The notes beneath the pieces were generated by a model, which made no database searches, was not told the DNA's origin, and saw nothing but the letters and a program-made list of their open reading frames with translations. A stretch of 64,000 nucleotides of DNA, taken from assembly GCA_023053545.1 (NCBI GenBank), contig JAKZAN010000004.1:2852001-2916000 (forward strand), written 5' to 3'. Source of the stretch: Lepidurus packardi. Taxonomy: Eukaryota; Arthropoda; Branchiopoda; Notostraca; Triopsidae. This document shows, in pieces, positions 1 to 64,000 of the stretch; positions within the stretch are counted from its first letter, which is position 1, and every line of letters begins with the position of its first letter. Both the position numbers and the translations under genes were made by a program.

Positions 1-422
1 TAGTGTTCATGTAAAAATTTTGTAGATGAAAAGAATAAACGGAAATAACGGTAGCGAACAAAATCACATGTGGACAAAAAGGCAGGACTTCACCGACTAC
101 TCTTGTTGGGGAGCTCCTTCTCTGTGCAACTTGACGTTCGACTTCGCAACGTTAAAAAAAAATACGAAAGGGGGAAAAGTGAAGAAAAGACGATCGTAGG
201 GAGGCAAGTTAGTACTTCGCATTTCGCTCCTTGAGAAACCCTCGTGGAAATTACCCCTATTGCAGACAACTTTTCCCCTTTTTCCAGTCCTATCTTTCAG
301 TGGACATGAAGTACCCAGAGAAAGCCTGAGCGCCCCCCTCACCGCCCACTCCTGGCTCACCGCCCACTGAAAAGCTCAAAACGCCCACAAGTGGGCGATA
401 TCGCCCAGGTTGAAGACCGCTG
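1..422. mobile_element. Right end of a hAT element (body outside the window)
   Basis: The stretch ends at 422 with GGTTGAAGACCGCTG. Its reverse complement, CAGCGGTCTTCAACC, has the look of terminal inverted repeats of Charlie/Buster-type hAT elements. Just inside the end is a perfect 16-bp palindrome (392-407) and repeated CGCCCAC words, typical of subterminal hAT sequence. The next 8 bases (423-430, CTCTAGGC) would be the target duplication; they lie inside a MULE codon run. No coding sequence is seen in the 422 bases. The left end and left TSD are outside the window, so the element type rests on one terminus only. Confidence 0.6.
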
Positions 423-2086
423 CTCTAGGCATTATGTACGAGGATCAGCAGGAAGCCTTAAAGAAGTACGCCCATAAATGTATATGCATAGACAGTACTT
501 ACCAGGTTAACCAGTATATGTTTGTTTTGACAACGCTTCTCGTCTTGTCTGAAGATCGATCGGGTTATCCGGTTGCTTTTCTTCTAAGTGATCGAGAGAA
601 TAGAGAAGTATATCGTTTATTCTTTTCCAAAATTAAAGAAAAGGTTGGTAGTATAAAAACTTTGGAATTTATGAGTGACATGGCAGATCAATTCTGGCTT
701 GCCTGGAAAGATGTTTTTGACGTTTCGATTACCACCAGGCGCATTTGCATTTGGCATGTAGAAAGAGCGTGGCACAAAAGATTGCACGATCATCCCCGTG
801 CGGACACGGAAGTTATCAACAACATTCTGTCTCTACTCGGCCATTTAATCCGGATTAGAGAGAAAAGTATCTTTCAAAGACGTTTGCAAGCTTTCCTGAC
901 GTACGCAGAAGAACACCATCCAATGTTCTTGGCTTACTTTGTTGAATATTATGTTCCGAGAGAAAGTGAATGGTCAGGTTATAACTGTGAACAAATGCTA
1001 GTTAGAACGAACATGACTGCGGAAGCATACCATAAAGAATTGAAATATGGTGCGATGAAAAATAAGAGTAATAAAAGACTTGACTCACTAGTTGAAGATC
1101 TCGAGAGATACACAAAGAAGAGAGCTTATAAGGAGGTTTTAATTCGTCAAAGAGGCTTGAGTACAAATACTATTGTGGAAACTAACCGCCGGCACAAACG
1201 ATCCGATACGATTAAAGATGAAGACGTAATTGTTCTGGGAAAAAATGCATGGAAGGTCAAGTCTCAACAACAGGCGGATACGTATTACGATGTTGTTCGC
1301 TTTTTCGACGAATTGTGCGAATGCATTAATAGATGTGGATTTTGCGGAGCTTGCAGGGAAGTATTTTGGTGCTCGTGTGACGATTTTTATAATTATCATT
1401 TCGTCTGCAAGCATATCCATAGAGTTACCCCGGTTTTAAGTGACAATCTGCGTCAGTCGCGTGTAATAGGAGCGGCATTAGTAGAGCAACAGATCGCTGA
1501 AAATGCCCAGCTAGAAAAGTTTGCTAGAAAAACTAAACCGCTTGCTCTTTCCATCGCAAACATTCGCAAAGACTGCTACGCGATTCTTAATGCGTTAACA
1601 ACTGATCCTCGAAACATCTCCGATTTGGAGGCTGCTATGGCTACAGCAAGATTTATTAACAGTAGACCACCAGAGGAAAAGATTTTAAAAGAGACGTTCG
1701 AAAAATTAACTGACGTCCGTTCTAATGCCCAATTTATACCTCAAAGAGAATTTCATAGGACGCGCAAGCCGTACAGTAACAAACCATCGAATGCCTTTCA
1801 GAGACATGGATCTCAGGATCATCCTGCCGACTTTTTAGATGACATCGTACCGCAACTCTGCGCTGGTTGCAACAAACGAAACGATCCTGATGACGACCTT
1901 GCTGATGATATTACTTGGGTTTGTTGCAGCGTGTGTAAGTCTTGGTTTCATATAACTTGCGCTCACAAGCAGCAGCCAGATTTATGCCTAAATAGTATAC
2001 CAATAGACGACTTACATGATGTTCAGTACCTATGCCTCGTCTGTGTTCATGAAAGGGACACTGTAGTATTGATTGCATATGATTGA
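423..2086 (+). pseudogene. MULE transposase, C-terminal half, interrupted by a hAT
   Basis: Open frame aligning closely with residues ~803-1354 of the full MULE transposase encoded at 35809-39873. It retains the catalytic core: a first Asp in CIDSTYQVN, a second in MSDMADQFW, CIWHVERAW (the MULE C-x2-H signature) and a Glu in RTNMTAEAYHKELK. After that come a SWIM-type zinc finger (CSC...CKH) and a C-terminal PHD-like Cys/His cluster, ending at TGA 2084-2086. Homology starts exactly where the hAT terminus ends. The N-terminal ~800 residues (OTU and C2H2 fingers in the relative) are therefore probably displaced to the left of the hAT, outside the window. The ATG at 410 belongs to hAT sequence and is not a real start. 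No stops or frameshifts lie in the remaining part. Confidence 0.85.
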
Positions 2087-2417
2087 CTTTACATTTTATT
2101 GCCGTATTCATATGTCAATAAGTGTCAAGGTAGTCGAAGGTTGTATGCGAGTTTTACTCGCAGCATGCAGCTATATGCAGCAAAGTTGTGATTCAAGTTT
2201 CCACAAAATCTGCGAAATCTATCCGCAGTAAATCGTTGAATTGTTATTGCATATGATTGACTTTGCATTTCATTGCCGTATTCATGTCAATAAGTGTCAA
2301 GGTAGTCGAAGGTTGTATGCGAGTTTTACTCGCAGCATGCAGCTATATGCAGCAAAGTTGTGATTCAAGTTTCCACAAAATCTGCGAAATCTATCCGCAG
2401 TAAATCGTTGAATTGTA
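2072..2417. repeat. 174-bp tandem duplication over the MULE stop codon
   Basis: Two head-to-tail copies, 2072-2245 and 2246-~2417, nearly identical apart from a 2-bp indel and a few substitutions. The first copy contains the last codons and stop of the MULE frame plus 3' flanking sequence, including a GCATGCAGC-rich stretch. The duplication therefore arose after the transposase sequence was in place, or within the MULE 3' end. Confidence 0.9.
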
Positions 2418-3053
2418 TGTATGGTTGTGAATTCGATTTGTGACTGAATTTGATTTATGGGTGCGAAGGTAAAAAAGGGTACCGCGCACAGTGACACGAC
2501 TGTGATGTATTGGAATATTGATATCAACACTCTCGGTAACCGTGTCATCGCTGAGTGGTACCCACAAGCACTTCGAATTGTAGTGAGTTCCATTTCATTC
2601 CGTTGCAGTTTGAAATTTGTATTTTTTAGAACATTACAGAAATATACAGTTAAACAAGAAAAGCAATTTTTTATTTTATAAAGTAACTTTTGTTTCTTCA
2701 GGCATATTTTTAATAGGCATTATGCGGTCACATAATTATTACAGCGGCCACGGGAGTGTATAGCAAAAAAGGTAATCAGAAGCAACTAGTTTACATACAA
2801 AAAAGCTAATTAGTGACATGTCAGCGCTCTTTTCAACGTATATGTGCGAACATTGTAGCAGTTTCTATAGTGTTGCGTACAGGCTTGTTACAGACATATT
2901 TAACTAATAAAAAAAGTAAACTTATCTTCAAAAGCATGTCCTGCATTGCGATTTTAAAAGAACAAAATAACAAGATGGCTGTCGAGAATATGACTTTTGT
3001 ATTGGAAAACAATGATTGATTTGGGAAGGGAATTGATTAAGGGAGGGGCTTGG
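2418..3053. other. Non-genic stretch with a decayed satellite fragment
   Basis: No gene is supported. Positions ~2741-2815 match the satellite unit at reduced identity (CAGCGGCCACGG, then GGTAATCAGAAG, then AAAAAAGCTAATTA). This makes it an old, diverged fragment at the left margin of the array. A 74-codon ORF at 2457-2681 has no recognisable domain. Confidence 0.6.
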
Positions 3054-3537
3054 TACGACACTGGGCGGCACGATGCCCGTGCCGCCCGCACGAATGGCAG
3101 CGGCCACGGAAGCGACTATAACAAGAAAGATAATCAGAAGAAATTAACTAAAAAGCTAATTATTTACTTGACTTCCGGGCCATTGCTAATGGCCATGGCC
3201 GCTTCAGTAATCACTCTTAGCAGCCCCTCCTGGTGGGGGTTCCTTCCACTTTGCTTTCCCCTCCATCTGCCCCGCCCTCCGCGCTTAGACCGGCAAGCCT
3301 GCATGGCGGAGACGGCAGGCGTGGCGACGGCACCAGGCGGGGCGACGGTGGCAGGCGGAGCAACGGCAGGCGGGGCGACGGCAGGCGGGGTGACGGTGAC
3401 AGGCATGGCGGTGGTTTCCATCTGGATAGTTAACAAAAGAAACAAGAAACGAGTTTTTGTATTAGCTTTCGAAATATTCAAGGTTTGTGATAATTACGTC
3501 TAAAAAATATTAAAAATAGCGAAATGAAGCGGGAAAT

Positions 3538-3637
3538 TAGTGACAATTAAAGAATGAACAAAAAGAGACACTAACAACCGCAAGAACTTCAATATAAATT
3601 CAACCAATGCTTAAAAAGTGCTTACTTTCTCCCTTGC
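3538..3637. repeat. Array-edge block, left copy
   Basis: About 100 bp (beginning GACAATTAAAGAATGAAC and ending TTTCTCCCTTGCT) that replaces the hairpin section after the first truncated unit. A near-identical block follows the last unit at 19712-19811. It is not part of the internal units and so marks the array margins. Confidence 0.85.
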
Positions 3638-4784
3638 TAATTATTTACTTGACTTCCGGGCCATTGCTAATGGCCATGGCCACTTCAGCAAGCACTCTTA
3701 GCAGCCCCTCCTGGTGGGGGTTCCTTCCACTATATTTTGCCCTCCATCTGCCCCGCCCTCTGCGCTTAGCCCGGCCAGCCTGCATGGCGGCGACGGCAGG
3801 CGTGGCGACGGCAGCAGGCGGGGCGACGGTGGCAGGCGGAGCAACGGTGGCAGGCGGAGCGACGGCAGGCGGGGCGACGGCAGGCGGGGCGACGGCAGGC
3901 GGGGTGACGGTTTCCATCTGGATAGTTAACAAAAGAAACAAGAAACGAGTTTTTGTATTAGCTTTCGAAATATGCAAGGTTTGTGATAATTACGTCTAAA
4001 AAATATTAAAAATAGCGAAATGAAGCGGGAAATTATTAGAGCGGCCAGTACAACTATTGAACCCATCTACAAATTAGGAGTTGGGTTCAATAGTTGTACT
4101 GGCCGCTCTATACCTAAAGCTGTTATGTGTCTTTTAACCCTAGCCTAATTTCCTTAGCAAGTTACCTCGTAACTTCAAGACGTTTCCCTTGCAATCCGTA
4201 GGCCTGGTTTCCTTCCCATTGACATTTATGCACTGTCATGAAGATCTGATCTACAAATTAGGAGTTCAGATCTTCATGACAGTACGACACTGGGCGGCAC
4301 GATGCCCGTGCCGCCCGCACGAATGGCAGCGGCCACGGAAGCGACTATAACAAGAAAGATAATCAGAAGAAATTAACTAAAAAGCTAATTATTTATTTGA
4401 CTTCCGGGCCATTGCTAATGGCCATGGCCACTTCAGCAAGCACTCTTAGCAGCCCCTCCTGGTGGGGGTTCCTTCCACTATATTTTGCCCTCCATCTGCC
4501 CCGCCCTCCGCGCTTAGCCCGGCCAGCCTGCATGGCGGCGACGGCAGGCGTGGCGACGGCAGCAGGCGGGGCGACGGTGGCAGGCGGAGCAACGGTGGCA
4601 GGCGGAGCGACGGCAGGCGGGGCGACGGCAGGCGGGGTGACGGCAGGCGGGGTGACGGTTTCCATCTGGATAGTTAACAAAAGAAACAAGAAACGAGTTT
4701 TTGTATTAGCTTTCGAAATATGCAAGGTTTGTGATAATTACGTCTAAAAAATATTAAAAATAGCGAAATGAAGCGGGAAATTAT

Positions 4785-4858
4785 TAGAGCGGCCAGTACA
4801 ACTATTGAACCCATCTACAAATTAGGAGTTGGGTTCAATAGTTGTACTGGCCGCTCTA
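4785..4858. repeat. Satellite hairpin 1 (representative copy)
   Basis: Perfect 28-bp inverted repeat: left arm 4785-4812 beginning TAGAGCGGCCAGTACAAC, right arm 4831-4858, separated by the 18-nt loop ATCTACAAATTAGGAGTT (4813-4830). The structure recurs in every full unit, with rare arm mismatches (for example in the unit starting 5843, near 6392) and a single loop variant (AGGAGCT in the units starting 5031, 7317 and 8033). Confidence 0.95.
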
Positions 4859-4977
4859 TACCTAAAGCTGTTATGTGTCTTTTAACCCTAGCCTAATTTC
4901 CTTAGCAAGTTACCTCGTAACTTCAAGACGTTTCCCTTGCAATCCGTAGGCCTGGTTTCCTTCCCATTGACATTTAT

Positions 4978-5033
4978 GTACTGTCATGAAGATCTGATCT
5001 ACAAATTAGGAGTTCAGATCTTCATGACAGTAC
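4978..5033. repeat. Satellite hairpin 2 (representative copy)
   Basis: Inverted repeat of 19 bp (20 if the A-T pair at the loop edge is counted). Left arm 4978-4996 is GTACTGTCATGAAGATCTG and right arm is 5015-5033. The loop at 4997-5014 is the same 18-nt sequence as in hairpin 1 although the stems are unrelated. It recurs about every 748 bp, some 120 bp after hairpin 1. Confidence 0.95.
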
Positions 5034-5039
5034 GACACT

Positions 5040-5171
5040 GGGCGGCACGATGCCCGTGCCGCCCGCACGAATGGCAGCGGCCACGGAAGCGACTATAACA
5101 AGAAAGATAATCAGAAGAAATTAACTAAAAAGCTAATTATTTACTTGACTTCCGGGCCATTGCTAATGGCC
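5040..5171. repeat. Satellite small hairpins 3 and 4 (representative copy)
   Basis: GGGCGGCAC and GTGCCGCCC pair across a 7-nt loop (5040-5064). GGCCATT and AATGGCC pair across GCT (5155-5171). Both recur in each unit, so the unit has four potential stem-loops in about 400 bp. Confidence 0.85.
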
Positions 5172-5279
5172 ATGGCCACTTCAGCAAGCACTCTTAGCAG
5201 CCCCTCCTGGTGGGGGTTCCTTCCACTTTATTTTGCCCTCCATCTGCCCCGCCCTCCGCGCTTAGCCCGGCCAGCCTGC

Positions 5280-5473
5280 ATGGCGGCGACGGCAGCAGGC
5301 GGGGCGACGGTGGCAGGCGGAGCAACGGTGGCAGGCGGAGCGACGGCAGGCGGGGCGACGGTGGCAGGCGGAGCGACGGCAGGCGGGGCGACGGTGGCAG
5401 GCGGAGCGACGGCAGGCGGGGCGACGGCAGGCGGGGTGACGGCAGGCGGGGCGACGGCAGGCGGGGTGACGGT
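5280..5473. repeat. G-rich 15/18-bp minisatellite, most expanded copy
   Basis: Blocks of GGCGGGGCGACGGCA (15 bp) and an 18-bp variant with GGTGGCAGGCGGAGCGAC alternate. This copy (unit 5031-5842) has the most blocks seen. Runs of GG/GGGG on the plus strand could form G-quadruplexes. Copy number is the main source of unit length polymorphism. Confidence 0.9.
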
Positions 5474-8400
5474 TTCCATCTGGATAGTTAACAAAAGAAA
5501 CAAGAAACGAGTTTTTGTATTAGCTTTCGAAATATGCAAGGTTTGTGATAATTACGTCTAAAAAATATTAAAAATAGCGAAATGAAGCGGGAAATTATTA
5601 GAGCGGCCAGTACAACTATTGAACCCATCTACAAATTAGGAGCTGGGTTCAATAGTTGTACTGGCCGCTCTATACCTAAAGCTGTTGTGTCTTTTAACCC
5701 TAGCCTAATTTCCTTAGCAAGTTACCTCGTAACTTCAAGACGTTTCCCTTGCAATCCGTAGGCCTGGTTTCCTTCCCATTGACATTTATGTACTGTCATG
5801 AAGATCTGATCTACAAATTAGGAGTTAAGATCTTCATGACAGTACGACACTGGGCGGCACGATGCCCGTGCCGCCCGCACGAATGGCAGCGGCCACGGAA
5901 GCGACTATAACAAGAAAGATAATCAGAAGAAATTAACTAAAAAGCTAATTATTTACTTGACTTCCGGGCCATTGCTAATGGCCATGGCCACTTCAGCAAG
6001 CACTCTTAGCAGCCCCTCCTGGTGGGGGTTCCTTCCACTATATTTTGTCCTCCATCTGCCCCGCCCTCCGCGCTTAGCCCGGCCAGCCTGCATGGCGGCG
6101 ACGGCAGGCGTGGCGACGGCAGCAGGCGGGGCGACGGTGGCAAGCGGAGCAACGGTGGCAGGCGGAGCGACGGCAGGCGGGGTGACGGCAGGCGGGGCGA
6201 CGGCAGGCGGGGTGACGGTTTCCATCTGGATAGTTAACACAAGAAACGAGTTTTTGTATTAGCTTTCGAAATATGCAAGGTTTGTGATAATTACGTCTAA
6301 AAAATATTAAAAATAGCGAAATGAAGCGGGAAATTATTAGAGCGGCCAGTACAACTATTGAACCCATCTACAAATTAGGAGTTGGGTTCAATAATTGTAC
6401 TGGCCGCTCTATACCTAAAGCTGTTATGTGTCTTTTAACCCTAGCCTAATTTCCTTAGCAAGTTACCTCGTAACTTCAAGACGTTTCCCTTGCAATCCGT
6501 AGGCCTGGTTTCCTTCCCATTGACATTTATGTACTGTCATGAAGATCTGATCTACAAATTAGGAGTTCAGATCTTCATGACAGTACGACACTGGGCGGCA
6601 CGATGCCCGTGCCGCCCGCACGAATGGCAGCGGCCACGGAAGCGACTATAACAAGAAAGATAATCAGAAGAAATTAACTAAAAAGCTAATTATTTACTTG
6701 ACTTCCGGGCCATTGCTAATGGCCATGGCCACTTCAGCAAGCACTCTTAGCAGCCCCTCCTGGTGGGGGTTCCTTCCACTATATTTTGCCCTCCATCTGC
6801 CCCGCCCTCCGCGCTTAGCCCGGCCAGCCTGCATGGCGGCGACGGCAGGCGTGGCGACGGCAGCAGGCGGGGCGACGGTGGCAGGCGGAGCAACGGTGGC
6901 AGGCGGAGCGACGGCAGGCGGGGTGACGGCAGGCGGGGTGACGGTTTCCATCTGGATAGTTAACAAAAGAAACAAGAAACGAGTTTTTGTATTAGCTTTC
7001 GAAATATGCAAGGTTTGTGATAATTACGTCTAAAAAATATTAAAAATAGCGAAATGAAGCGGGAAATTATTAGAGCGGCCAGTACAACTATTGAACCCAT
7101 CTACAAATTAGGAGTTGGGTTCAATAGTTGTACTGGCCGCTCTATACCTAAAGCTGTTATGTGTCTTTTAACCCTAGCCTAATTTCCTTAGCAAGTTACC
7201 TCGTAACTTCAAGACGTTTCCCTTGCAATCCGTAGGCCTGGTTTCCTTCCCATTGACATTTATGTACTGTCATGAAGATCTGATCTACAAATTAGGAGTT
7301 CAGATCTTCATGACAGTACGACACTGGGCGGCACGATGCCCGTGCCGCCCGCACGAATGGCAGCGGCCACGGAAGCGACTATAACAAGAAAGATAATCAG
7401 AAGAAATTAACTAAAAAGCTAATTATTTACTTGACTTCCGGGCCATTGCTAATGGCCATGGCCACTTCAGCAAGCACTCTTAGCAGCCCCTCCTGGTGGG
7501 GGTTCCTTCCACTATATTTTGCCCTCCATCTGCCCCGCCCTCCGCGCTTAGCCCGGCCAGCCTGCATGGCGGCGACGGCAGCAGGCGGGGCGACGGTGGC
7601 AGGCGGAGCAACGGTGGCAGGCGGAGCGACGGCAGGCGGGGCGACGGCAGGCGGGGTGACGGTTTCCATCTGGATAGTTAACAAAAGAAACAAGAAACGA
7701 GTTTTTGTATTAGCTTTCGAAATATGCAAGGTTTGTGATAATTACGTCTAAAAAATATTAAAAATAGCGAAATGAAGCGGGAAATTATTAGAGCGGCCAG
7801 TACAACTATTGAACCCATCTACAAATTAGGAGCTGGGTTCAATAGTTGTACTGGCCGCTCTATACCTAAAGCTGTTGTGTCTTTTAACCCTAGCCTAATT
7901 TCCTTAGCAAGTTACCTCGTAACTTCAAGACGTTTCCCTTGCAATCCGTAGGCCTGGTTTCCTTCCCATTGACATTTATGTACTGTCATGAAGATCTGAT
8001 CTACAAATTAGGAGTTCAGATCTTCATGACAGTACGACACTGGGCGGCACGATGCCCGTGCCGCCCGCACGAATGGCAGCGGCCACGGAAGCGACTATAA
8101 CAAGAAAGATAATCAGAAGAAATTAACTAAAAAGCTAATTATTTACTTGACTTCCGGGCCATTGCTAATGGCCATGGCCACTTCAGCAAGCACTCTTAGC
8201 AGCCCCTCCTGGTGGGGGTTCCTTCCACTATATTTTGCCCTCCATCTGCCCCGCCCTCCGCGCTTAGCCCGGCCAGCCTGCATGGCGGCGACGGCAGCAG
8301 GCGGGGCGACGGTGGCAGGCGGAGCAACGGTGGCAGGCGGAGCGACGGCAGGCGGGGCGACGGCAGGCGGGGTGACGGCAGGCGGGGCGACGGCAGGCGG

Positions 8401-10563
8401 GGTGACGGTTTCCATCTGGATAGTTAACAAAAGAAACAAGAAACGAGTTTTTGTATTAGCTTTCGAAATATGCAAGGTTTGTGATAATTACGTCTAAAAA
8501 ATATTAAAAATAGCGAAATGAAGCGGGAAATTATTAGAGCGGCCAGTACAACTATTGAACCCATCTACAAATTAGGAGCTGGGTTCAATAGTTGTACTGG
8601 CCGCTCTATACCTAAAGCTGTTGTGTCTTTTAACCCTAGCCTAATTTCCTTAGCAAGTTACCTCGTAACTTCAAGACGTTTCCCTTGCAATCCGTAGGCC
8701 TGGTTTCCTTCCCATTGACATTTATGTACTGTCATGAAGATCTGATCTACAAATTAGGAGTTCAGATCTTCATGACAGTACGACACTGGGCGGCACGATG
8801 CCCGTGCCGCCCGCACGAATGGCAGCGGCCACGGAAGCGACTATAACAAGAAAGATAATCAGAAGAAATTAACTAAAAAGCTAATTATTTACTTGACTTC
8901 CGGGCCATTGCTAATGGCCATGGCCACTTCAGCAAGCACTCTTAGCAGCCCCTCCTGGTGGGGGTTCCTTCCACTATATTTTGTCCTCCATCTGCCCCGC
9001 CCTCCGCGCTTAGCCCGGCCAGCCTGCATGGCGGCGACGGCAGGCGTGGCGACGGCAGCAGGCGGGGTGACGGCAGGCGGGGCGACGGCAGGCGGGGCGA
9101 CGGTTTCCATCTGGATAGTTAACACAAGAAACGAGTTTTTGTATTAGCTTTCGAAATATGCAAGGTTTGTGATAATTACGTCTAAAAAATATTAAAAATA
9201 GCGAAATGAAGCGGGAAATTATTAGAGCGGCCAGTACAACTATTGAACCCATCTACAAATTAGGAGTTGGGTTCAATAGTTGTACTGGCCGCTCTATACC
9301 TAAAGCTGTTATGTGTCTTTTAACCCTAGCCTAATTTCCTTAGCAAGTTACCTCGTAACTTCAAGACGTTTCCCTTGCAATCCGTAGGCCTGGTTTCCTT
9401 CCCATTGACATTTATGTACTGTCATGAAGATCTGATCTACAAATTAGGAGTTCAGATCTTCATGACAGTACGACACTGGGCGGCACGATGCCCGTGCCGC
9501 CCGCACGAATGGCAGCGGCCACGGAAGCGACTATAACAAGAAAGATAATCAGAAGAAATTAACTAAAAAGCTAATTATTTACTTGACTTCCGGGCCATTG
9601 CTAATGGCCATGGCCACTTCAGCAAGCACTCTTAGCAGCCCCTCCTGGTGGGGGTTCCTTCCACTATATTTTGCCCTCCATCTGCCCCGCCCTCCGCGCT
9701 TAGCCCGGCCAGCCTGCATGGCGGCGACGGCAGGCGTGGCGACGGCAGCAGGCGGGGCGACGGTGGCAGGCGGAGCAACGGTGGCAGGCGGAGCGACGGC
9801 AGGCGGGGTGACGGCAGGCGGGGCGACGGCAGGCGGGGTGACGGTTTCCATCTGGATAGTTAACAAAAGAAACAAGAAACGAGTTTTTGTATTAGCTTTC
9901 GAAATATGCAAGGTTTGTGATAATTACGTCTAAAAAATATTAAAAATAGCGAAATGAAGCGGGTAATTATTAGAGCGGCCAGTACAACTATTGAACCCAT
10001 CTACAAATTAGGAGTTGGGTTCAATAGTTGTACTGGCCGCTCTATACCTAAAGCTGTTATGTGTCTTTTAACCCTAGCCTAATTTCCTTAGCAAGTTACC
10101 TCGTAACTTCAAGACGTTTCCCTTGCAATCCGTAGGCCTGGTTTCCTTCCCATTGACATTTATGTACTGTCATGAAGATCTGATCTACAAATTAGGAGTT
10201 CAGATCTTCATGACAGTACGACACTGGGCGGCACGATGCCCGTGCCGCCCGCACGAATGGCAGCGGCCACGGAAGCGACTATAACAAGAAAGATAATCAG
10301 AAGAAATTAACTAAAAAGCTAATTATTTACTTGACTTCCGGGCCATTGCTAATGGCCATGGCCACTTCAGCAAGCACTCTTAGCAGCCCCTCCTGGTGGG
10401 GGTTCCTTCCACTATATTTTGCCCTCCATCTGCCCCGCCCTCCGCGCTTAGCCCGGCCAGCCTGCATGGCGGCGACGGCAGGCGTGGCGATGGCAGCAGA
10501 CGGGGCGACGGTGGCAGGCGGAGCAACGGTGGCAGGCGGAGCGACGGCAGGCGGGGCGACGGC

Positions 10564-10842
10564 TGTCACGAATAAATGTCCTGCGTTGTGTTGTAGAAGA
10601 GCAGACAACAGGATGGCTTTACCAAAATCATTTACCAATGTATTTGCTTCTTAACTCTACCACTATCAAAATACTACTAACTTCATCATCTGACTTTGCA
10701 TATTGTTCTGGACATACGTCAACGTAAGTAAAACGACGTATTTCTACAAAAAAGGAAGGAAGGACAACCACCGAAGGAAAAAGGGTCAAAAGAGTGTCAA
10801 GGGTAAGGGTCAAGGACAGTATTTGTCATTTTCACCAAGACA
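10564..10842 (-). repeat. BEL 3' LTR
   Basis: 279 bp bounded by TGTCACG and AAGACA, so it is TG...CA in either orientation. It is identical to the other LTR except for one base near 10736 (C here, A in the other copy). The purine-rich minus-strand sequence GGCCGGGGCGGCAGGA directly upstream (plus ~10843-10858) is a likely polypurine tract. The pol frame reads a few codons into this LTR. Confidence 0.95.
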
Positions 10843-13800
10843 TCCTGCCGCCCCGGCCAAAGTCTCGCCTCGTTCATCCATGCATAAACGTATTTTGTCA
10901 CGGGCTTTGATAGCTGCTAAACGAGGCAGACGTCTTGTTGAAGAAACGGATGGCTGTGGCATCAGTTGTTCTCGCGAGGAAGTTGGATCGTAGGTCCCTT
11001 TGTTTACTTCCAGTGGATATAGTTTACAAATAGGACGATTCGCAACACCATTTTCCATCAGAATGTTTGCGGTGCGAATATACCCGTCAGGGCTGCGCTT
11101 TAACTCTAAAACTTTGGCCATCTTCCATTTAATTCTCTTTTCTTCCGAATGAACATGTACAATGTCACCGACGTTTATGACGTTTTGAAAAGGTTTCTGA
11201 CAATGTTGATGAAACTCTCGAAGGCTGGTTAGATATTCGTTTCTGAAACGATTCCACACATGAGTAAGAGTTTCTCGACGATATCGAATAAGGCGAGAAA
11301 AGCTTTCAGGGTCATCAGAAAAGGTCACATCGTGAGGATCACTAAGAGGTAGGGCTGGAAATAATTTAGTTCTTTTCCCATAAAGAAGTAGGGAAGGAGT
11401 AATTGCAGATTCGTCACTTAATGACGAGGAGACATATGTCAGTGGGCGGTCATTGAGGATGGATTCTACTTCAGTGATTATAGTTTCCAGCTCTTCAGGG
11501 AATAACTTTCGACGCCCCAAAACTTTCTTTAAGGTATTCTTCGTTAAACCGATTAAGCGTTCCCACATGCCCCCAAACCAAGGAGCTCTTTTAGGAATAA
11601 ACCTCCATTCTACGCGTGAGTCGATTAAGTATTTACAAAGCTCAGGGTCATCAGCAAGAGAAGTCAGGTCTTTCGCTACACTTTCGAAAGTACGTGCGTT
11701 ATCCGAAAGCATAAGAGAGGGCAGGGTTCTGCGACTAACGAAACGTCGAAATCCCAAAAGGAAACTAGAAGAGTCTAGGCTCGGAAGCAGTTCGAGATGA
11801 ACGGCACGGGAGACTGAGCAGGTGAAAAGACATATGTATCGTTTTCCAGATTCCTTATTGGGAAGTTTAACGAAAAGGGGACCAGCAAAATCGACTCCGG
11901 TGACATGAAACGCGTCGAAAGGCTGGAGGCGATTCTTAGGCAGAGGAGGTGGAGGAGGGTAAGGGTATGGGTTTCCCATAACTTTTTTGCAGGTTACACA
12001 GCTACTAATAACTCTTCTGGCGAGCTGACGAGCGGCGGGTATCCAATACGACTTGCGAAGGTGACTGACCGTTGCATTGACACCGGAATGTAAGGTGGTC
12101 GTATGTGCCTTCATCATTAAGAGTTTAGCAGCGAGCGAACCTTTGGGAATGAGAATAGGGCATATGGTCTCATAAGTAAGGGGGGCATTCGACAGACGTC
12201 CTTTGCAGCGGATTATCAGTTTGTTGTCGAGGAATAAGTCGAGTTGGGAAATAAGAGGAGTGACTCCTTTCCTATTCGCATCTTTTAGTTGGTCGATCTC
12301 CTTTCGATATGACGCATTTTGAATCTCGCGGATTACGGATCGTTCCGACGACAACAGTTCGGGGAGGGACAGGGCGTTAGAGATCTTCATAATTCGGTTT
12401 AAGGAGTTTCGTAAGTTTGTAAGAAACCGGAAGACGTAAGCTATAACTCGGATAGCTTTTTCCCAAGAACTGCATCGTGACAAGGTAGCGAGCAGCACAG
12501 AACGCTCCATAGGGAGAGGGGATGTAGAAGTGATAATACAGGTAACCCCGCTAGTTTCTTCGGCGGGCCATTCGTGAGGTGAAATCAGCCAGTCTGGACC
12601 AAATTTCCACATCTTATTTTTCAGAAGGTTAGACGCTGCTACGCCTCTGGTTAACAGATCCGCTGGGTTTTCTTGGGAGATGCAATATCGTAAAGAAACG
12701 GCATGCTGTGATCGAACAGAGTTGATGGTGTTTACTCGATTGAAAATGAAGGTATCTTTCGAATGATTATTGAGTACCCAATACAAGGCAATTTTGGAGT
12801 CTGTCCAAAGAAAGGTACGTACGTTAGCCTTTGGGGGGAAATTTAATTCGCCAATGATATAGATTAATAGACGACTGGCGATGAGTAAAGCCAAAAGCTC
12901 TAAACGTGCTAGAGAAATACATTTCAAGGGAGCAACTCGGTTCCTAGACATCACTAAGAGGGAGGAGTTGTCGTTTACCAGATAAGCCACCGCACCGTAA
13001 GCAGAGGGACTGGCGTCGGCAAAAACATGTATTGAGACTGTTGAGTTACGGGTTTCACCAAGGTTTCTAGGGATGGTAAACTCACGGACTAGTTTCAAAT
13101 CCGAAGTTAGTCTGTTCCACACGGCTTCCAAATTAGCGGGGAGAGGAGTATCCCAATCTAGCTTCTCTTTCCAAAGGGTTTGTAGGAGGATTTTTCCACG
13201 TATCGTTACGGGAGCAAGAAATCCCAAAGGGTCATAGAGGCTTGCGAAAGTCTGCAAAATGTTCCGTTTAGTACAGGTAGGATTTTGATTAAAACTTGAG
13301 GCAATTTTAAAGTAATCCAAATGAGGATTCCATAGTAACCCAAGAGCTTTCTGTTCGGTAGTACTTGCAGATTTCTCCGTTAGAGGTAAGCGTTCAAGCA
13401 GAGTGGGACAGTTGGTTATCCAATTCCGTAAATTCATCGAAGCTTCGTTGAGGACTGAGCGAGAAATCTCGTAGAAAGAGAGAGTTTCTTCACAAGAAGG
13501 GAAAGAGGCTAAGACGTTGTCAACATATAGACTATTAACGAGTTCCTGTGTTTCCTGACACGGTCTGCTGTGTAGGTGGTGATCAAGAACCGCGTTCAAA
13601 ATAAACGGGGAAGAGGTAGCCCCAAAAATTACCACACGAAAACGAAAGGTGCGCATGGGGGAATTGGGGTTGTGCAGTTCTTTGGGCCACATGAAGGAGA
13701 GGAAATTTCGATCGGATTCGTCTAATTCAATTTGGTGGAAGGCTTTTTCGATGTCAGCCATTACGGCGAATTTTGAAAGACGAAAACGTAGTAGAATTCC

Positions 13801-14688
13801 ACACAGGTCTTTCTGTAAGGGAGGGCCTGCTTCGAGGCAATCGTTGAGACTCGGTTGCTCAGGGGAGGCTTGGCAAGAGCAGTCGTACACAATTCGAACT
13901 GGTGTAGAAGAGGAACTTTTAACAACAGGACGATGGGGCAGAAAGTGTGATTGAACCATCTGATCTGCGGAAAGGTAAGTTTCTTCAATAATACCTTTAT
14001 TCAATTGTTCGTTTATTATCGAGTCATAGGTTTCCAGAAGCTTAGTATTGCTAGTTCTTGATAAACGGCGAACAAGACTCTTGGTGCGTTGGAGGGCAGG
14101 CTCAAAATTGTTTGGAAGGGTGGGGTGCTCCCTTTTCCATGGTAGCTTCACGGAGTATCGCCCTTCTCTAAAATGAATCGAGGTTTTCCGATATTCTTCT
14201 ACATAGGGAACGTCTTCGTGGGACTTACCGGAAATCCCTATAGTTTCTAAGTCCCAAAAGCGTTCTAATGGGTCGGGAGAAGGAGGTGAATCTAGGATCA
14301 ACAGATTGGTTGTGTTATTAGGGTCTTCAAGAAAAGGCAGGGGTCCTGACAAGAGATATCCGAGCTTAGATTTTAACGCGCAAGGTCCGGGACCACGGAT
14401 GATTTCGTCTTCAACAAAGGACCAATAGTATTCCGATCCAATGAGTACGTCTACTTCAAATTTCCCATGTGCATGCGGATGCGCTAATTGCAAGTTAGTT
14501 AAATATGAAAGAGGAGTGAGAGATGCTTGAGTATGAGTTGTTACTGGAGCACAAATACTAGGCAAAACATGAGCTTTAAGAAAAATAAGTTCCCCAGAGA
14601 TTGTCTTAATGAAAAGTTCAACTATACCAAGTGAAACGGATCGGTTAGCTCCAGCGGTGTTAAGGTTAATTCTTTGGGGGATAATCAT
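10810..14688 (-). CDS. BEL/Pao Pol (protease-RT-RNase H-integrase)
   Basis: 1292 codons from the first Met, but the same frame is open upstream to about 14760. That upstream part contains DPGAQHS, the aspartic protease active-site motif, so the real protein starts by frameshifting from Gag or was split by an indel. Domains in order: protease tail, RT (AVMADIEKAFHQIEL; active site LYVDN instead of YxDD), RNase H, an integrase HHCC zinc finger (LHSGVN...SCVTC), and an integrase core with D in GVDFAGPL, D in LSDNARTF and E in GGMWERL. A BEL C-terminal domain (VGDIVHVHSEEKRIKW) follows. No internal stops. Confidence 0.93.
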   Translation of the reverse strand: MIIPQRINLNTAGANRSVSLGIVELFIKTISGELIFLKAHVLPSICAPVTTHTQASLTPLSYLTNLQLAHPHAHGKFEVDVLIGSEYYWSFVEDEIIRGPGPCALKSKLGYLLSGPLPFLEDPNNTTNLLILDSPPSPDPLERFWDLETIGISGKSHEDVPYVEEYRKTSIHFREGRYSVKLPWKREHPTLPNNFEPALQRTKSLVRRLSRTSNTKLLETYDSIINEQLNKGIIEETYLSADQMVQSHFLPHRPVVKSSSSTPVRIVYDCSCQASPEQPSLNDCLEAGPPLQKDLCGILLRFRLSKFAVMADIEKAFHQIELDESDRNFLSFMWPKELHNPNSPMRTFRFRVVIFGATSSPFILNAVLDHHLHSRPCQETQELVNSLYVDNVLASFPSCEETLSFYEISRSVLNEASMNLRNWITNCPTLLERLPLTEKSASTTEQKALGLLWNPHLDYFKIASSFNQNPTCTKRNILQTFASLYDPLGFLAPVTIRGKILLQTLWKEKLDWDTPLPANLEAVWNRLTSDLKLVREFTIPRNLGETRNSTVSIHVFADASPSAYGAVAYLVNDNSSLLVMSRNRVAPLKCISLARLELLALLIASRLLIYIIGELNFPPKANVRTFLWTDSKIALYWVLNNHSKDTFIFNRVNTINSVRSQHAVSLRYCISQENPADLLTRGVAASNLLKNKMWKFGPDWLISPHEWPAEETSGVTCIITSTSPLPMERSVLLATLSRCSSWEKAIRVIAYVFRFLTNLRNSLNRIMKISNALSLPELLSSERSVIREIQNASYRKEIDQLKDANRKGVTPLISQLDLFLDNKLIIRCKGRLSNAPLTYETICPILIPKGSLAAKLLMMKAHTTTLHSGVNATVSHLRKSYWIPAARQLARRVISSCVTCKKVMGNPYPYPPPPPLPKNRLQPFDAFHVTGVDFAGPLFVKLPNKESGKRYICLFTCSVSRAVHLELLPSLDSSSFLLGFRRFVSRRTLPSLMLSDNARTFESVAKDLTSLADDPELCKYLIDSRVEWRFIPKRAPWFGGMWERLIGLTKNTLKKVLGRRKLFPEELETIITEVESILNDRPLTYVSSSLSDESAITPSLLLYGKRTKLFPALPLSDPHDVTFSDDPESFSRLIRYRRETLTHVWNRFRNEYLTSLREFHQHCQKPFQNVINVGDIVHVHSEEKRIKWKMAKVLELKRSPDGYIRTANILMENGVANRPICKLYPLEVNKGTYDPTSSREQLMPQPSVSSTRRLPRLAAIKARDKIRLCMDERGETLAGAAGCLGENDKYCP

Positions 14689-14720
14689 GCAATTTAAACT
14701 ATTAGCTGTACTCTCTGTTA

Positions 14721-16301
14721 TTAAGGAATGTTGAGCTCCGGGATCAAAGAGAATGTTACTTGAGCTGTTCGTCCATTTGCTAATGCTTCGGCTTTAGCAG
14801 TTTGTAACAACGCGAGTTTGGGAGACTGTGAACCGACAGACGCAACTAACGGGTCAGAAGAGGTTACAGAAAGCTCAACTGGTCCGACTGTGTCAGTTTG
14901 AGGACAGGGGGAGTTAGTAGTGTCGGGAGTTTCCGTATGAATGCTTGTGTGGTGTCGTCGTCCACATTTGCGGCATTTTCCTTTAGAGGGGCAGTTAATT
15001 ACTCGGTGTTGCCCAGATGAAGAGAGACAGTTGAAACATAGTTTCTTTTCGCGAACTACTGCGGTACGTTCTTCGGGGGTTTTGTAACGCGGACAATTTG
15101 TCGGATAGTGGGTTTCTGTACAAAAAGCGCATTTAGGGGTTTTCTGTTTCTGATCTTGGGAAATAAGAAGAGCGGAAGCACTGCTATTTTCGTCTGGGGA
15201 GAGAGCTTGCTCCTTAGAGGTACCTTGTTTCTCAGATTTGTGGGATTGTTTTTTCACAGGGACAGTAACTTCGTGCTCGTCGTTGATTTCTCGCATCTGT
15301 AGTTCACGATATAGGGCTTGACGGAAGTTGTCAAGTGTCCAAATAGTTATATTATTTTCTCGACGTAAAGCTCGCCTAGTGTCATTTGGCAGTTTGTCGA
15401 GTAGATTGCATACCAGAAGATCACCGTAAGAGTCGGTATTCTTACCAAGAGTCTCCAGGCTACGAATGTAGGATTGGATAGTATCGTAAAAGAGACGAAA
15501 CGTGGACACATCGTGCGAGGGGCTGGGAATGGTATGAAAAGCACGTAGAAACGTAGCGATTATTTTGTCCTCTTGCCCATAACGTTCTTTGAGCAAAGAG
15601 ACAGCTAGCGGGTAGCTATCATTGGAGATAGTTAAGCCTTCAATTACGCGAGCGGGTTCAGGTCCAAGAAGCGAGTATAGATAGTTAAACTTACTAATTG
15701 GAGTTAGGGTAGGGTGCGCGTCTATTTCGCTTGAGAAAGAGTCCCAGAATCGTTTCCACTGCATTAGATTTCCATCAAATGTAATGAGAGAGAGTTTTTG
15801 TAGTTTACTTGACTTCTGATGGGGAAGAGGTGAAAACGGCGCTTGTGCATTTGTCAAGGATGGGTTTGGAGCATAAGCTCCAATGCTAGCGGGGGGAGAG
15901 ATCGCTTGAGTCACCGCAGAGGGGTTATGTACGGAGTCCATTAGAGACGCCACTTCAAGACGAAGGTCTAGGCAGGCATCTCTGGTCCGAGCTTCGTGAT
16001 CCTCATGGTCTTGAACGAGGGATGCTATTTCGTCATCCTGGGTGATTTCTAGCAGCTGCAGGTAAATCTGTTTGAGTCCAAGGAGTTTGTTTTCGATTTG
16101 CTGATGGTGATCTTGAAGCAGTAAAAGTTGTTTCCGAGGCACGTCCACATTCTGGATAAGATCAGGTGTCCTATTTAACATTTTAGTCAGGGAACCACGT
16201 TGCCCGGTACGCTGTGCGATAAGGAGATTCTTGTTGGAGGTTTCACCAGTGCGTTGAGTAGTAGGAGGGTTTCTGGATGATTCGGAAGCCATCCTGGTCA
16301 C
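14721..16301 (-). CDS. BEL/Pao Gag
   Basis: 526-aa structural protein that packages the element's RNA into cytoplasmic particles. The N-terminal part is helical and polar. The middle carries the LITFDGNLMQWKRFWDSF-type region of the DUF1759 gag family. The C-terminal third has Cys/His knuckles (CAFCTETHYPTNC, CFNC...C, CRKCGRRHH). The frame ends at 14721 inside the sequence where the protease motif starts in the -1 frame. The start at 16301 follows the primer-binding region by about 10 bp, so it is the likely start. Confidence 0.9.
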   Translation of the reverse strand: MTRMASESSRNPPTTQRTGETSNKNLLIAQRTGQRGSLTKMLNRTPDLIQNVDVPRKQLLLLQDHHQQIENKLLGLKQIYLQLLEITQDDEIASLVQDHEDHEARTRDACLDLRLEVASLMDSVHNPSAVTQAISPPASIGAYAPNPSLTNAQAPFSPLPHQKSSKLQKLSLITFDGNLMQWKRFWDSFSSEIDAHPTLTPISKFNYLYSLLGPEPARVIEGLTISNDSYPLAVSLLKERYGQEDKIIATFLRAFHTIPSPSHDVSTFRLFYDTIQSYIRSLETLGKNTDSYGDLLVCNLLDKLPNDTRRALRRENNITIWTLDNFRQALYRELQMREINDEHEVTVPVKKQSHKSEKQGTSKEQALSPDENSSASALLISQDQKQKTPKCAFCTETHYPTNCPRYKTPEERTAVVREKKLCFNCLSSSGQHRVINCPSKGKCRKCGRRHHTSIHTETPDTTNSPCPQTDTVGPVELSVTSSDPLVASVGSQSPKLALLQTAKAEALANGRTAQVTFSLIPELNIP

Positions 16302-16312
16302 GGCACCAAAAA

Positions 16313-16591
16313 TGTCACGAATAAATGTCCTGCGTTGTGTTGTAGAAGAGCAGACAACAGGATGGCTTTACCAAAATCATTTACCAATGTATTTGCTTCT
16401 TAACTCTACCACTATCAAAATACTACTAACTTCATCATCTGACTTTGCATATTGTTCTGGACATACGTCAACGTAAGTAAAACGAAGTATTTCTACAAAA
16501 AAGGAAGGAAGGACAACCACCGAAGGAAAAAGGGTCAAAAGAGTGTCAAGGGTAAGGGTCAAGGACAGTATTTGTCATTTTCACCAAGACA
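16313..16591 (-). repeat. BEL 5' LTR
   Basis: 279 bp, TG...CA, partner of 10564-10842. Immediately inside it on the minus strand is TTTTTGGTGCCGTGACC, a plausible tRNA primer-binding region of the TGGTGCCGTGACC type seen in BEL elements. The tRNA was not identified. Confidence 0.95.
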
Positions 16592-16596
16592 ACGGC

Positions 16597-19500
16597 AGGC
16601 GGGGTGACGGTTTCCATCTGGATAGTTAACAAAAGAAACAAGAAACGAGTTTTTGTATTAGCTTTCGAAATATGCAAGGTTTGTGATAATTACGTCTAAA
16701 AAATATTAAAAATAGCGAAATGAAGCGGGTAATTATTAGAGCGGCCAGTACAACTATTGAACCCATCTACAAATTAGGAGTTGGGTTCAATAGTTGTACT
16801 GGCCGCTCTATACCTAAAGCTGTTATGTGTCTTTTAACCCTAGCCTAATTTCCTTAGCAAGTTACCTCGTAACTTCAAGACGTTTCCCTTGCAATCCGTA
16901 GGCCTGGTTTCCTTCCCATTGACATTTATGTACTGTCATGAAGATCTGATCTACAAATTAGGAGTTCAGATCTTCATGACAGTACGACACTGGGCGGCAC
17001 GATGCCCGTGCCGCCCGCACGAATGGCAGCGGCCACGGAAGCGACTATAACAAGAAAGATAATCAGAAGAAATTAACTAAAAAGCTAATTATTTACTTGA
17101 CTTCCGGGCCATTGCTAATGGCCATGGCCACTTCAGCAAGCACTCTTAGCAGCCCCTCCTGGTGGGGGTTCCTTCCACTATATTTTGCCCTCCATCTGCC
17201 CCGCCCTCCGCGCTTAGCCCGGCCAGCCTGCATGGCGGCGACGGCAGCAGGCGGGGCGACGGTGGCAGGCGGAGCAACGGTGGCAGGCGGAGCGACGGCA
17301 GGCGGGGCGACGGCAGGCGGGGTGACGGCAGGCGGGGCGACGGCAGGCGGGGTGACGGTTTCCATCTGGATAGTTAACAAAAGAAACAAGAAACGAGTTT
17401 TTGTATTAGCTTTCGAAATATGCAAGGTTTGTGATAATTACGTCTAAAAAATATTAAAAATAGCGAAATGAAGCGGGAAATTATTAGAGCGGCCAGTACA
17501 ACTATTGAACCCATCTACAAATTAGGAGTTGGGTTCAATAGTTGTACTGGCCGCTCTATACCTAAAGCTGTTATGTGTCTTTTAACCCTAGCCTAATTTC
17601 CTTAGCAAGTTACCTCGTAACTTCAAGACGTTTCCCTTGCAATCCGTAGGCCTGGTTTCCTTCCCATTGACATTTATGTACTGTCATGAAGATCTGATCT
17701 ACAAATTAGGAGTTCAGATCTTCATGACAGTACGACACTGGGCGGCACGATGCCCGTGCCGCCCGCACGAATGGCAGCGGCCACGGAAGCGACTATAACA
17801 AGAAAGATAATCAGAAGAAATTAACTAAAAAGCTAATTATTTACTTGACTTCCGGGCCATTGCTAATGGCCATGGCCACTTCAGCAAGCACTCTTAGCAG
17901 CCCCTCCTGGTGGGGGTTCCTTCCACTATATTTTGCCCTCCATCTGCCCCGCCCTCCGCGCTTAGCCCGGCCAGCCTGCATGGCGGCGACGGCAGCAGGC
18001 GAGGCGACGGTGGCAGGCGGAGCAACGGTGGCAGGCGGAGCGACGGCAGGCGGGGCGACGGCAGGCGGGGTGACGGCAGGCGGGGCGACGGCAGGCGGGG
18101 TGACGGTTTCCATCTGGATAGTTAACAAAAGAAACAAGAAACGAGTTTTTGTATTAGCTTTCGAAATATGCAAGGTTTGTGATAATTACGTCTAAAAAAT
18201 ATTAAAAATAGCGAAATGAAGCGGGAAATTATTAGAGCGGCCAGTACAACTATTGAACCCATCTACAAATTAGGAGTTGGGTTCAATAGTTGTACTGGCC
18301 GCTCTATACCTAAAGCTGTTATGTGCCTTTTAACCCTAGCCTAATTTCCTTAGCAAGTTACCTCGTAACTTCAAGACGTTTCCCTTGCAATCCGTAGGCC
18401 TGGTTTCCTTCCCATTGACATTTATGTACTGTCATGAAGATCTGATCTACAAATTAGGAGTTCAGATCTTCATGACAGTACGACACTGGGCGGCACGATG
18501 CCCGTGCCGCCCGCACGAATGGCAGCGGCCACGGAAGCGACTATAACAAGAAAGATAATCAGAAGAAATTAACTAAAAAGCTAATTATTTACTTGACTTC
18601 CGGGCCATTGCTAATGGCCATGGCCACTTCAGCAAGCACTCTTAGCAGCCCCTCCTGGTGGGGGTTCCTTCCACTATATTTTGCCCTCCATCTGCCCCGC
18701 CCTCCGCGCTTAGCCCGGCCAGCCTGCATGGCGGCGACGGCAGCAGGCGGGGCGACGGTGGCAGGCGGAGCAACGGTGGCAGGCGGAGCGACGGCAGGCG
18801 GGGCGACGGCAGGCGGGGTGACGGCAGGCGGGGCGACGGCAGGCGGGGTGACGGTTTCCATCTGGATAGTTAACAAAAGAAACAAGAAACGAGTTTTTGT
18901 ATTAGCTTTCGAAATATGCAAGGTTTGTGATAATTACGTCTAAAAAATATTAAAAATAGCGAAATGAAGCGGGAAATTATTAGAGCGGCCAGTACAACTA
19001 TTGAACCCATCTACAAATTAGGAGTTGGGTTCAATAGTTGTACTGGCCGCTCTATACCTAAAGCTGTTATGTGCCTTTTAACCCTAGCCTAATTTCCTTA
19101 GCAAGTTACCTCGTAACTTCAAGACGTTTCCCTTGCAATCCGTAGGCCTGGTTTCCTTCCCATTGACATTTATGTACTGTCATGAAGATCTGATCTACAA
19201 ATTAGGAGTTCAGATCTTCATGACAGTACGACACTGGGCGGCACGATGCCCGTGCCGCCCGCACGAATGGCAGCGGCCACGGAAGCGACTATAACAAGAA
19301 AGATAATCAGAAGAAATTAACTAAAAAGCTAATTATTTACTTGACTTCCGGGCCATTGCTAATGGCCATGGCCACTTCAGCAAGCACTCTTAGCAGCCCC
19401 TCCTGGTGGGGGTTCCTTCCACTATATTTTGCCCTCCATCTGCCCCGCCCTCCGCGCTTAGCCCGGCCAGCCTGCATGGCGGCGACGGCAGCAGGCGGGG

Positions 19501-19711
19501 CGACGGTGGCAGGCGGAGCAACGGTGGCAGGCGGAGCGACGGCAGGCGGGGTGACGGCAGGCGGGGCGACGGCAGGCGGGGTGACGGTTTCCATCTGGAT
19601 AGTTAACAAAAGAAACAAGAAACGAGTTTTTGTATTAGCTTTCGAAATATGCAAGGTTTGTGATAATTACGTCTAAAAAATATTAAAAATAGCGAAATGA
19701 AGCGGGAAATT
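16597..19711. repeat. Tandem satellite array, right part
   Basis: Continuation of the same array after the BEL insertion. It holds the remainder of the interrupted unit (to 16982), full units of exactly 748 bp starting at 16983, 17731 and 18479, and a partial unit from 19227. The array ends at ~19711 with a shift into a ~100-bp non-satellite block also found at 3538-3637. These units are more uniform than those on the left, which suggests recent homogenisation. Confidence 0.95.
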
Positions 19712-19811
19712 ATTGACAATTCAAGAATGAACAAAAAGAGACACTAACAACCGCAAGAACTTCAATATAAATTCAACCAATGCTTAAAAAGTGCTTACTT
19801 TCTCCCTTGCT
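19712..19811. repeat. Array-edge block, right copy
   Basis: Near-identical to 3538-3637 (GACAATTCAAGAATGAAC through CTCCCTTGCT). It joins the satellite to ordinary repeat-rich DNA that begins GGATTTGGACTG. Confidence 0.85.
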
Positions 19812-20772
19812 GGATTTGGACTGAATAAGAAGCTTCTAAAGTTGGCAACTTATATAGGGCTGCTCGAACTGCTCTTGTCTTACCTTCCCACGCTGTATAG
19901 GTCCGCTAAAACAAAAAACTCATAACTCTCGATGGATTTTTTGACAGGAAGGGTAGCAACGTCTGCAAAATCTTTTCTGATCATTTTAACGGCTTTCCTT
20001 ACTTTTTCAATTGCCCACACCCAATAACAGCGAAATGAAGCTTGAAATTTAGCGAAAACTAAAAGAATTAATCAAGGAAACTCTAAAGATCGCAAAAACT
20101 AAATACAACTTTGTAGACTGCTAGGTGGTTGCCTAGTCGCTCCGGGTTTCGGCTTTTCGAGGTTTTGCCGCCTAGTCTCTCCGGGTTTAGGCTTTTAGGC
20201 AAAAAGTCAATACTGCTCACCGTGTACTCCCTTTCTGTCTTCGATTCCCACGGTACGTTAGGCTACACAATCTTTTCTGCTTTTTCCAGAATCTTCCTTA
20301 CTTTTGCTATTGCCCCGCACCCACTACTTGTTTTTAGGCTTTTCTACCTGAAACTTTGTCTTCCAAATTTGGCTTATATGAAGAATTTGCCATGCGGTTT
20401 AATAGTGTTGATAGAAGAAGACACTACATAGCTGATGGGCTATGTGTCTTTTCTGTTTACTGTTTTAAAAAAATGCTATCAAATAAATAAGAACTGATAC
20501 AAATAAGAATAAGAATTGTAAGAACCGGTACTGATAAAGAAGCTATATACAAAGATAACTACTTATATACAATATATGCTACTGTAATAACTAATACGAA
20601 GATAACTTACGCCAAATCAACTGGTCATAAACTTAAGCTATGAAAAAAATTCGCTTCAGCAACACCGGTTCCAGAATTCCCTAATCGGAAATTCTAAGTT
20701 GCCCTCTTTGGACCCCTTATGAGTTGTCTTCTATGTTGACTTTCTTATTGTGTTCCTTTATACTTATTCCTT
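19812..20772. other. Repeat-rich intergenic DNA, no gene seen
   Basis: Contains two diverged copies (19875-20020 and 20215-20330) of a dispersed repeat also present at 26285-26445. It is recognised by CTCATAACTC, GTAGCAACGTCT, AAAATCTTTTCT and TTTCCTTACTTTT. The remainder is AT-rich and unassigned. Confidence 0.6.
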
Positions 20773-20780
20773 AGAAGGGC

Positions 20781-23700
20781 CAGAGCTGCATTGCGCTCGT
20801 TTTTCAACGAGCGCACTCGCTCGCGCGCTCTTTTACAATATGGCGAGCGGCGCTCGCTCACGCTCGCAAATTTTTAAGAAGAGCGCGCTCGCGCTCACGC
20901 TCGCGCTCGCGCTCGCGTATTTTTTTTTCAAATGATATTCGTATTATTAGTTGTAAAAATATATTGCTTTTATTTGTTTATTATTTACAAGCTTTACTAA
21001 TTTGTTTATAAACATTGTTGAATACAATTATCTTAATAGCTCTTAAATAATGTTTATTGAGTTATACTTGTAAAGTTTTTTAATGAGGGAATAATTAAGG
21101 AGGCTTCTCCAATTCTGGTGAATTTTAATTTTTCATACTTCCCTTTTCTTTTTTTAGCTGTCACAGCGTCCAGTAATTATTGGTAATAAACTGTTAAAAA
21201 GGAACTGATTTACGTTATTGCCATAATTTCTTCATAAAACTTTGTTCAACCTGAATATTGCGGTGCCGTCTACATTCACGTGTTTGCGTTTGTTTTCTTC
21301 TCCAAGAAAGAAAAACGATTGGATCTGCAATATACAGAAACTGATTAAAGTTGCACTCGTTTAACAAACTCATCTTTAGTTTCATTCAATTGTTCTATTG
21401 AATATAATGGTTGAAAGATACGTTTTAACCAGCCCTTTAAAGGACTAGCAAGCGGACATCAATATGAGGACAATAGTTGAAACTGATATCTTAAGAACAA
21501 TTTGTCAATTGAAAGAAAGGTATAAAAGTAAGAACAGATTACTCACGAACACAGAATTTCCTTAAAAGAAGATGCGACGGGCGTAAATGCCAAGCATGAG
21601 CTAAACAAAAACATAGGGTACGACAAAGGGTCAAACATTCTAGGTTTTGTATTAGAACCAATTGCACTTACATGAGCAAACAATATAGTCTCTAATTAAG
21701 ACGCCAATTGCACTAATGCACACGCAAAATTTTTCAGATTAAAAACTTATTGCACTTCAAAACGCACAAACAAGACTGTTTAGAATTAAAAATCAAACAT
21801 ACTTCAACGCAGAACAAAAATTAACCAATATAGTATTGATCCCCACAACGTTTTCTTTCGGCATCTGATGTTTAGTTAAATGTTAGAACAGTTCGAAAAT
21901 TGCACTTGTAGCACGCAAAATCCAGCGGCCAGAGCGATTAATAGGCTGGGCCCTATAGGCCTACGAAAATTTCCGGTTACGCCAACCAAATCGGTAAAAA
22001 ACTGGAGAAATTAAAGATGATCGTGGCATTGCGAAGATAAACTGCCTCTGTCTACTGCAAGCAGAAGTCATTTTGAACACTTATTCAAAGAACTTATTTG
22101 AATATGAATATAATTTTGTCAATGGTCCCATTTCCTATCTACGCTTCATTTCCCACCGGTTGACAAACTCGTAGGGTGTCTCAAGCATTGAAGATCGAAC
22201 TAATAAGGGAAGTGCGTATTCCCATTTCTAAATTATTTCGGTGGTTGAAGTTTCCAATTTCTGTAGCATTTATCGTTTATCTTCATAAACGTAATCTTTT
22301 CAAATTTATCGTCAGAAAGGCTTGACCTTTTTGGCGTGAAAATTAATCCTGCCGTACTAAACAGTCGTTCACACGCTGCAGAGGAGGGCAAGGCTGCGTT
22401 GTACTCACTACATGAAACCATAGCCAAGTTATTAAAAAATAGAAATAAAGATACGTGGTACGCATAAACTTACATGAAAATTTCTCTGATGGTCGGAAAA
22501 CGATTAAGCTGGCTGAAATCTGAAAACTGCTCCGTAATTTCTTCCGCTAAGTATTTGTCGACTTCTTCAAGTTCGATGGTTGTCCTTTTACGGAACCCAT
22601 CAAAAAGTTTCATCTTTTTCCTACGGGATGGGCTTACGGATTCGTCACTAACATTACTCCCATCTTCTGGGTCGCTTACAAATGTTCTGGGAAAATCGGT
22701 AAAACTGAATGATGAGTTATTTGTGAATGTTAAGTAAGTTCGACAAACTCACCTGTCAGAGGATTTTCTTCTGTTAACTTCTTCCCGAAAGCGACTTACA
22801 TCATCGGCCCTTTGATCCACGTCGTCGATCCAGAGGCTTTTAAAATGCGGATCACAAATGGAGGCCAGTCGCAAATACGGATCATTGAATAGGTGACCAA
22901 AACGATTTCTTATCGCAGTAATCAGAGTGGTTACTAAAACATTGCAATGGCAAATGCTGGAATCCCGGGTACATTCCCTAAGTTTTTCCAGTATTATACA
23001 AAGTGTCGGAAGGACGCAGCTAGCAGACATGTGCTCTTCGTGTTGAAAAACGTCGAGTGCTTCGGACAATGGTTGTAAAATTTTTATCATCTCTTTCAGA
23101 AGCTCTTCTTCTTGAGGTCTCAGAACAGGAACACCTTCTCGCGTAAAGACTTCCTTCACTGCATCGTTTTTATGGGTTATGAAATGCTTTACCCTTAGAA
23201 GGGCATCGTAATACGAATTCCATCTTGTTTTGTTGGGAATAACGAACATCATTCCAAGTTTTTCTCTAATGAAATCTGCCGAACAAGTGCTACGCGACTG
23301 CGCATTCCATACTGCCTGTAGTTTTCCGTCAAGCGCACGCTTCATTTTCTTGAATAACGGATTGGTTATCTTGCCAACGTCTGTCGTGGCTATCAGATTT
23401 AGCAGATGGCAGTTACATCTCATGTGACGAGGCAATACTAAAGATTCGTCTTCCAAGATTTCGTCTGAACCAGTTGGATCATATTCAGTAGGATTGCTTT
23501 GAGCTTCCCTGGACAGAATTTCTGTTAGGTTGATGAATAAGGCTGGATCCGTTTCCTCTTCTTCTTCTTCTTTATCTTCCGTGTTATTTTTTTCGGGAAT
23601 CTTTTGAGCTTTATCGTACTGTCCTTCTCCAAATACTCGAAAGCTCTTAATGAAATTGGAGCCGTTATCAGTGATGGTACACTTCACCTTCCCCGCAATG

Positions 23701-25238
23701 CTAAATTCGTTGTGTAAAGCGTCGATGGCACGGGCCAATACGTCGTAGGTATGTTTACCTATTACTCGTCGGAGGCCCAAGCACGCACTGCGTCTCGTTA
23801 AGTCGTCCCCTACCCAGTGCACAGTCATTCCCAAAAAACTTCTGTTATGGGAAGACCAGCAGTCGGCCGTCGTGCACACATACTTTGCCTCCTTCAAAGA
23901 CGATATCAAAAGTTGTTTCCTGGCAAGATACTGCTTGGTAATTAAGTCGCTATAAAAATTCCGACCCTTGATTTGTAGGTCTCCGATGAAGGGCTTAAGA
24001 AGCGATTGAAATGCAGGCTTACAGACAACATTGATGGGATTTATATCCTGGATAATGTAGTCCTGAAAAAGAAAATACTTCATTTGACTAACATATGCTT
24101 CAGGTTTAAATAAAAAAGGTTACGAACTACGATCAAATCGTCCAAGAATGCTTGTGATACTGGCCGCTTCTTCAAGCTAGAGAAGGACTCAAGTGTGCTT
24201 TGCGTTGAATTCTTGACGGCGACAGTCCTTTCGGTTTCACTTGGTCGTTCCGAGCAGGCTTCCATGAAGTTCTTCAGATTTTCCTTTGTATGTCTTGTCT
24301 AATATAAAAGCAACAGTTTTAATAGGAAGTACGTAAATAAGCAAAAATTTATAATCCGTTGATTATAGTCTTACCTGAATATGTCTTTTGAGATTGTACA
24401 GAGAGTTGTTGCTAACACAGAGGGGCTTTGCGCCCCAAGAACAGTGTCCAATTGCACAGCGGTATAAGGACAAGGACGGATTATTAGTATGTGCGCCTTG
24501 AAAGACAAAAAAATTTTGCGGGACGTAAACTCTTTTAACTTTGGACGGCTCAGGCTTGGATGCACAATCCTTAAACAAAGTTGGTGCAGCTACATCCACT
24601 ACGCAATTCGAAATAGATGAATCTGGACTAGCATTCCTGGTTGTATTCGGTTCTGCAGTCGGCGCGGAATTCGCTGATGAATTAAGTGCTGAAATTCCTG
24701 TTACATTCGCCATGACGCACTAAGAAAACAAAACCAGTAATAACTACAGTTAACATTACAAGTCATGAACTATAAATGAAATGCAAGTAATAATTAATAT
24801 CTTACTTTATGATCGATGTACAGAAGTGTAAAGTAAATAAAGGTAGCCAAACGAGACGCAATTGGTGCAGCAGTGTATTTTTTTAATAACAAGACGACAG
24901 GTTTAACTGTCGAATAAGCTGTGACAACGGAGGTTAGTAGTGGTGAATGTGGGTAGGTGGCTGTCCTGGGCTTGGTCTGTTTTACAGTGGCGTCAATTTT
25001 GAAAATTTTAGAGGTTTTATTTAGTGTTGATTTTTTAAAGAAACGGCTGCATTGTACGGACGATGTAGTATGCGCAACAACCGCATGATGGCGCCACTAT
25101 CGCGAGCGAGCGCTCGTTTGCTTTGCGCTCGCGCTCGCGCTCGCGCTCATTCCAAACGAGCACTCGCGCTCATCGCTCGCGAAATTTTGATCGCGCTCGC
25201 GAGTGCGCTCGAATTCGAGCGCGCTCGCGACAGCTCTG
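20781..25238 (-). mobile_element. hAT DNA transposon, apparently intact
   Basis: 4458 bp with ends CAGAGCTG and CAGCTCTG, flanked by perfect 8-bp target duplications AGAAGGGC (20773-20780 and 25239-25246). Both subterminal regions (20790-20925 and 25090-25230) are dense in CGCTCG/GCGAGCG words in both orientations, likely transposase-binding sites. A five-exon minus-strand transposase gene occupies 22233-24713. About 1.45 kb of AT-rich noncoding DNA follows the gene (20930-22232) and about 0.5 kb precedes it. Matching TSDs, matching termini and an unbroken reading frame suggest a young, possibly autonomous copy. Confidence 0.93.
22233..24713 (-). CDS. hAT transposase (five exons)
   Basis: Exons read as 24713-24375, 24298-~24128, 24062-22753, 22686-22474 and 22407-22233. 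Summed length is 2208 bp, 735 aa, in frame throughout; only the second donor is uncertain by a few bases. Exon 1 encodes a BED-type zinc finger (CAIGHCSW...LKRHIQ). Exon 3 encodes the hAT catalytic core with VCTTADCWSSHNRSFLGM and TITDNGSNFIKSF. Exon 5 encodes the dimerisation region LPSSAACERLFSTAGLIF. Flanking terminal repeats and TSDs agree. The protein excises and reinserts the element as a dimer or oligomer in the nucleus. Confidence 0.9.
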
Positions 25239-25246
25239 AGAAGGGC

Positions 25247-28200
25247 CTATTGACTTAACTTGGCTAGCACTTCCTAGACTTTTCGTAGAACAGCCTCCAA
25301 TACCCTATATAGGAGATTATCTCTTGCGGATATATAAAGTGGAATCAGCATAGGCAAAAGATGTAATTCTTCGCCAGCGCTCACGCAATCTACGCAAGCT
25401 CTTGTAAAAGTAGCCAAGTAAAACAAGTTCCTTTAACTATAATCTAAAAAGCCCAACACTTTCATTGTCTTTTCATTTTAATTCTTGCGATCAAAATAAA
25501 TGTCCTTCACTTTTGCTTCTTTCGTTCTTCACGACCTTCCCATACCAATACCGCGAAAATAGGGGGTGGAGGATACTTGGAAGACTTTTGACCGACTTCT
25601 GCAAACAATCTACGTCTATTCTCTCTGTCGTGTCAATAAACGGCGAAAACGGACCACATTTCGAGTTTTTATTTCAGAGTGGTAAATATTTTGAGAATTT
25701 TACTCACTTCTGTTGGGTTTTCATCTGTACTTCTTTTTGGTGGGCCATATCAAATCCAAACTGGGCTCATTTATTCTAGTTTTTTTCCAAATGAAGTCCA
25801 AATAAAGGTGAAAAAGACGCCCAATCCTTCTCCATGAGTTCAATAAACATCTCGTTCCGAACCTGAATTAAATTTTAGCCATCGATTAAGCTTTCCAATT
25901 CTTGAGATTGTTTCAAGTTCTAAGAACATTGGTTAATTTCCATTAAACCCCGTGTAGACACCCTAATTCTCATTAACTGAAGCGCAAGTTGACAAATAAG
26001 CACATTTCGCAAACCTCGGAAAAAGTTGTACCCAGGTAGACTACGTTTGAAAAAATAAATACTGTGGTAGTAGGATGAGTCACGTACGAGAGCTAGAAAA
26101 GGCAAGTCGTGTACCAGAGTGCGAACAGTAAAGTCGAGTTTTTACTTTTGATCCGTGATTACTTTAACCCTGTGTAACGAGTGAATTTGCTTGCCATACA
26201 GAATAAAGACACTTAGCCTATATTAATACAACATTAACCCATGCTTATAGAAGCTGCTTATTCTTCGAAGTCGGTAAGTTAGCTCACCGTGTATTCCCTT
26301 CCTGTCTTTTCTTCCCACGTTCCGACGGTCCACGAAAACCAAAAGCTCATAACTCCCGATCGAATTTGACAGGAAGTAGCAACGTCTACAAAATCTTTTC
26401 TAACTATTTTGAGATTTTTCCTTATTTTTGCTAGTGCCCGCATCTGCTCATTGCTTTTACACTTCTTACCAGTTTTGCAAATTTGGCTATAATAAGATTA
26501 TTAGCTTTTATACGAAGAATGTAATGTTATGTGGCTTAAAACATAGCGTTGCATAGAAGGCGGAAGACACTAGATAGCCGACGGTGTTCCTCCATACGTA
26601 GTAGTGTAAAGAACAATCCCTACACAATTATAGCTGACCACGTACAGCTCACTTCCAAGATGCCAAAAATCAAGTATCAGATCAGACTTCCGACTTCTCT
26701 TTTCTCTTTCATTCACACCGTTTACTTCTGACTGTACATTTCCTTTTGTATATTGTTTAGCCATTCTGCACATTCCGATCAAACGTTTTATAAACGTTCC
26801 TCTTCTTCTTCGGGTCCAATGGCCCTTGAGGTCTCACGCGCGTTCTCTTGTTAATATAATCGAATCCGCCAAGCACCCAGTCTTGATTAGACGCTGATGT
26901 AGATTACTGACCAATTTAACCGAAGAATAGTTTGAATAAACTTGCAGGATCTTACCGTTGTGCCAAGACCAAATCCACTCGGCCCAAACAATCAAAACAA
27001 TCTTATTTTGCCCAAAACAGTTTCCTACAGTAGTATTCCTTAATTATGCTACCCTTGGCGTAAGCTGATCACTTCCTTGACTTGCTGTATACAGCCTCCA
27101 ATTCTCTAGAGATTACCTCAGGCGGATAAAAACTTTTTGGATTCAGGATAGGTACAAGCACAGATTTCTTCGAGCAATCACACAATCTACTCGAGGTCTT
27201 GTAAAAAGTAGTCTAGTAAAACAAGTTCCTTTAACAAATCTAAACGCCCTACATTTGTCATTGTAATTCTTGTGATCTAAGGCAAGCGTCATGTAGCTCA
27301 TTTATAAGTTAATCATGGTTGCTGCCTGACTTTGATAATTAGCTATAATGCAGCAGTCCAAACGAACCGCTGGTCTATTCAGTAAAGCACAACACAGGAA
27401 CCTTTTTTCCCAAAACCATTGTTTAAGCAAATATAAACTGACTGTATTCGAAACCGTAGGAGCTTATATACGGGTAGTTCAGGACGCAAATATAGAAAGT
27501 ACAATACAACAATAAGTCGTCCGAGTGCGGTCAATCAACAGTACAAGTACAAGTAGAATAAGGTCAGATCACAGACTTACGTCAAATACCAAACAGAATC
27601 CCCCAACACCAAGGTTAATTAATACGAATACACATCCTTACACAAATACAAGATTCCCTTTCTTTCCGGGGCATACATTTATCAAGGATACGATCATACG
27701 CTTTGAAACTCTCGATATGGCCGTCACGAAAAAAATGCTTTCCTATTTTAGAGCTCCGGAAATTCTATGGGTCAAAGTAATATTCGTTACACCATAAGTA
27801 ATAAGTTTACCAGTCATACTTGGTGTCTTACAAGAAGAATGGAACGAAGAAAAAAGTCAGCAGCAGCATCATACGTTCCCAAAGAAAAGTTTCGAACTTC
27901 TCGTCCTTCATTTTTTGTATTTAAGGTTTTTATTTTTTACTTAAGGTATTAATTAAAAGCATAATTCGAGCAATGGTCTTCTTAGTTAAAACTTGTTACT
28001 AAACAACAAAGGATGAGGCTGTTGGGGTAACATTCAACTTTCACTGTACGTTTTTAGTCATATCAATATCCATTCCGTTTTATTTCTCAGTTGTCAAAAA
28101 CCATACTGAACACATAATATTTATTCTTTTGGTTCTAAGCACCCTCGGGCGTCAGCCGCGGCAAAGCATGGGGAGAAAAATACAGATCACGTGCAACACT

Positions 28201-28264
28201 GTTGGTTTATGTGTTTTGCTGCTTTTAAGCCAACTCCTACAACATGCCTAAACCCGCTTTTATG
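25247..28264. other. Repeat-rich intergenic DNA, no gene seen
   Basis: 25258-25510 and 27060-27290 are diverged copies of one another (shared CAGCCTCCAAT, AAAACAAGTTCCTTTAAC, TGTAATTCTTG-like words). 26285-26445 is a third copy of the dispersed repeat at 19875 and 20215. No ORF here has a recognisable domain. Confidence 0.6.
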
Positions 28265-28423
28265 CGAGTTGCCGCGGATTGCCGCGGTCTGGAAAAACTG
28301 GAAAGATGGGGTTGCAATAGCTTAACGTGACGGTCCAGAGCCTCCTGAACGGCCTCGAGCCGGGCCTCGGCGCGTCGCCCAGTCTCCTGGAGGGTTTCCT
28401 CCATCTCCCCCAACCTTGGTTTC
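28265..28423 (-). other. GC-rich coding-like stretch after the poly(A)
   Basis: On the minus strand this reads as an open stretch with EMEETLQETGRRAEARLEAV, continuing as a predicted coiled coil and ending at a stop near 28265. GC-rich codon use matches the Gypsy gag/pol rather than the AT-rich DNA beyond it. It is probably a further retroelement segment resuming after the inserted viral-like part. Confidence 0.45.
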
Positions 28424-28446
28424 TTTTTTTTTTTTTTTTTTTTTTT
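28424..28446 (-). other. Poly(A) tract ending the viral-like segment
   Basis: Twenty-three consecutive T on the plus strand (A on the coding strand), 176 nt after the stop of the nucleoprotein-like ORF. The coding-strand sequence just before it reads GATGAGTAGTATAAATC. It looks like the tail of a reverse-transcribed mRNA, internal to a larger retroelement-derived block. Confidence 0.7.
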
Positions 28447-28622
28447 GATTTATACTACTCATCGTCGTCCTCGTGATCGGGATTGTAAAGATGAGCCATA
28501 ACCGCGTTTTTAACTAAAGGAAATTTTATTGGTGGTTGTAAGGGTGGATTAGCACCTGCCTAACAGGTTCCCGTAGGTTCTTTTACCCCCATTACATAGT
28601 TCTCTCACCTTATTTTAACCCC

Positions 28623-29945
28623 TCATGAAATATCCTTTCCATCAACACTGATCATCTCGTCATTGTAAGTCAGTGATGCACGTGCGTCGAGCGTGTCACC
28701 GTCTGCAGCTAGTGCGGCTCGGTGTTCCAAATACTTATCGATTAAATTCTGAACGATTGTCCTTTGCCACCCAATATCATTGAAATCCATGAAAGTCCTT
28801 GATTCCGCCAGGGATGATTTACCCAGAATTTTGATACAAACCATTGATCCCACCTTCGCCAATTTTGGGAACTTGGTCGCAGCTACCTCATTTCGCTCCC
28901 TCATTGTACCGAAGCCCCCATAAGGATCAATCTTGTTATCAGGAAGAGTTAGCTTGTCAAGGACGACCATAAATGATGCCCATTCATCTGGAAACAGTCC
29001 ATTAATTTTCTTCCAGGGAAAATCTCGGACACCTTTCATGGCCTCCAATAAGGTTATCACACTTGTCATTCCAAAGAACTTACACTGGTTCACCAGATTC
29101 CTCAGCCCGAGAATTTCAGGTGGTGATGATCTAATTAGTTCTTCTATAGCATCACGCATGTAGAGTCTTGATTTTCCCTGACTAGTATGAGCGTAAATGG
29201 TTGAAAATACAGTGGGATCAGCAGGCCATGGAATGTCCGCCCTCGTGAGGTTACACTGGGATACGTATTTGTCGAATTTTTTACGATTGGAAGAGCCTGA
29301 ATAAATCAGTGCGTACCACAGGTAGAAGGTGGATGGTTTCACCCACAGTATTTTCGTTATACGTTGATGAGCCGTGGATGTTATAGTAAACACTGTGATG
29401 TGGTTCAATATTTCAGCAAGAGGGATAGCTGTTCCCAGCACGGCATCTATATCAGCATAGGTTCCACAGTCTAGGGCTAAATCAGAGTCAGGGGGAGTCC
29501 TTTCCGCTGCAGATTTGCGGGAGTTATTGAGGATCATTAATGCCAGGTCAGAGGAGATGTTAGTCGGGATGGTTTTTCCGTTAAGTGCTCTGACTCCGTT
29601 CTTTATGGCATTGAACATCTTAGTGATATATTCACGAGCTGCTGCTTGTGACAAATACACCATTCGGTCGTAGTGAACAGGCCCGGTGTGCTCATAGAAC
29701 CAGGCTACAGCAAGTTCTGCCTCAAGAGGGGATGCCCCATATGTATACACACAGTTAAGCCATGTATAGAATGCCAACGCAAGAGTCTGGTACAACGTTG
29801 TCATCTCCGTAAAATCATCAAGACCAAGATGGTAGAGCGCAAATGGTGTTTGGATAGCTTCTCCAACTATCATTCGTCGAAAATGTTGCGCCTTAGTGAT
29901 CTGTACAGTTGCCCAACGCCCGGGCGTGTACCCTGTTTCATCCAC
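28623..29945 (-). CDS. Candidate endogenous RNA-virus nucleoprotein-like ORF
   Basis: Intact 440-aa ORF directly downstream of a truncated Gypsy pol and in a different frame. It has no retroelement motif, no zinc finger, no signal peptide and no membrane segment. It is a mainly helical, globular-looking protein with an acidic C-terminal tail. Length, composition and the poly(A) about 180 nt after its stop resemble a monocistronic mRNA of an arthropod negative-strand RNA virus nucleoprotein (mononegavirus, perhaps chuvirus-like). That family call is an inference from general appearance; no diagnostic motif was verified. It could instead be an unknown accessory protein of the retroelement. Having no internal stop while the neighbouring gag and pol each have one is notable. 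Confidence 0.45.
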   Translation of the reverse strand: MDETGYTPGRWATVQITKAQHFRRMIVGEAIQTPFALYHLGLDDFTEMTTLYQTLALAFYTWLNCVYTYGASPLEAELAVAWFYEHTGPVHYDRMVYLSQAAAREYITKMFNAIKNGVRALNGKTIPTNISSDLALMILNNSRKSAAERTPPDSDLALDCGTYADIDAVLGTAIPLAEILNHITVFTITSTAHQRITKILWVKPSTFYLWYALIYSGSSNRKKFDKYVSQCNLTRADIPWPADPTVFSTIYAHTSQGKSRLYMRDAIEELIRSSPPEILGLRNLVNQCKFFGMTSVITLLEAMKGVRDFPWKKINGLFPDEWASFMVVLDKLTLPDNKIDPYGGFGTMRERNEVAATKFPKLAKVGSMVCIKILGKSSLAESRTFMDFNDIGWQRTIVQNLIDKYLEHRAALAADGDTLDARASLTYNDEMISVDGKDIS

Positions 29946-29947
29946 TT

Positions 29948-31504
29948 CTACGCCCTCTCGTTCATCGTGTATTGGGCGACTTTACGTTTTTCTGTAGCTT
30001 TTGGGTTAACTGTCTCCAAGATGGTGATAAGCCTTTCCCATCTGGGATCTACCCGTTGCTCTTTTTCAACATCAGCTAAAAGTGTGTCAACTGCGTGAAC
30101 AGCAATCCCAAACACTACCGGGCCGTTGTCGTCGCCTTCTCCAGCTGGGGGGTCAACGGGGTTGCGTGACAGAGGGTCAGCATCATTATGAACCCTCCCA
30201 CTCCGATGTACGATTTGAAACTCGTATTCCATCAGAGCGAGGGCCCACCTAGCTAACCGCCCTGTGGACTCCCGTTTGGTCATTAGCCAACACAATGCGT
30301 GATGGTCTGTGACAGCTTTAAAAGGTTTACCCCAAACATACGGCCTAAATTTCTTTACGGCCCATACGAGAGCTAAGCATTCTTTCTCGGTGGTGGAATA
30401 ATTCCGTTCACTTTTATTAAGGAGCCGGCTCGCATAAGCGATAACCCGCTCTTCGCCCTCTTGGCGCTGTGCCAGAACCGCTCCTATGCCAAAATCACAT
30501 GCGTCAGGATGGATCTCAAATTCACCATCCAACTCTGGGTGAGCTAGAATAGGCGCCGAAACAAGAGCTTGCTTGAGGTCTTCAAAAGCAGACTGTTGCT
30601 CGACACCCCATGCAAATGGTGTATTTAATTTTGTAAGCCTGGAGAGAGGTTCGGCCCTAGCTGAAAAATCTTTCACGAATTTTCTGTAGTACGAGCATAG
30701 GCTCGTGAAACTACGAACCGCCGTAAGATTTGCCGGCGTTGGAAAGTCCGTGACGGCTGTTAATTTACTGTCATCCGGCCTAATACTCTCCTGGTCCTCT
30801 ATGTGCCCAAGCACCTGAACAGTTTCGCAGCCAAAGTGACATTTGCTGGGTTTTAACTTCAGTCCTGCTTTACCTAGACATGCCAAAATGGCGTCAACAT
30901 CGGCCACATGCTTCTCGAAGGTTTTGGAGAAAATAACGACATCATCAAGGTAGATTAGACAAATTTGCCACTTAAAACCTGCTAAAATAACGTCCATCAT
31001 CCTTTGAAAGGTGGCTGGAGCGTTACAAAGCCCAAATGGCATTTTCGTAAACTGGTATAGACCATCCGGTGTTATAAATGCCGTTTTCTCCCTGTCTTGG
31101 TCCTTTACTCCTACTTGCCAATAACCTGACATAAGGTCCAAGGTGCTGAAAAATTTCGAACCTTGCATGGAGTCCAATGCGTCATCCGTCCTGGGCAAGG
31201 GATAAACGTCCTTGATCGTGACGGAATTTAGCTTACGATAATCTACGCAAAAGCGCCAACTACCGTCTTTCTTCTTGACCAACACAACGGGGGAGGACCA
31301 TGGACTGTTTGATGGTTCTACCACCCCTGCTTCTATCATCTCCTCCACCTGCTGCCTAATCAGCTCTTTTTCCCTGTAGGCGCTGCGGTAGGGAACCTGC
31401 GAAACGGGATTTGCGTTACCCGTATCTATTCCATGTTCTACCACGTTGGACGCACCTAGATCCTCTGAACCCCTTGCAAAGCACATGCGATGCTTACTCA
31501 GCAC
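29948..31504 (-). CDS. Gypsy RT-RNase H (broken pol, no integrase)
   Basis: 518 codons from the first Met. The same frame is open upstream to the nonsense codon at 31634. RT motifs are in order: VLVKKKDGSWRFCVDYRKLN, LDLMSGYWQV, MPFGLCNAPATFQ and LIYLDDVVIFS (YLDD catalytic pair). RNase H follows, with an HPDACDFGIGAVL-type region and VTDHHALCWLM. The frame ends just after KRKVAQYTMN, where Gypsy elements normally run into the integrase zinc finger. Here an unrelated ORF starts within a few bases. Confidence 0.9.
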   Translation of the reverse strand: MLSKHRMCFARGSEDLGASNVVEHGIDTGNANPVSQVPYRSAYREKELIRQQVEEMIEAGVVEPSNSPWSSPVVLVKKKDGSWRFCVDYRKLNSVTIKDVYPLPRTDDALDSMQGSKFFSTLDLMSGYWQVGVKDQDREKTAFITPDGLYQFTKMPFGLCNAPATFQRMMDVILAGFKWQICLIYLDDVVIFSKTFEKHVADVDAILACLGKAGLKLKPSKCHFGCETVQVLGHIEDQESIRPDDSKLTAVTDFPTPANLTAVRSFTSLCSYYRKFVKDFSARAEPLSRLTKLNTPFAWGVEQQSAFEDLKQALVSAPILAHPELDGEFEIHPDACDFGIGAVLAQRQEGEERVIAYASRLLNKSERNYSTTEKECLALVWAVKKFRPYVWGKPFKAVTDHHALCWLMTKRESTGRLARWALALMEYEFQIVHRSGRVHNDADPLSRNPVDPPAGEGDDNGPVVFGIAVHAVDTLLADVEKEQRVDPRWERLITILETVNPKATEKRKVAQYTMNERA

Positions 31505-31633
31505 TTCTCTCAGCGCTTTCCTTTGATTATCGTCTAATCGATCAGATATACAGCTATCCAGGGTCTCGTCAGTAACTGCTCCTTTCTCTACTTCAACTGT
31601 GTGGGGTACCTGGTCTTCAACACTGCCTAAAAC

Positions 31634-33343
31634 TTACCCCGCAGCCACCCATTGGGCCTCCGGACTAAAGTTTACAAGCATTACCAGACCGTACCCACCC
31701 TGAAAGGTAGTTATGCTTCGACCTAAGCTAATCCCTTTTTCGATTAATAATCGCTTCTCGGGTTCTACTAGGAAATCTTGAGCTTCGTCTTTAGACGGCG
31801 GTGTTAGTTTACGCTCGCTCCATTTGTCTGAACCCTGGTTCGCAAGGTTGACGTGAATGGGCATTCCCGATCGCGGGGTAATTTTGTGGGCCTGCAAGGA
31901 GACTAACCTAAGCGGCCTACCTTGCTTCTTTTGACTTTTTCCTTTCGTGGCCAGCAACAGGCAACTAAAAGGATTATCGATCTCGCTGACCGTGTCACGG
32001 TCGTTTCCAGCTTTCTCGGTTGTCAGGATAGGTTTACACTCGGGACTTTCTTTATGGATTTCTAAGGGAACTTCACAACAATCTGCGCCTCCTGGGTCCC
32101 ATGACTCGTCCTGACCTAGCTTTGCCTCGTGGCACTCTACATTCCCCACCGCAAGCTCGTGGGGATCCTCTTTCTCGGTAGAACCAGTGCTTTTGGTTTC
32201 GCCCTCGGCGGATGTTAACACGGAACTAGTGGGAAAATTCGAATTCGCGCCTTGGTTTCCCGTTTTCGTGGGAGGGGCAACTAGCAGAGCTCCGTTGACT
32301 GCCTCGCGGGGAGATCCCTGGAAATGAAAAATGCACATGGAACGCAAGAAGGGTGGCACTAGAGAGAGAGGTGTAGAATGTCTTCCCATCTCTTCTTGGT
32401 ATTTAGCTACTAGAGACATAGATACGGGTAAGCTCTCCTTTACATCAGTATCTCGCCGTATCTCCAGAGGAATGCCCCAACTACCTTTATCAGTGCTCGC
32501 GCCCATACGCGCCTCACTAGGGGAGGTGATTTCCCGTTGTTCCTGGATCGCGCATACCACGGTGTTAAGCTCGCTAGCTACATCCTGAATCTGCCTAACG
32601 AAGGTCAGGGCCTCCTCACAAACGGTATCGCGTGCACATTCCTCGTGGCGTATCTCAGCTTGCCCTGCGGGGGTTTCCCGTGGGGCACTCATGCCATTGG
32701 CAAGGACTTCAGTACATTGAGGAACCAGAGGCGCCACCTGTTGAGGAGTTTTTAAACAGTCAGGGAGACTAGTTCGTCCTCGAAAATTTGAGGCTGAGAT
32801 CGAAACGGGGCTTCCCCGCAGCAGTATCTCGGGTTGAGCAAGGCTTGGCACGTCCTGGTCATCCGAGAGCGGTGTTACGGGAGCCACTATAGCGCAACCA
32901 GCCGGCGTACATTCCTCAATTTGATCTTCAAGCTCTCGTTCTAGGCTCGAAACTTTCTTTGTCTTCCCTACCCTTTTATCCTTCATTCTCCGATGACCTG
33001 CTAGGGTAAAACCATCTTCCCTATATCGGAGGGTCACGTCACCCAATTGCCTAAGCAAGTCATTACCTACGATCAGTTCTGCCAAACCGTTGTTAAAGAC
33101 AACGGCTTTCGTATATACCTCCTTCCCTGCGAGTCGAACCCCAATATTCACACCACCTCGAATCTGTGCACGCTCGTCGTTTGCTACAACTATCTCGGGT
33201 CCCTCCCAGGCTACCAGCTGCGCCTGGTTACGTAAGGCCCAATCTTCGGAAACCACGCTCACGGCCGCACCAGTGTCGATGATGGCTATTGCTTCTACTC
33301 CATTACAAATTACTCGCTCTCTAACTAGGTTTGGACAGAACAC
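31634..33343 (-). CDS. Gypsy protease domain and linker (broken pol)
   Basis: The N-terminal part is a retropepsin: IIDTGAAVSVVSEDWA with the DTGA active site, and ELIVGNDLLRQLG as the second conserved segment. A long polar linker without a recognised domain follows. The frame ends at TAA 31636-31634 and then resumes in the same frame into the RT. This is therefore one pol gene with a single nonsense codon, and the 569-aa product would lack RT. Confidence 0.85.
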   Translation of the reverse strand: MFCPNLVRERVICNGVEAIAIIDTGAAVSVVSEDWALRNQAQLVAWEGPEIVVANDERAQIRGGVNIGVRLAGKEVYTKAVVFNNGLAELIVGNDLLRQLGDVTLRYREDGFTLAGHRRMKDKRVGKTKKVSSLERELEDQIEECTPAGCAIVAPVTPLSDDQDVPSLAQPEILLRGSPVSISASNFRGRTSLPDCLKTPQQVAPLVPQCTEVLANGMSAPRETPAGQAEIRHEECARDTVCEEALTFVRQIQDVASELNTVVCAIQEQREITSPSEARMGASTDKGSWGIPLEIRRDTDVKESLPVSMSLVAKYQEEMGRHSTPLSLVPPFLRSMCIFHFQGSPREAVNGALLVAPPTKTGNQGANSNFPTSSVLTSAEGETKSTGSTEKEDPHELAVGNVECHEAKLGQDESWDPGGADCCEVPLEIHKESPECKPILTTEKAGNDRDTVSEIDNPFSCLLLATKGKSQKKQGRPLRLVSLQAHKITPRSGMPIHVNLANQGSDKWSERKLTPPSKDEAQDFLVEPEKRLLIEKGISLGRSITTFQGGYGLVMLVNFSPEAQWVAAG

Positions 33344-33399
33344 ACATAAGAGGGGGATCTCAATGGCCTGGGCGACTCCGCCCCCCGGAGCCGCCCCTT

Positions 33400-34443
33400 C
33401 TAGTTTGCCGAACCAGAATCTTCACGATCGCTATCCGAGCGTCGTCCTGATGGTCTATCCGATTTTGACTTGCCACCCTTATCTCTGCTCTGGGATTCTT
33501 TACTCCCTTTCCCCTTCCCGATTCCCTTGTGGTCTTGACCACACTCCCTGGACTCAGGGTTGACACAGTAACGTGCAATGTGCCCTGGTTTCTGACAGCG
33601 ATAGCAAATAGGTTTCCCATCATGCGTGCGGGAATTTGGGGAGTAAGAACGATTGGGAGAATAGGGACGGCCAACCTTACCTTGCGGTTTCGCAAAACTT
33701 TCGCGGAACTGCTGGAATTCACCGGCGAGTTTGCTGAGAGCCGCCGCAATGGCACTGGATTCCGATCCTGAGCTGGGTATAGGATTTTCGCGACCCGTCG
33801 GGGCAAAAGGGGTAAACGACCCTTGCCCTCGCACACCAACACCAGCCACCGCGGCACGTTTTTCGGCTTCTTCGCTACGGATCACGTTGGTCCACCAGGA
33901 TTGAGAAACTCGGCTCCTTTCCTGGCTGAACTCAAGCAAGTTAGCCTCTTCAAGGAACTTGTCACACGTTTGCACGTTTAAGCGTGACAACGGCTCCACT
34001 AGACCAGGCCGTAGGCCTCGGAAGAGATGATTGAGTTTGTCATATTCGGACATGCCGGGATTAATCTCCCGGCACAGGTTGACTACGTCCATGTAATACT
34101 CGTTGACACTCTCTTCCGAACGCTGCACCCGCATTTGCAACTTGGCGTTGCTGCGGAAAACTCGACCTTGGGGGACGAAAAACTATCGGAATTCCTCTTT
34201 TAGTTCATTCCAGGAGGTAGGGGGTGGGCCATCAAGGGGGTACCGGTTGGCGTACCATGTATCGGCCATACCGTCCAGGCTCGTAGCCAAACACTCCAGC
34301 TTATCTTTCTCATTCCATCCATTAAAAATCGCCACCTGCTCATATTTTTGGAGGAACCGCATAGCGTCCTCATCTTGAGCCCCAGAAAATTGTGGGGCGC
34401 TCACCGCCTTACGCAACCTACCGGGCACACCGGGGTTTGCCAT
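33400..34443 (-). pseudogene. Gypsy Gag, one in-frame stop
   Basis: The reading frame begins upstream (open to ~34640), with a likely Met at 34443. It runs through a capsid-like region (DAMRFLQKYEQVAIFNGW, then SWNELKEEF), an in-frame TAG at 34185-34183, and continues in the same frame with RVQRSEESVNEYYMDVVNL. It ends with a CCHC knuckle CYRCQKPGHIARYC and a basic tail. The single nonsense codon would stop capsid synthesis. Confidence 0.85.
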
Positions 34444-34787
34444 GGTTGATGCGGGGCTGTTTGGCTCGGCGAGGAGGTCTACGAGTTTCACAACGGATCC
34501 TCGCGGTGAAGGGGTGGTACGGGCGGTTTCAATAGTCGACCTTTCAATCGCCTCCAGCTCTTCCCGTACCGCGGAGAACTGGTACCTCCTGCGAGGGGTT
34601 TCCGGGCTGGATTCCGGCTCGCTAGGAACGGCGTAGCAGGTGAGGTCAACTCACCCTATGTAGAAGTTTGCTGGAGACGGAGGGAAATAAAAACGTTACA
34701 TATTGGTCGACTACAAGACTAGGCTCCGCTTCAAGCCTTATGTACTCCTTTTTGCGAGCTCATAACGTTCCCAACCCTGATAGAGAA

Positions 34788-35242
34788 ATGGCGGACCAGC
34801 AAACAGAAGGTATAAGCTCTGACTACTCGTCGTTTAAGTGTGTTTTTGGCACTAATTAATTTGTTTACCTTAATTGCAGAAGACCAACGTAATGAAGTTG
34901 CCGCAGTGGCCGATGGCGAATATCAATTGGCTTTTTTTAAGGGGTTGATGGGGGCTGCAGTGGGTGCTGCAGTCACTGCAGCCCTCCAACATGGAGTGAA
35001 CCCCGAGGCGGTGGAGGCGATTGCCCGCGGGGCAGCGGACGGAGTGGGCCCAAGGCTGGGAAGTATCCGCCGCCCGAGAGCGTAAGTTTTTGATTATCCT
35101 CTAATTATGCAGAAAACTTATGCTTTATTTTAGTTTTCGAGGTTACTGCAGTAACTGTAAAGCACGCGGGCACCAAGCGAATAGCTGTAAAGCCCCGGCT
35201 GCCCGAGTGCAGGAAAAAAAAACAGCCCAAGAAAATAAGTGA
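34788..35242 (+). CDS. Small three-exon CCHC zinc-knuckle gene
   Basis: Exons 34788-34809, 34880-35081 and 35134-35242, with GT-AG introns of 70 and 52 bp. Summed length is 333 bp, 110 aa. Exon 1 gives MADQQTE. Exon 2 gives an alanine-rich helical stretch (LMGAAVGAAVTAAL). Exon 3 gives a retroviral-type zinc knuckle, CSNCKARGHQANSC (C-x2-C-x4-H-x4-C), and a basic tail. AATAAA lies at 35257-35262, 15 bp after the stop. The gene sits head to head with the Gypsy block and downstream of the MULE. No family is recognised; it could be an accessory gene of a DNA transposon or a domesticated Gag fragment. The splice model is a prediction. Confidence 0.55.
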
Positions 35243-35808
35243 AAATGTAGTTTTATAATAAAAATTACCTCACTCAGCTTACCATGCGTTTACTTCATGA
35301 AATCCCTTAATATTTTCTTAAAATTGTTACACATATTTCTATTTAGTCGTTCATTGGGGTTTTTGGGAAACATTCCTTCCGTACACAAGAAGTTTTCTTA
35401 CGGATCTTATGGTTCGAATTAGCAAAAGGTACGACTAGTTATCTGGGCAAGAAGTAAAGTTATAGTCCGACAAGGATTTGAGAAACTGACACAATGAAAT
35501 ACAAATGGCCATGGAAGTCCCGAATCTCTAGTTAGTATCAACGTAATTCAGACAACACCTCTAGGAGCAAAATACTAAATGCAATAGTTTTATTCTACAA
35601 TGCAGTTCAGCTTTTGCCTCTAAAAATGGGTCCCCCTGGAACCCGATGTCTCTTGGAACAAAACGTTTCGTTTGGCCGTAGCTACGAATTTGTTAAGTTC
35701 ACTTTGACATCTTTACTTCTTCACATCATCTCTTCGTACATCCAATATGAACAGGTCAAATAATAATAACGCGAAAAACATAAGAAGAGAACAAAAAGTG
35801 AAACGTGC
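35243..35808. other. Intergenic stretch, nothing recognised
   Basis: AT-rich DNA between the small CCHC gene and the stop of the MULE transposase. It may be the MULE 3' region, but no terminal repeat partner could be identified by eye. Confidence 0.5.
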
Positions 35809-38800
35809 TTATATCTTTTTTAGGCAAGGTTGACACAGGTATAGTAAATCTTCTAGATCATCAGGCAACAAATCTAAAAGCCTTAAATGAGGCTGCACCT
35901 TATTGGCACAGTAAGCATGATGCCACGTCCCGCATTCACTACAAGCAACCCAATTGTCTACACCAAACTCACTAGTAGGAGCATTTCTTTGCAAGCATAA
36001 ATAACAGAATTGAGCAACCGTACTTCTCAGGACAGAGCCAGGATCTGCAAACCCATACTTTTCACAAACATCAGCTCCTTTGCTATTGTACGGTTTCCGA
36101 GTTGAATAAAATTCTCTTTGGGGTATGAGCCTGGAATTAGGACCAACTTTTATAACAGACTGGAATGTCTTTCGAATGATGGCTTCATCAGGCCTTTTGC
36201 CTATCATAGCTACACTGTGCAGAGCAGAATCCATTTCTAAAAGCTGCTGATAAGTAAGACCTCGTTGAAGCGACCTTGCAACACAGGCCATGTTGTCCGT
36301 GATTCGTTTTTCTAATGCCGAACGGGTTTCTCTTCCCTTGGCTAGTCTCTTGTTTGGACTATTATAACTTTCCTTACAATCTACAATAGCTGCATTTTTA
36401 ACGTGGGAGTGCCGCAAATGGTCAGGCAAATCGGGTACAACTTTGTGGATATGTTTGCACACATACCAGTTTTCATAAAAATCGTAGCAATCGCAATTAA
36501 AAACATGTCTGCAAGCTCCGCAATAACCGCATTTATTAATACAAGCGCAAAATGTGTCAGAAAACCTAGTGACGGTGTAGTACCTATCCTCCGACTGACT
36601 AGAATTCACTGTCCAGCATTTGTTTTCCTCTAAAACTGTTACATCTTCGTCCTTAATTTCCCTCGATTCCTTATGTCTCCTGTTAGTTTCGATGATGGTA
36701 TTGGTACTTAGGCCTCTTTCGGTCAACATGGATTCTTTATGTTCCCTAATTTCTACATGATCATGCATAATCTCAAGTAAACGGTCAAGTCTTCTGTTGA
36801 ACTTTCCATCCAAAAATACGTACTTCAAATCCCGGTGAAAAGACTCTACTACCATATTAGTTCTCACTGGCAAATTGTGAGAGTTGAAACCCGCCCACTC
36901 ATTGACTCGGGGCGCATAGTAGTCAAGAAAATACTTCGCAAAAAGAGGAAGATGTTCTTCCGCATAGGTTATAAAACACGTAAGCTTATTCGCAAATTTA
37001 CTTTCGTCTCTCTCGCGACTCACCACCCTAAGTAAGCTAAAAATTTGACAGGTTATAACCTGAGAATCTTCTTCATGACTAGTGGCGGAATCGCGAAGCT
37101 GTTCCAGTCTTTTCTTCCAAGCCCTTTCCACATGCCAAATGCAAATTCTCCTCGTAGTAGATGAAGTGTCAAAGACATCTTTCCAAGCTAGCCAAAACTG
37201 ATCAGCCATATCGCTCATAAACTCCGTTGTTCTAATTTCACCGACTTTTTCTTTAAGTTTCATAAAAAAGAGACGATATACTTCCCTATGTTCCCTGTCA
37301 CTTATTAGAAAAGCAACAGGATATCCAGCCCGAGCTTTATTCAAAACCATAACCGTTGTCAAGACAAACTGGTACTGATTAACCTGATACGTGCTGTCTA
37401 TGCAAATACACTGGCTGCCGTACTCAAGTAATGCTTTCATTTGCGGTTCATACATGATGCCAAGCGCAAAGTTGGCCACCTGCAATTGACTTTCTTCGTC
37501 TATAATGCCCTGGTTCTTATAAAAAAATACTGGATTATCTAGCCTCACTGCCATCTCTTCAACCCACAAATCAACGCTTTCGTGATCTACAGAGTGTTTC
37601 CGGAAGGGATTTGGAATTTTGTTTTCGGCATTATGAAGATCCTTCATAGTAATAGCATTATCACGACAAGGAGGCTCATCTAAATTCTCTCTCAAAATGC
37701 TTTGTATGATTTTACGTTTGGAGATACCGACAGTAAGTTTCTGTGCTATTACCTCTTGGGTTTCTTTGTGCAGACGGCATCTACCAGCAAGACGATCATG
37801 AGGCACATGTGACCGACAGAACGTTACCTCACAATTACCTGACAAATGACTGATGCGACAAGTGATAAAACCAATACAAGACACTCCTGTACGACACGAG
37901 CCTAGACGTTTGAGGGCACGTTTACCCATGCTACGATTTTTGTAAGAAAAGGACCGATTACACATATAAGTCGTCGTAGTGAAGCTTGTGTGACGACGAG
38001 CTCCCCTTCGGCTAACGAAGGAAACTCCGTCAGCTTTTTCTAACTCTGTTTTCCAGAGTTCAAAAGTATTTCTGTCATGAAATGTGCTGCTTTCAATTTT
38101 ACAATGGAAGCTATGCTTAATCCTAACATGTGCAACGTATTCTACCAGCTTATTCACTGCTAAGCCACAATACCAACAAATTATCCGTTTAGTGTTCTGT
38201 TTTACTGTTCGTGAATCAAATTTTCGATCACCCGAATCGCTATCTTCGGAAAATATGACAGCACTGTCACTGGCGTCTTGTTCGGAGTCCTGGGATTTCG
38301 TTTCTTTACTATCATCAGATTCAGCCCTGCTTAATAGTGGCTCAACTTCTTCTTCTACCTCAAGTTCTTCTTCTATATAAGGTACTGGGTCGGACTGCGA
38401 AGAACCTGACTTTCCTTCAGGAACTAATGAGACAGAGACTATTCTCTCGTTCGAAGTTTTATTGCTTACAGGACCTTTAATTTTTGTTTTTAAAGAACTA
38501 TGTACAACCTCAATATGACGTTCAAGCCCATACTTCCTAGCAAACCTTTTCCCACACTTACTGCAAACATTCTTTGCTTCTTTATGCATGTTGCATCTTG
38601 CCAAACGTACGTGACGCTCTAAGTTAAATACCCTCGTGAACTCGGCTTTGCATTTATTGCACCTTAACTCAGCTTGATTCTGTTGTTGTTCAATTTGAGA
38701 ATCAACAGAACATGTGACAATATCACTGACTGACCTACGTTTAGGCAAACTAGAATCTCCTTTACGTTTTGTTTCGGTATTCCTTTCTTTACTGTTGGGA

Positions 38801-39873
38801 TTCTCGAAATCACTGTCCGACTCTTGCTTTATTTCTCCAACAGGTCTAGCAACGACCAGATCAATAACGCTAACTTCATCTGACTTATTTGCTGTTTTAC
38901 CTTTTGTCCTCGACAATTTAGCACCTTTGCGACTAGCTGCAATTTTGAAACTGCGATCTGCAAACTGACCAGAATACGGACTAGAACTGACCACCTTTGG
39001 GCAAAGTGGTACAAAATGTTTCGGCTGCCAACCACACGCAAGAACTGACCGCCCTTCTTTCTTCTGCAAATGTGCTTCCACGTTTCCACCACACCATAAA
39101 ATTCGGAGAATTTCTGGGCTGTTGCAACCAATAGGGACAAAATTCATATTGAAATGCAAGGCAGGGTGATGCGTACTACTTGAGGGAACATCGACAACTG
39201 GATAAACTGACTCTACGGTCCTATGACAAACATTGGCCAAGGCAGCGAAAGACACTAATGACGCGTATTGCCCTGACTTTGCCTGCTCCATCGCATAAAT
39301 AACTATAATCTTTTGCGCGTTCCCGATATCAGTGTTTGGGAACTCCAGACCAGGAAACAGAAAGCGCGTCATATAAATGCCAGTAAAATTCACCATGTTA
39401 GCAATTTGGTCGTCACTGACATAACCAAGACCTGGATCTGAATAAAGCTGACTATTTGTCATTAATTCAACGACAATTCGACAACGAATCTCATCGGCAT
39501 GATCTTCATTACCAAACAATATCAGCGAAGCTGAATTATAAAAGCAATTCCCATTTCCTTGACTTTTCAAAGCAGTAAATCCATCACGGAAGCGACTTGG
39601 AATGATTTCACAAGCAGATTCATCATTACCAACATAGCACAGAGATTCTGGCAGTGCCAAAATAGTTGGCAGTTCAATTCCTCTAAACTCTTCCCTATAC
39701 TCCAAACACAATGTCTCGAAACTACTCAAGTTTTCTTGACTAATCAAGATTTTTTCGAGAGAAATATTAGAAAACGCAGCAGCAGGTAAATCTGCTGTTT
39801 TTCGCAAATTTCCTAGACATTCCCTAAATCTCTGAAGCCTCCCAATCCCTCTCAAGCCTAAAACAGAAACCAT
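35809..39873 (-). CDS. MULE transposase with OTU, C2H2, SWIM and PHD-like domains
   Basis: Single uninterrupted 1354-aa ORF. Residues ~95-290 form an OTU cysteine-protease-like domain: SQGNGNCFYNS with Cys110 and WQPKHFVPL with His286 (the usual DGNC Asp is Asn). C2H2 fingers lie at ~405-430 and ~437-458, with a third Cys/His cluster at ~566-587. An acidic linker (~500-550) and a WRKY/GCM1-like Cys/His region (~585-700) follow. The MULE DDE core has D826 (CIDSTYQVN), D888 (MSDMADQFW), C911/H914 (CIWHVERAW) and E1010 (MVVESFHRDLK). A SWIM finger has C1127, C1129, C1139 and H1141, and a PHD-like cluster lies at ~1295-1350. The architecture is reminiscent of animal Phantom-type Mutator elements. 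It mediates cut-and-paste transposition. Terminal repeats were not located. Confidence 0.9.
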   Translation of the reverse strand: MVSVLGLRGIGRLQRFRECLGNLRKTADLPAAAFSNISLEKILISQENLSSFETLCLEYREEFRGIELPTILALPESLCYVGNDESACEIIPSRFRDGFTALKSQGNGNCFYNSASLILFGNEDHADEIRCRIVVELMTNSQLYSDPGLGYVSDDQIANMVNFTGIYMTRFLFPGLEFPNTDIGNAQKIIVIYAMEQAKSGQYASLVSFAALANVCHRTVESVYPVVDVPSSSTHHPALHFNMNFVPIGCNSPEILRILWCGGNVEAHLQKKEGRSVLACGWQPKHFVPLCPKVVSSSPYSGQFADRSFKIAASRKGAKLSRTKGKTANKSDEVSVIDLVVARPVGEIKQESDSDFENPNSKERNTETKRKGDSSLPKRRSVSDIVTCSVDSQIEQQQNQAELRCNKCKAEFTRVFNLERHVRLARCNMHKEAKNVCSKCGKRFARKYGLERHIEVVHSSLKTKIKGPVSNKTSNERIVSVSLVPEGKSGSSQSDPVPYIEEELEVEEEVEPLLSRAESDDSKETKSQDSEQDASDSAVIFSEDSDSGDRKFDSRTVKQNTKRIICWYCGLAVNKLVEYVAHVRIKHSFHCKIESSTFHDRNTFELWKTELEKADGVSFVSRRGARRHTSFTTTTYMCNRSFSYKNRSMGKRALKRLGSCRTGVSCIGFITCRISHLSGNCEVTFCRSHVPHDRLAGRCRLHKETQEVIAQKLTVGISKRKIIQSILRENLDEPPCRDNAITMKDLHNAENKIPNPFRKHSVDHESVDLWVEEMAVRLDNPVFFYKNQGIIDEESQLQVANFALGIMYEPQMKALLEYGSQCICIDSTYQVNQYQFVLTTVMVLNKARAGYPVAFLISDREHREVYRLFFMKLKEKVGEIRTTEFMSDMADQFWLAWKDVFDTSSTTRRICIWHVERAWKKRLEQLRDSATSHEEDSQVITCQIFSLLRVVSRERDESKFANKLTCFITYAEEHLPLFAKYFLDYYAPRVNEWAGFNSHNLPVRTNMVVESFHRDLKYVFLDGKFNRRLDRLLEIMHDHVEIREHKESMLTERGLSTNTIIETNRRHKESREIKDEDVTVLEENKCWTVNSSQSEDRYYTVTRFSDTFCACINKCGYCGACRHVFNCDCYDFYENWYVCKHIHKVVPDLPDHLRHSHVKNAAIVDCKESYNSPNKRLAKGRETRSALEKRITDNMACVARSLQRGLTYQQLLEMDSALHSVAMIGKRPDEAIIRKTFQSVIKVGPNSRLIPQREFYSTRKPYNSKGADVCEKYGFADPGSVLRSTVAQFCYLCLQRNAPTSEFGVDNWVACSECGTWHHAYCANKVQPHLRLLDLLPDDLEDLLYLCQPCLKKI

Positions 39874-40230
39874 TTTTGTCTACTTTTAATGTCTTAGACT
39901 CAAGACAGCAAGCTAAAGCGGGAAAAAAAGAAGCGAAAAGGAGTGAAAACAAAACAAACAATGGAAGAAAAACCAAGCAAACATGCAGAAAAAGAGCAAA
40001 TAATGAAGGAGAAATAATAAGAAAACGTACCCGACGTAACAAGGGAAGAAAGCGGAACACAGGAATAATGCGGTTGAAGCAAAAATGCAAGCGTGGCAAG
40101 CGTAGAAGGCGAAGGGCACCGCAAGCTTAGGAAGTCGCAAGCAAAATGAGTCATGGGGAACGGGATGACACTCAAGTTGGAGACCAGCACCAGCGCGCCT
40201 CAGGGAGTTAACATTTGGAGAGTAGACAAA
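39874..40230. other. Purine-rich upstream region of the MULE gene
   Basis: 39900-40130 is strongly purine-rich on the plus strand and yields a basic 84-codon ORF that I attribute to composition. It would be the 5' untranslated and promoter region of the minus-strand MULE transposase. Confidence 0.5.
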
Positions 40231-40428
40231 CATGAAAGTCAAATGGTACAAGAAAAAAAACTCCACATGAACAGAATCGAACCCTCTCCACCGTAGCATC
40301 AGTAGTTGACTGTGCCCACTACACAACTTCTTCCATACTACTGTGTATGCGCTCGTACATTATAACCAAAAGTCCTTACCCTTTTGGAGTAAACTCATAA
40401 CGACACCGCAACTCCGGTGGTACCACTT
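40231..40428 (-). repeat. tRNA-like SINE, intact copy
   Basis: On the minus strand there is an A-box-like TGTAGTGGGCA (plus 40313-40323) and a B-box GGTTCGATTC (plus 40274-40283) about 30 nt apart, as in RNA polymerase III promoters of tRNAs. The T arm can pair. Roughly 100 bp on the A-box side and a GTACAAGAAAAAA-type segment on the other side are shared with the second copy. Its repetition and long conserved flanks argue for a SINE rather than a functional tRNA gene. Confidence 0.75.
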
Positions 40429-40774
40429 ACACATTAGCTCAGTAAAGCACAGAAGAGTAATTTATAGAGAATACACAGAATAATGTAGAACATAATAAGT
40501 GAAAACGAAGTGCTTGTAAAATAGTACAAGGAAAAACATTGCACGTAATTAAACAGAACATAATTTACAACAGAACCAGTAAAACATATAATAATTTAAA
40601 TGCATAATAATTTAAAATAATTAGAAATACATAATAATTAAAGATAAAGAATAATTTAAAACGAAATAGTTAAAAAAGAGTTTCTTGTACCATAGTACAA
40701 GAAAAAACAACTGCCCTTGAAGAGAATCGAACCCTCTCCACCCTAGCATCAGTAGTTGCCTCTGCCCACTACAC

Positions 40775-43440
40775 CAGCGGTGTCCAACCGTTTTTTTCGA
40801 TTCGTCAACGTGTTGGCGAATCGGGCACCCGATTCGCCAACACGTAAAAATTGTCCCTAAATTCGCCAAATTCGCCAACATACAAGGATTCGTCAACTTC
40901 GCCAACCGAAAACAACAGCAAAAAAAGAGATATTTTATTGATTGCACAGGATATATAGTACAGGGCGGTAAAGAAACTTTCTGATCTTGATTAAATACTA
41001 GAACGGATATTGGCAAAATGAAGTCGCCTCATTTAAGGAATCAATGAGAGACTTGGCATATTTTGTCCCTGACTAGTCTCATGACTTCAGGTTCAATAGA
41101 TGAAACCGCACAACGCAACTGAGCATCCAAATTCTCATCAAGTATACGCGATCTGTATTGGGATTTTAAAAATCCTACTGATGAAAACGTTGACTCACAG
41201 AGCCAAGTTGAGCCAAACATAGACAGAAGTTTGGCAATTCCGAATATTAACGTCTGAATGCTGGGCTGCTCCTTCACGATGAGCTCCCACATCTCCGGAA
41301 CGGAAAAATTTCTGTAGGATTTCAAATGCTCTAAATTCTGTACAGCAAGCAAATCAGTTTCCAAATAGCTTTTCTCTAAGCCGAGTAATGATGCAATTTC
41401 TTTGCTCGTGTTAACGACATCGACTCGGAAAGGGTCGCGTAACATTTGAAATGCCAATTTGTAACGCGCAAAATCCGAAAACCGAGTGTCGAACTTTCGC
41501 GCAAGATTTTCAGTCCACTGGACATACAATTGCAATCTCCCGTCCTCGAGATCAATTTCTTCATTTTTCTCTACAAACGTGGACAGTGTAGGAAAATGAG
41601 TTAAATCGGCTTCTCGCAGCTGAACTATCATGACCGAGAGTTTTGCGGTGAATTCGCAAACGTGTTCCGCTTGTTTGGCAGATAACTTTGTCTTTGCCTT
41701 GAAGCTTCAGGTTCAGTTCATTCAGAAATGTCATGACATCACATAGAAACATAAGGTCACATTGCCAAAGCATATCCTGTATCTGAGGATATTTAGCTAG
41801 CAGCTGCCTCTCCTGAAGAAAATTTAAAATTTCGGGAAAAAGCGAAACGAAACGTTTTAGAACTCTTCCACGACTCAACCAACGGACACTAGCAAAGTCG
41901 ACAAGGTCCTCAAACTCACATTCCTGTGATAACTTGAGACCTTCGACAAACTGTCGGTGAATCAATGAACTCGTGTTTCGGATATAGTTGACGATCTTGA
42001 CAACGATATCCATAATTTGCTTCAGAGTGTCTTGCGCCGACAACTGACTGCAGAGATTTTCTGATGAATGATACAGTGAAATGATCAATATTGTCAGAAA
42101 AATTACTCTCACGCATATGCTCTTTAAGGAGGGTGATGAATCCCACTTTGCTTCCCGTCATACAGGCTGCTCCGTCCGTAGTAACCGAAGCTAACTTTTC
42201 CAAGCTTACATCCATTTTCTTTAAAGTAGTACGTACGCTTTCCAGAATGTCTATACCGCGAGTTCTGTCTCGCAAACCGGATATTGAAACTATTTGCTCC
42301 TGAATTTTCAAAGACGGGGTTACCCAGCGTACCCAAAAGACCAACTGAGCCGTTTCTGTTATATCAGTGGACTCATCCAAAGCTAATGAGTAGCAAATAC
42401 CTCCTTTAAGAGCTTCAGTCAACTGCTCTTGGATATTGTTCGACATGTCAACCAATCTTCGAACAATCGTTTGCCTACTTAGCGGCAAGGCTCTCACGTT
42501 TGCTAGTGTTTCCTTTCGAAACTTTTCATCTTGATTGGTCAGCAAAATTTCCAAAACCGAAACGAGGCATTCTTTCACCATTTCTCCGTCTGCGAAAGGT
42601 TTCTTTTTGCGAGCCAAGATCAAGGCTACTTTATAACTAGCGTATGATATGGTTTCATTTACAGACAAAAACATCTTCAAACTTCGCTGTTGTTCTAGGC
42701 ATTTAGCCCTTAATCTCCCTATTTCTATTGCACGAGCCGCCGAACAAAGTGGGAAATCCGTGTCAAAAGTTTTATGCTGACTATTAAAGTGCTTCTTGAA
42801 ATTGTCTGCTTTCGTTTCATCGAAAGATTTGTTGCATAACAAACAGTGGGGTTTCTTGTTAATCTCGATAACAGTGAGCTCATCTGTCCAGCTGTCCTTG
42901 AATTTTCGTGACACGGTTTTCCAATCGGTTTTTCGCCTCTTCACTCCTTGACTGGGACCCGGGGTATTATCACTTTTCTTACTTTTTTCACTCCCTGAAT
43001 TTTCTGTTGTTTGTAACGAGGTACCTTCACCTGTTGAAGCTTTCTTCCTTACGACAAATTTATCCATTCTACTCTACCAGACTTATTGAGGGAGGTTTAC
43101 AATCTACGGATACTTTCTCAAGCCGCGTATTCTACTACAGACTGTAATAACGAAAGGATGGCTTCACTTGTAAATAGTACGCTAAACTTAAAGGAGAAAC
43201 CCCAAGTACACAGTGAAGCTCTTGTGTCGCACTCTAGTGAAAATCGTGGTAACTCAAAAAGTAGCAACAGAGCTGCCGTTCTACAAGTTTTCTAATGCTA
43301 AAAGAGCTACCTTTTTTAATAAAGGAAGTGGGGATCTTTTCGGCTGGTTTGCCTCAAAATTTTTGGAAACAGTCGATTCACCAACATTTTTTGTCAATTC
43401 GCCAGCGTTGGCGAATTGAAGATAGGGTTGGACACCACTG
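40775..43440 (-). mobile_element. hAT element (ZBED5/Buster-like), decayed
   Basis: 2666 bp. Left end CAGCGGTGTCCAACC and right end GGTTGGACACCACTG match at 14 of 15 positions as inverted repeats. Perfect 8-bp target duplications CACTACAC lie at 40767-40774 and 43441-43448. It contains one transposase on the minus strand, broken by two frameshifts. The CAGNGGTGTCCAACC terminus is of the Charlie/Buster type. Confidence 0.93.
41041..43067 (-). pseudogene. hAT transposase, two frameshifts
   Basis: Reads as three successive frames: 43067 to ~42080, ~42080 to ~41690, and ~41690 to 41041. The first carries a BED-type finger (CLLCNKSF...HFNSQH) and YSLALDESTDITETAQL of the catalytic core. The second carries FASVRWLSRGRVLKRF. 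The third ends with the dimerisation region (MFGSTWLCESTFSSVGFLKS). It resembles the SCAND3/ZBED5/GTF2IRD2-like hAT family. Two single-base-scale shifts without other damage suggest moderate age. The product is not functional as it stands. Confidence 0.88.
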
Positions 43441-43550
43441 CACTACACCACTATCTTCCATACTTCTATGTATGCGCCCGTACATTATAACCAAAAATCC
43501 TTACCCTTTTGGAGTAAGCTCATGTGACCACCGCTGTTCCGGTGGTACCA

Positions 43551-44698
43551 ATAGTAACACTGTGTTGTTCCTTGCCTTTGCTATAATAACAGTTCTTCCC
43601 TTGTGATTCATCTAGTTAAAATACACAACGCAGGACATTTTCTATATCCAATATTCTCGACATTTATTAAGCATAATAATACTGAAGTTTACTTCTATTC
43701 TTTTATATAAAGTTGTCGGAATTTTGATCTGATCTGATCGATCGGATATTTTTTAAAGTTTTGCAGTATTTGATCTGATCGGTTGACAGAAGTTGGTTGA
43801 CATAAGTTGTCGGTGATCGGAAATGACAACTTGGCCTGTCGTGTAAAGTGACGGATCCTAGGAATCGATTTTCTCCCACATTATTAGTATTCCCACTTAA
43901 ACTGTTTATAATCGACGTGTCTACAAGCGATACCGATCTGTGTCTTGACGGCCAACCAGCAGCGGAGTAGATGCAGATCCACTGTTCGACTTTTGGCTTT
44001 TCGCCCTCCTTTTCGTTCTATTTCTTGGCAACAGACTTCTACACAGGGATGTTCCCTCTATATATATCTTAACTCCATGTGAAGCGCCGGAACAAAGAAG
44101 AAGCTGTTTTTCTGGTGGTCCAAAATTCGATACGCTTCGTCCCAAATCCGAGCTCAAGGCAAAGCCGTATTTTCGATTTGCAAACCATATAACACGGGGT
44201 CTGTAAACAGCACAGGGGTATGTTAAAACGCAAACCGCACAGCGCCGGGGACTGTAAACCGCTTGTCCGTTTTCAGTTACCGACTTTCTCGTTGTTCTGT
44301 AGCGTAAATGTAAGTTTTATTTTAATGACTTCCGAGATAAACTGATGTTACGTATATTTATTAAAAGTACAACGTACAAGTGCGGATTTTCTGCATTATA
44401 GCAATAAATGATCGTATCTTTTTGGCGCAAAACTGTTTGTTTATAAACAATCAGTTATTTATTTTGGCATCCTGATTATAAGTGTCTTCTTTTTTTAAAC
44501 ACATCTCAATTAGATGTAAGAGTAAACTCGTGGATACCAAAAAAACTGGACAGAAATCAGGTAAACGAGGCAGAAACCGAACCGTCCCATCTAAGGGTGC
44601 CTTTTTATTTGATTCGTGGTTTACGGTTCAAAATCTAAAGCTGTCCAATCGTAAAACTTGAAACATGCTTCGTCTGTTTACAATCTAGCCAAGCTAAA
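43551..44698. other. Upstream region of HTATSF1, no gene seen
   Basis: Mostly AT-rich. 43720-43800 is dense in GATCTGATC/GATCGATCGG words. 44190-44280 holds repeated GCAAACC and CTGTAAAC words. The part next to 44699 should contain the HTATSF1 promoter, but no element was identified. Confidence 0.5.
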
Positions 44699-47600
44699 AT
44701 GGAAACAGAAAATGAAACCAAGAGCGAAGAATCGCCTTATTTCTATGAAAACGGTGTATGTTTTTATCGTGATCCGGTGTCAGGAAGTAAATATGAGTGG
44801 AATGAAAGCAAACAAACTTGGGGTCCTATAACAAATTCCACAAATGGAAAGGAAGCTCAGACAACCGCAACTGAAACGACTTCAACAATTGTAGATTCAG
44901 CAGCAGAGAATCAGAATGGCAAAACTGGCACGGAAAACTACGAGTTTGATGGCAAAACTTATCTTTATAAGCAACCCGATACTGGCGTCCTAATGAAATG
45001 GAATTTAAAGACGAAAGAATGGTTTCCTGCTGATTCCACTGCTGGTGAAAGCTCAGACGAAGATAAAGACACTGATCTTCCACAAGAAAATCAATCAATC
45101 TCTATAAACCCAAGTAAGGAACCCGAATTCCACATTTTAACAATAAAATAAATTTAAAAACTTTCTGCGTAGATGAAATTGATAAAAACTCTTACGAATG
45201 GGACGCTGACAAACGAGCTTGGATTCCTAAAGTAAGGCCTTACAAGTTATATAAAATTTTAAATTTGGATCAATCGATATAGTAACTTTTTTTTTCGCTA
45301 GATCGATGACGACTTTTTGGCCCGATATCAACTAAGCTATGGAGTAACTGCTGATACGGAGCCATCGGAACCCAGTAGCATTCCAGTTTCAACTGGACTA
45401 GCCACTAATCCGGTTCGGAAACCTGATGAAGAAAAAGAAGTTCCGCAAATTAAACGAAAAGCTCAAGCAGGTACGAATATCGTGTAATCTTGTACATCAG
45501 ATTAATAGCGTTATTATTATCATTAATTAGTGTATCCTTTTTTCAGGTTGGTTTGACGTTGATGAAGCACATAACACCAAAGTTTATGTTTCTAATCTAC
45601 CAACTGACATAACCGAAAATGAGTTTGTGGACGTAATGCAGAAATGTGGCTTGGTTATGAAGGAGCTGGACAGTAAAAACTTTAAAATCAAACTGTATAA
45701 AGACCATGACGGCAAACTAAAAGGCGACGCCCTTTGCAACTATATTAAGGTAGGTTCAGTTTCTCAAGCAACCCGGGGTGGAACGTCCAATCGTTGAAGC
45801 GTGGCTTCACAGATATAATGCAGCTGTCGAATGCAAAGCTTATGACCCCATTGCAGTCCTTGTATAGGATCCAAATACGCACAATGCCAGTTGCGTAACC
45901 TACTGTTGCTCGTAGCGCTAAATCCCTGATGCGTCATTCGTTGACCCGAAGCTCCCCACGTCCATTGCTCAGCTTGCCAGTCAAAAACTCCCCCAATCCA
46001 ACGTTCCAGCTGAGCTAAACACATAAAATCCGCAGTTTTACTTAGGAAAATATTCAAATCCAACAAGAACGAACACCGAAATAACGAACAAAAACGTTCA
46101 ATGATATTCCCAACAAGTGAAATTTTGAAAACAACAAAATTGACCAATAATGAATAGGAAAAGATTTCAAAAAATTACTCGAACACAATTAACAAAAAAA
46201 TCTGTAAATTCAACATGTTCGCGAAAACGATATTCGAAACAACCAAATCACTTCCAAACTTGAAAAACTCACATAATTTCTAATTTTTCTACTAAAACTA
46301 ATTTTCTGAAAAATAATTAGCTTTTTCGTAAAATGCAGATAAAAAAAATATAAATATATAAGTTAATTTATATTTAAGTTATTTACAAATGTATGTCTAT
46401 ACTTATAATATTATTTCTGTTAATCTATTTTTCTTAGGATAAATGGTTGTTGTTTTTTAAGATTTTATTTACCGAATTCTGGTTTGCTGAGATAGCGTCG
46501 AATAGTGTTATCTTCCCAGGCCGTGTTAAGAGAGGCTAGTTGGGCTCCTTTTTCTCTGCAGTTAAAGTGCGCATTCTGCCATGTGTCGATATGCGAGCTA
46601 AAATAGTAGCATCCGTTGCCCAAGCGAACAAAATCTAACGGACACACATAGCGAGGAATAGGAAATGAGCGTGGACGCGTCGGGACCACTTTACCAAGTG
46701 CAACTTGACTACCTAAAGTAACAAAATATTAAAAGAGAAAGTTTTTACAAATAAGAATCGACGAATATTCAGCACACTTACACCACACGAGTAACAAAAT
46801 AAGTGTAGAAACACGCCTTGACTCCATGTTGGTAGATTGTATACTGCTGCGAAGCGATGTTTATATGTTACAAAGTTAAAATTAGCTTTGTAGAGCGCAA
46901 TTCTCTGGTTGGTGGGCTTTGGAGCCGGCTTGTAGTAGAAGAAATCTGCTGTTTTTGTGTATTTGAAGCCTACTAAGACCTTCCTGTTTTGTAGATAGAG
47001 TCAGTGGAACTCGCGTTAACCATTTTGGACGGATATGAAGTTCGGGGGAAGAAGATTTCCGTGGAACGAGCGAAATTTAACATTAAGGGCGCGTATGATC
47101 CTTCCAAGAAACCTCGCAAGAAGAGTAAGAAAACCTTGGAGAAATTGAAAAAGAAGCAGGAAATGTACGTTTGATTTAGAAGTCTTCACATGTTGGGTGA
47201 AAAATAACGATTTTTTTATATTTAGGTTATTTGCGTGGAAACCTGACAAGCTTAAAGGGGAGCGAGGCAAACACGAACGCGTGGTGGTAATTAAGAACGT
47301 TTTCGACCCAGCAGAGTTCGAGAAAAACCCGGCGCTACTGCTCGAGCGACAAACGTTTATGCGGCAAGAATGCGCCAGGTATGGTGATCTCAAGAAAATA
47401 ATCGTCCACGATGTAAGTTTTGATTCTAAGTTGTATTTCTCGTTGAAACTCATTTAAAATTGTGTGAACTGTTCACTTTTACAGCACTCGCCAGAAGGGA
47501 TCGTTCAAGCGTTTTACAAAGACCCTGCAGACGCGGATCGATGTATACAGTTTATAACGGGCAGGATTGTAGACGGTCGAAAGATTAAAGCAGAGCCATA

Positions 47601-47801
47601 CGATGGGGTCACCAATTACAAGTATAGTTAGAAATAATGTGCACAGTTTTTAAATCCAAACTCTATTTTCTTTTACTAATAATGTGTAATTTTTTCCCCT
47701 TTGTCTCCAGAGCCGAAGAGACAGAGGCAGAACGAGAGGAAAGATTAGCCAATTGGTCCAAATTTCTCGAAGACGAAGCAAAAGCTCAAGAAAACGCGTA
47801 A
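44699..47801 (+). CDS. HTATSF1: HIV Tat-specific factor 1 homolog (Tat-SF1/CUS2)
   Basis: Eight exons: 44699-45113, 45173-45231, 45302-45470, 45547-45749, 46995-47164, 47226-47412, 47485-47621 and 47711-47801. They total 1431 bp, 476 aa, with GT-AG introns. The N-terminus has three aromatic OCRE-like repeats (YFYENGVCFYRDPVSG, YEFDGKTYLYKQPDTG, NSYEWDADKRAWIPK), followed by the hallmark IDDDFLARYQLSYGV. RRM1 starts KVYVSNLPTDIT in exon 4 and continues in exon 5. A UHM-like RRM2 (RVVVIKNVFDPAEF) spans exons 6-7. An acidic tail ends the protein. In other animals this nuclear factor binds U2 snRNP (SF3B1) and helps link splicing to transcription elongation. Intron 4 (1245 bp) holds a lectin gene on the other strand; all other introns are short. 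Confidence 0.94.
45764..46827 (-). CDS. C-type lectin-like domain protein nested in an HTATSF1 intron
   Basis: Three exons: 46827-46782, 46712-46473 and 46014-45764. They total 537 bp, 178 aa. The N-terminus MESRRVSTLILLLVW is a probable secretion signal. The rest is one CTLD: CPLDFVRLGNGCYYFS, WQNAHFNCREKGAQLASL, ERWIGGVFDW, WTWGASGQRM, NWHC and a final HYICEA, so the conserved cysteines are present. No EPN or QPD sugar-binding tripeptide is seen, so calcium-dependent sugar binding is doubtful. Such secreted CTLD proteins are abundant in crustaceans. Its stop lies about 14 bp from the HTATSF1 exon 4 donor. Confidence 0.85.
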
Positions 47802-47831
47802 AACGTTCTCATTTCAGCTTTGAATGTTGCA

Positions 47832-50645
47832 CTACGTAATAACAGACGGTGACACCCATCCTCCAAACGCTCTTTCCAACTCGGCAGCAACAGCGAGTGT
47901 CAGGCGATCGTTGTACAGAGCGCCCACAACCTAAACATTGATCAGGAAGTTGAGTTTTGGGCTTTCACATAAAAAAGAAAGCAGAAAAGCTTAAGGAAAA
48001 GTAGTTGGATTACCTGGACTCCAATGGGAACGCCCCAGGATCCCAATCCCAGTGGGACTTGAGTTACTGGCAGGCCTAATACGTTGAAAATGGCAGTGTA
48101 CGCGCAATTGAAGGGACGAAAGAGTGGTTGGTTATGATATGGTGCGGCAGTTGGGTGAGGAACGTACAGAAATACATTGTTTTCACTTAAAAGCTCCTGT
48201 TCAAATAAACAATTTCGTTATTTTAAAAGCTTTAATGCATTTTAGAAAGCTAATTAATGTAGGATGTAATTATGGACGCGTATTTACTACACAAATCTAA
48301 AACTCTTATTAAGAAATCTTAATTTTTTCTAAGAGGAAAAAGCTTTTTTGAATATTTTGGTACATTGGTAGAGGTATTATTATTAACCTAATTTACCTGA
48401 AATTCATCTCTAAGTTCGTCACATAAGCGTAGAAATGTCCTGGCCCGGTCAGATTCAGGGTGAGGAGTTAATTTTTCTCCCAAAACTAATACTAAGGCAG
48501 CGAAGGTATGTTTCGATAGTCCAAGGATCCATTTCGCGAATTCTTTGGTAAAATTCGTGTGACCCTAAAATAAAAATACACAAAAATTTGCCTAAGAAAT
48601 AACAATCAAAAGAAAAGAGTTATTATAACATTCACGTACGTTTCGCTTGGTGAGTTCTTGTGAAAAAGAGTGTACATCAGCAATACCCATTTTGGTTGAC
48701 CAGATTTCGAAGGAATGCACCAGTTTTTTCAATTGCAACTAAAAGGAAATAATTGATATCAGTAAAAGCTTTTAGTACTTATAGCGGTTTAGTGAGTTTT
48801 ACTTTATGTGCTTTAATACCGTACGCTTGTTCAAAGTGTTGGACAGCTTTACGGATTCCTGTCCGTACGTCCGAATGCACTGAACTAATAAGCGGGAATC
48901 CACCATCATCTTCCATATAATAAATCCCAATTTTGGAAATATCAACTTTGGTATCCAATGCGAGTTTCTTAAGGTTCTGCCCCGCTAAAACCCGTAACAT
49001 TGGAAGTAAATCCGAGCAAAACCGACTCATTGGACCTGTCGTAAGATAGTCATTCAGTTCCTTTTCCGCTTTGGGTTGCTGTCCATGGTTTGGCACAATC
49101 CCTGAAACAGTTTTGAAACATTTTGGTTAGAAAACTTAACAAATTAGCGCGTACCACGTGTACAGGCATGTACAAAAAGCTTCTACGCAATTTTTTTATA
49201 TGTATACGATAGTTAATTACTGCTCCAAGCGTACCATAACTCATTTGGTTTGCAATGTTTAAGTTTTACCTGTAGTTGGTTTATGCCCGAAAATTCCATT
49301 GAAAAAAGCTGGCATACGGATGGACCCTCCTATGTCCGATCCGATACCGACAGCTGAGCCTGCAGCAGATAAGAGACAGCCCTATGAATAATATACACAG
49401 AAAATGAGCTCAAAATAAGTTTCAGAATAAGCAGAAAACTTGCCTCCCCTCCAGAAGAGCCTCCGACGATTCTTCGCGTATCATAGGCATTCTTTGTTCT
49501 TCCATACACGTTATTAGTAGTTTCCCACCACATGCATAATTCGGATACATTGGTTACTGCAATGGGAATGGCGCCTGCTTTTCGCATAAGCTCGACACAG
49601 TCAGCATCTTCGGTTGCGATGACATCTTTAGACGCATATAACCCCGCTGTGTGATGAAGGCCTAAAGAAGATCGAAATTTAGTTAGAAGTTTAGGAATAT
49701 TTAAGTTGTGCATGCTTAGTTTTCTTCGTTTCCATAAATCTTGTCGAACCTTTAACTTGGAAACAATCTTTGATGGTGAAAGGAACTCCCAGAAATGGTA
49801 GGGATTCTTCCAACTCTTTAGGATCGCCTTGGCGGACTAGAGAATCTGCATTACGAGCTTCAAGTAAGGCTTCTTCAAATCGAGTATCCGTAACGCAGTT
49901 GAGAATTGGATTAATCTCTCGAATTCGCTTAATAAACGCGTTCACGACTTCTTCGCTTGAAACCTGTCGAAAAAGACCTTATTTAATACGACGAATTCGA
50001 TTATATTAGTAGCCTTAGGCATTCCAAATTGTTATTCACAAATACTTCGATGGGTCATATCGACCGTAATTACGTTCTTTATACCTCACCCTTTACCCCA
50101 TTCACCTGACCTTTTTCCTCATTTTCATTTGGGTCAAGCTGTACTGCAGAAAATATTGTGGAGCGTAAATCGCGTTAGTTCATCAATCTTTATTTTTTTG
50201 GGGGGTAAGTTATTTGGTTAAGTTTAGGAAGTTCTACTATTTTAGATTTTCTCGTAAATTATGTTTGCTGATCGTACAAACCTATTTATTGACTTACGTT
50301 ACTGTAAATAGATTACGAATTGGATAATGAAAACTAAATCAAATAAATAAAAATAATTAAATAACTAAGCAAAAGTGACTTCCTAACTTGAGCCAGTAGA
50401 GCAAAGAAGACACTGTTATTGAAAAGATTTAAACTCACCTTTTCGGTGCGAATTTTGCGAGCTAGGCTACACGCACTTTCGTTTAAAAGAATGTCATTAA
50501 TAGAGGGCAAAGTCTCTACGGGTGTTTTTGAATAAAGCAGACGAAACAGCCCTTCTATACACAAATCCAACACACGAAATGCGATTCGCAAAAAGACCCA
50601 CAGAAACTTCATAATTGACTTGGGCAGGAAATAATTATCCTCCAT
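47832..50645 (-). CDS. FAAH2: Fatty-acid amide hydrolase 2 (amidase signature)
   Basis: Nine exons: 50645-50439, 49963-49750, 49661-49444, 49381-49270, 49101-48803, 48738-48640, 48564-48397, 48196-48014 and 47930-47832. They total 1599 bp, 532 aa, the same length as human FAAH2. An N-terminal hydrophobic segment (MKFLWVFLRIAFRVLDL...) should anchor it in a membrane. The amidase triad is visible: Lys in PFTIKDC, cis-Ser in GGSSGGEG and nucleophile Ser in SDIGGSIRMPAFFNGIFGH. It should hydrolyse fatty-acid amides such as N-acylethanolamines. Intron 3 appears to be GC-AG (GAG|GCAAGT), and intron 2 uses a weak GTTCGA donor. The stop is 30 bp from the stop of HTATSF1 on the opposite strand. Confidence 0.94.
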
Positions 50646-51044
50646 ATTTAAAGAAGGCTAGGAAAGAGAAAGTCACGAGTAAGTGTTATTCTGACCTGCT
50701 CGCTGCTTATTCACCCACTGTTTAGGTCAAAGAAAGCATTGTTGCTTATCAGTGACTTTTTACAGCTTTTTCCGACACTAGCGCAGGCTACTGGCTCAGA
50801 TGCAAAGCCTGTTCAAAGTTAGGAAAACGTTAGATAACCAAAAAAGGCACAATTAAGACCATTCGGACCATTTAAATGATGCAATGATATATAACGGTTT
50901 GATATGCTTAAACTTTTATTTGTAGAAATACATCATTTAAAAGAGACACTTTGAATCATCGGGACAGCGGATCAAAATCACACAAATGCAACAGCAAAAT
51001 CAATTATTCTTCTAAAACTACTTAATAAAAATGTCTGCAAACAA
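50646..51044. other. FAAH2 upstream / SGT1 downstream spacer
   Basis: No gene. It should hold the FAAH2 promoter and the SGT1 3' untranslated region. No specific site was recognised. Confidence 0.5.
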
Positions 51045-52027
51045 CTAAAACCACTTTTTCAACTCCGTGCCCTCAGGTGGCTTAACTTCCGTCATCTTCT
51101 TTGAAACTTCTTTCCAATCTGTGCTCAGAACAGTCCCGCCAGATTCAACCTAAAGTACAGAAAACAAATTGACATGAAACAATTAAATTGACTGATACCT
51201 TTTAAAAAAAAAACTTACAAAGGACTTATTCATGGCTTTCCTGACTTCATCTGAGCTGTCAGCATAAATTTTCTGAAACAGCTTATTCAACGCAGCTTCT
51301 CCATCTGGCTTCTCTTTTTCTTCGTCTTTCTCTATCTGCGCTTCTATCTTTCCCCAGTCCTTCTTATGAGATGAAGAACTTGGGTAGGCAGGAGCAGTGG
51401 AAGAAGCTACAACTTCACTATGAAATATAAGCCAATTTTATAGGTACAGTTAATTTACCTTGAGGAAAGTTTGCCTTGCCTTCTAAGACCTGCCAATGAA
51501 TTCCCTCGGATTTCTTCATCTTAATCTCAGCTTTCATGGCGCTGATTCGAAACGTTGACTGAGTTGGGACAATGGCATTTGCCAAGTTAATAGGATAGAC
51601 AAAATCCTCCCCGTTAGAGAGTTTAGCTTTCAGGATCACCTACGATTGCCGGGATTAAATTAACGTTTGGCAGATTAAACAAAATATTACGGTTTTGTCG
51701 CGAAATTCAACATCGTAACCCGAAAGCGGGATGTTCTTGATCAACACCGTTATGACTACATGGCTATCGGTTTGGTACCAATCATGTTTGAGGTGAATCT
51801 CTTGAGAAACAGGTACTGCCTCAACTTCTAGCTGTGTGTTCCCACTAGAAGAAAGATTAAATCGAAAAGTCATTACAATAACGAAATTCGGTTGGATAGA
51901 GTTGAGCTGGACTAATTAATGAGAAAGAGAATTTGCAGTTAAGTAGAGGGTAAACTTTGAAAGTTCAAATAAAGGAAACAAATGGAAATTACGATTCTTT
52001 CTGGTCAGACACAACTTTGCTGTCCAT
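51045..52027 (-). CDS. SUGT1: SGT1 co-chaperone, CS and SGS domains only
   Basis: Five exons: 52027-51993, 51844-51691, 51639-51459, 51406-51219 and 51149-51045. They total 663 bp, 220 aa. The CS domain spans exons 2-3 (HDWYQTDSHVVITVLIKN, KMKKSEGIHWQVLEG). The SGS domain lies in exons 4-5 (KKDWGKIEAQIEKDEEKEK, GGTVLSTDWKEVSKK, ending VKPPEGTELKKWF). SGT1 binds HSP90 and supports kinetochore and signalling-complex assembly. The usual N-terminal TPR domain is absent: the Met at 52027 leads directly into the CS domain and no TPR-like coding sequence lies upstream. The Drosophila homolog is also TPR-less. Confidence 0.92.
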
Positions 52028-52629
52028 GACGTCGAGCTTCAGAAATCTGATAAGAAAAAAGTTCCTAGTAAAAATTAGAATTTTCCCTAGCACATTCGAA
52101 ATGTAAACATGGAAGAATGAAAGTATGTAAGCAAGCACGTGAAGGGATTTTAAGCTCCTTAAGGAAGATTGTAAGCGCCACCAAACGGTCGTCAGATAAA
52201 ACAATGTACGCGAAGGGTTCAAATCTTAGAATCTTACAACACCAAGTGAGTCAAATTACTTCGAAAGACGAGGATTGAACGGAATTGAGCTGCATTTAAA
52301 ATATTATGTACAATTATTTCAACGATGTATGATGCTTAGCGACTATATGATGACGTCGTCTTCTTTATCTTAAATTGTCTACTTACTTATTTACGAGACA
52401 GAGTAGAAGCGAGAGGTTTAACCTTTTCCTTAGACTTTTATGTTCGAGATGCCAACCGTTATTGCCGATATATTGCCAAAAAATTGTATACAGCCTACGT
52501 GTTCTAATTGTAGTGGGAAAGAATATGAAGCTAATCTTTCTAGTTAACGTTTATCTGGAAAACGACACATCAATAATGTCTAGGACAAATGTCCTTGAGA
52601 ATTACAACAAGAGGATGAAGCTTTACATT
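52028..52629. other. SGT1 upstream / LDH downstream spacer
   Basis: No gene. It contains the SGT1 5' region and the LDH 3' untranslated region. Plus-strand ORFs reaching into 52815 are antisense shadows of the last LDH exon. Confidence 0.55.
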
Positions 52630-54032
<1,403 letters not shown>

Positions 54033-55628
54033 GATATCTAGACCAATATTTGTTTATTGCAAAGGAGAAAAAAGGGTGAACAAGCGGAACTTCGGAGTTC
54101 TTATCAAGTTGTTTGAACTTTCCGCCACACACTCGTGTGTGTATACACTTGTTCATAACGCCGCTGATAAACTCCTCAGCAGTGAAAGCCTCTGTTTTAT
54201 GCTAATTCTGCTGTATACCCAGGGCAAAAAAAAAATCGAACAAGGGTCACTGGTCTCAAAGTGGCCTATTACCTTAGCCTGATTCTAACCGGTTTTCTGC
54301 CTAACAAATCTTCTTGACAACAAACAAGATCCACTTTTCAGTTTTCTCTCAGTACAACAATTTTTTTGTGTGTACTACTTTGGGTCAGCGAAATCATGCG
54401 CGTGTTCTGTATTAACTGGATTACGAAAATGGAAATAGTATATAAAACTGCCCTTGGCTATAATGTTCCTCGCTCGCAATCCCTATAGGCAAAACGAGTA
54501 TACTGTAGACGAGATTAAAGCTAATTTTCTATGAACTTAAGCACAACAGTGTAGTTTTATAACTTTAAATCGGGAAGGGTTATACATATAAAAAATAAAC
54601 ATATACTACGATTGATAAACCAGCTTTGTGGAAAGTTTTATTCATTGATTTAACTAGTCACGTAGTTGTAAATTAAAAATAAAAAGCTTGTTCTGCGACA
54701 TTCTATGCTTCTCACGCAAGTCAAAAGGGTCTACGTGCCAGAAGGGCACCTTGATGCCCTTTTCTGAAGGGCATTACAGCAATACACCCTGTGAGGGCAT
54801 TTCACCCTACATTCCGCCATAACCGACAAACAACTTTCACCCCCTGCATAGCTTACCCCCAACGACCTTATTAAAGCTTAAAAACAGGGCTCAACTTAAA
54901 TGTTATAGCTTATAGATAACGCCGGCACGTATCGATACGAATAAAACGTGTGTGCTCTATACGCCACTTGAATTCCAAAACCTAATAAAGTAGGAATGCA
55001 TAATTACCAGGTTACTGACACTAGGATGTGCACTGAAAAGGAGTTAAAAGGATAGACGTCTTTCTCGTTGGAAAGCTTGTCAAGTAGTACGCTGTCTCTG
55101 CGGGAATAGTCGGCTTAATAATGTGCAAAAGCGTCCTCTCTCGACCGTGTTGCCCTGAACGCTTGCAATGACCTCCAAACGTGATGTAGAAAAAGGGGCG
55201 AAGTTTTCACAACGCGCAGAAGCTTTGAACGAAAACGGAACGGCCACCGACAGCGATATGCGTGCTTCTGCGAACTTGTCTATATATTCTGATTACATAA
55301 ACCTTTTAGCCTAGAACAATCAGCACGAAGTTCGGAAATTTGAGGCACAACCCTCCTTCTAGCACGCAACATGAGCTATGTTTAAATGTGATGCAAGAGT
55401 TGCATTATGTGATAATATCCTCACACATTGACTAGGACCTCTACGTTAGTCATTGTAACGCAAATCTTGATTTAATAGTAGAATTTTAAAGAAGGCAATA
55501 CAGATACGGAAAGAAAGGAAAGAGAAATTCGTTGGCGTAAGCCACTTGTATTTTCGTTCCACTTAAGTTCATAGCTTTTACGCTTTTATGTTCATTTTAA
55601 TAGAACTTGAAAGCACATTGTCAATACT
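54033..55628. other. LDH upstream / STE24 downstream intergenic region
   Basis: 1.6 kb without a recognisable gene. 54735-54800 has several GGGCA/TGCCC words that can pair locally (AGAAGGGCA with TGCCCTTTTCT). The LDH promoter should lie next to 54033, but no hypoxia-response or core promoter element could be assigned with confidence. Confidence 0.5.
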
Positions 55629-57364
55629 TTAGCTAGTCTTATCCAATACTTCTAACCGTTGAAGAAGGGTAGGATGGGAATGATGCCACGAACTGTACAA
55701 GGGGTCGTATAGCGGAAAGCCTAAGTTGTCTTTGTTAAGTTTAACTAATGCACTTTTAAGCATCTCTGCCTTTCCGATAGTTTTGGCAAAGTGATCAGCT
55801 TCAAACTCGTGGTACCTGCTCAGCAAGGTCATTAAAAATGACACCACCTGTAAAATAATACCATTAACTGTTTACTTATTATTTTTGGCAAAGATACTTG
55901 CTTATAGGAGATAGTACGGTATCGTAATTTTCTAAAAAAATAAAAATATGTAGCTTACCGTATTAAAGGGTGAGAACACGTAAGATGTTATGATCAGAAG
56001 CCCAACGCAAATTGGCTGCTCATTGTAAAATCCAAAAGCTCCATATAAGGGTTGGTACTTTATGAGTAAGTTCAAACCCATGAAGATTATCAACAAATTG
56101 ACCTGTTGTGCAAAAAAAAGTGTAAATGTAGAGGTAACGGCAGACAAGGGAGGGATTTCTTACTTGGCTTAAGATAATGTTCTTAGTCACGTGGTTCAGC
56201 TTCCAATGACCCAATTCGTGACCCAAAATTGCCAAAATTTCTCCATCCGAACAACCTTGTTTGTTAGTTTCTGTAGGTTTATCCTCGTCTTCTGAGTTGG
56301 TTCTATCGTCAGATTTTTGTAGTAAAGTGTCAAACAAGACGATACGTTTGTTATTGAACAAACCGTAGAAATACGCGTTACTGTGCGCAGAGCGTTTTGA
56401 GCCTAAAACTTCTCTATTAGTAAAAAGTAAAAGAAAAAGGCTCGTTTACCATCGACGACGTAAAGTTTCTTTAGAGGGAATTTCAAAGATGATGCTAAAT
56501 CTTCAATGCTTTTTTTCAAATCGCCCTCAGGTAAGGGCGTGTACTTGTCAAATAAAGGTGCGATATAGTCAGGATAGACCGTCATGAGGAAAAGCATGAC
56601 GAAGGTGGCGAAAAGCCAGAGATAGACAAAGAACATATCACCTGCCCATCGAATCACAGAAATCATGATTGCGAAAATTGGCATGGAAATGAGCTGGCCG
56701 ACGACTAGCTTTTTCAAGAAGTCTTTGCAAAAGAAACCGAAACTCTGAAATCATACAAAATCAGATTCTTTAAAACTGTGGTTTATAACGTTGTTAATAA
56801 TTAACGATCAAATTACCATTTTGTTGAAGCCATGCTTCTGCTCCACTGAGAAGGTGTAGTACAGGGTAAACGGTAATTCAACTACGGTACTAAATAAGTA
56901 CAAAAGCATGGTGAAAACCACACTTTGAGAAATTTCGCCATCGATAAGACTGCAGGAAACTTTCCATACGTATGCATGGAACATGTAGCAAAATGCCACC
57001 TGGAAAAGATTTGTTTTACAATAGTACAACTACTAATTGCTTCAATTAAAGATATACTGGAGCTTACTGTTGTAATGAAATGTTTGCAAATATCGTGAAA
57101 GATACTGAATTGAGATTTATCTAGTCCATATAGACGAGCTTTCTCAAACGTTGGTTCATCCAAGATCTTTCCCAAGAGACCAGAGTCATATTTGCACTGC
57201 CTGTACACTCGGAACTGGCAGAATACATGCAATATTAATTTTTAACGATTTATGTAAAAGATAAGTGATTAACTTACTTGTCTCCAAGCCAAGTACAATT
57301 CCCAGCAAAATTCTACCCAGTTAATACATAAAAGCGAATAAAATACAATATCTTCTGTAGACAT
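55629..57364 (-). CDS. ZMPSTE24: CAAX prenyl protease 1 (STE24)
   Basis: Seven exons: 57364-57278, 57214-57068, 56999-56817, 56744-56450, 56402-56164, 56102-55959 and 55847-55629. They total 1314 bp, 437 aa, a little shorter than the human 475. The zinc-metalloprotease motif [13 protein letters not shown] is in exon 5, and the third zinc ligand is the Glu in [10 protein letters not shown] in exon 7. Several hydrophobic helices match the multi-pass barrel of STE24 in the ER and inner nuclear membrane. It removes the AAX tripeptide from farnesylated CAAX proteins and, in other animals, matures prelamin A. The C-terminus ([17 protein letters not shown]) is family-typical. Confidence 0.95.
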
Positions 57365-58870
57365 TGTTGTGAACTTGTGTAACAGGGCTGTTTAACTTTA
57401 ACCGGTTACCAGATGTAGCACATTTGGCTTTTGTTTTTGTTAAAAATGTTGACGACGTAAAACGGACTAACAAATGCGTTTTTCCCGGGAGAATGTGGTT
57501 TCCTGGAAGCTAAGCAACCGGAACGTTTCTTGCATCCAGTCTACGTTTAGTTTATTATCTCACCTACAGCAACCTATGGCTTACCGACGGTTGCTTGCCT
57601 TCCAGGGGTTTGAACTCTAGCAGCATAATAAAGTATATGTTAGGTTCTTTTTCATACGAAATGCACGCCTGCGAGAAGTGAGATGGGAATATCTTTCTAC
57701 GAAAAAGACATATACTGCCATCTGATGTTTCTCATTGTCATTGCTTTAATTCATTTCAGAATTTTCAATTAATTTAAAATAAAACTGGATAGTTCATATT
57801 GAACTCATTCTTAAGGGTTCGATCATTTATGAAATTACATTACTGCTTGTACATTGGTAACAGCAAATTATTTTAAACAAGCAGGTGCTGAAAATTAAGA
57901 AAGTGAATGTACGCTCGAGTTGACGAACGCACTGTACTCGAAAGGGGTTCCAAAATGTTTAAAAGGGATTTAACCTGCAATAAATTTGCTTGAAAATTAT
58001 AACTTTTCTGCAAACTTCCTCACTCTCTGGAAGGGATACTTTTCACGTAGAGACACGCAGCTTAGTCATATTGCTCAGCTCAGCGGAACTTTGTAATAAA
58101 AGTCATTATGGTTAGTTGGATCGTAGGTTTACAAAGATATATAAGCTAGCTCAATTTGGCAAAGAAGGCATACCTTCATCAGTTTATATCTGTATACCTC
58201 CGAAGTTTTCACGAATGGAAACGGAGTCTTATTTTAAGGTAAGAATTTCGAACTTACTTTACTTAATTCCAAGGCTTATAAGTTCCTTCTCTAGACCGCA
58301 ATTTGCTTGGTTCTGGTGGGTATTGTTGCTCATCAAGGATCAGTTGCGATATATTTGCGAGGATTGGCTTGTAAGCGAATTTAAAGCTCATTTCGTGGGT
58401 TTTACTTTATAGTAATATTTTCTTTTGTATTTATGGCAGATCGGCCTTGCAGCGGGCCATACGCCGCTGATCTGTTGCGACCCAAGTAGAGCCTCTACCC
58501 GAGTTCGAACTCGGGTAACCCAAGTTCGAACTCGGGTAGCAATATTTGACACTAAAGTTCTCCACACCTACACAGTTTTTGAAAGTGAAATTAACAATAC
58601 AGTTTATTGCTTTAGTTATCTTTAATTTGGCATTATTACCTTGGCAGTAATTTCACAACTTATTTAAATATTTATCTTCGAAGTTTACATGACAAGTTTT
58701 GTTTACAGTGGAGTGTAGACTACTTTACTTGGAGGCGTTGCATGTAGGAGGGGCTACTTAGAACTGCAGTTTACGCCACTTGTGTCGACTTTCATCACTA
58801 AAGAGTAGAGTTGTGCTTGTCACTCCTCAATTTATATGTATCATTATTTTTATTATTGTTTTTGGGGTAC
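57365..58870. other. STE24 upstream region and unassigned DNA
   Basis: No gene supported. A pair of short ORF pieces at 58116-58415 with a possible intron (GTAAGAA near 58238) has no recognised domain. A nested palindrome of ACCCGAGTTCGAACTCGGGT type lies at 58495-58539. Confidence 0.5.
58495..58539. repeat. Nested palindrome
   Basis: A perfect 20-bp palindrome ACCCGAGTTCGAACTCGGGT is followed at once by a near copy (ACCCAAGTTCGAACTCGGGT). The whole 45 bp can also fold with 17-bp outer arms. No function was recognised. Confidence 0.8.
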
Positions 58871-59072
58871 AGTACTCAGTGTTCTAGAGCCACTAGAACG
58901 GGAAGGTTGAGAGTATATTGTGTGGAAGATTACCCCATATAAATCCAAGATTGTTCGACAGCACGAATACCCAATTTTTGTTCCTAGCACTTGCACCAGG
59001 TAATCCTTAATACGGTGGTGGGGTGAATATTGTGGTTGATCACTCGCGTGATCGGGGGGAGCAACGGAATCC

Positions 59073-60512
59073 ATGAACTCATCAAGAGTGTCAATGGATT
59101 CAGACTGGTCGGAGGAAGATCTACTTGAAGGCTTCTTGCAGGAGGGGGCAGGAATGGAGGTCTCGGAGCAAGGGAGCTTGGCAAGGAAAGGTGGTCTAGT
59201 TATAGATAAAGAAGGATTCGAGAAAGTTATATCCAAAAGGGATAAGTTGGCCATGAAGAGGACCGGGAAAGGAACGAATCCAGTAGGGACGGAAATCAAA
59301 GTACGACCAAGTACGAGTGCGAGTACAAGAACATTCGTGGCAAAGAAAAGGCAACGTGTAGGGTCTGTCCTGTCAACCGGATCAGATCCGGAACATAACC
59401 AGGCAGAGGGAAACAGTGAAAGACCAGTTATTTTTAGAATTAAAGAAGTGGAAGGCCTAACGTTCGCAAAAGTAAACCCAATAAAGTTAGGAAAGGCACT
59501 AGAAGCCTTTCATGTCAAAAATTTAAAGACCAAGATAACCAGGGGAGGTTACCTTTTAGCCTACCCAAAAGATGAGATAGCAAGAGATAAAATGTTGAAG
59601 GTGGGGAAAATAGGGGAATGGGTGGTAGAAGCTAGGCTGTCTAAGCCTTTAAATATGGTACATGGAATTGTGCGGCTACCAGGAGTGACAAAAGAAGAAG
59701 TCGAAGGTCAACAATTTGAGGGAGTATGTGCTGTAAGACAACTTTACAAATTCATAGTAAACGAAGCAGGAGAACGGGTGAAGTCTCCTACGGGAGCTTT
59801 TCATTTAATGTTTGATAAGACGGAACTCCCCAGCCACGTAAAAGCGTGGTCTGTCATAATACCGGTAACGGCTTTTGAACCACGCCCAATCAGGTGCTAC
59901 AAATGCCAACGCTTTGGACACATCAGTTTGTCTTGCACGGCTAAGGAACGATGTGGCTTTTGTGCAGAGGATCACCGGACTAGCGGTTGTACGAAAAAGA
60001 ATGAAGAGAAAGCACCAAACTGTGCAAACTGCAAGCAGAACCATGAGGCATCAGATAATAAATGTGAATATTTTGAAGCAGCAAAACACAAACAACAGAG
60101 AAATAAAACACAACAAGAAAAAACCGCACCTGGAGTACAAAGTGCGAAGAAAGACACACGATTAGATAGGAACAAGGAAAACACCACAGGCCAGAAAACT
60201 CCTCTTACTTATAAGGAGGTGACGGCAGGCAAAGGTGTAATACGTCAACAGAAACAAGCTCAGATAGTAAGTACCAAAGTAATACAGCAGCAACAAGTAA
60301 ACGGGCATAGAACTGAGAGAGAAAGTGAGTCACAAACCTTGAGCAACGTAATCACACCACTAGTCACAAGTTTAATTGGGAAATGCTTTCCCATATTGCT
60401 TAAAACAGGGAGCTGGGAAGAGAAATGGAGAGAAATAGGAGATGCATGTCGAACAGTACTAATGGACCCGGAAAATATACAGGTTATTATTACATGTCTG
60501 ACAAATTTTTAA
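59073..60512 (+). CDS. LINE ORF1 (nucleic-acid-binding Gag-like protein)
   Basis: 479 aa. A polar N-terminus is followed by an RNA-binding-like region (~120-250). Three Cys/His knuckles then follow: CYKCQRFGHISLSC, CGFCAEDHRTSGC and CANCKQNHEASDNKC. The C-terminal part is basic and glutamine-rich. It coats element RNA in ribonucleoprotein particles. The stop TAA (60510-60512) lies after the ORF2 start codon. Confidence 0.9.
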   Translation: MNSSRVSMDSDWSEEDLLEGFLQEGAGMEVSEQGSLARKGGLVIDKEGFEKVISKRDKLAMKRTGKGTNPVGTEIKVRPSTSASTRTFVAKKRQRVGSVLSTGSDPEHNQAEGNSERPVIFRIKEVEGLTFAKVNPIKLGKALEAFHVKNLKTKITRGGYLLAYPKDEIARDKMLKVGKIGEWVVEARLSKPLNMVHGIVRLPGVTKEEVEGQQFEGVCAVRQLYKFIVNEAGERVKSPTGAFHLMFDKTELPSHVKAWSVIIPVTAFEPRPIRCYKCQRFGHISLSCTAKERCGFCAEDHRTSGCTKKNEEKAPNCANCKQNHEASDNKCEYFEAAKHKQQRNKTQQEKTAPGVQSAKKDTRLDRNKENTTGQKTPLTYKEVTAGKGVIRQQKQAQIVSTKVIQQQQVNGHRTERESESQTLSNVITPLVTSLIGKCFPILLKTGSWEEKWREIGDACRTVLMDPENIQVIITCLTNF

Positions 60513-63500
60513 AAATCGTAGCTTGGAATGCCCGGAGCATAAAACCACACCTAGCAGGCTTATGCACATATATTAGTGAAATGAATAAAAAACCTGATAT
60601 AATATTTGTATGTGAAACATGGCTAAAGACGGAAGAACGTGCTAGTATTAAAGGGTATGATATATATAGGAAGGATAGAAATAGCGGATCTAGGGGAGGG
60701 GGAATTTTATTTTGGGTTCGTAACACAATAGAAGTAGAGTGGATTCGACTAAGAGAATTCGGGCTCGGGGTATTAGAAATAGGTGGTCTAAAAATTAAAT
60801 GGGGGGGTGATAGCATACATTTATTAGGAGTTTACTTACAAGTACAACAAGGGGAAAATAGGAATCAAATAACAAAAGAAGAGTATAAATTTTATCTTGA
60901 TCAGATTGGCGAAAACAGCAAAACGCTTCTCGTTGGGGACTTTAATTCGCATCACCCTCTGTGGGGGAGGAAAAACGCTGACTATAGAGGGAAAGTATTT
61001 GTCAAATTTTTAGAAGAATGGGAAAAATTAATGTTAATAAGCCCGAAAGGGGAAGGTACATGTTTAGCGGGGAGGAACAAACCGTCAACACTGGATTTAT
61101 GCTTTGCTTCTAGTAACATATACGACAAGGCACGAGCTGAAGTAGGTGGACTATTACAAAGCGATCATTTGCCTTTGATTATTAATCTGGAGGGCGCCCC
61201 TAACAATAGGGACAGGGAAACAACTCAACGTTGGCTCTTTAGCAAAGCAAAATGGAAGGATTGGTACGCAGAATTAGAGAGACTGGATATTCAAAACATG
61301 ACCGAAACGGGGAGGGTAGAAGAAAGATATAAGAATTTCATAGACCAGCTAACTACAGTGAGCAAAAAGCACATTAGACTCTTGGGAGGGAGTACTAATG
61401 GGTCATCGCAGCTCAGAACCAATAAGCTGACAGACAAAATTAGGAAACCTTGGTGGGATGAGAATTGCAGCAAAGAACTAAGCAAAGCTAGAGTAGCATA
61501 TAGAACGTTGAGACGTAACCCTAGTTCAGAAAATGTTGATGAATGCAAAAGAGCACAAGCGCGCAGCAAGCAAACCTCCCAAAAGGCAAAAAGGCAATTC
61601 TGGAGAAATAAAGTTGAGAGTTTTGGTATCAATACACCAATGAAAGAAGCGTGGGGATTAATTCGGGCAATGGAAGGTAAGGGTAGAACGCGTGTAAGGA
61701 AAATCACCAACCCAACGGGTGAGGTAATAGAAAGCGACGAAGAGACGGCAGAAATGTTTGCACGACATTTTGGCAACTTCCAATCGACAGCACCGGAACT
61801 TATTAACCCAGATGTGGATGATGACGTGATAGAATTAGACATCATCGGATATATGGGAAGAAGTAGTGAAATGAAAGAACTGGACAACCCTTTTACTGTA
61901 TGGGAATTTACAGAAGTCATTCGCAAACTACCAAAAACTAGTCAGGGAAAAGACATGGTCCACTATACAATAATAGAAAGACTTCCCAACAATTTTAAAC
62001 AAGCTTTGTTCAGTATTTATAACTACATTTTGGAGACAGGTGTGATACCCGCTGACTGGAAAAACGCAGTAGTCATTCCCATACCAAAGCCGAATAAAGA
62101 CCCCGCGAAGTGTGAGTCATACAGGCCCATATCATTAATATCATGCCTAGCCAAAATTTTCGAAAGGATGATAATCAGAAGGGTAACCTGGTTTACAGAA
62201 AAGAACCCTATAATGTCTCCATGCCAGACGGGGTTCAGAGTAGGCCGTAGTACAGTGGACCAGTTGGTCAGAATGAAAAACGACTGTCAAACTGCTTACG
62301 AGGCAGGAGGTGTAGCAGTCTTAGTACTAATAGATATTAAACAAGCATACGACGGAGTATGGATAGATGGTCTTCTCAGAAAGATGGGAGAGAGAGGCAT
62401 TAGAGGGAAACTACTAACCGTAATACGAAGTTTTTTAAAAGACAGAACCCTCCAAGTCAGAGTGGGTGCACACCTGTCGACAGAAATCCCAATGAAAAAA
62501 GGTATTCCACAGGGATCAGTGATGTCCCCTTGGCTATTTAATATAATGATGGCAGACCTGACAAGTGTACTAGGACAGGGAAATATATCGATTTTTGCAG
62601 ATGATATTGCCCTGTGGGTGTCAGGGGCTGAACTGGAGATTGCAATGACAAAGGCCAGTAATATTCTCGGGGATGTTAACTCGTGGTGTGGAAAAAATGG
62701 TCTAAAAATTTCGACTGAAAAATCAAATTTCATGGTAATCACTCGAAAACGAAAATTAGAAAGCAGACGGAAATTGAAGATCAATGGGAAGGAGCTAGCG
62801 AGAGTGGAGACGGCTAAATTTCTGGGTTTGACCTTTAATAAGACTTTGTCTTTCTCAGAACATCTAGAAGACATCAAGAAAAAAGGGATGAAAGCAATAG
62901 GGTTGATCAGCAGACTAGCAGGGACCAGTTGGGGGAGTAGTCAACAAGTCATGAAGACACTCTATCAAGGGTTAATAAGGTCAAAACTGGAATATGGCTC
63001 CATAATATACAAGGATATAAATGTTAAAAAACTTCAATGCCTTGAGGTGATCCAAAACAGAGCCCTGAGAATTATTCTAGGAGCCACCAAAACGACACCG
63101 ATAGCAGTACTATTGTGTGCAACAGGTACCATACCTCTCAAGGACAGAAGGGACCTGTTAGCCTCCAACTATTTTAATAGAATGGTAGAATGCCACAAAA
63201 ACGATCTAGTAGTTAAAAAGGTTTACAACAACCGTAGTTCATCATTATGGACAGCATACAAACAGATGTACGAGTCTTATGAAATTGCGCAGGCAAAAGA
63301 AGGAGATTTTTTTGAAAACCTAATTCCCCCTTGGGATTTTGAGGCCACAAATATAGTCAAAGTTATACCACAACTAAGCACGAAAAAAGAATTGATAACT
63401 GACTGTAAGCAACTTGTGTACGAGTACTTACACCAAATCTACCCCAATCATACCAAAGTTTATACAGATGGGTCCAGAGATGAAGATGGGCATTCGGGGG

Positions 63501-64000
63501 CAGGGATACACATAGAAACTGAAAATACCTCGGTCGCCTTCGCGCTCCCTCGGTGGTCATCGGTACTGGCAGCAGAACTGTACGCCATCAAGGAAGCGCT
63601 AGCAATTATCGAGAATTCGGATACAAACAAATACCTTATCCTTTCGGACTCAAGAGCTGCACTCAGTGCTATTGCTTCATATGGAAGGAGGGCCTACTTC
63701 GAAATAGTACAAGATATTCAGAAAAAAATACGGTTGTTACAAACAAACAACTTTGACATAACGTTGCAATGGGTTCCTGCACATATAGGTATCGCTGGAA
63801 ATGAAGCAGCAGATTCGGCGGCAAGGATTGGAAAAAACTCAAATCAGACAATTTTAAGAGAACTCACAAGACACGAAATCACAACCGTAATCAAACAGAA
63901 GATAGAACAAAAAGTACTTCAGCGATTAAAAAACAGCTCTTTACAAAATCTTGTTCAATCTGCTACAAACATAAGGCCAGCACCCTGGTTATTGCACAAA
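60494..64000 (+). CDS. LINE ORF2 (endonuclease-RT-RNase H), 3'-incomplete
   Basis: Open for 1169 codons to the window edge from an ATG at 60494 that overlaps the end of ORF1 by 19 bp in another frame. The N-terminal APE endonuclease has IVAWNARSIKPH, LLVGDFNSHHPLWG and a terminal QSDHLPLIIN. The RT contains LIDIKQAYDGVW, GIPQGSVMSPWLFNI and the active site SIFADDIALW. RNase H follows with VYTDGSRDEDGHSGAG, AELYAIKEAL, LILSDSRAA and WVPAHIGIAGNEAAD. It carries out target-primed reverse transcription. Checks at 62597 and 63461 fall in the same frame, so no break is seen. Confidence 0.93.
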   Translation, partial: MSDKFLKIVAWNARSIKPHLAGLCTYISEMNKKPDIIFVCETWLKTEERASIKGYDIYRKDRNSGSRGGGILFWVRNTIEVEWIRLREFGLGVLEIGGLKIKWGGDSIHLLGVYLQVQQGENRNQITKEEYKFYLDQIGENSKTLLVGDFNSHHPLWGRKNADYRGKVFVKFLEEWEKLMLISPKGEGTCLAGRNKPSTLDLCFASSNIYDKARAEVGGLLQSDHLPLIINLEGAPNNRDRETTQRWLFSKAKWKDWYAELERLDIQNMTETGRVEERYKNFIDQLTTVSKKHIRLLGGSTNGSSQLRTNKLTDKIRKPWWDENCSKELSKARVAYRTLRRNPSSENVDECKRAQARSKQTSQKAKRQFWRNKVESFGINTPMKEAWGLIRAMEGKGRTRVRKITNPTGEVIESDEETAEMFARHFGNFQSTAPELINPDVDDDVIELDIIGYMGRSSEMKELDNPFTVWEFTEVIRKLPKTSQGKDMVHYTIIERLPNNFKQALFSIYNYILETGVIPADWKNAVVIPIPKPNKDPAKCESYRPISLISCLAKIFERMIIRRVTWFTEKNPIMSPCQTGFRVGRSTVDQLVRMKNDCQTAYEAGGVAVLVLIDIKQAYDGVWIDGLLRKMGERGIRGKLLTVIRSFLKDRTLQVRVGAHLSTEIPMKKGIPQGSVMSPWLFNIMMADLTSVLGQGNISIFADDIALWVSGAELEIAMTKASNILGDVNSWCGKNGLKISTEKSNFMVITRKRKLESRRKLKINGKELARVETAKFLGLTFNKTLSFSEHLEDIKKKGMKAIGLISRLAGTSWGSSQQVMKTLYQGLIRSKLEYGSIIYKDINVKKLQCLEVIQNRALRIILGATKTTPIAVLLCATGTIPLKDRRDLLASNYFNRMVECHKNDLVVKKVYNNRSSSLWTAYKQMYESYEIAQAKEGDFFENLIPPWDFEATNIVKVIPQLSTKKELITDCKQLVYEYLHQIYPNHTKVYTDGSRDEDGHSGAGIHIETENTSVAFALPRWSSVLAAELYAIKEALAIIENSDTNKYLILSDSRAALSAIASYGRRAYFEIVQDIQKKIRLLQTNNFDITLQWVPAHIGIAGNEAADSAARIGKNSNQTILRELTRHEITTVIKQKIEQKVLQRLKNSSLQNLVQSATNIRPAPWLLHK

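Follow-up and report, generated by a model that had tools for sequence, protein, structure and literature searches.

A putative RNA-virus nucleoprotein gene joined several times to Gypsy retrotransposons in the genome of Lepidurus packardi

The window (the whole 64,000-nt stretch of L. packardi DNA analysed here) carries on its minus strand a Gypsy RT-RNase H open reading frame whose stop codon is followed, after 2 nt, by an ORF of 440 aa, 176 nt of further sequence, an A23 run and 95 bp of GC-rich sequence ending at position 28329 (Table 1). This arrangement, down to the GC-rich tail, was as described in an earlier, sequence-only reading of the same DNA. A Pfam search identified RVT_1 (3e-37) and RT_RNaseH (7e-41) in the RT frame and no integrase domain within its 518 aa. 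The Gypsy portion lacks the 5′ LTR and the first ~340 nt of gag and shows internal gaps relative to a parent element (L041), to which it is otherwise 96–98% identical, the matches breaking at 34647 and at 29952–29957.

Table 1 Features of the chimera and its surroundings in the window
Feature	Position	Strand	Basis or remark
Gypsy gag-protease-RT-RNase H portion	29951..34647	-	RVT_1, RT_RNaseH and zf-CCHC over Pfam cut-off; gag-asp_proteas 4e-6, just below
RT-RNase H open frame, stop at junction	29948..31504	-	Domains and comparison with parent
Junction 1 (approximate) between Gypsy and the coding sequence of N	29937..29960	-	Possible microhomology GATGAA; out-of-frame fusion; about 20 N codons lost
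440-aa nucleoprotein-like ORF (N_A)	28623..29945	-	GTG start; first in-frame ATG is residue 25
176-nt stretch 3′ of N_A	28447..28622	-	
Conserved 3′-UTR element	28518..28596	-	Nearly invariant across five N lineages
Junction-like module, 35 nt, ACAACCACC...TTAAAAACG	28505..28539	-	Matches N 5′ end in C3x and C5c
14-codon ORF MAHLYNPDHEDDDE	28455..28499	-	Immediately 3′ of the 35-nt module
A23 run	28424..28446	-	A23–A27 in the other four copies of A
GC-rich segment following the A run	28329..28423	-	In other A copies runs on to ~300 bp of pre-env sequence, then the env ORF
Unrelated repeat cutting off the chimera at 28329	25596..28328	.	Matches the beginning of contig C26 at 99.3%

The same chimera, designated A, was found at five sites in the genome, one of which retains only the end of the 440-aa gene (hereafter N). 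Its 440-codon frame was free of stops in 4/4 long copies of A, and relatives with about 80% protein identity were present elsewhere in the genome; such a frame is not a product of chance. These relatives begin with an ATG and about 20 N-terminal codons that have no counterpart in the window; since the window ORF starts at GTG and reaches its first ATG only at residue 25, it is open but 5′-truncated, and its earlier description as intact was wrong at this end, where the native ATG and about 20 codons were lost. Past the point equivalent to 28329, the other A copies (C5a, C5b, C2a and C3t) continue into env sequence, with an env ORF of 718 aa in C5a that matched Baculo_F. A genome search with the segment 3′ of the A run returned, for its first 266 bp, matches restricted to the five A copies, and the second junction is therefore not defined against a parent.

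A parent Gypsy with integrase, which the sequence-only reading had proposed to look for, was found in the same genome: the LTRs of L041 are 99.8% identical, and integrase domains exceeded the Pfam cut-offs in 3/3 parent copies whose downstream DNA was read (L041, L042 and L070), in agreement with the claim that the window chimera has lost its integrase. N was absent from 20 of the 24 copies spanning the junction (40 of 136 candidate matches were scored). Given an LTR- and integrase-bearing parent and the predominance of copies lacking N, the ORF does not belong to the regular accessory or env genes of this Gypsy element; had it done so, this would have spoken against the original proposal. Flanks with 97–98% Gypsy likeness were also seen in the LTR preceding C5c, an LTR that doubles as the 3′ LTR of C5a (an A copy), and in the env end of C26; this high likeness does not extend to C3x, to the 5′ LTR of C26 or to the 3′ portion of C5c.

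The window structure was not unique, A being one of several captures. All 17 N matches in the assembly were placed, as A at five sites, three differently built Gypsy chimeras and one poly(A) copy, and an exon structure was seen in none of the 17. The four chimera structures, with N in the sense orientation relative to Gypsy in 4/4, read RH / N / A-run / env in A, LTR / filler / N in C5c, LTR / N / env end in C26, and gag-like / N / A21 in C3x; LTRs flank C5c and C26. C5c and C3x start at the identical base, ACAACAACCC, and the 5′ start is internal in A and C26. An A-run marks the 3′ junction of N in A and C3x and is missing from C5c and C26. C5c, which has no poly(A), continues into an inverted RT fragment, and the env end and 3′ LTR that belong to C5c itself show only 74–84% likeness to L041 (env end 74–76%). 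C26 has T15–16 rather than A at the N end, ~70 bp without assignment before N, and a 5′ LTR 87% like L041. Pfam lent no support to the env reading of C3x, and the gag match there fell below its cut-off. The remaining copy, C2b, lies antisense within a Gypsy element and carries an A39 tail and a perfect 38-bp target-site duplication, the two marks of a LINE-type retrocopy.

Comparison of the N lineages revealed synonymously saturated genes that are yet about 80% identical in protein, with pS of 0.81–0.93 against pN of 0.06–0.16 between lineages; pairs sharing under 80 codons (the hardly overlapping C3x and C26 pieces) were omitted. The C2b and C5c copies were closer to one another (dS 0.30, dN 0.012). 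The env sequences adjoining N, compared after setting aside three stretches with an internal stop (two of C2a and one of C5c), were far less diverged: between A and C26, pS was 0.045 in env (82 codons) and 0.83–0.89 in N, and between A and C5c, 0.29 in env (141 codons) and 0.91 in N. This difference at synonymous sites argues against N having evolved together with the elements around it. Among the A copies, N showed 0–2 synonymous versus 3–12 nonsynonymous differences (six pairs from four copies), so few changes that they make a weak test; selection on N looks relaxed here, and purifying selection after capture was not seen. Because N is saturated with its protein largely kept, adjoins far less diverged env and appears relaxed within A, we concluded that it had diverged under selection elsewhere and was then captured at least four and probably five times.

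The ends of N carried further conserved features. A 33-base core of the 3′-UTR element gave 12/12 of its matches in this genome at N copies and none elsewhere, and RNA folding of the element across five copies gave z from 0.78 to −2.53, a scatter that leaves its sequence conservation firm and its structure not. In C3x and C5c the 35-nt module stands at the N 5′ end, and in A it recurs after N; 0 of 2000 shuffles reached its score in each of the three comparisons. Its placement before and after N resembles a gene junction of negative-strand viruses, making the module a candidate signal, and the 14-codon ORF that follows it is possibly the start of the next viral gene. A genome search with the junction motif returned 13 matches, 12 of them at N copies; the lone match at C3:6599353 is probably due to chance.

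To address the identity of N, we compared it with nucleoprotein families other than rhabdovirus N through Pfam, PDB and database searches. Pfam returned no family for N at E 1, sequence and profile searches of PDB gave no match, and queries of 5.8 billion proteins, one using the window ORF and the other alignment A2, yielded no relative among the ~8,000 top candidates scored for each. IMG/VR protein scans gave no match to N, the IMG/VR scan with 3′-UTR patterns was empty, and so was Rfam on 28300–30000. Direct alignment of N with rhabdovirus N by hhalign reached a probability of 0.5% on a thin profile, indicating no relation. Both AF2 models of N were mostly helical with one hairpin at a pLDDT of about 35, and a viral fold search with the second of these low-scoring models gave no match at E 0.001. 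As a control, rhabdovirus N from the same genome matched Rhabdo_ncap at 1e-78 in Pfam and retrieved 9 proteins from the protein database, 8 of them virus-named; the empty result for N therefore means that no relative shares enough 5-residue words with it, not that the database is empty. With no relative detectable, we infer rather than show a viral identity for N. A negative-strand-virus origin fits the selection history, the repeated gene-junction-like module and the mRNA-like ends; of the nucleoprotein assignment made in the sequence-only reading, this indirect part stands, and no nucleoprotein was matched by sequence, profile or fold.

Rhabdovirus N and L genes also reside in this genome. 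A gag-like ORF precedes one rhabdovirus N, and an 18-nt Gypsy primer-binding site lies at the end of another; both are supporting observations for the capture scheme set out below. We rejected the rhabdovirus L fragment as support for template switching, since 39 bp of target sequence recur on either side of it with one mismatch, so that it fits insertion with target-site duplication. C3t was likewise rejected as a direct fusion of rhabdovirus N with N_A; other repeat sequence separates them.

We consider it likely that N is the nucleoprotein gene of a negative-strand-like RNA virus, caught by recurrent template switching of Gypsy reverse transcriptase onto the viral N mRNA. According to this scheme, polyadenylated N mRNA would be taken up by an env-bearing Gypsy element, whose reverse transcriptase, synthesising the minus strand and moving in from the env side of the Gypsy RNA, would switch to the N mRNA at its poly(A) tail, copy N and then return to the Gypsy RNA template. 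The return would have occurred inside N in A, possibly at a 6-nt microhomology, and at the very 5′ end of the N mRNA in two other chimeras. The chimeric cDNA would then have integrated, with A afterwards copied or duplicated to five sites, and separate captures would have come from different strains of the virus, one of them via LINE-type retroposition. Both the switching and the order of switches are what we infer here; the structures, the ends in common, the history of selection and the lack of N in most parents are shown directly. The original suggestion of a switch to a polyadenylated foreign mRNA is well supported, and the four Gypsy chimera structures together with the LINE-type retrocopy carry it beyond what was first proposed. 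In its simple form, however, double switching does not predict all features of C5c and C26, leaving the inverted RT piece and the T-run unexplained, and some junctions could come from nested insertion and DNA rearrangement.

That all the chimeras were built in the latter way from viral N copies, in repeat-rich loci and with no template switching, appears unlikely. Besides the inverted RT piece beside C5c, such a history would be in keeping with the tandem arrays on C26 and C2, with other elements cutting in, and with the insertion-type duplications seen on either side of C2b and of the rhabdovirus L fragment; however, it has to contend with the uniform sense orientation in 4/4 Gypsy chimera types, the A-run at the junction of N with the element in two types, the identical 5′ start in two, and the loss of integrase from A in place of a clean insertion. 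We regard as quite improbable that no RNA virus was involved and that N is a structural or accessory gene of an unseen retroelement lineage, moved among Gypsy copies by retroelement recombination. Element-like sequence adjoins every N copy found, in three of the chimeras (A, C5c and C26) N is placed ahead of an env end, the Gypsy around C5c belongs to another subfamily (env end 74–76%), and the databases searched yielded no viral homolog; but a resident gene of this kind is at odds with the pS of 0.045 and 0.29 in env beside N against 0.83–0.91 in N itself, with the differing insertion points, with the free polyadenylated N RNA revealed by C2b, with the polycistronic look of the repeated module around N and with the lack of a Pfam domain in N. 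LTR elements are known to capture cellular mRNAs and an AATAAA lies near the 3′ end, but an N derived from a host gene, retrotransduced as oncogenes are by retroviruses, is very improbable given that none of the 17/17 matches in the assembly, which may be incomplete, is an intron-bearing or free-standing parent locus, that several synonymously saturated paralogs would be required, and that a 35-nt module both opening the gene and recurring behind it would be unusual in a cellular context.

Template switching onto a viral mRNA has relatives among known systems. As summarised in PMC3205384, Geuking et al. described RNA of LCMV, a segmented ambisense virus, joined to the LTR retrotransposon IAP and integrated in mouse cell culture and infected mice, from partial genomic sequence, and that review states that no endogenous LCMV element has been found. 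The L. packardi chimeras likewise join RNA-virus(-like) RNA to an integrated LTR retrotransposon; unlike LCMV-IAP, they are found in a genome assembly, recur, contain an N mRNA with natural-looking ends, and include one chimera at five sites. The Anakin elements of mosquitoes, as presented in PMC7642597, are Pao elements with a chuvirus glycoprotein, acquired in single or few captures, some of them complete and likely autonomous; the same source counts one nucleoprotein region among 428 chuvirus EVEs. In both systems an RNA-virus gene, a putative one in L. packardi, sits inside LTR boundaries and multiplied along with the element, but here the gene is nucleoprotein-like, the captures are several, integrase or most of gag-pol is lost, and N gave no indication of being under selection once captured. 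Enrichment of viral sequence beside Gypsy is a further parallel, seen for the Gypsy-flanked integrations of Aedes in PMC5497376, which also mentions template switching, and for the Jingchuvirales glycoproteins of arthropods in PMC10084718; the second paper states that clear evidence for Gypsy or Copia having captured a glycoprotein is lacking. The association in these two reports is mostly through flanking elements or fragments, whereas the junctions in L. packardi are directly readable. Finally, C2b, an N-like mRNA copy with poly(A) and a target-site duplication, parallels the endogenous bornavirus N (EBLN) with LINE-1 hallmarks treated in PMC3205384; in contrast to EBLN, the other captures sit in LTR elements, and N, having no Pfam match, is not recognisably bornaviral.

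A broader proposal, which we offer tentatively as falling short of an even chance, is that the env-bearing Gypsy lineage takes up nucleoprotein mRNAs of RNA viruses time and again and so acts as a recurrent vehicle writing their N genes into the germline, including those of a virus lineage for which the database searches returned no relative. Entry of N RNA into Gypsy particles may be aided by its nearly invariant 3′-UTR element, and the 18-nt primer-binding site at rhabdovirus N ends would suggest the same machinery. The route of non-retroviral RNA viruses into animal germlines has often been argued from nearness to retrotransposons. Here, one genome brings together for comparison the parent element, several captures made independently, the captured RNA's ends and a LINE-type retrocopy of N, so that the template-switch model makes checkable predictions. 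The N copies may expose, from fossils alone, a virus lineage with putative gene-junction signals and, if the model is true, would show one path of RNA viruses into animal chromosomes.

The arrangement claimed by the sequence-only reading, in which a Gypsy RT-RNase H region is followed by a stop, a 440-codon frame, 176 nt, A23 and GC-rich sequence, was found as described on the minus strand of the window (G000:C3:2852001-2916000 of the 108.6-Mb assembly). The frame of N, the gene read earlier as a candidate viral nucleoprotein, is open over its whole length but was called "intact" too generously: the native start is missing, GTG stands first and the first ATG is residue 25. A search of the genome for a parent Gypsy with integrase yielded L041, which matches the window chimera at 96-98% identity up to 29952-29957, with divergent sequence beyond. 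The LTRs of L041 are 491 bp long, 99.8% identical as a pair and bordered by ATAT on either side, and the element codes for gag, protease, RT, RNase H, integrase (in two frames that overlap) and a remnant of env. Because a C5 copy carries an env ORF of 718 codons matching Baculo_F (3e-19), the element is, by its coding content, an env-bearing (errantivirus-like) Gypsy.

Features of the window, copies of N and rhabdovirus N genes in the genome
Feature	Position	Strand	Remark
Gypsy gag-protease-RT-RNase H stretch		minus	then stop and two bases before N frame
N open frame	28623-29945	minus	440 codons
Spacer between N frame and A-run		minus	176 nt
A23	28424-28446	minus	
GC-rich sequence beyond A23		minus	95 bp
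444-aa ORF	22749-24083	minus	DNA relatives on C26
C5a (A type)	C5:11287333		
C5b (A type)	C5:11311566		
C2a (A type)	C2:6129203		
C3t (A type)	C3:2831886		3′ end of N only
C5c	C5:11282594		
C26 tandem array	C26:4865-16825		four units of about 3126 bp; two matches per unit
C3x			N divided in two by other sequence
C2b	C2:890547		
Rhabdovirus N array	C2:856625-870837		
Rhabdovirus N	C3:2833100		preceded by gag- and protease-like stretch, all Pfam matches below cut-offs
Rhabdovirus N	C6:277615		

Only the first of the two junctions could be read against L041. There, CAATACACGATGAA is the last stretch common to parent and chimera, and the frame of N itself is open through GATGAACGAGAGGGCGTAGAA; GATGAA, common to both sides, may represent microhomology of 6 nt. 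The switch point would lie inside N, which would be why the window N lacks its native start. In a genome search the first 266 bp of the queried segment past the A-run matched the five copies of the window chimera type (A) only, and the second junction therefore has no parent for comparison. N is not a standard component of this Gypsy element at this point: among the matches scored (40 of 136 candidates), 24 genomic copies reached the junction, with N next in four and no N in 20, and integrase domains above Pfam cut-offs followed in all three copies whose downstream DNA was examined. The 444-aa ORF elsewhere in the window, which matched no Pfam family, resembles a hAT-type transposase by eye.

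A protein search of the genome with N gave 17 matches, all scored and placed (17/17), and exon structure was seen at none of these in the assembly. Chimeras of type A run from RNase H through N and an A-run (23-27) to pre-env and env. C5c consists of LTR, 3 nt, 13 unassigned nt, N, an inverted RT piece, env end and LTR, the last two from another subfamily, and its 5′ LTR doubles as the 3′ LTR of C5a. Each C26 unit contains LTR, about 70 nt, 5′-truncated N, T15-16, env end and an LTR piece, while C3x comprises a gag-like ORF (Retrotrans_gag, E 8e-4, below cut-off), N, A21 and a further ORF that we read as env-like without Pfam support. N has the sense orientation relative to Gypsy in all four types (A, C5c, C26, C3x). 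The inverted RT piece, T-run and filler in C5c and C26 are not produced by two simple switches. On the 25,000-bp contig C26 the LTR-N-env end units follow one another head-to-tail and are nearly identical, reflecting either tandem LTR sharing or an assembly effect; N is matched twice per unit because of a frameshift. In C2b, N lies antisense within a Gypsy, carries A39 and is flanked by a perfect 38-bp duplication, features characteristic of LINE-type retroposition. Contigs C43, C52 and C214 of the same assembly hold long stop-free COX1 frames that do not need the mitochondrial code and are probably bacterial.

N begins at a common base in C5c and C3x, ACAACAACCC, which we take as the 5′ end of its mRNA. 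Past the 3′-UTR, the A-run has the same position in C2b and C3x, except for T8 versus T4. About 75 nt of this 3′-UTR are almost invariant across five lineages, and all 12 genome matches of its 33-base core lie at N. Type A extends further 3′, where a second copy of a 35-nt module precedes a 14-codon ATG frame with its stop and then A23; none of 2000 shuffles reached the alignment score between the module at the N 5′ end and this copy. In polycistronic negative-strand viruses, gene-start/gene-end signals flank a gene on both sides, the second one preceding the next ATG, and the repeated module looks like a candidate for such signals.

Between lineages, N showed a saturated synonymous difference proportion (0.81-0.93) versus 0.06-0.16 for nonsynonymous sites, and C2b and C5c differed with dS 0.30 and dN 0.012. 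The env beside N was far closer, with pS 0.045 (82 codons) for A versus C26 and 0.29 (141 codons) for A versus C5c, compared with 0.83-0.89 and 0.91 in N; C3x, whose element is too different, was left out. The six pairs of four long A copies had 0-2 synonymous and 3-12 nonsynonymous differences in N. Because N lineages are saturated, adjoining env is far closer and A copies differ mostly nonsynonymously, N must have diverged elsewhere under strong constraint, none being visible after capture. Endogenous viral elements likewise diverge under constraint elsewhere and lose it once captured; the agreement argues against a gene evolved inside these Gypsy elements.

The proposed viral kinship of the ORF found no match: no homolog was detected in any sequence database searched, two predicted structures (pLDDT about 35) gave no usable fold, and profile comparison found no relation to rhabdovirus N. 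A rhabdovirus N query retrieved named rhabdoviruses from the same protein database, which therefore does contain them.

A rhabdovirus L fragment is also present twice in the genome, with matches to Mononeg_RNA_pol (2e-74) and to L of vesicular stomatitis virus (E 9e-115). The first copy interrupts Gypsy RNase H sequence, which lies upstream and continues downstream, and 39 bp of this sequence stand at each flank with one mismatch; this repeat fits insertion with target-site duplication and so gives no evidence for template switching. In L053, L054, L067 and L068 (C2:10937400-10952003), where the fragment splits RNase H, the element carries past integrase a P-like coiled-coil ORF of 381 aa for which no Pfam family exceeded its cut-off; the downstream Gypsy part follows both copies, and other, opposite-strand ORFs precede the second. 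At L028 (C3:2828000-2837500, reverse complement 850-4614), about 45-50 kb from the window N, gag- and protease-like ORFs, with Pfam matches below cut-offs, precede a rhabdovirus N whose frame is open over 444 codons. In the C2 array unit examined (L069, G000:C2:866300-868300, minus), rhabdovirus N ends in a Gypsy primer-binding site, TGGTGCATCGACCGGGAA, an exact 18-nt copy present twice in L069 and otherwise located 2 nt past the LTR in L018, L022 and L041. Completed tRNA-primed cDNA leaves 18 nt, and the unit ends as if a Gypsy tRNA had primed on viral RNA. Integration of rhabdovirus genes into this genome has thus happened repeatedly, and the viral reading of N gains likelihood from it, even though N itself shows no relation to rhabdovirus N.

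Taken together, the results confirm the observation, correct part of its description and widen it beyond what was first described. No report of nucleoprotein gene capture by Gypsy was found by title and abstract in mainly non-subscription literature, and PMC10084718 reports no clear case of glycoprotein capture by Gypsy or Copia. The sequences point to an env-bearing Gypsy lineage that has repeatedly captured a nucleoprotein-like mRNA, assigned to no virus family, which adds a new form to the retrotransposon-RNA virus chimeras already known.
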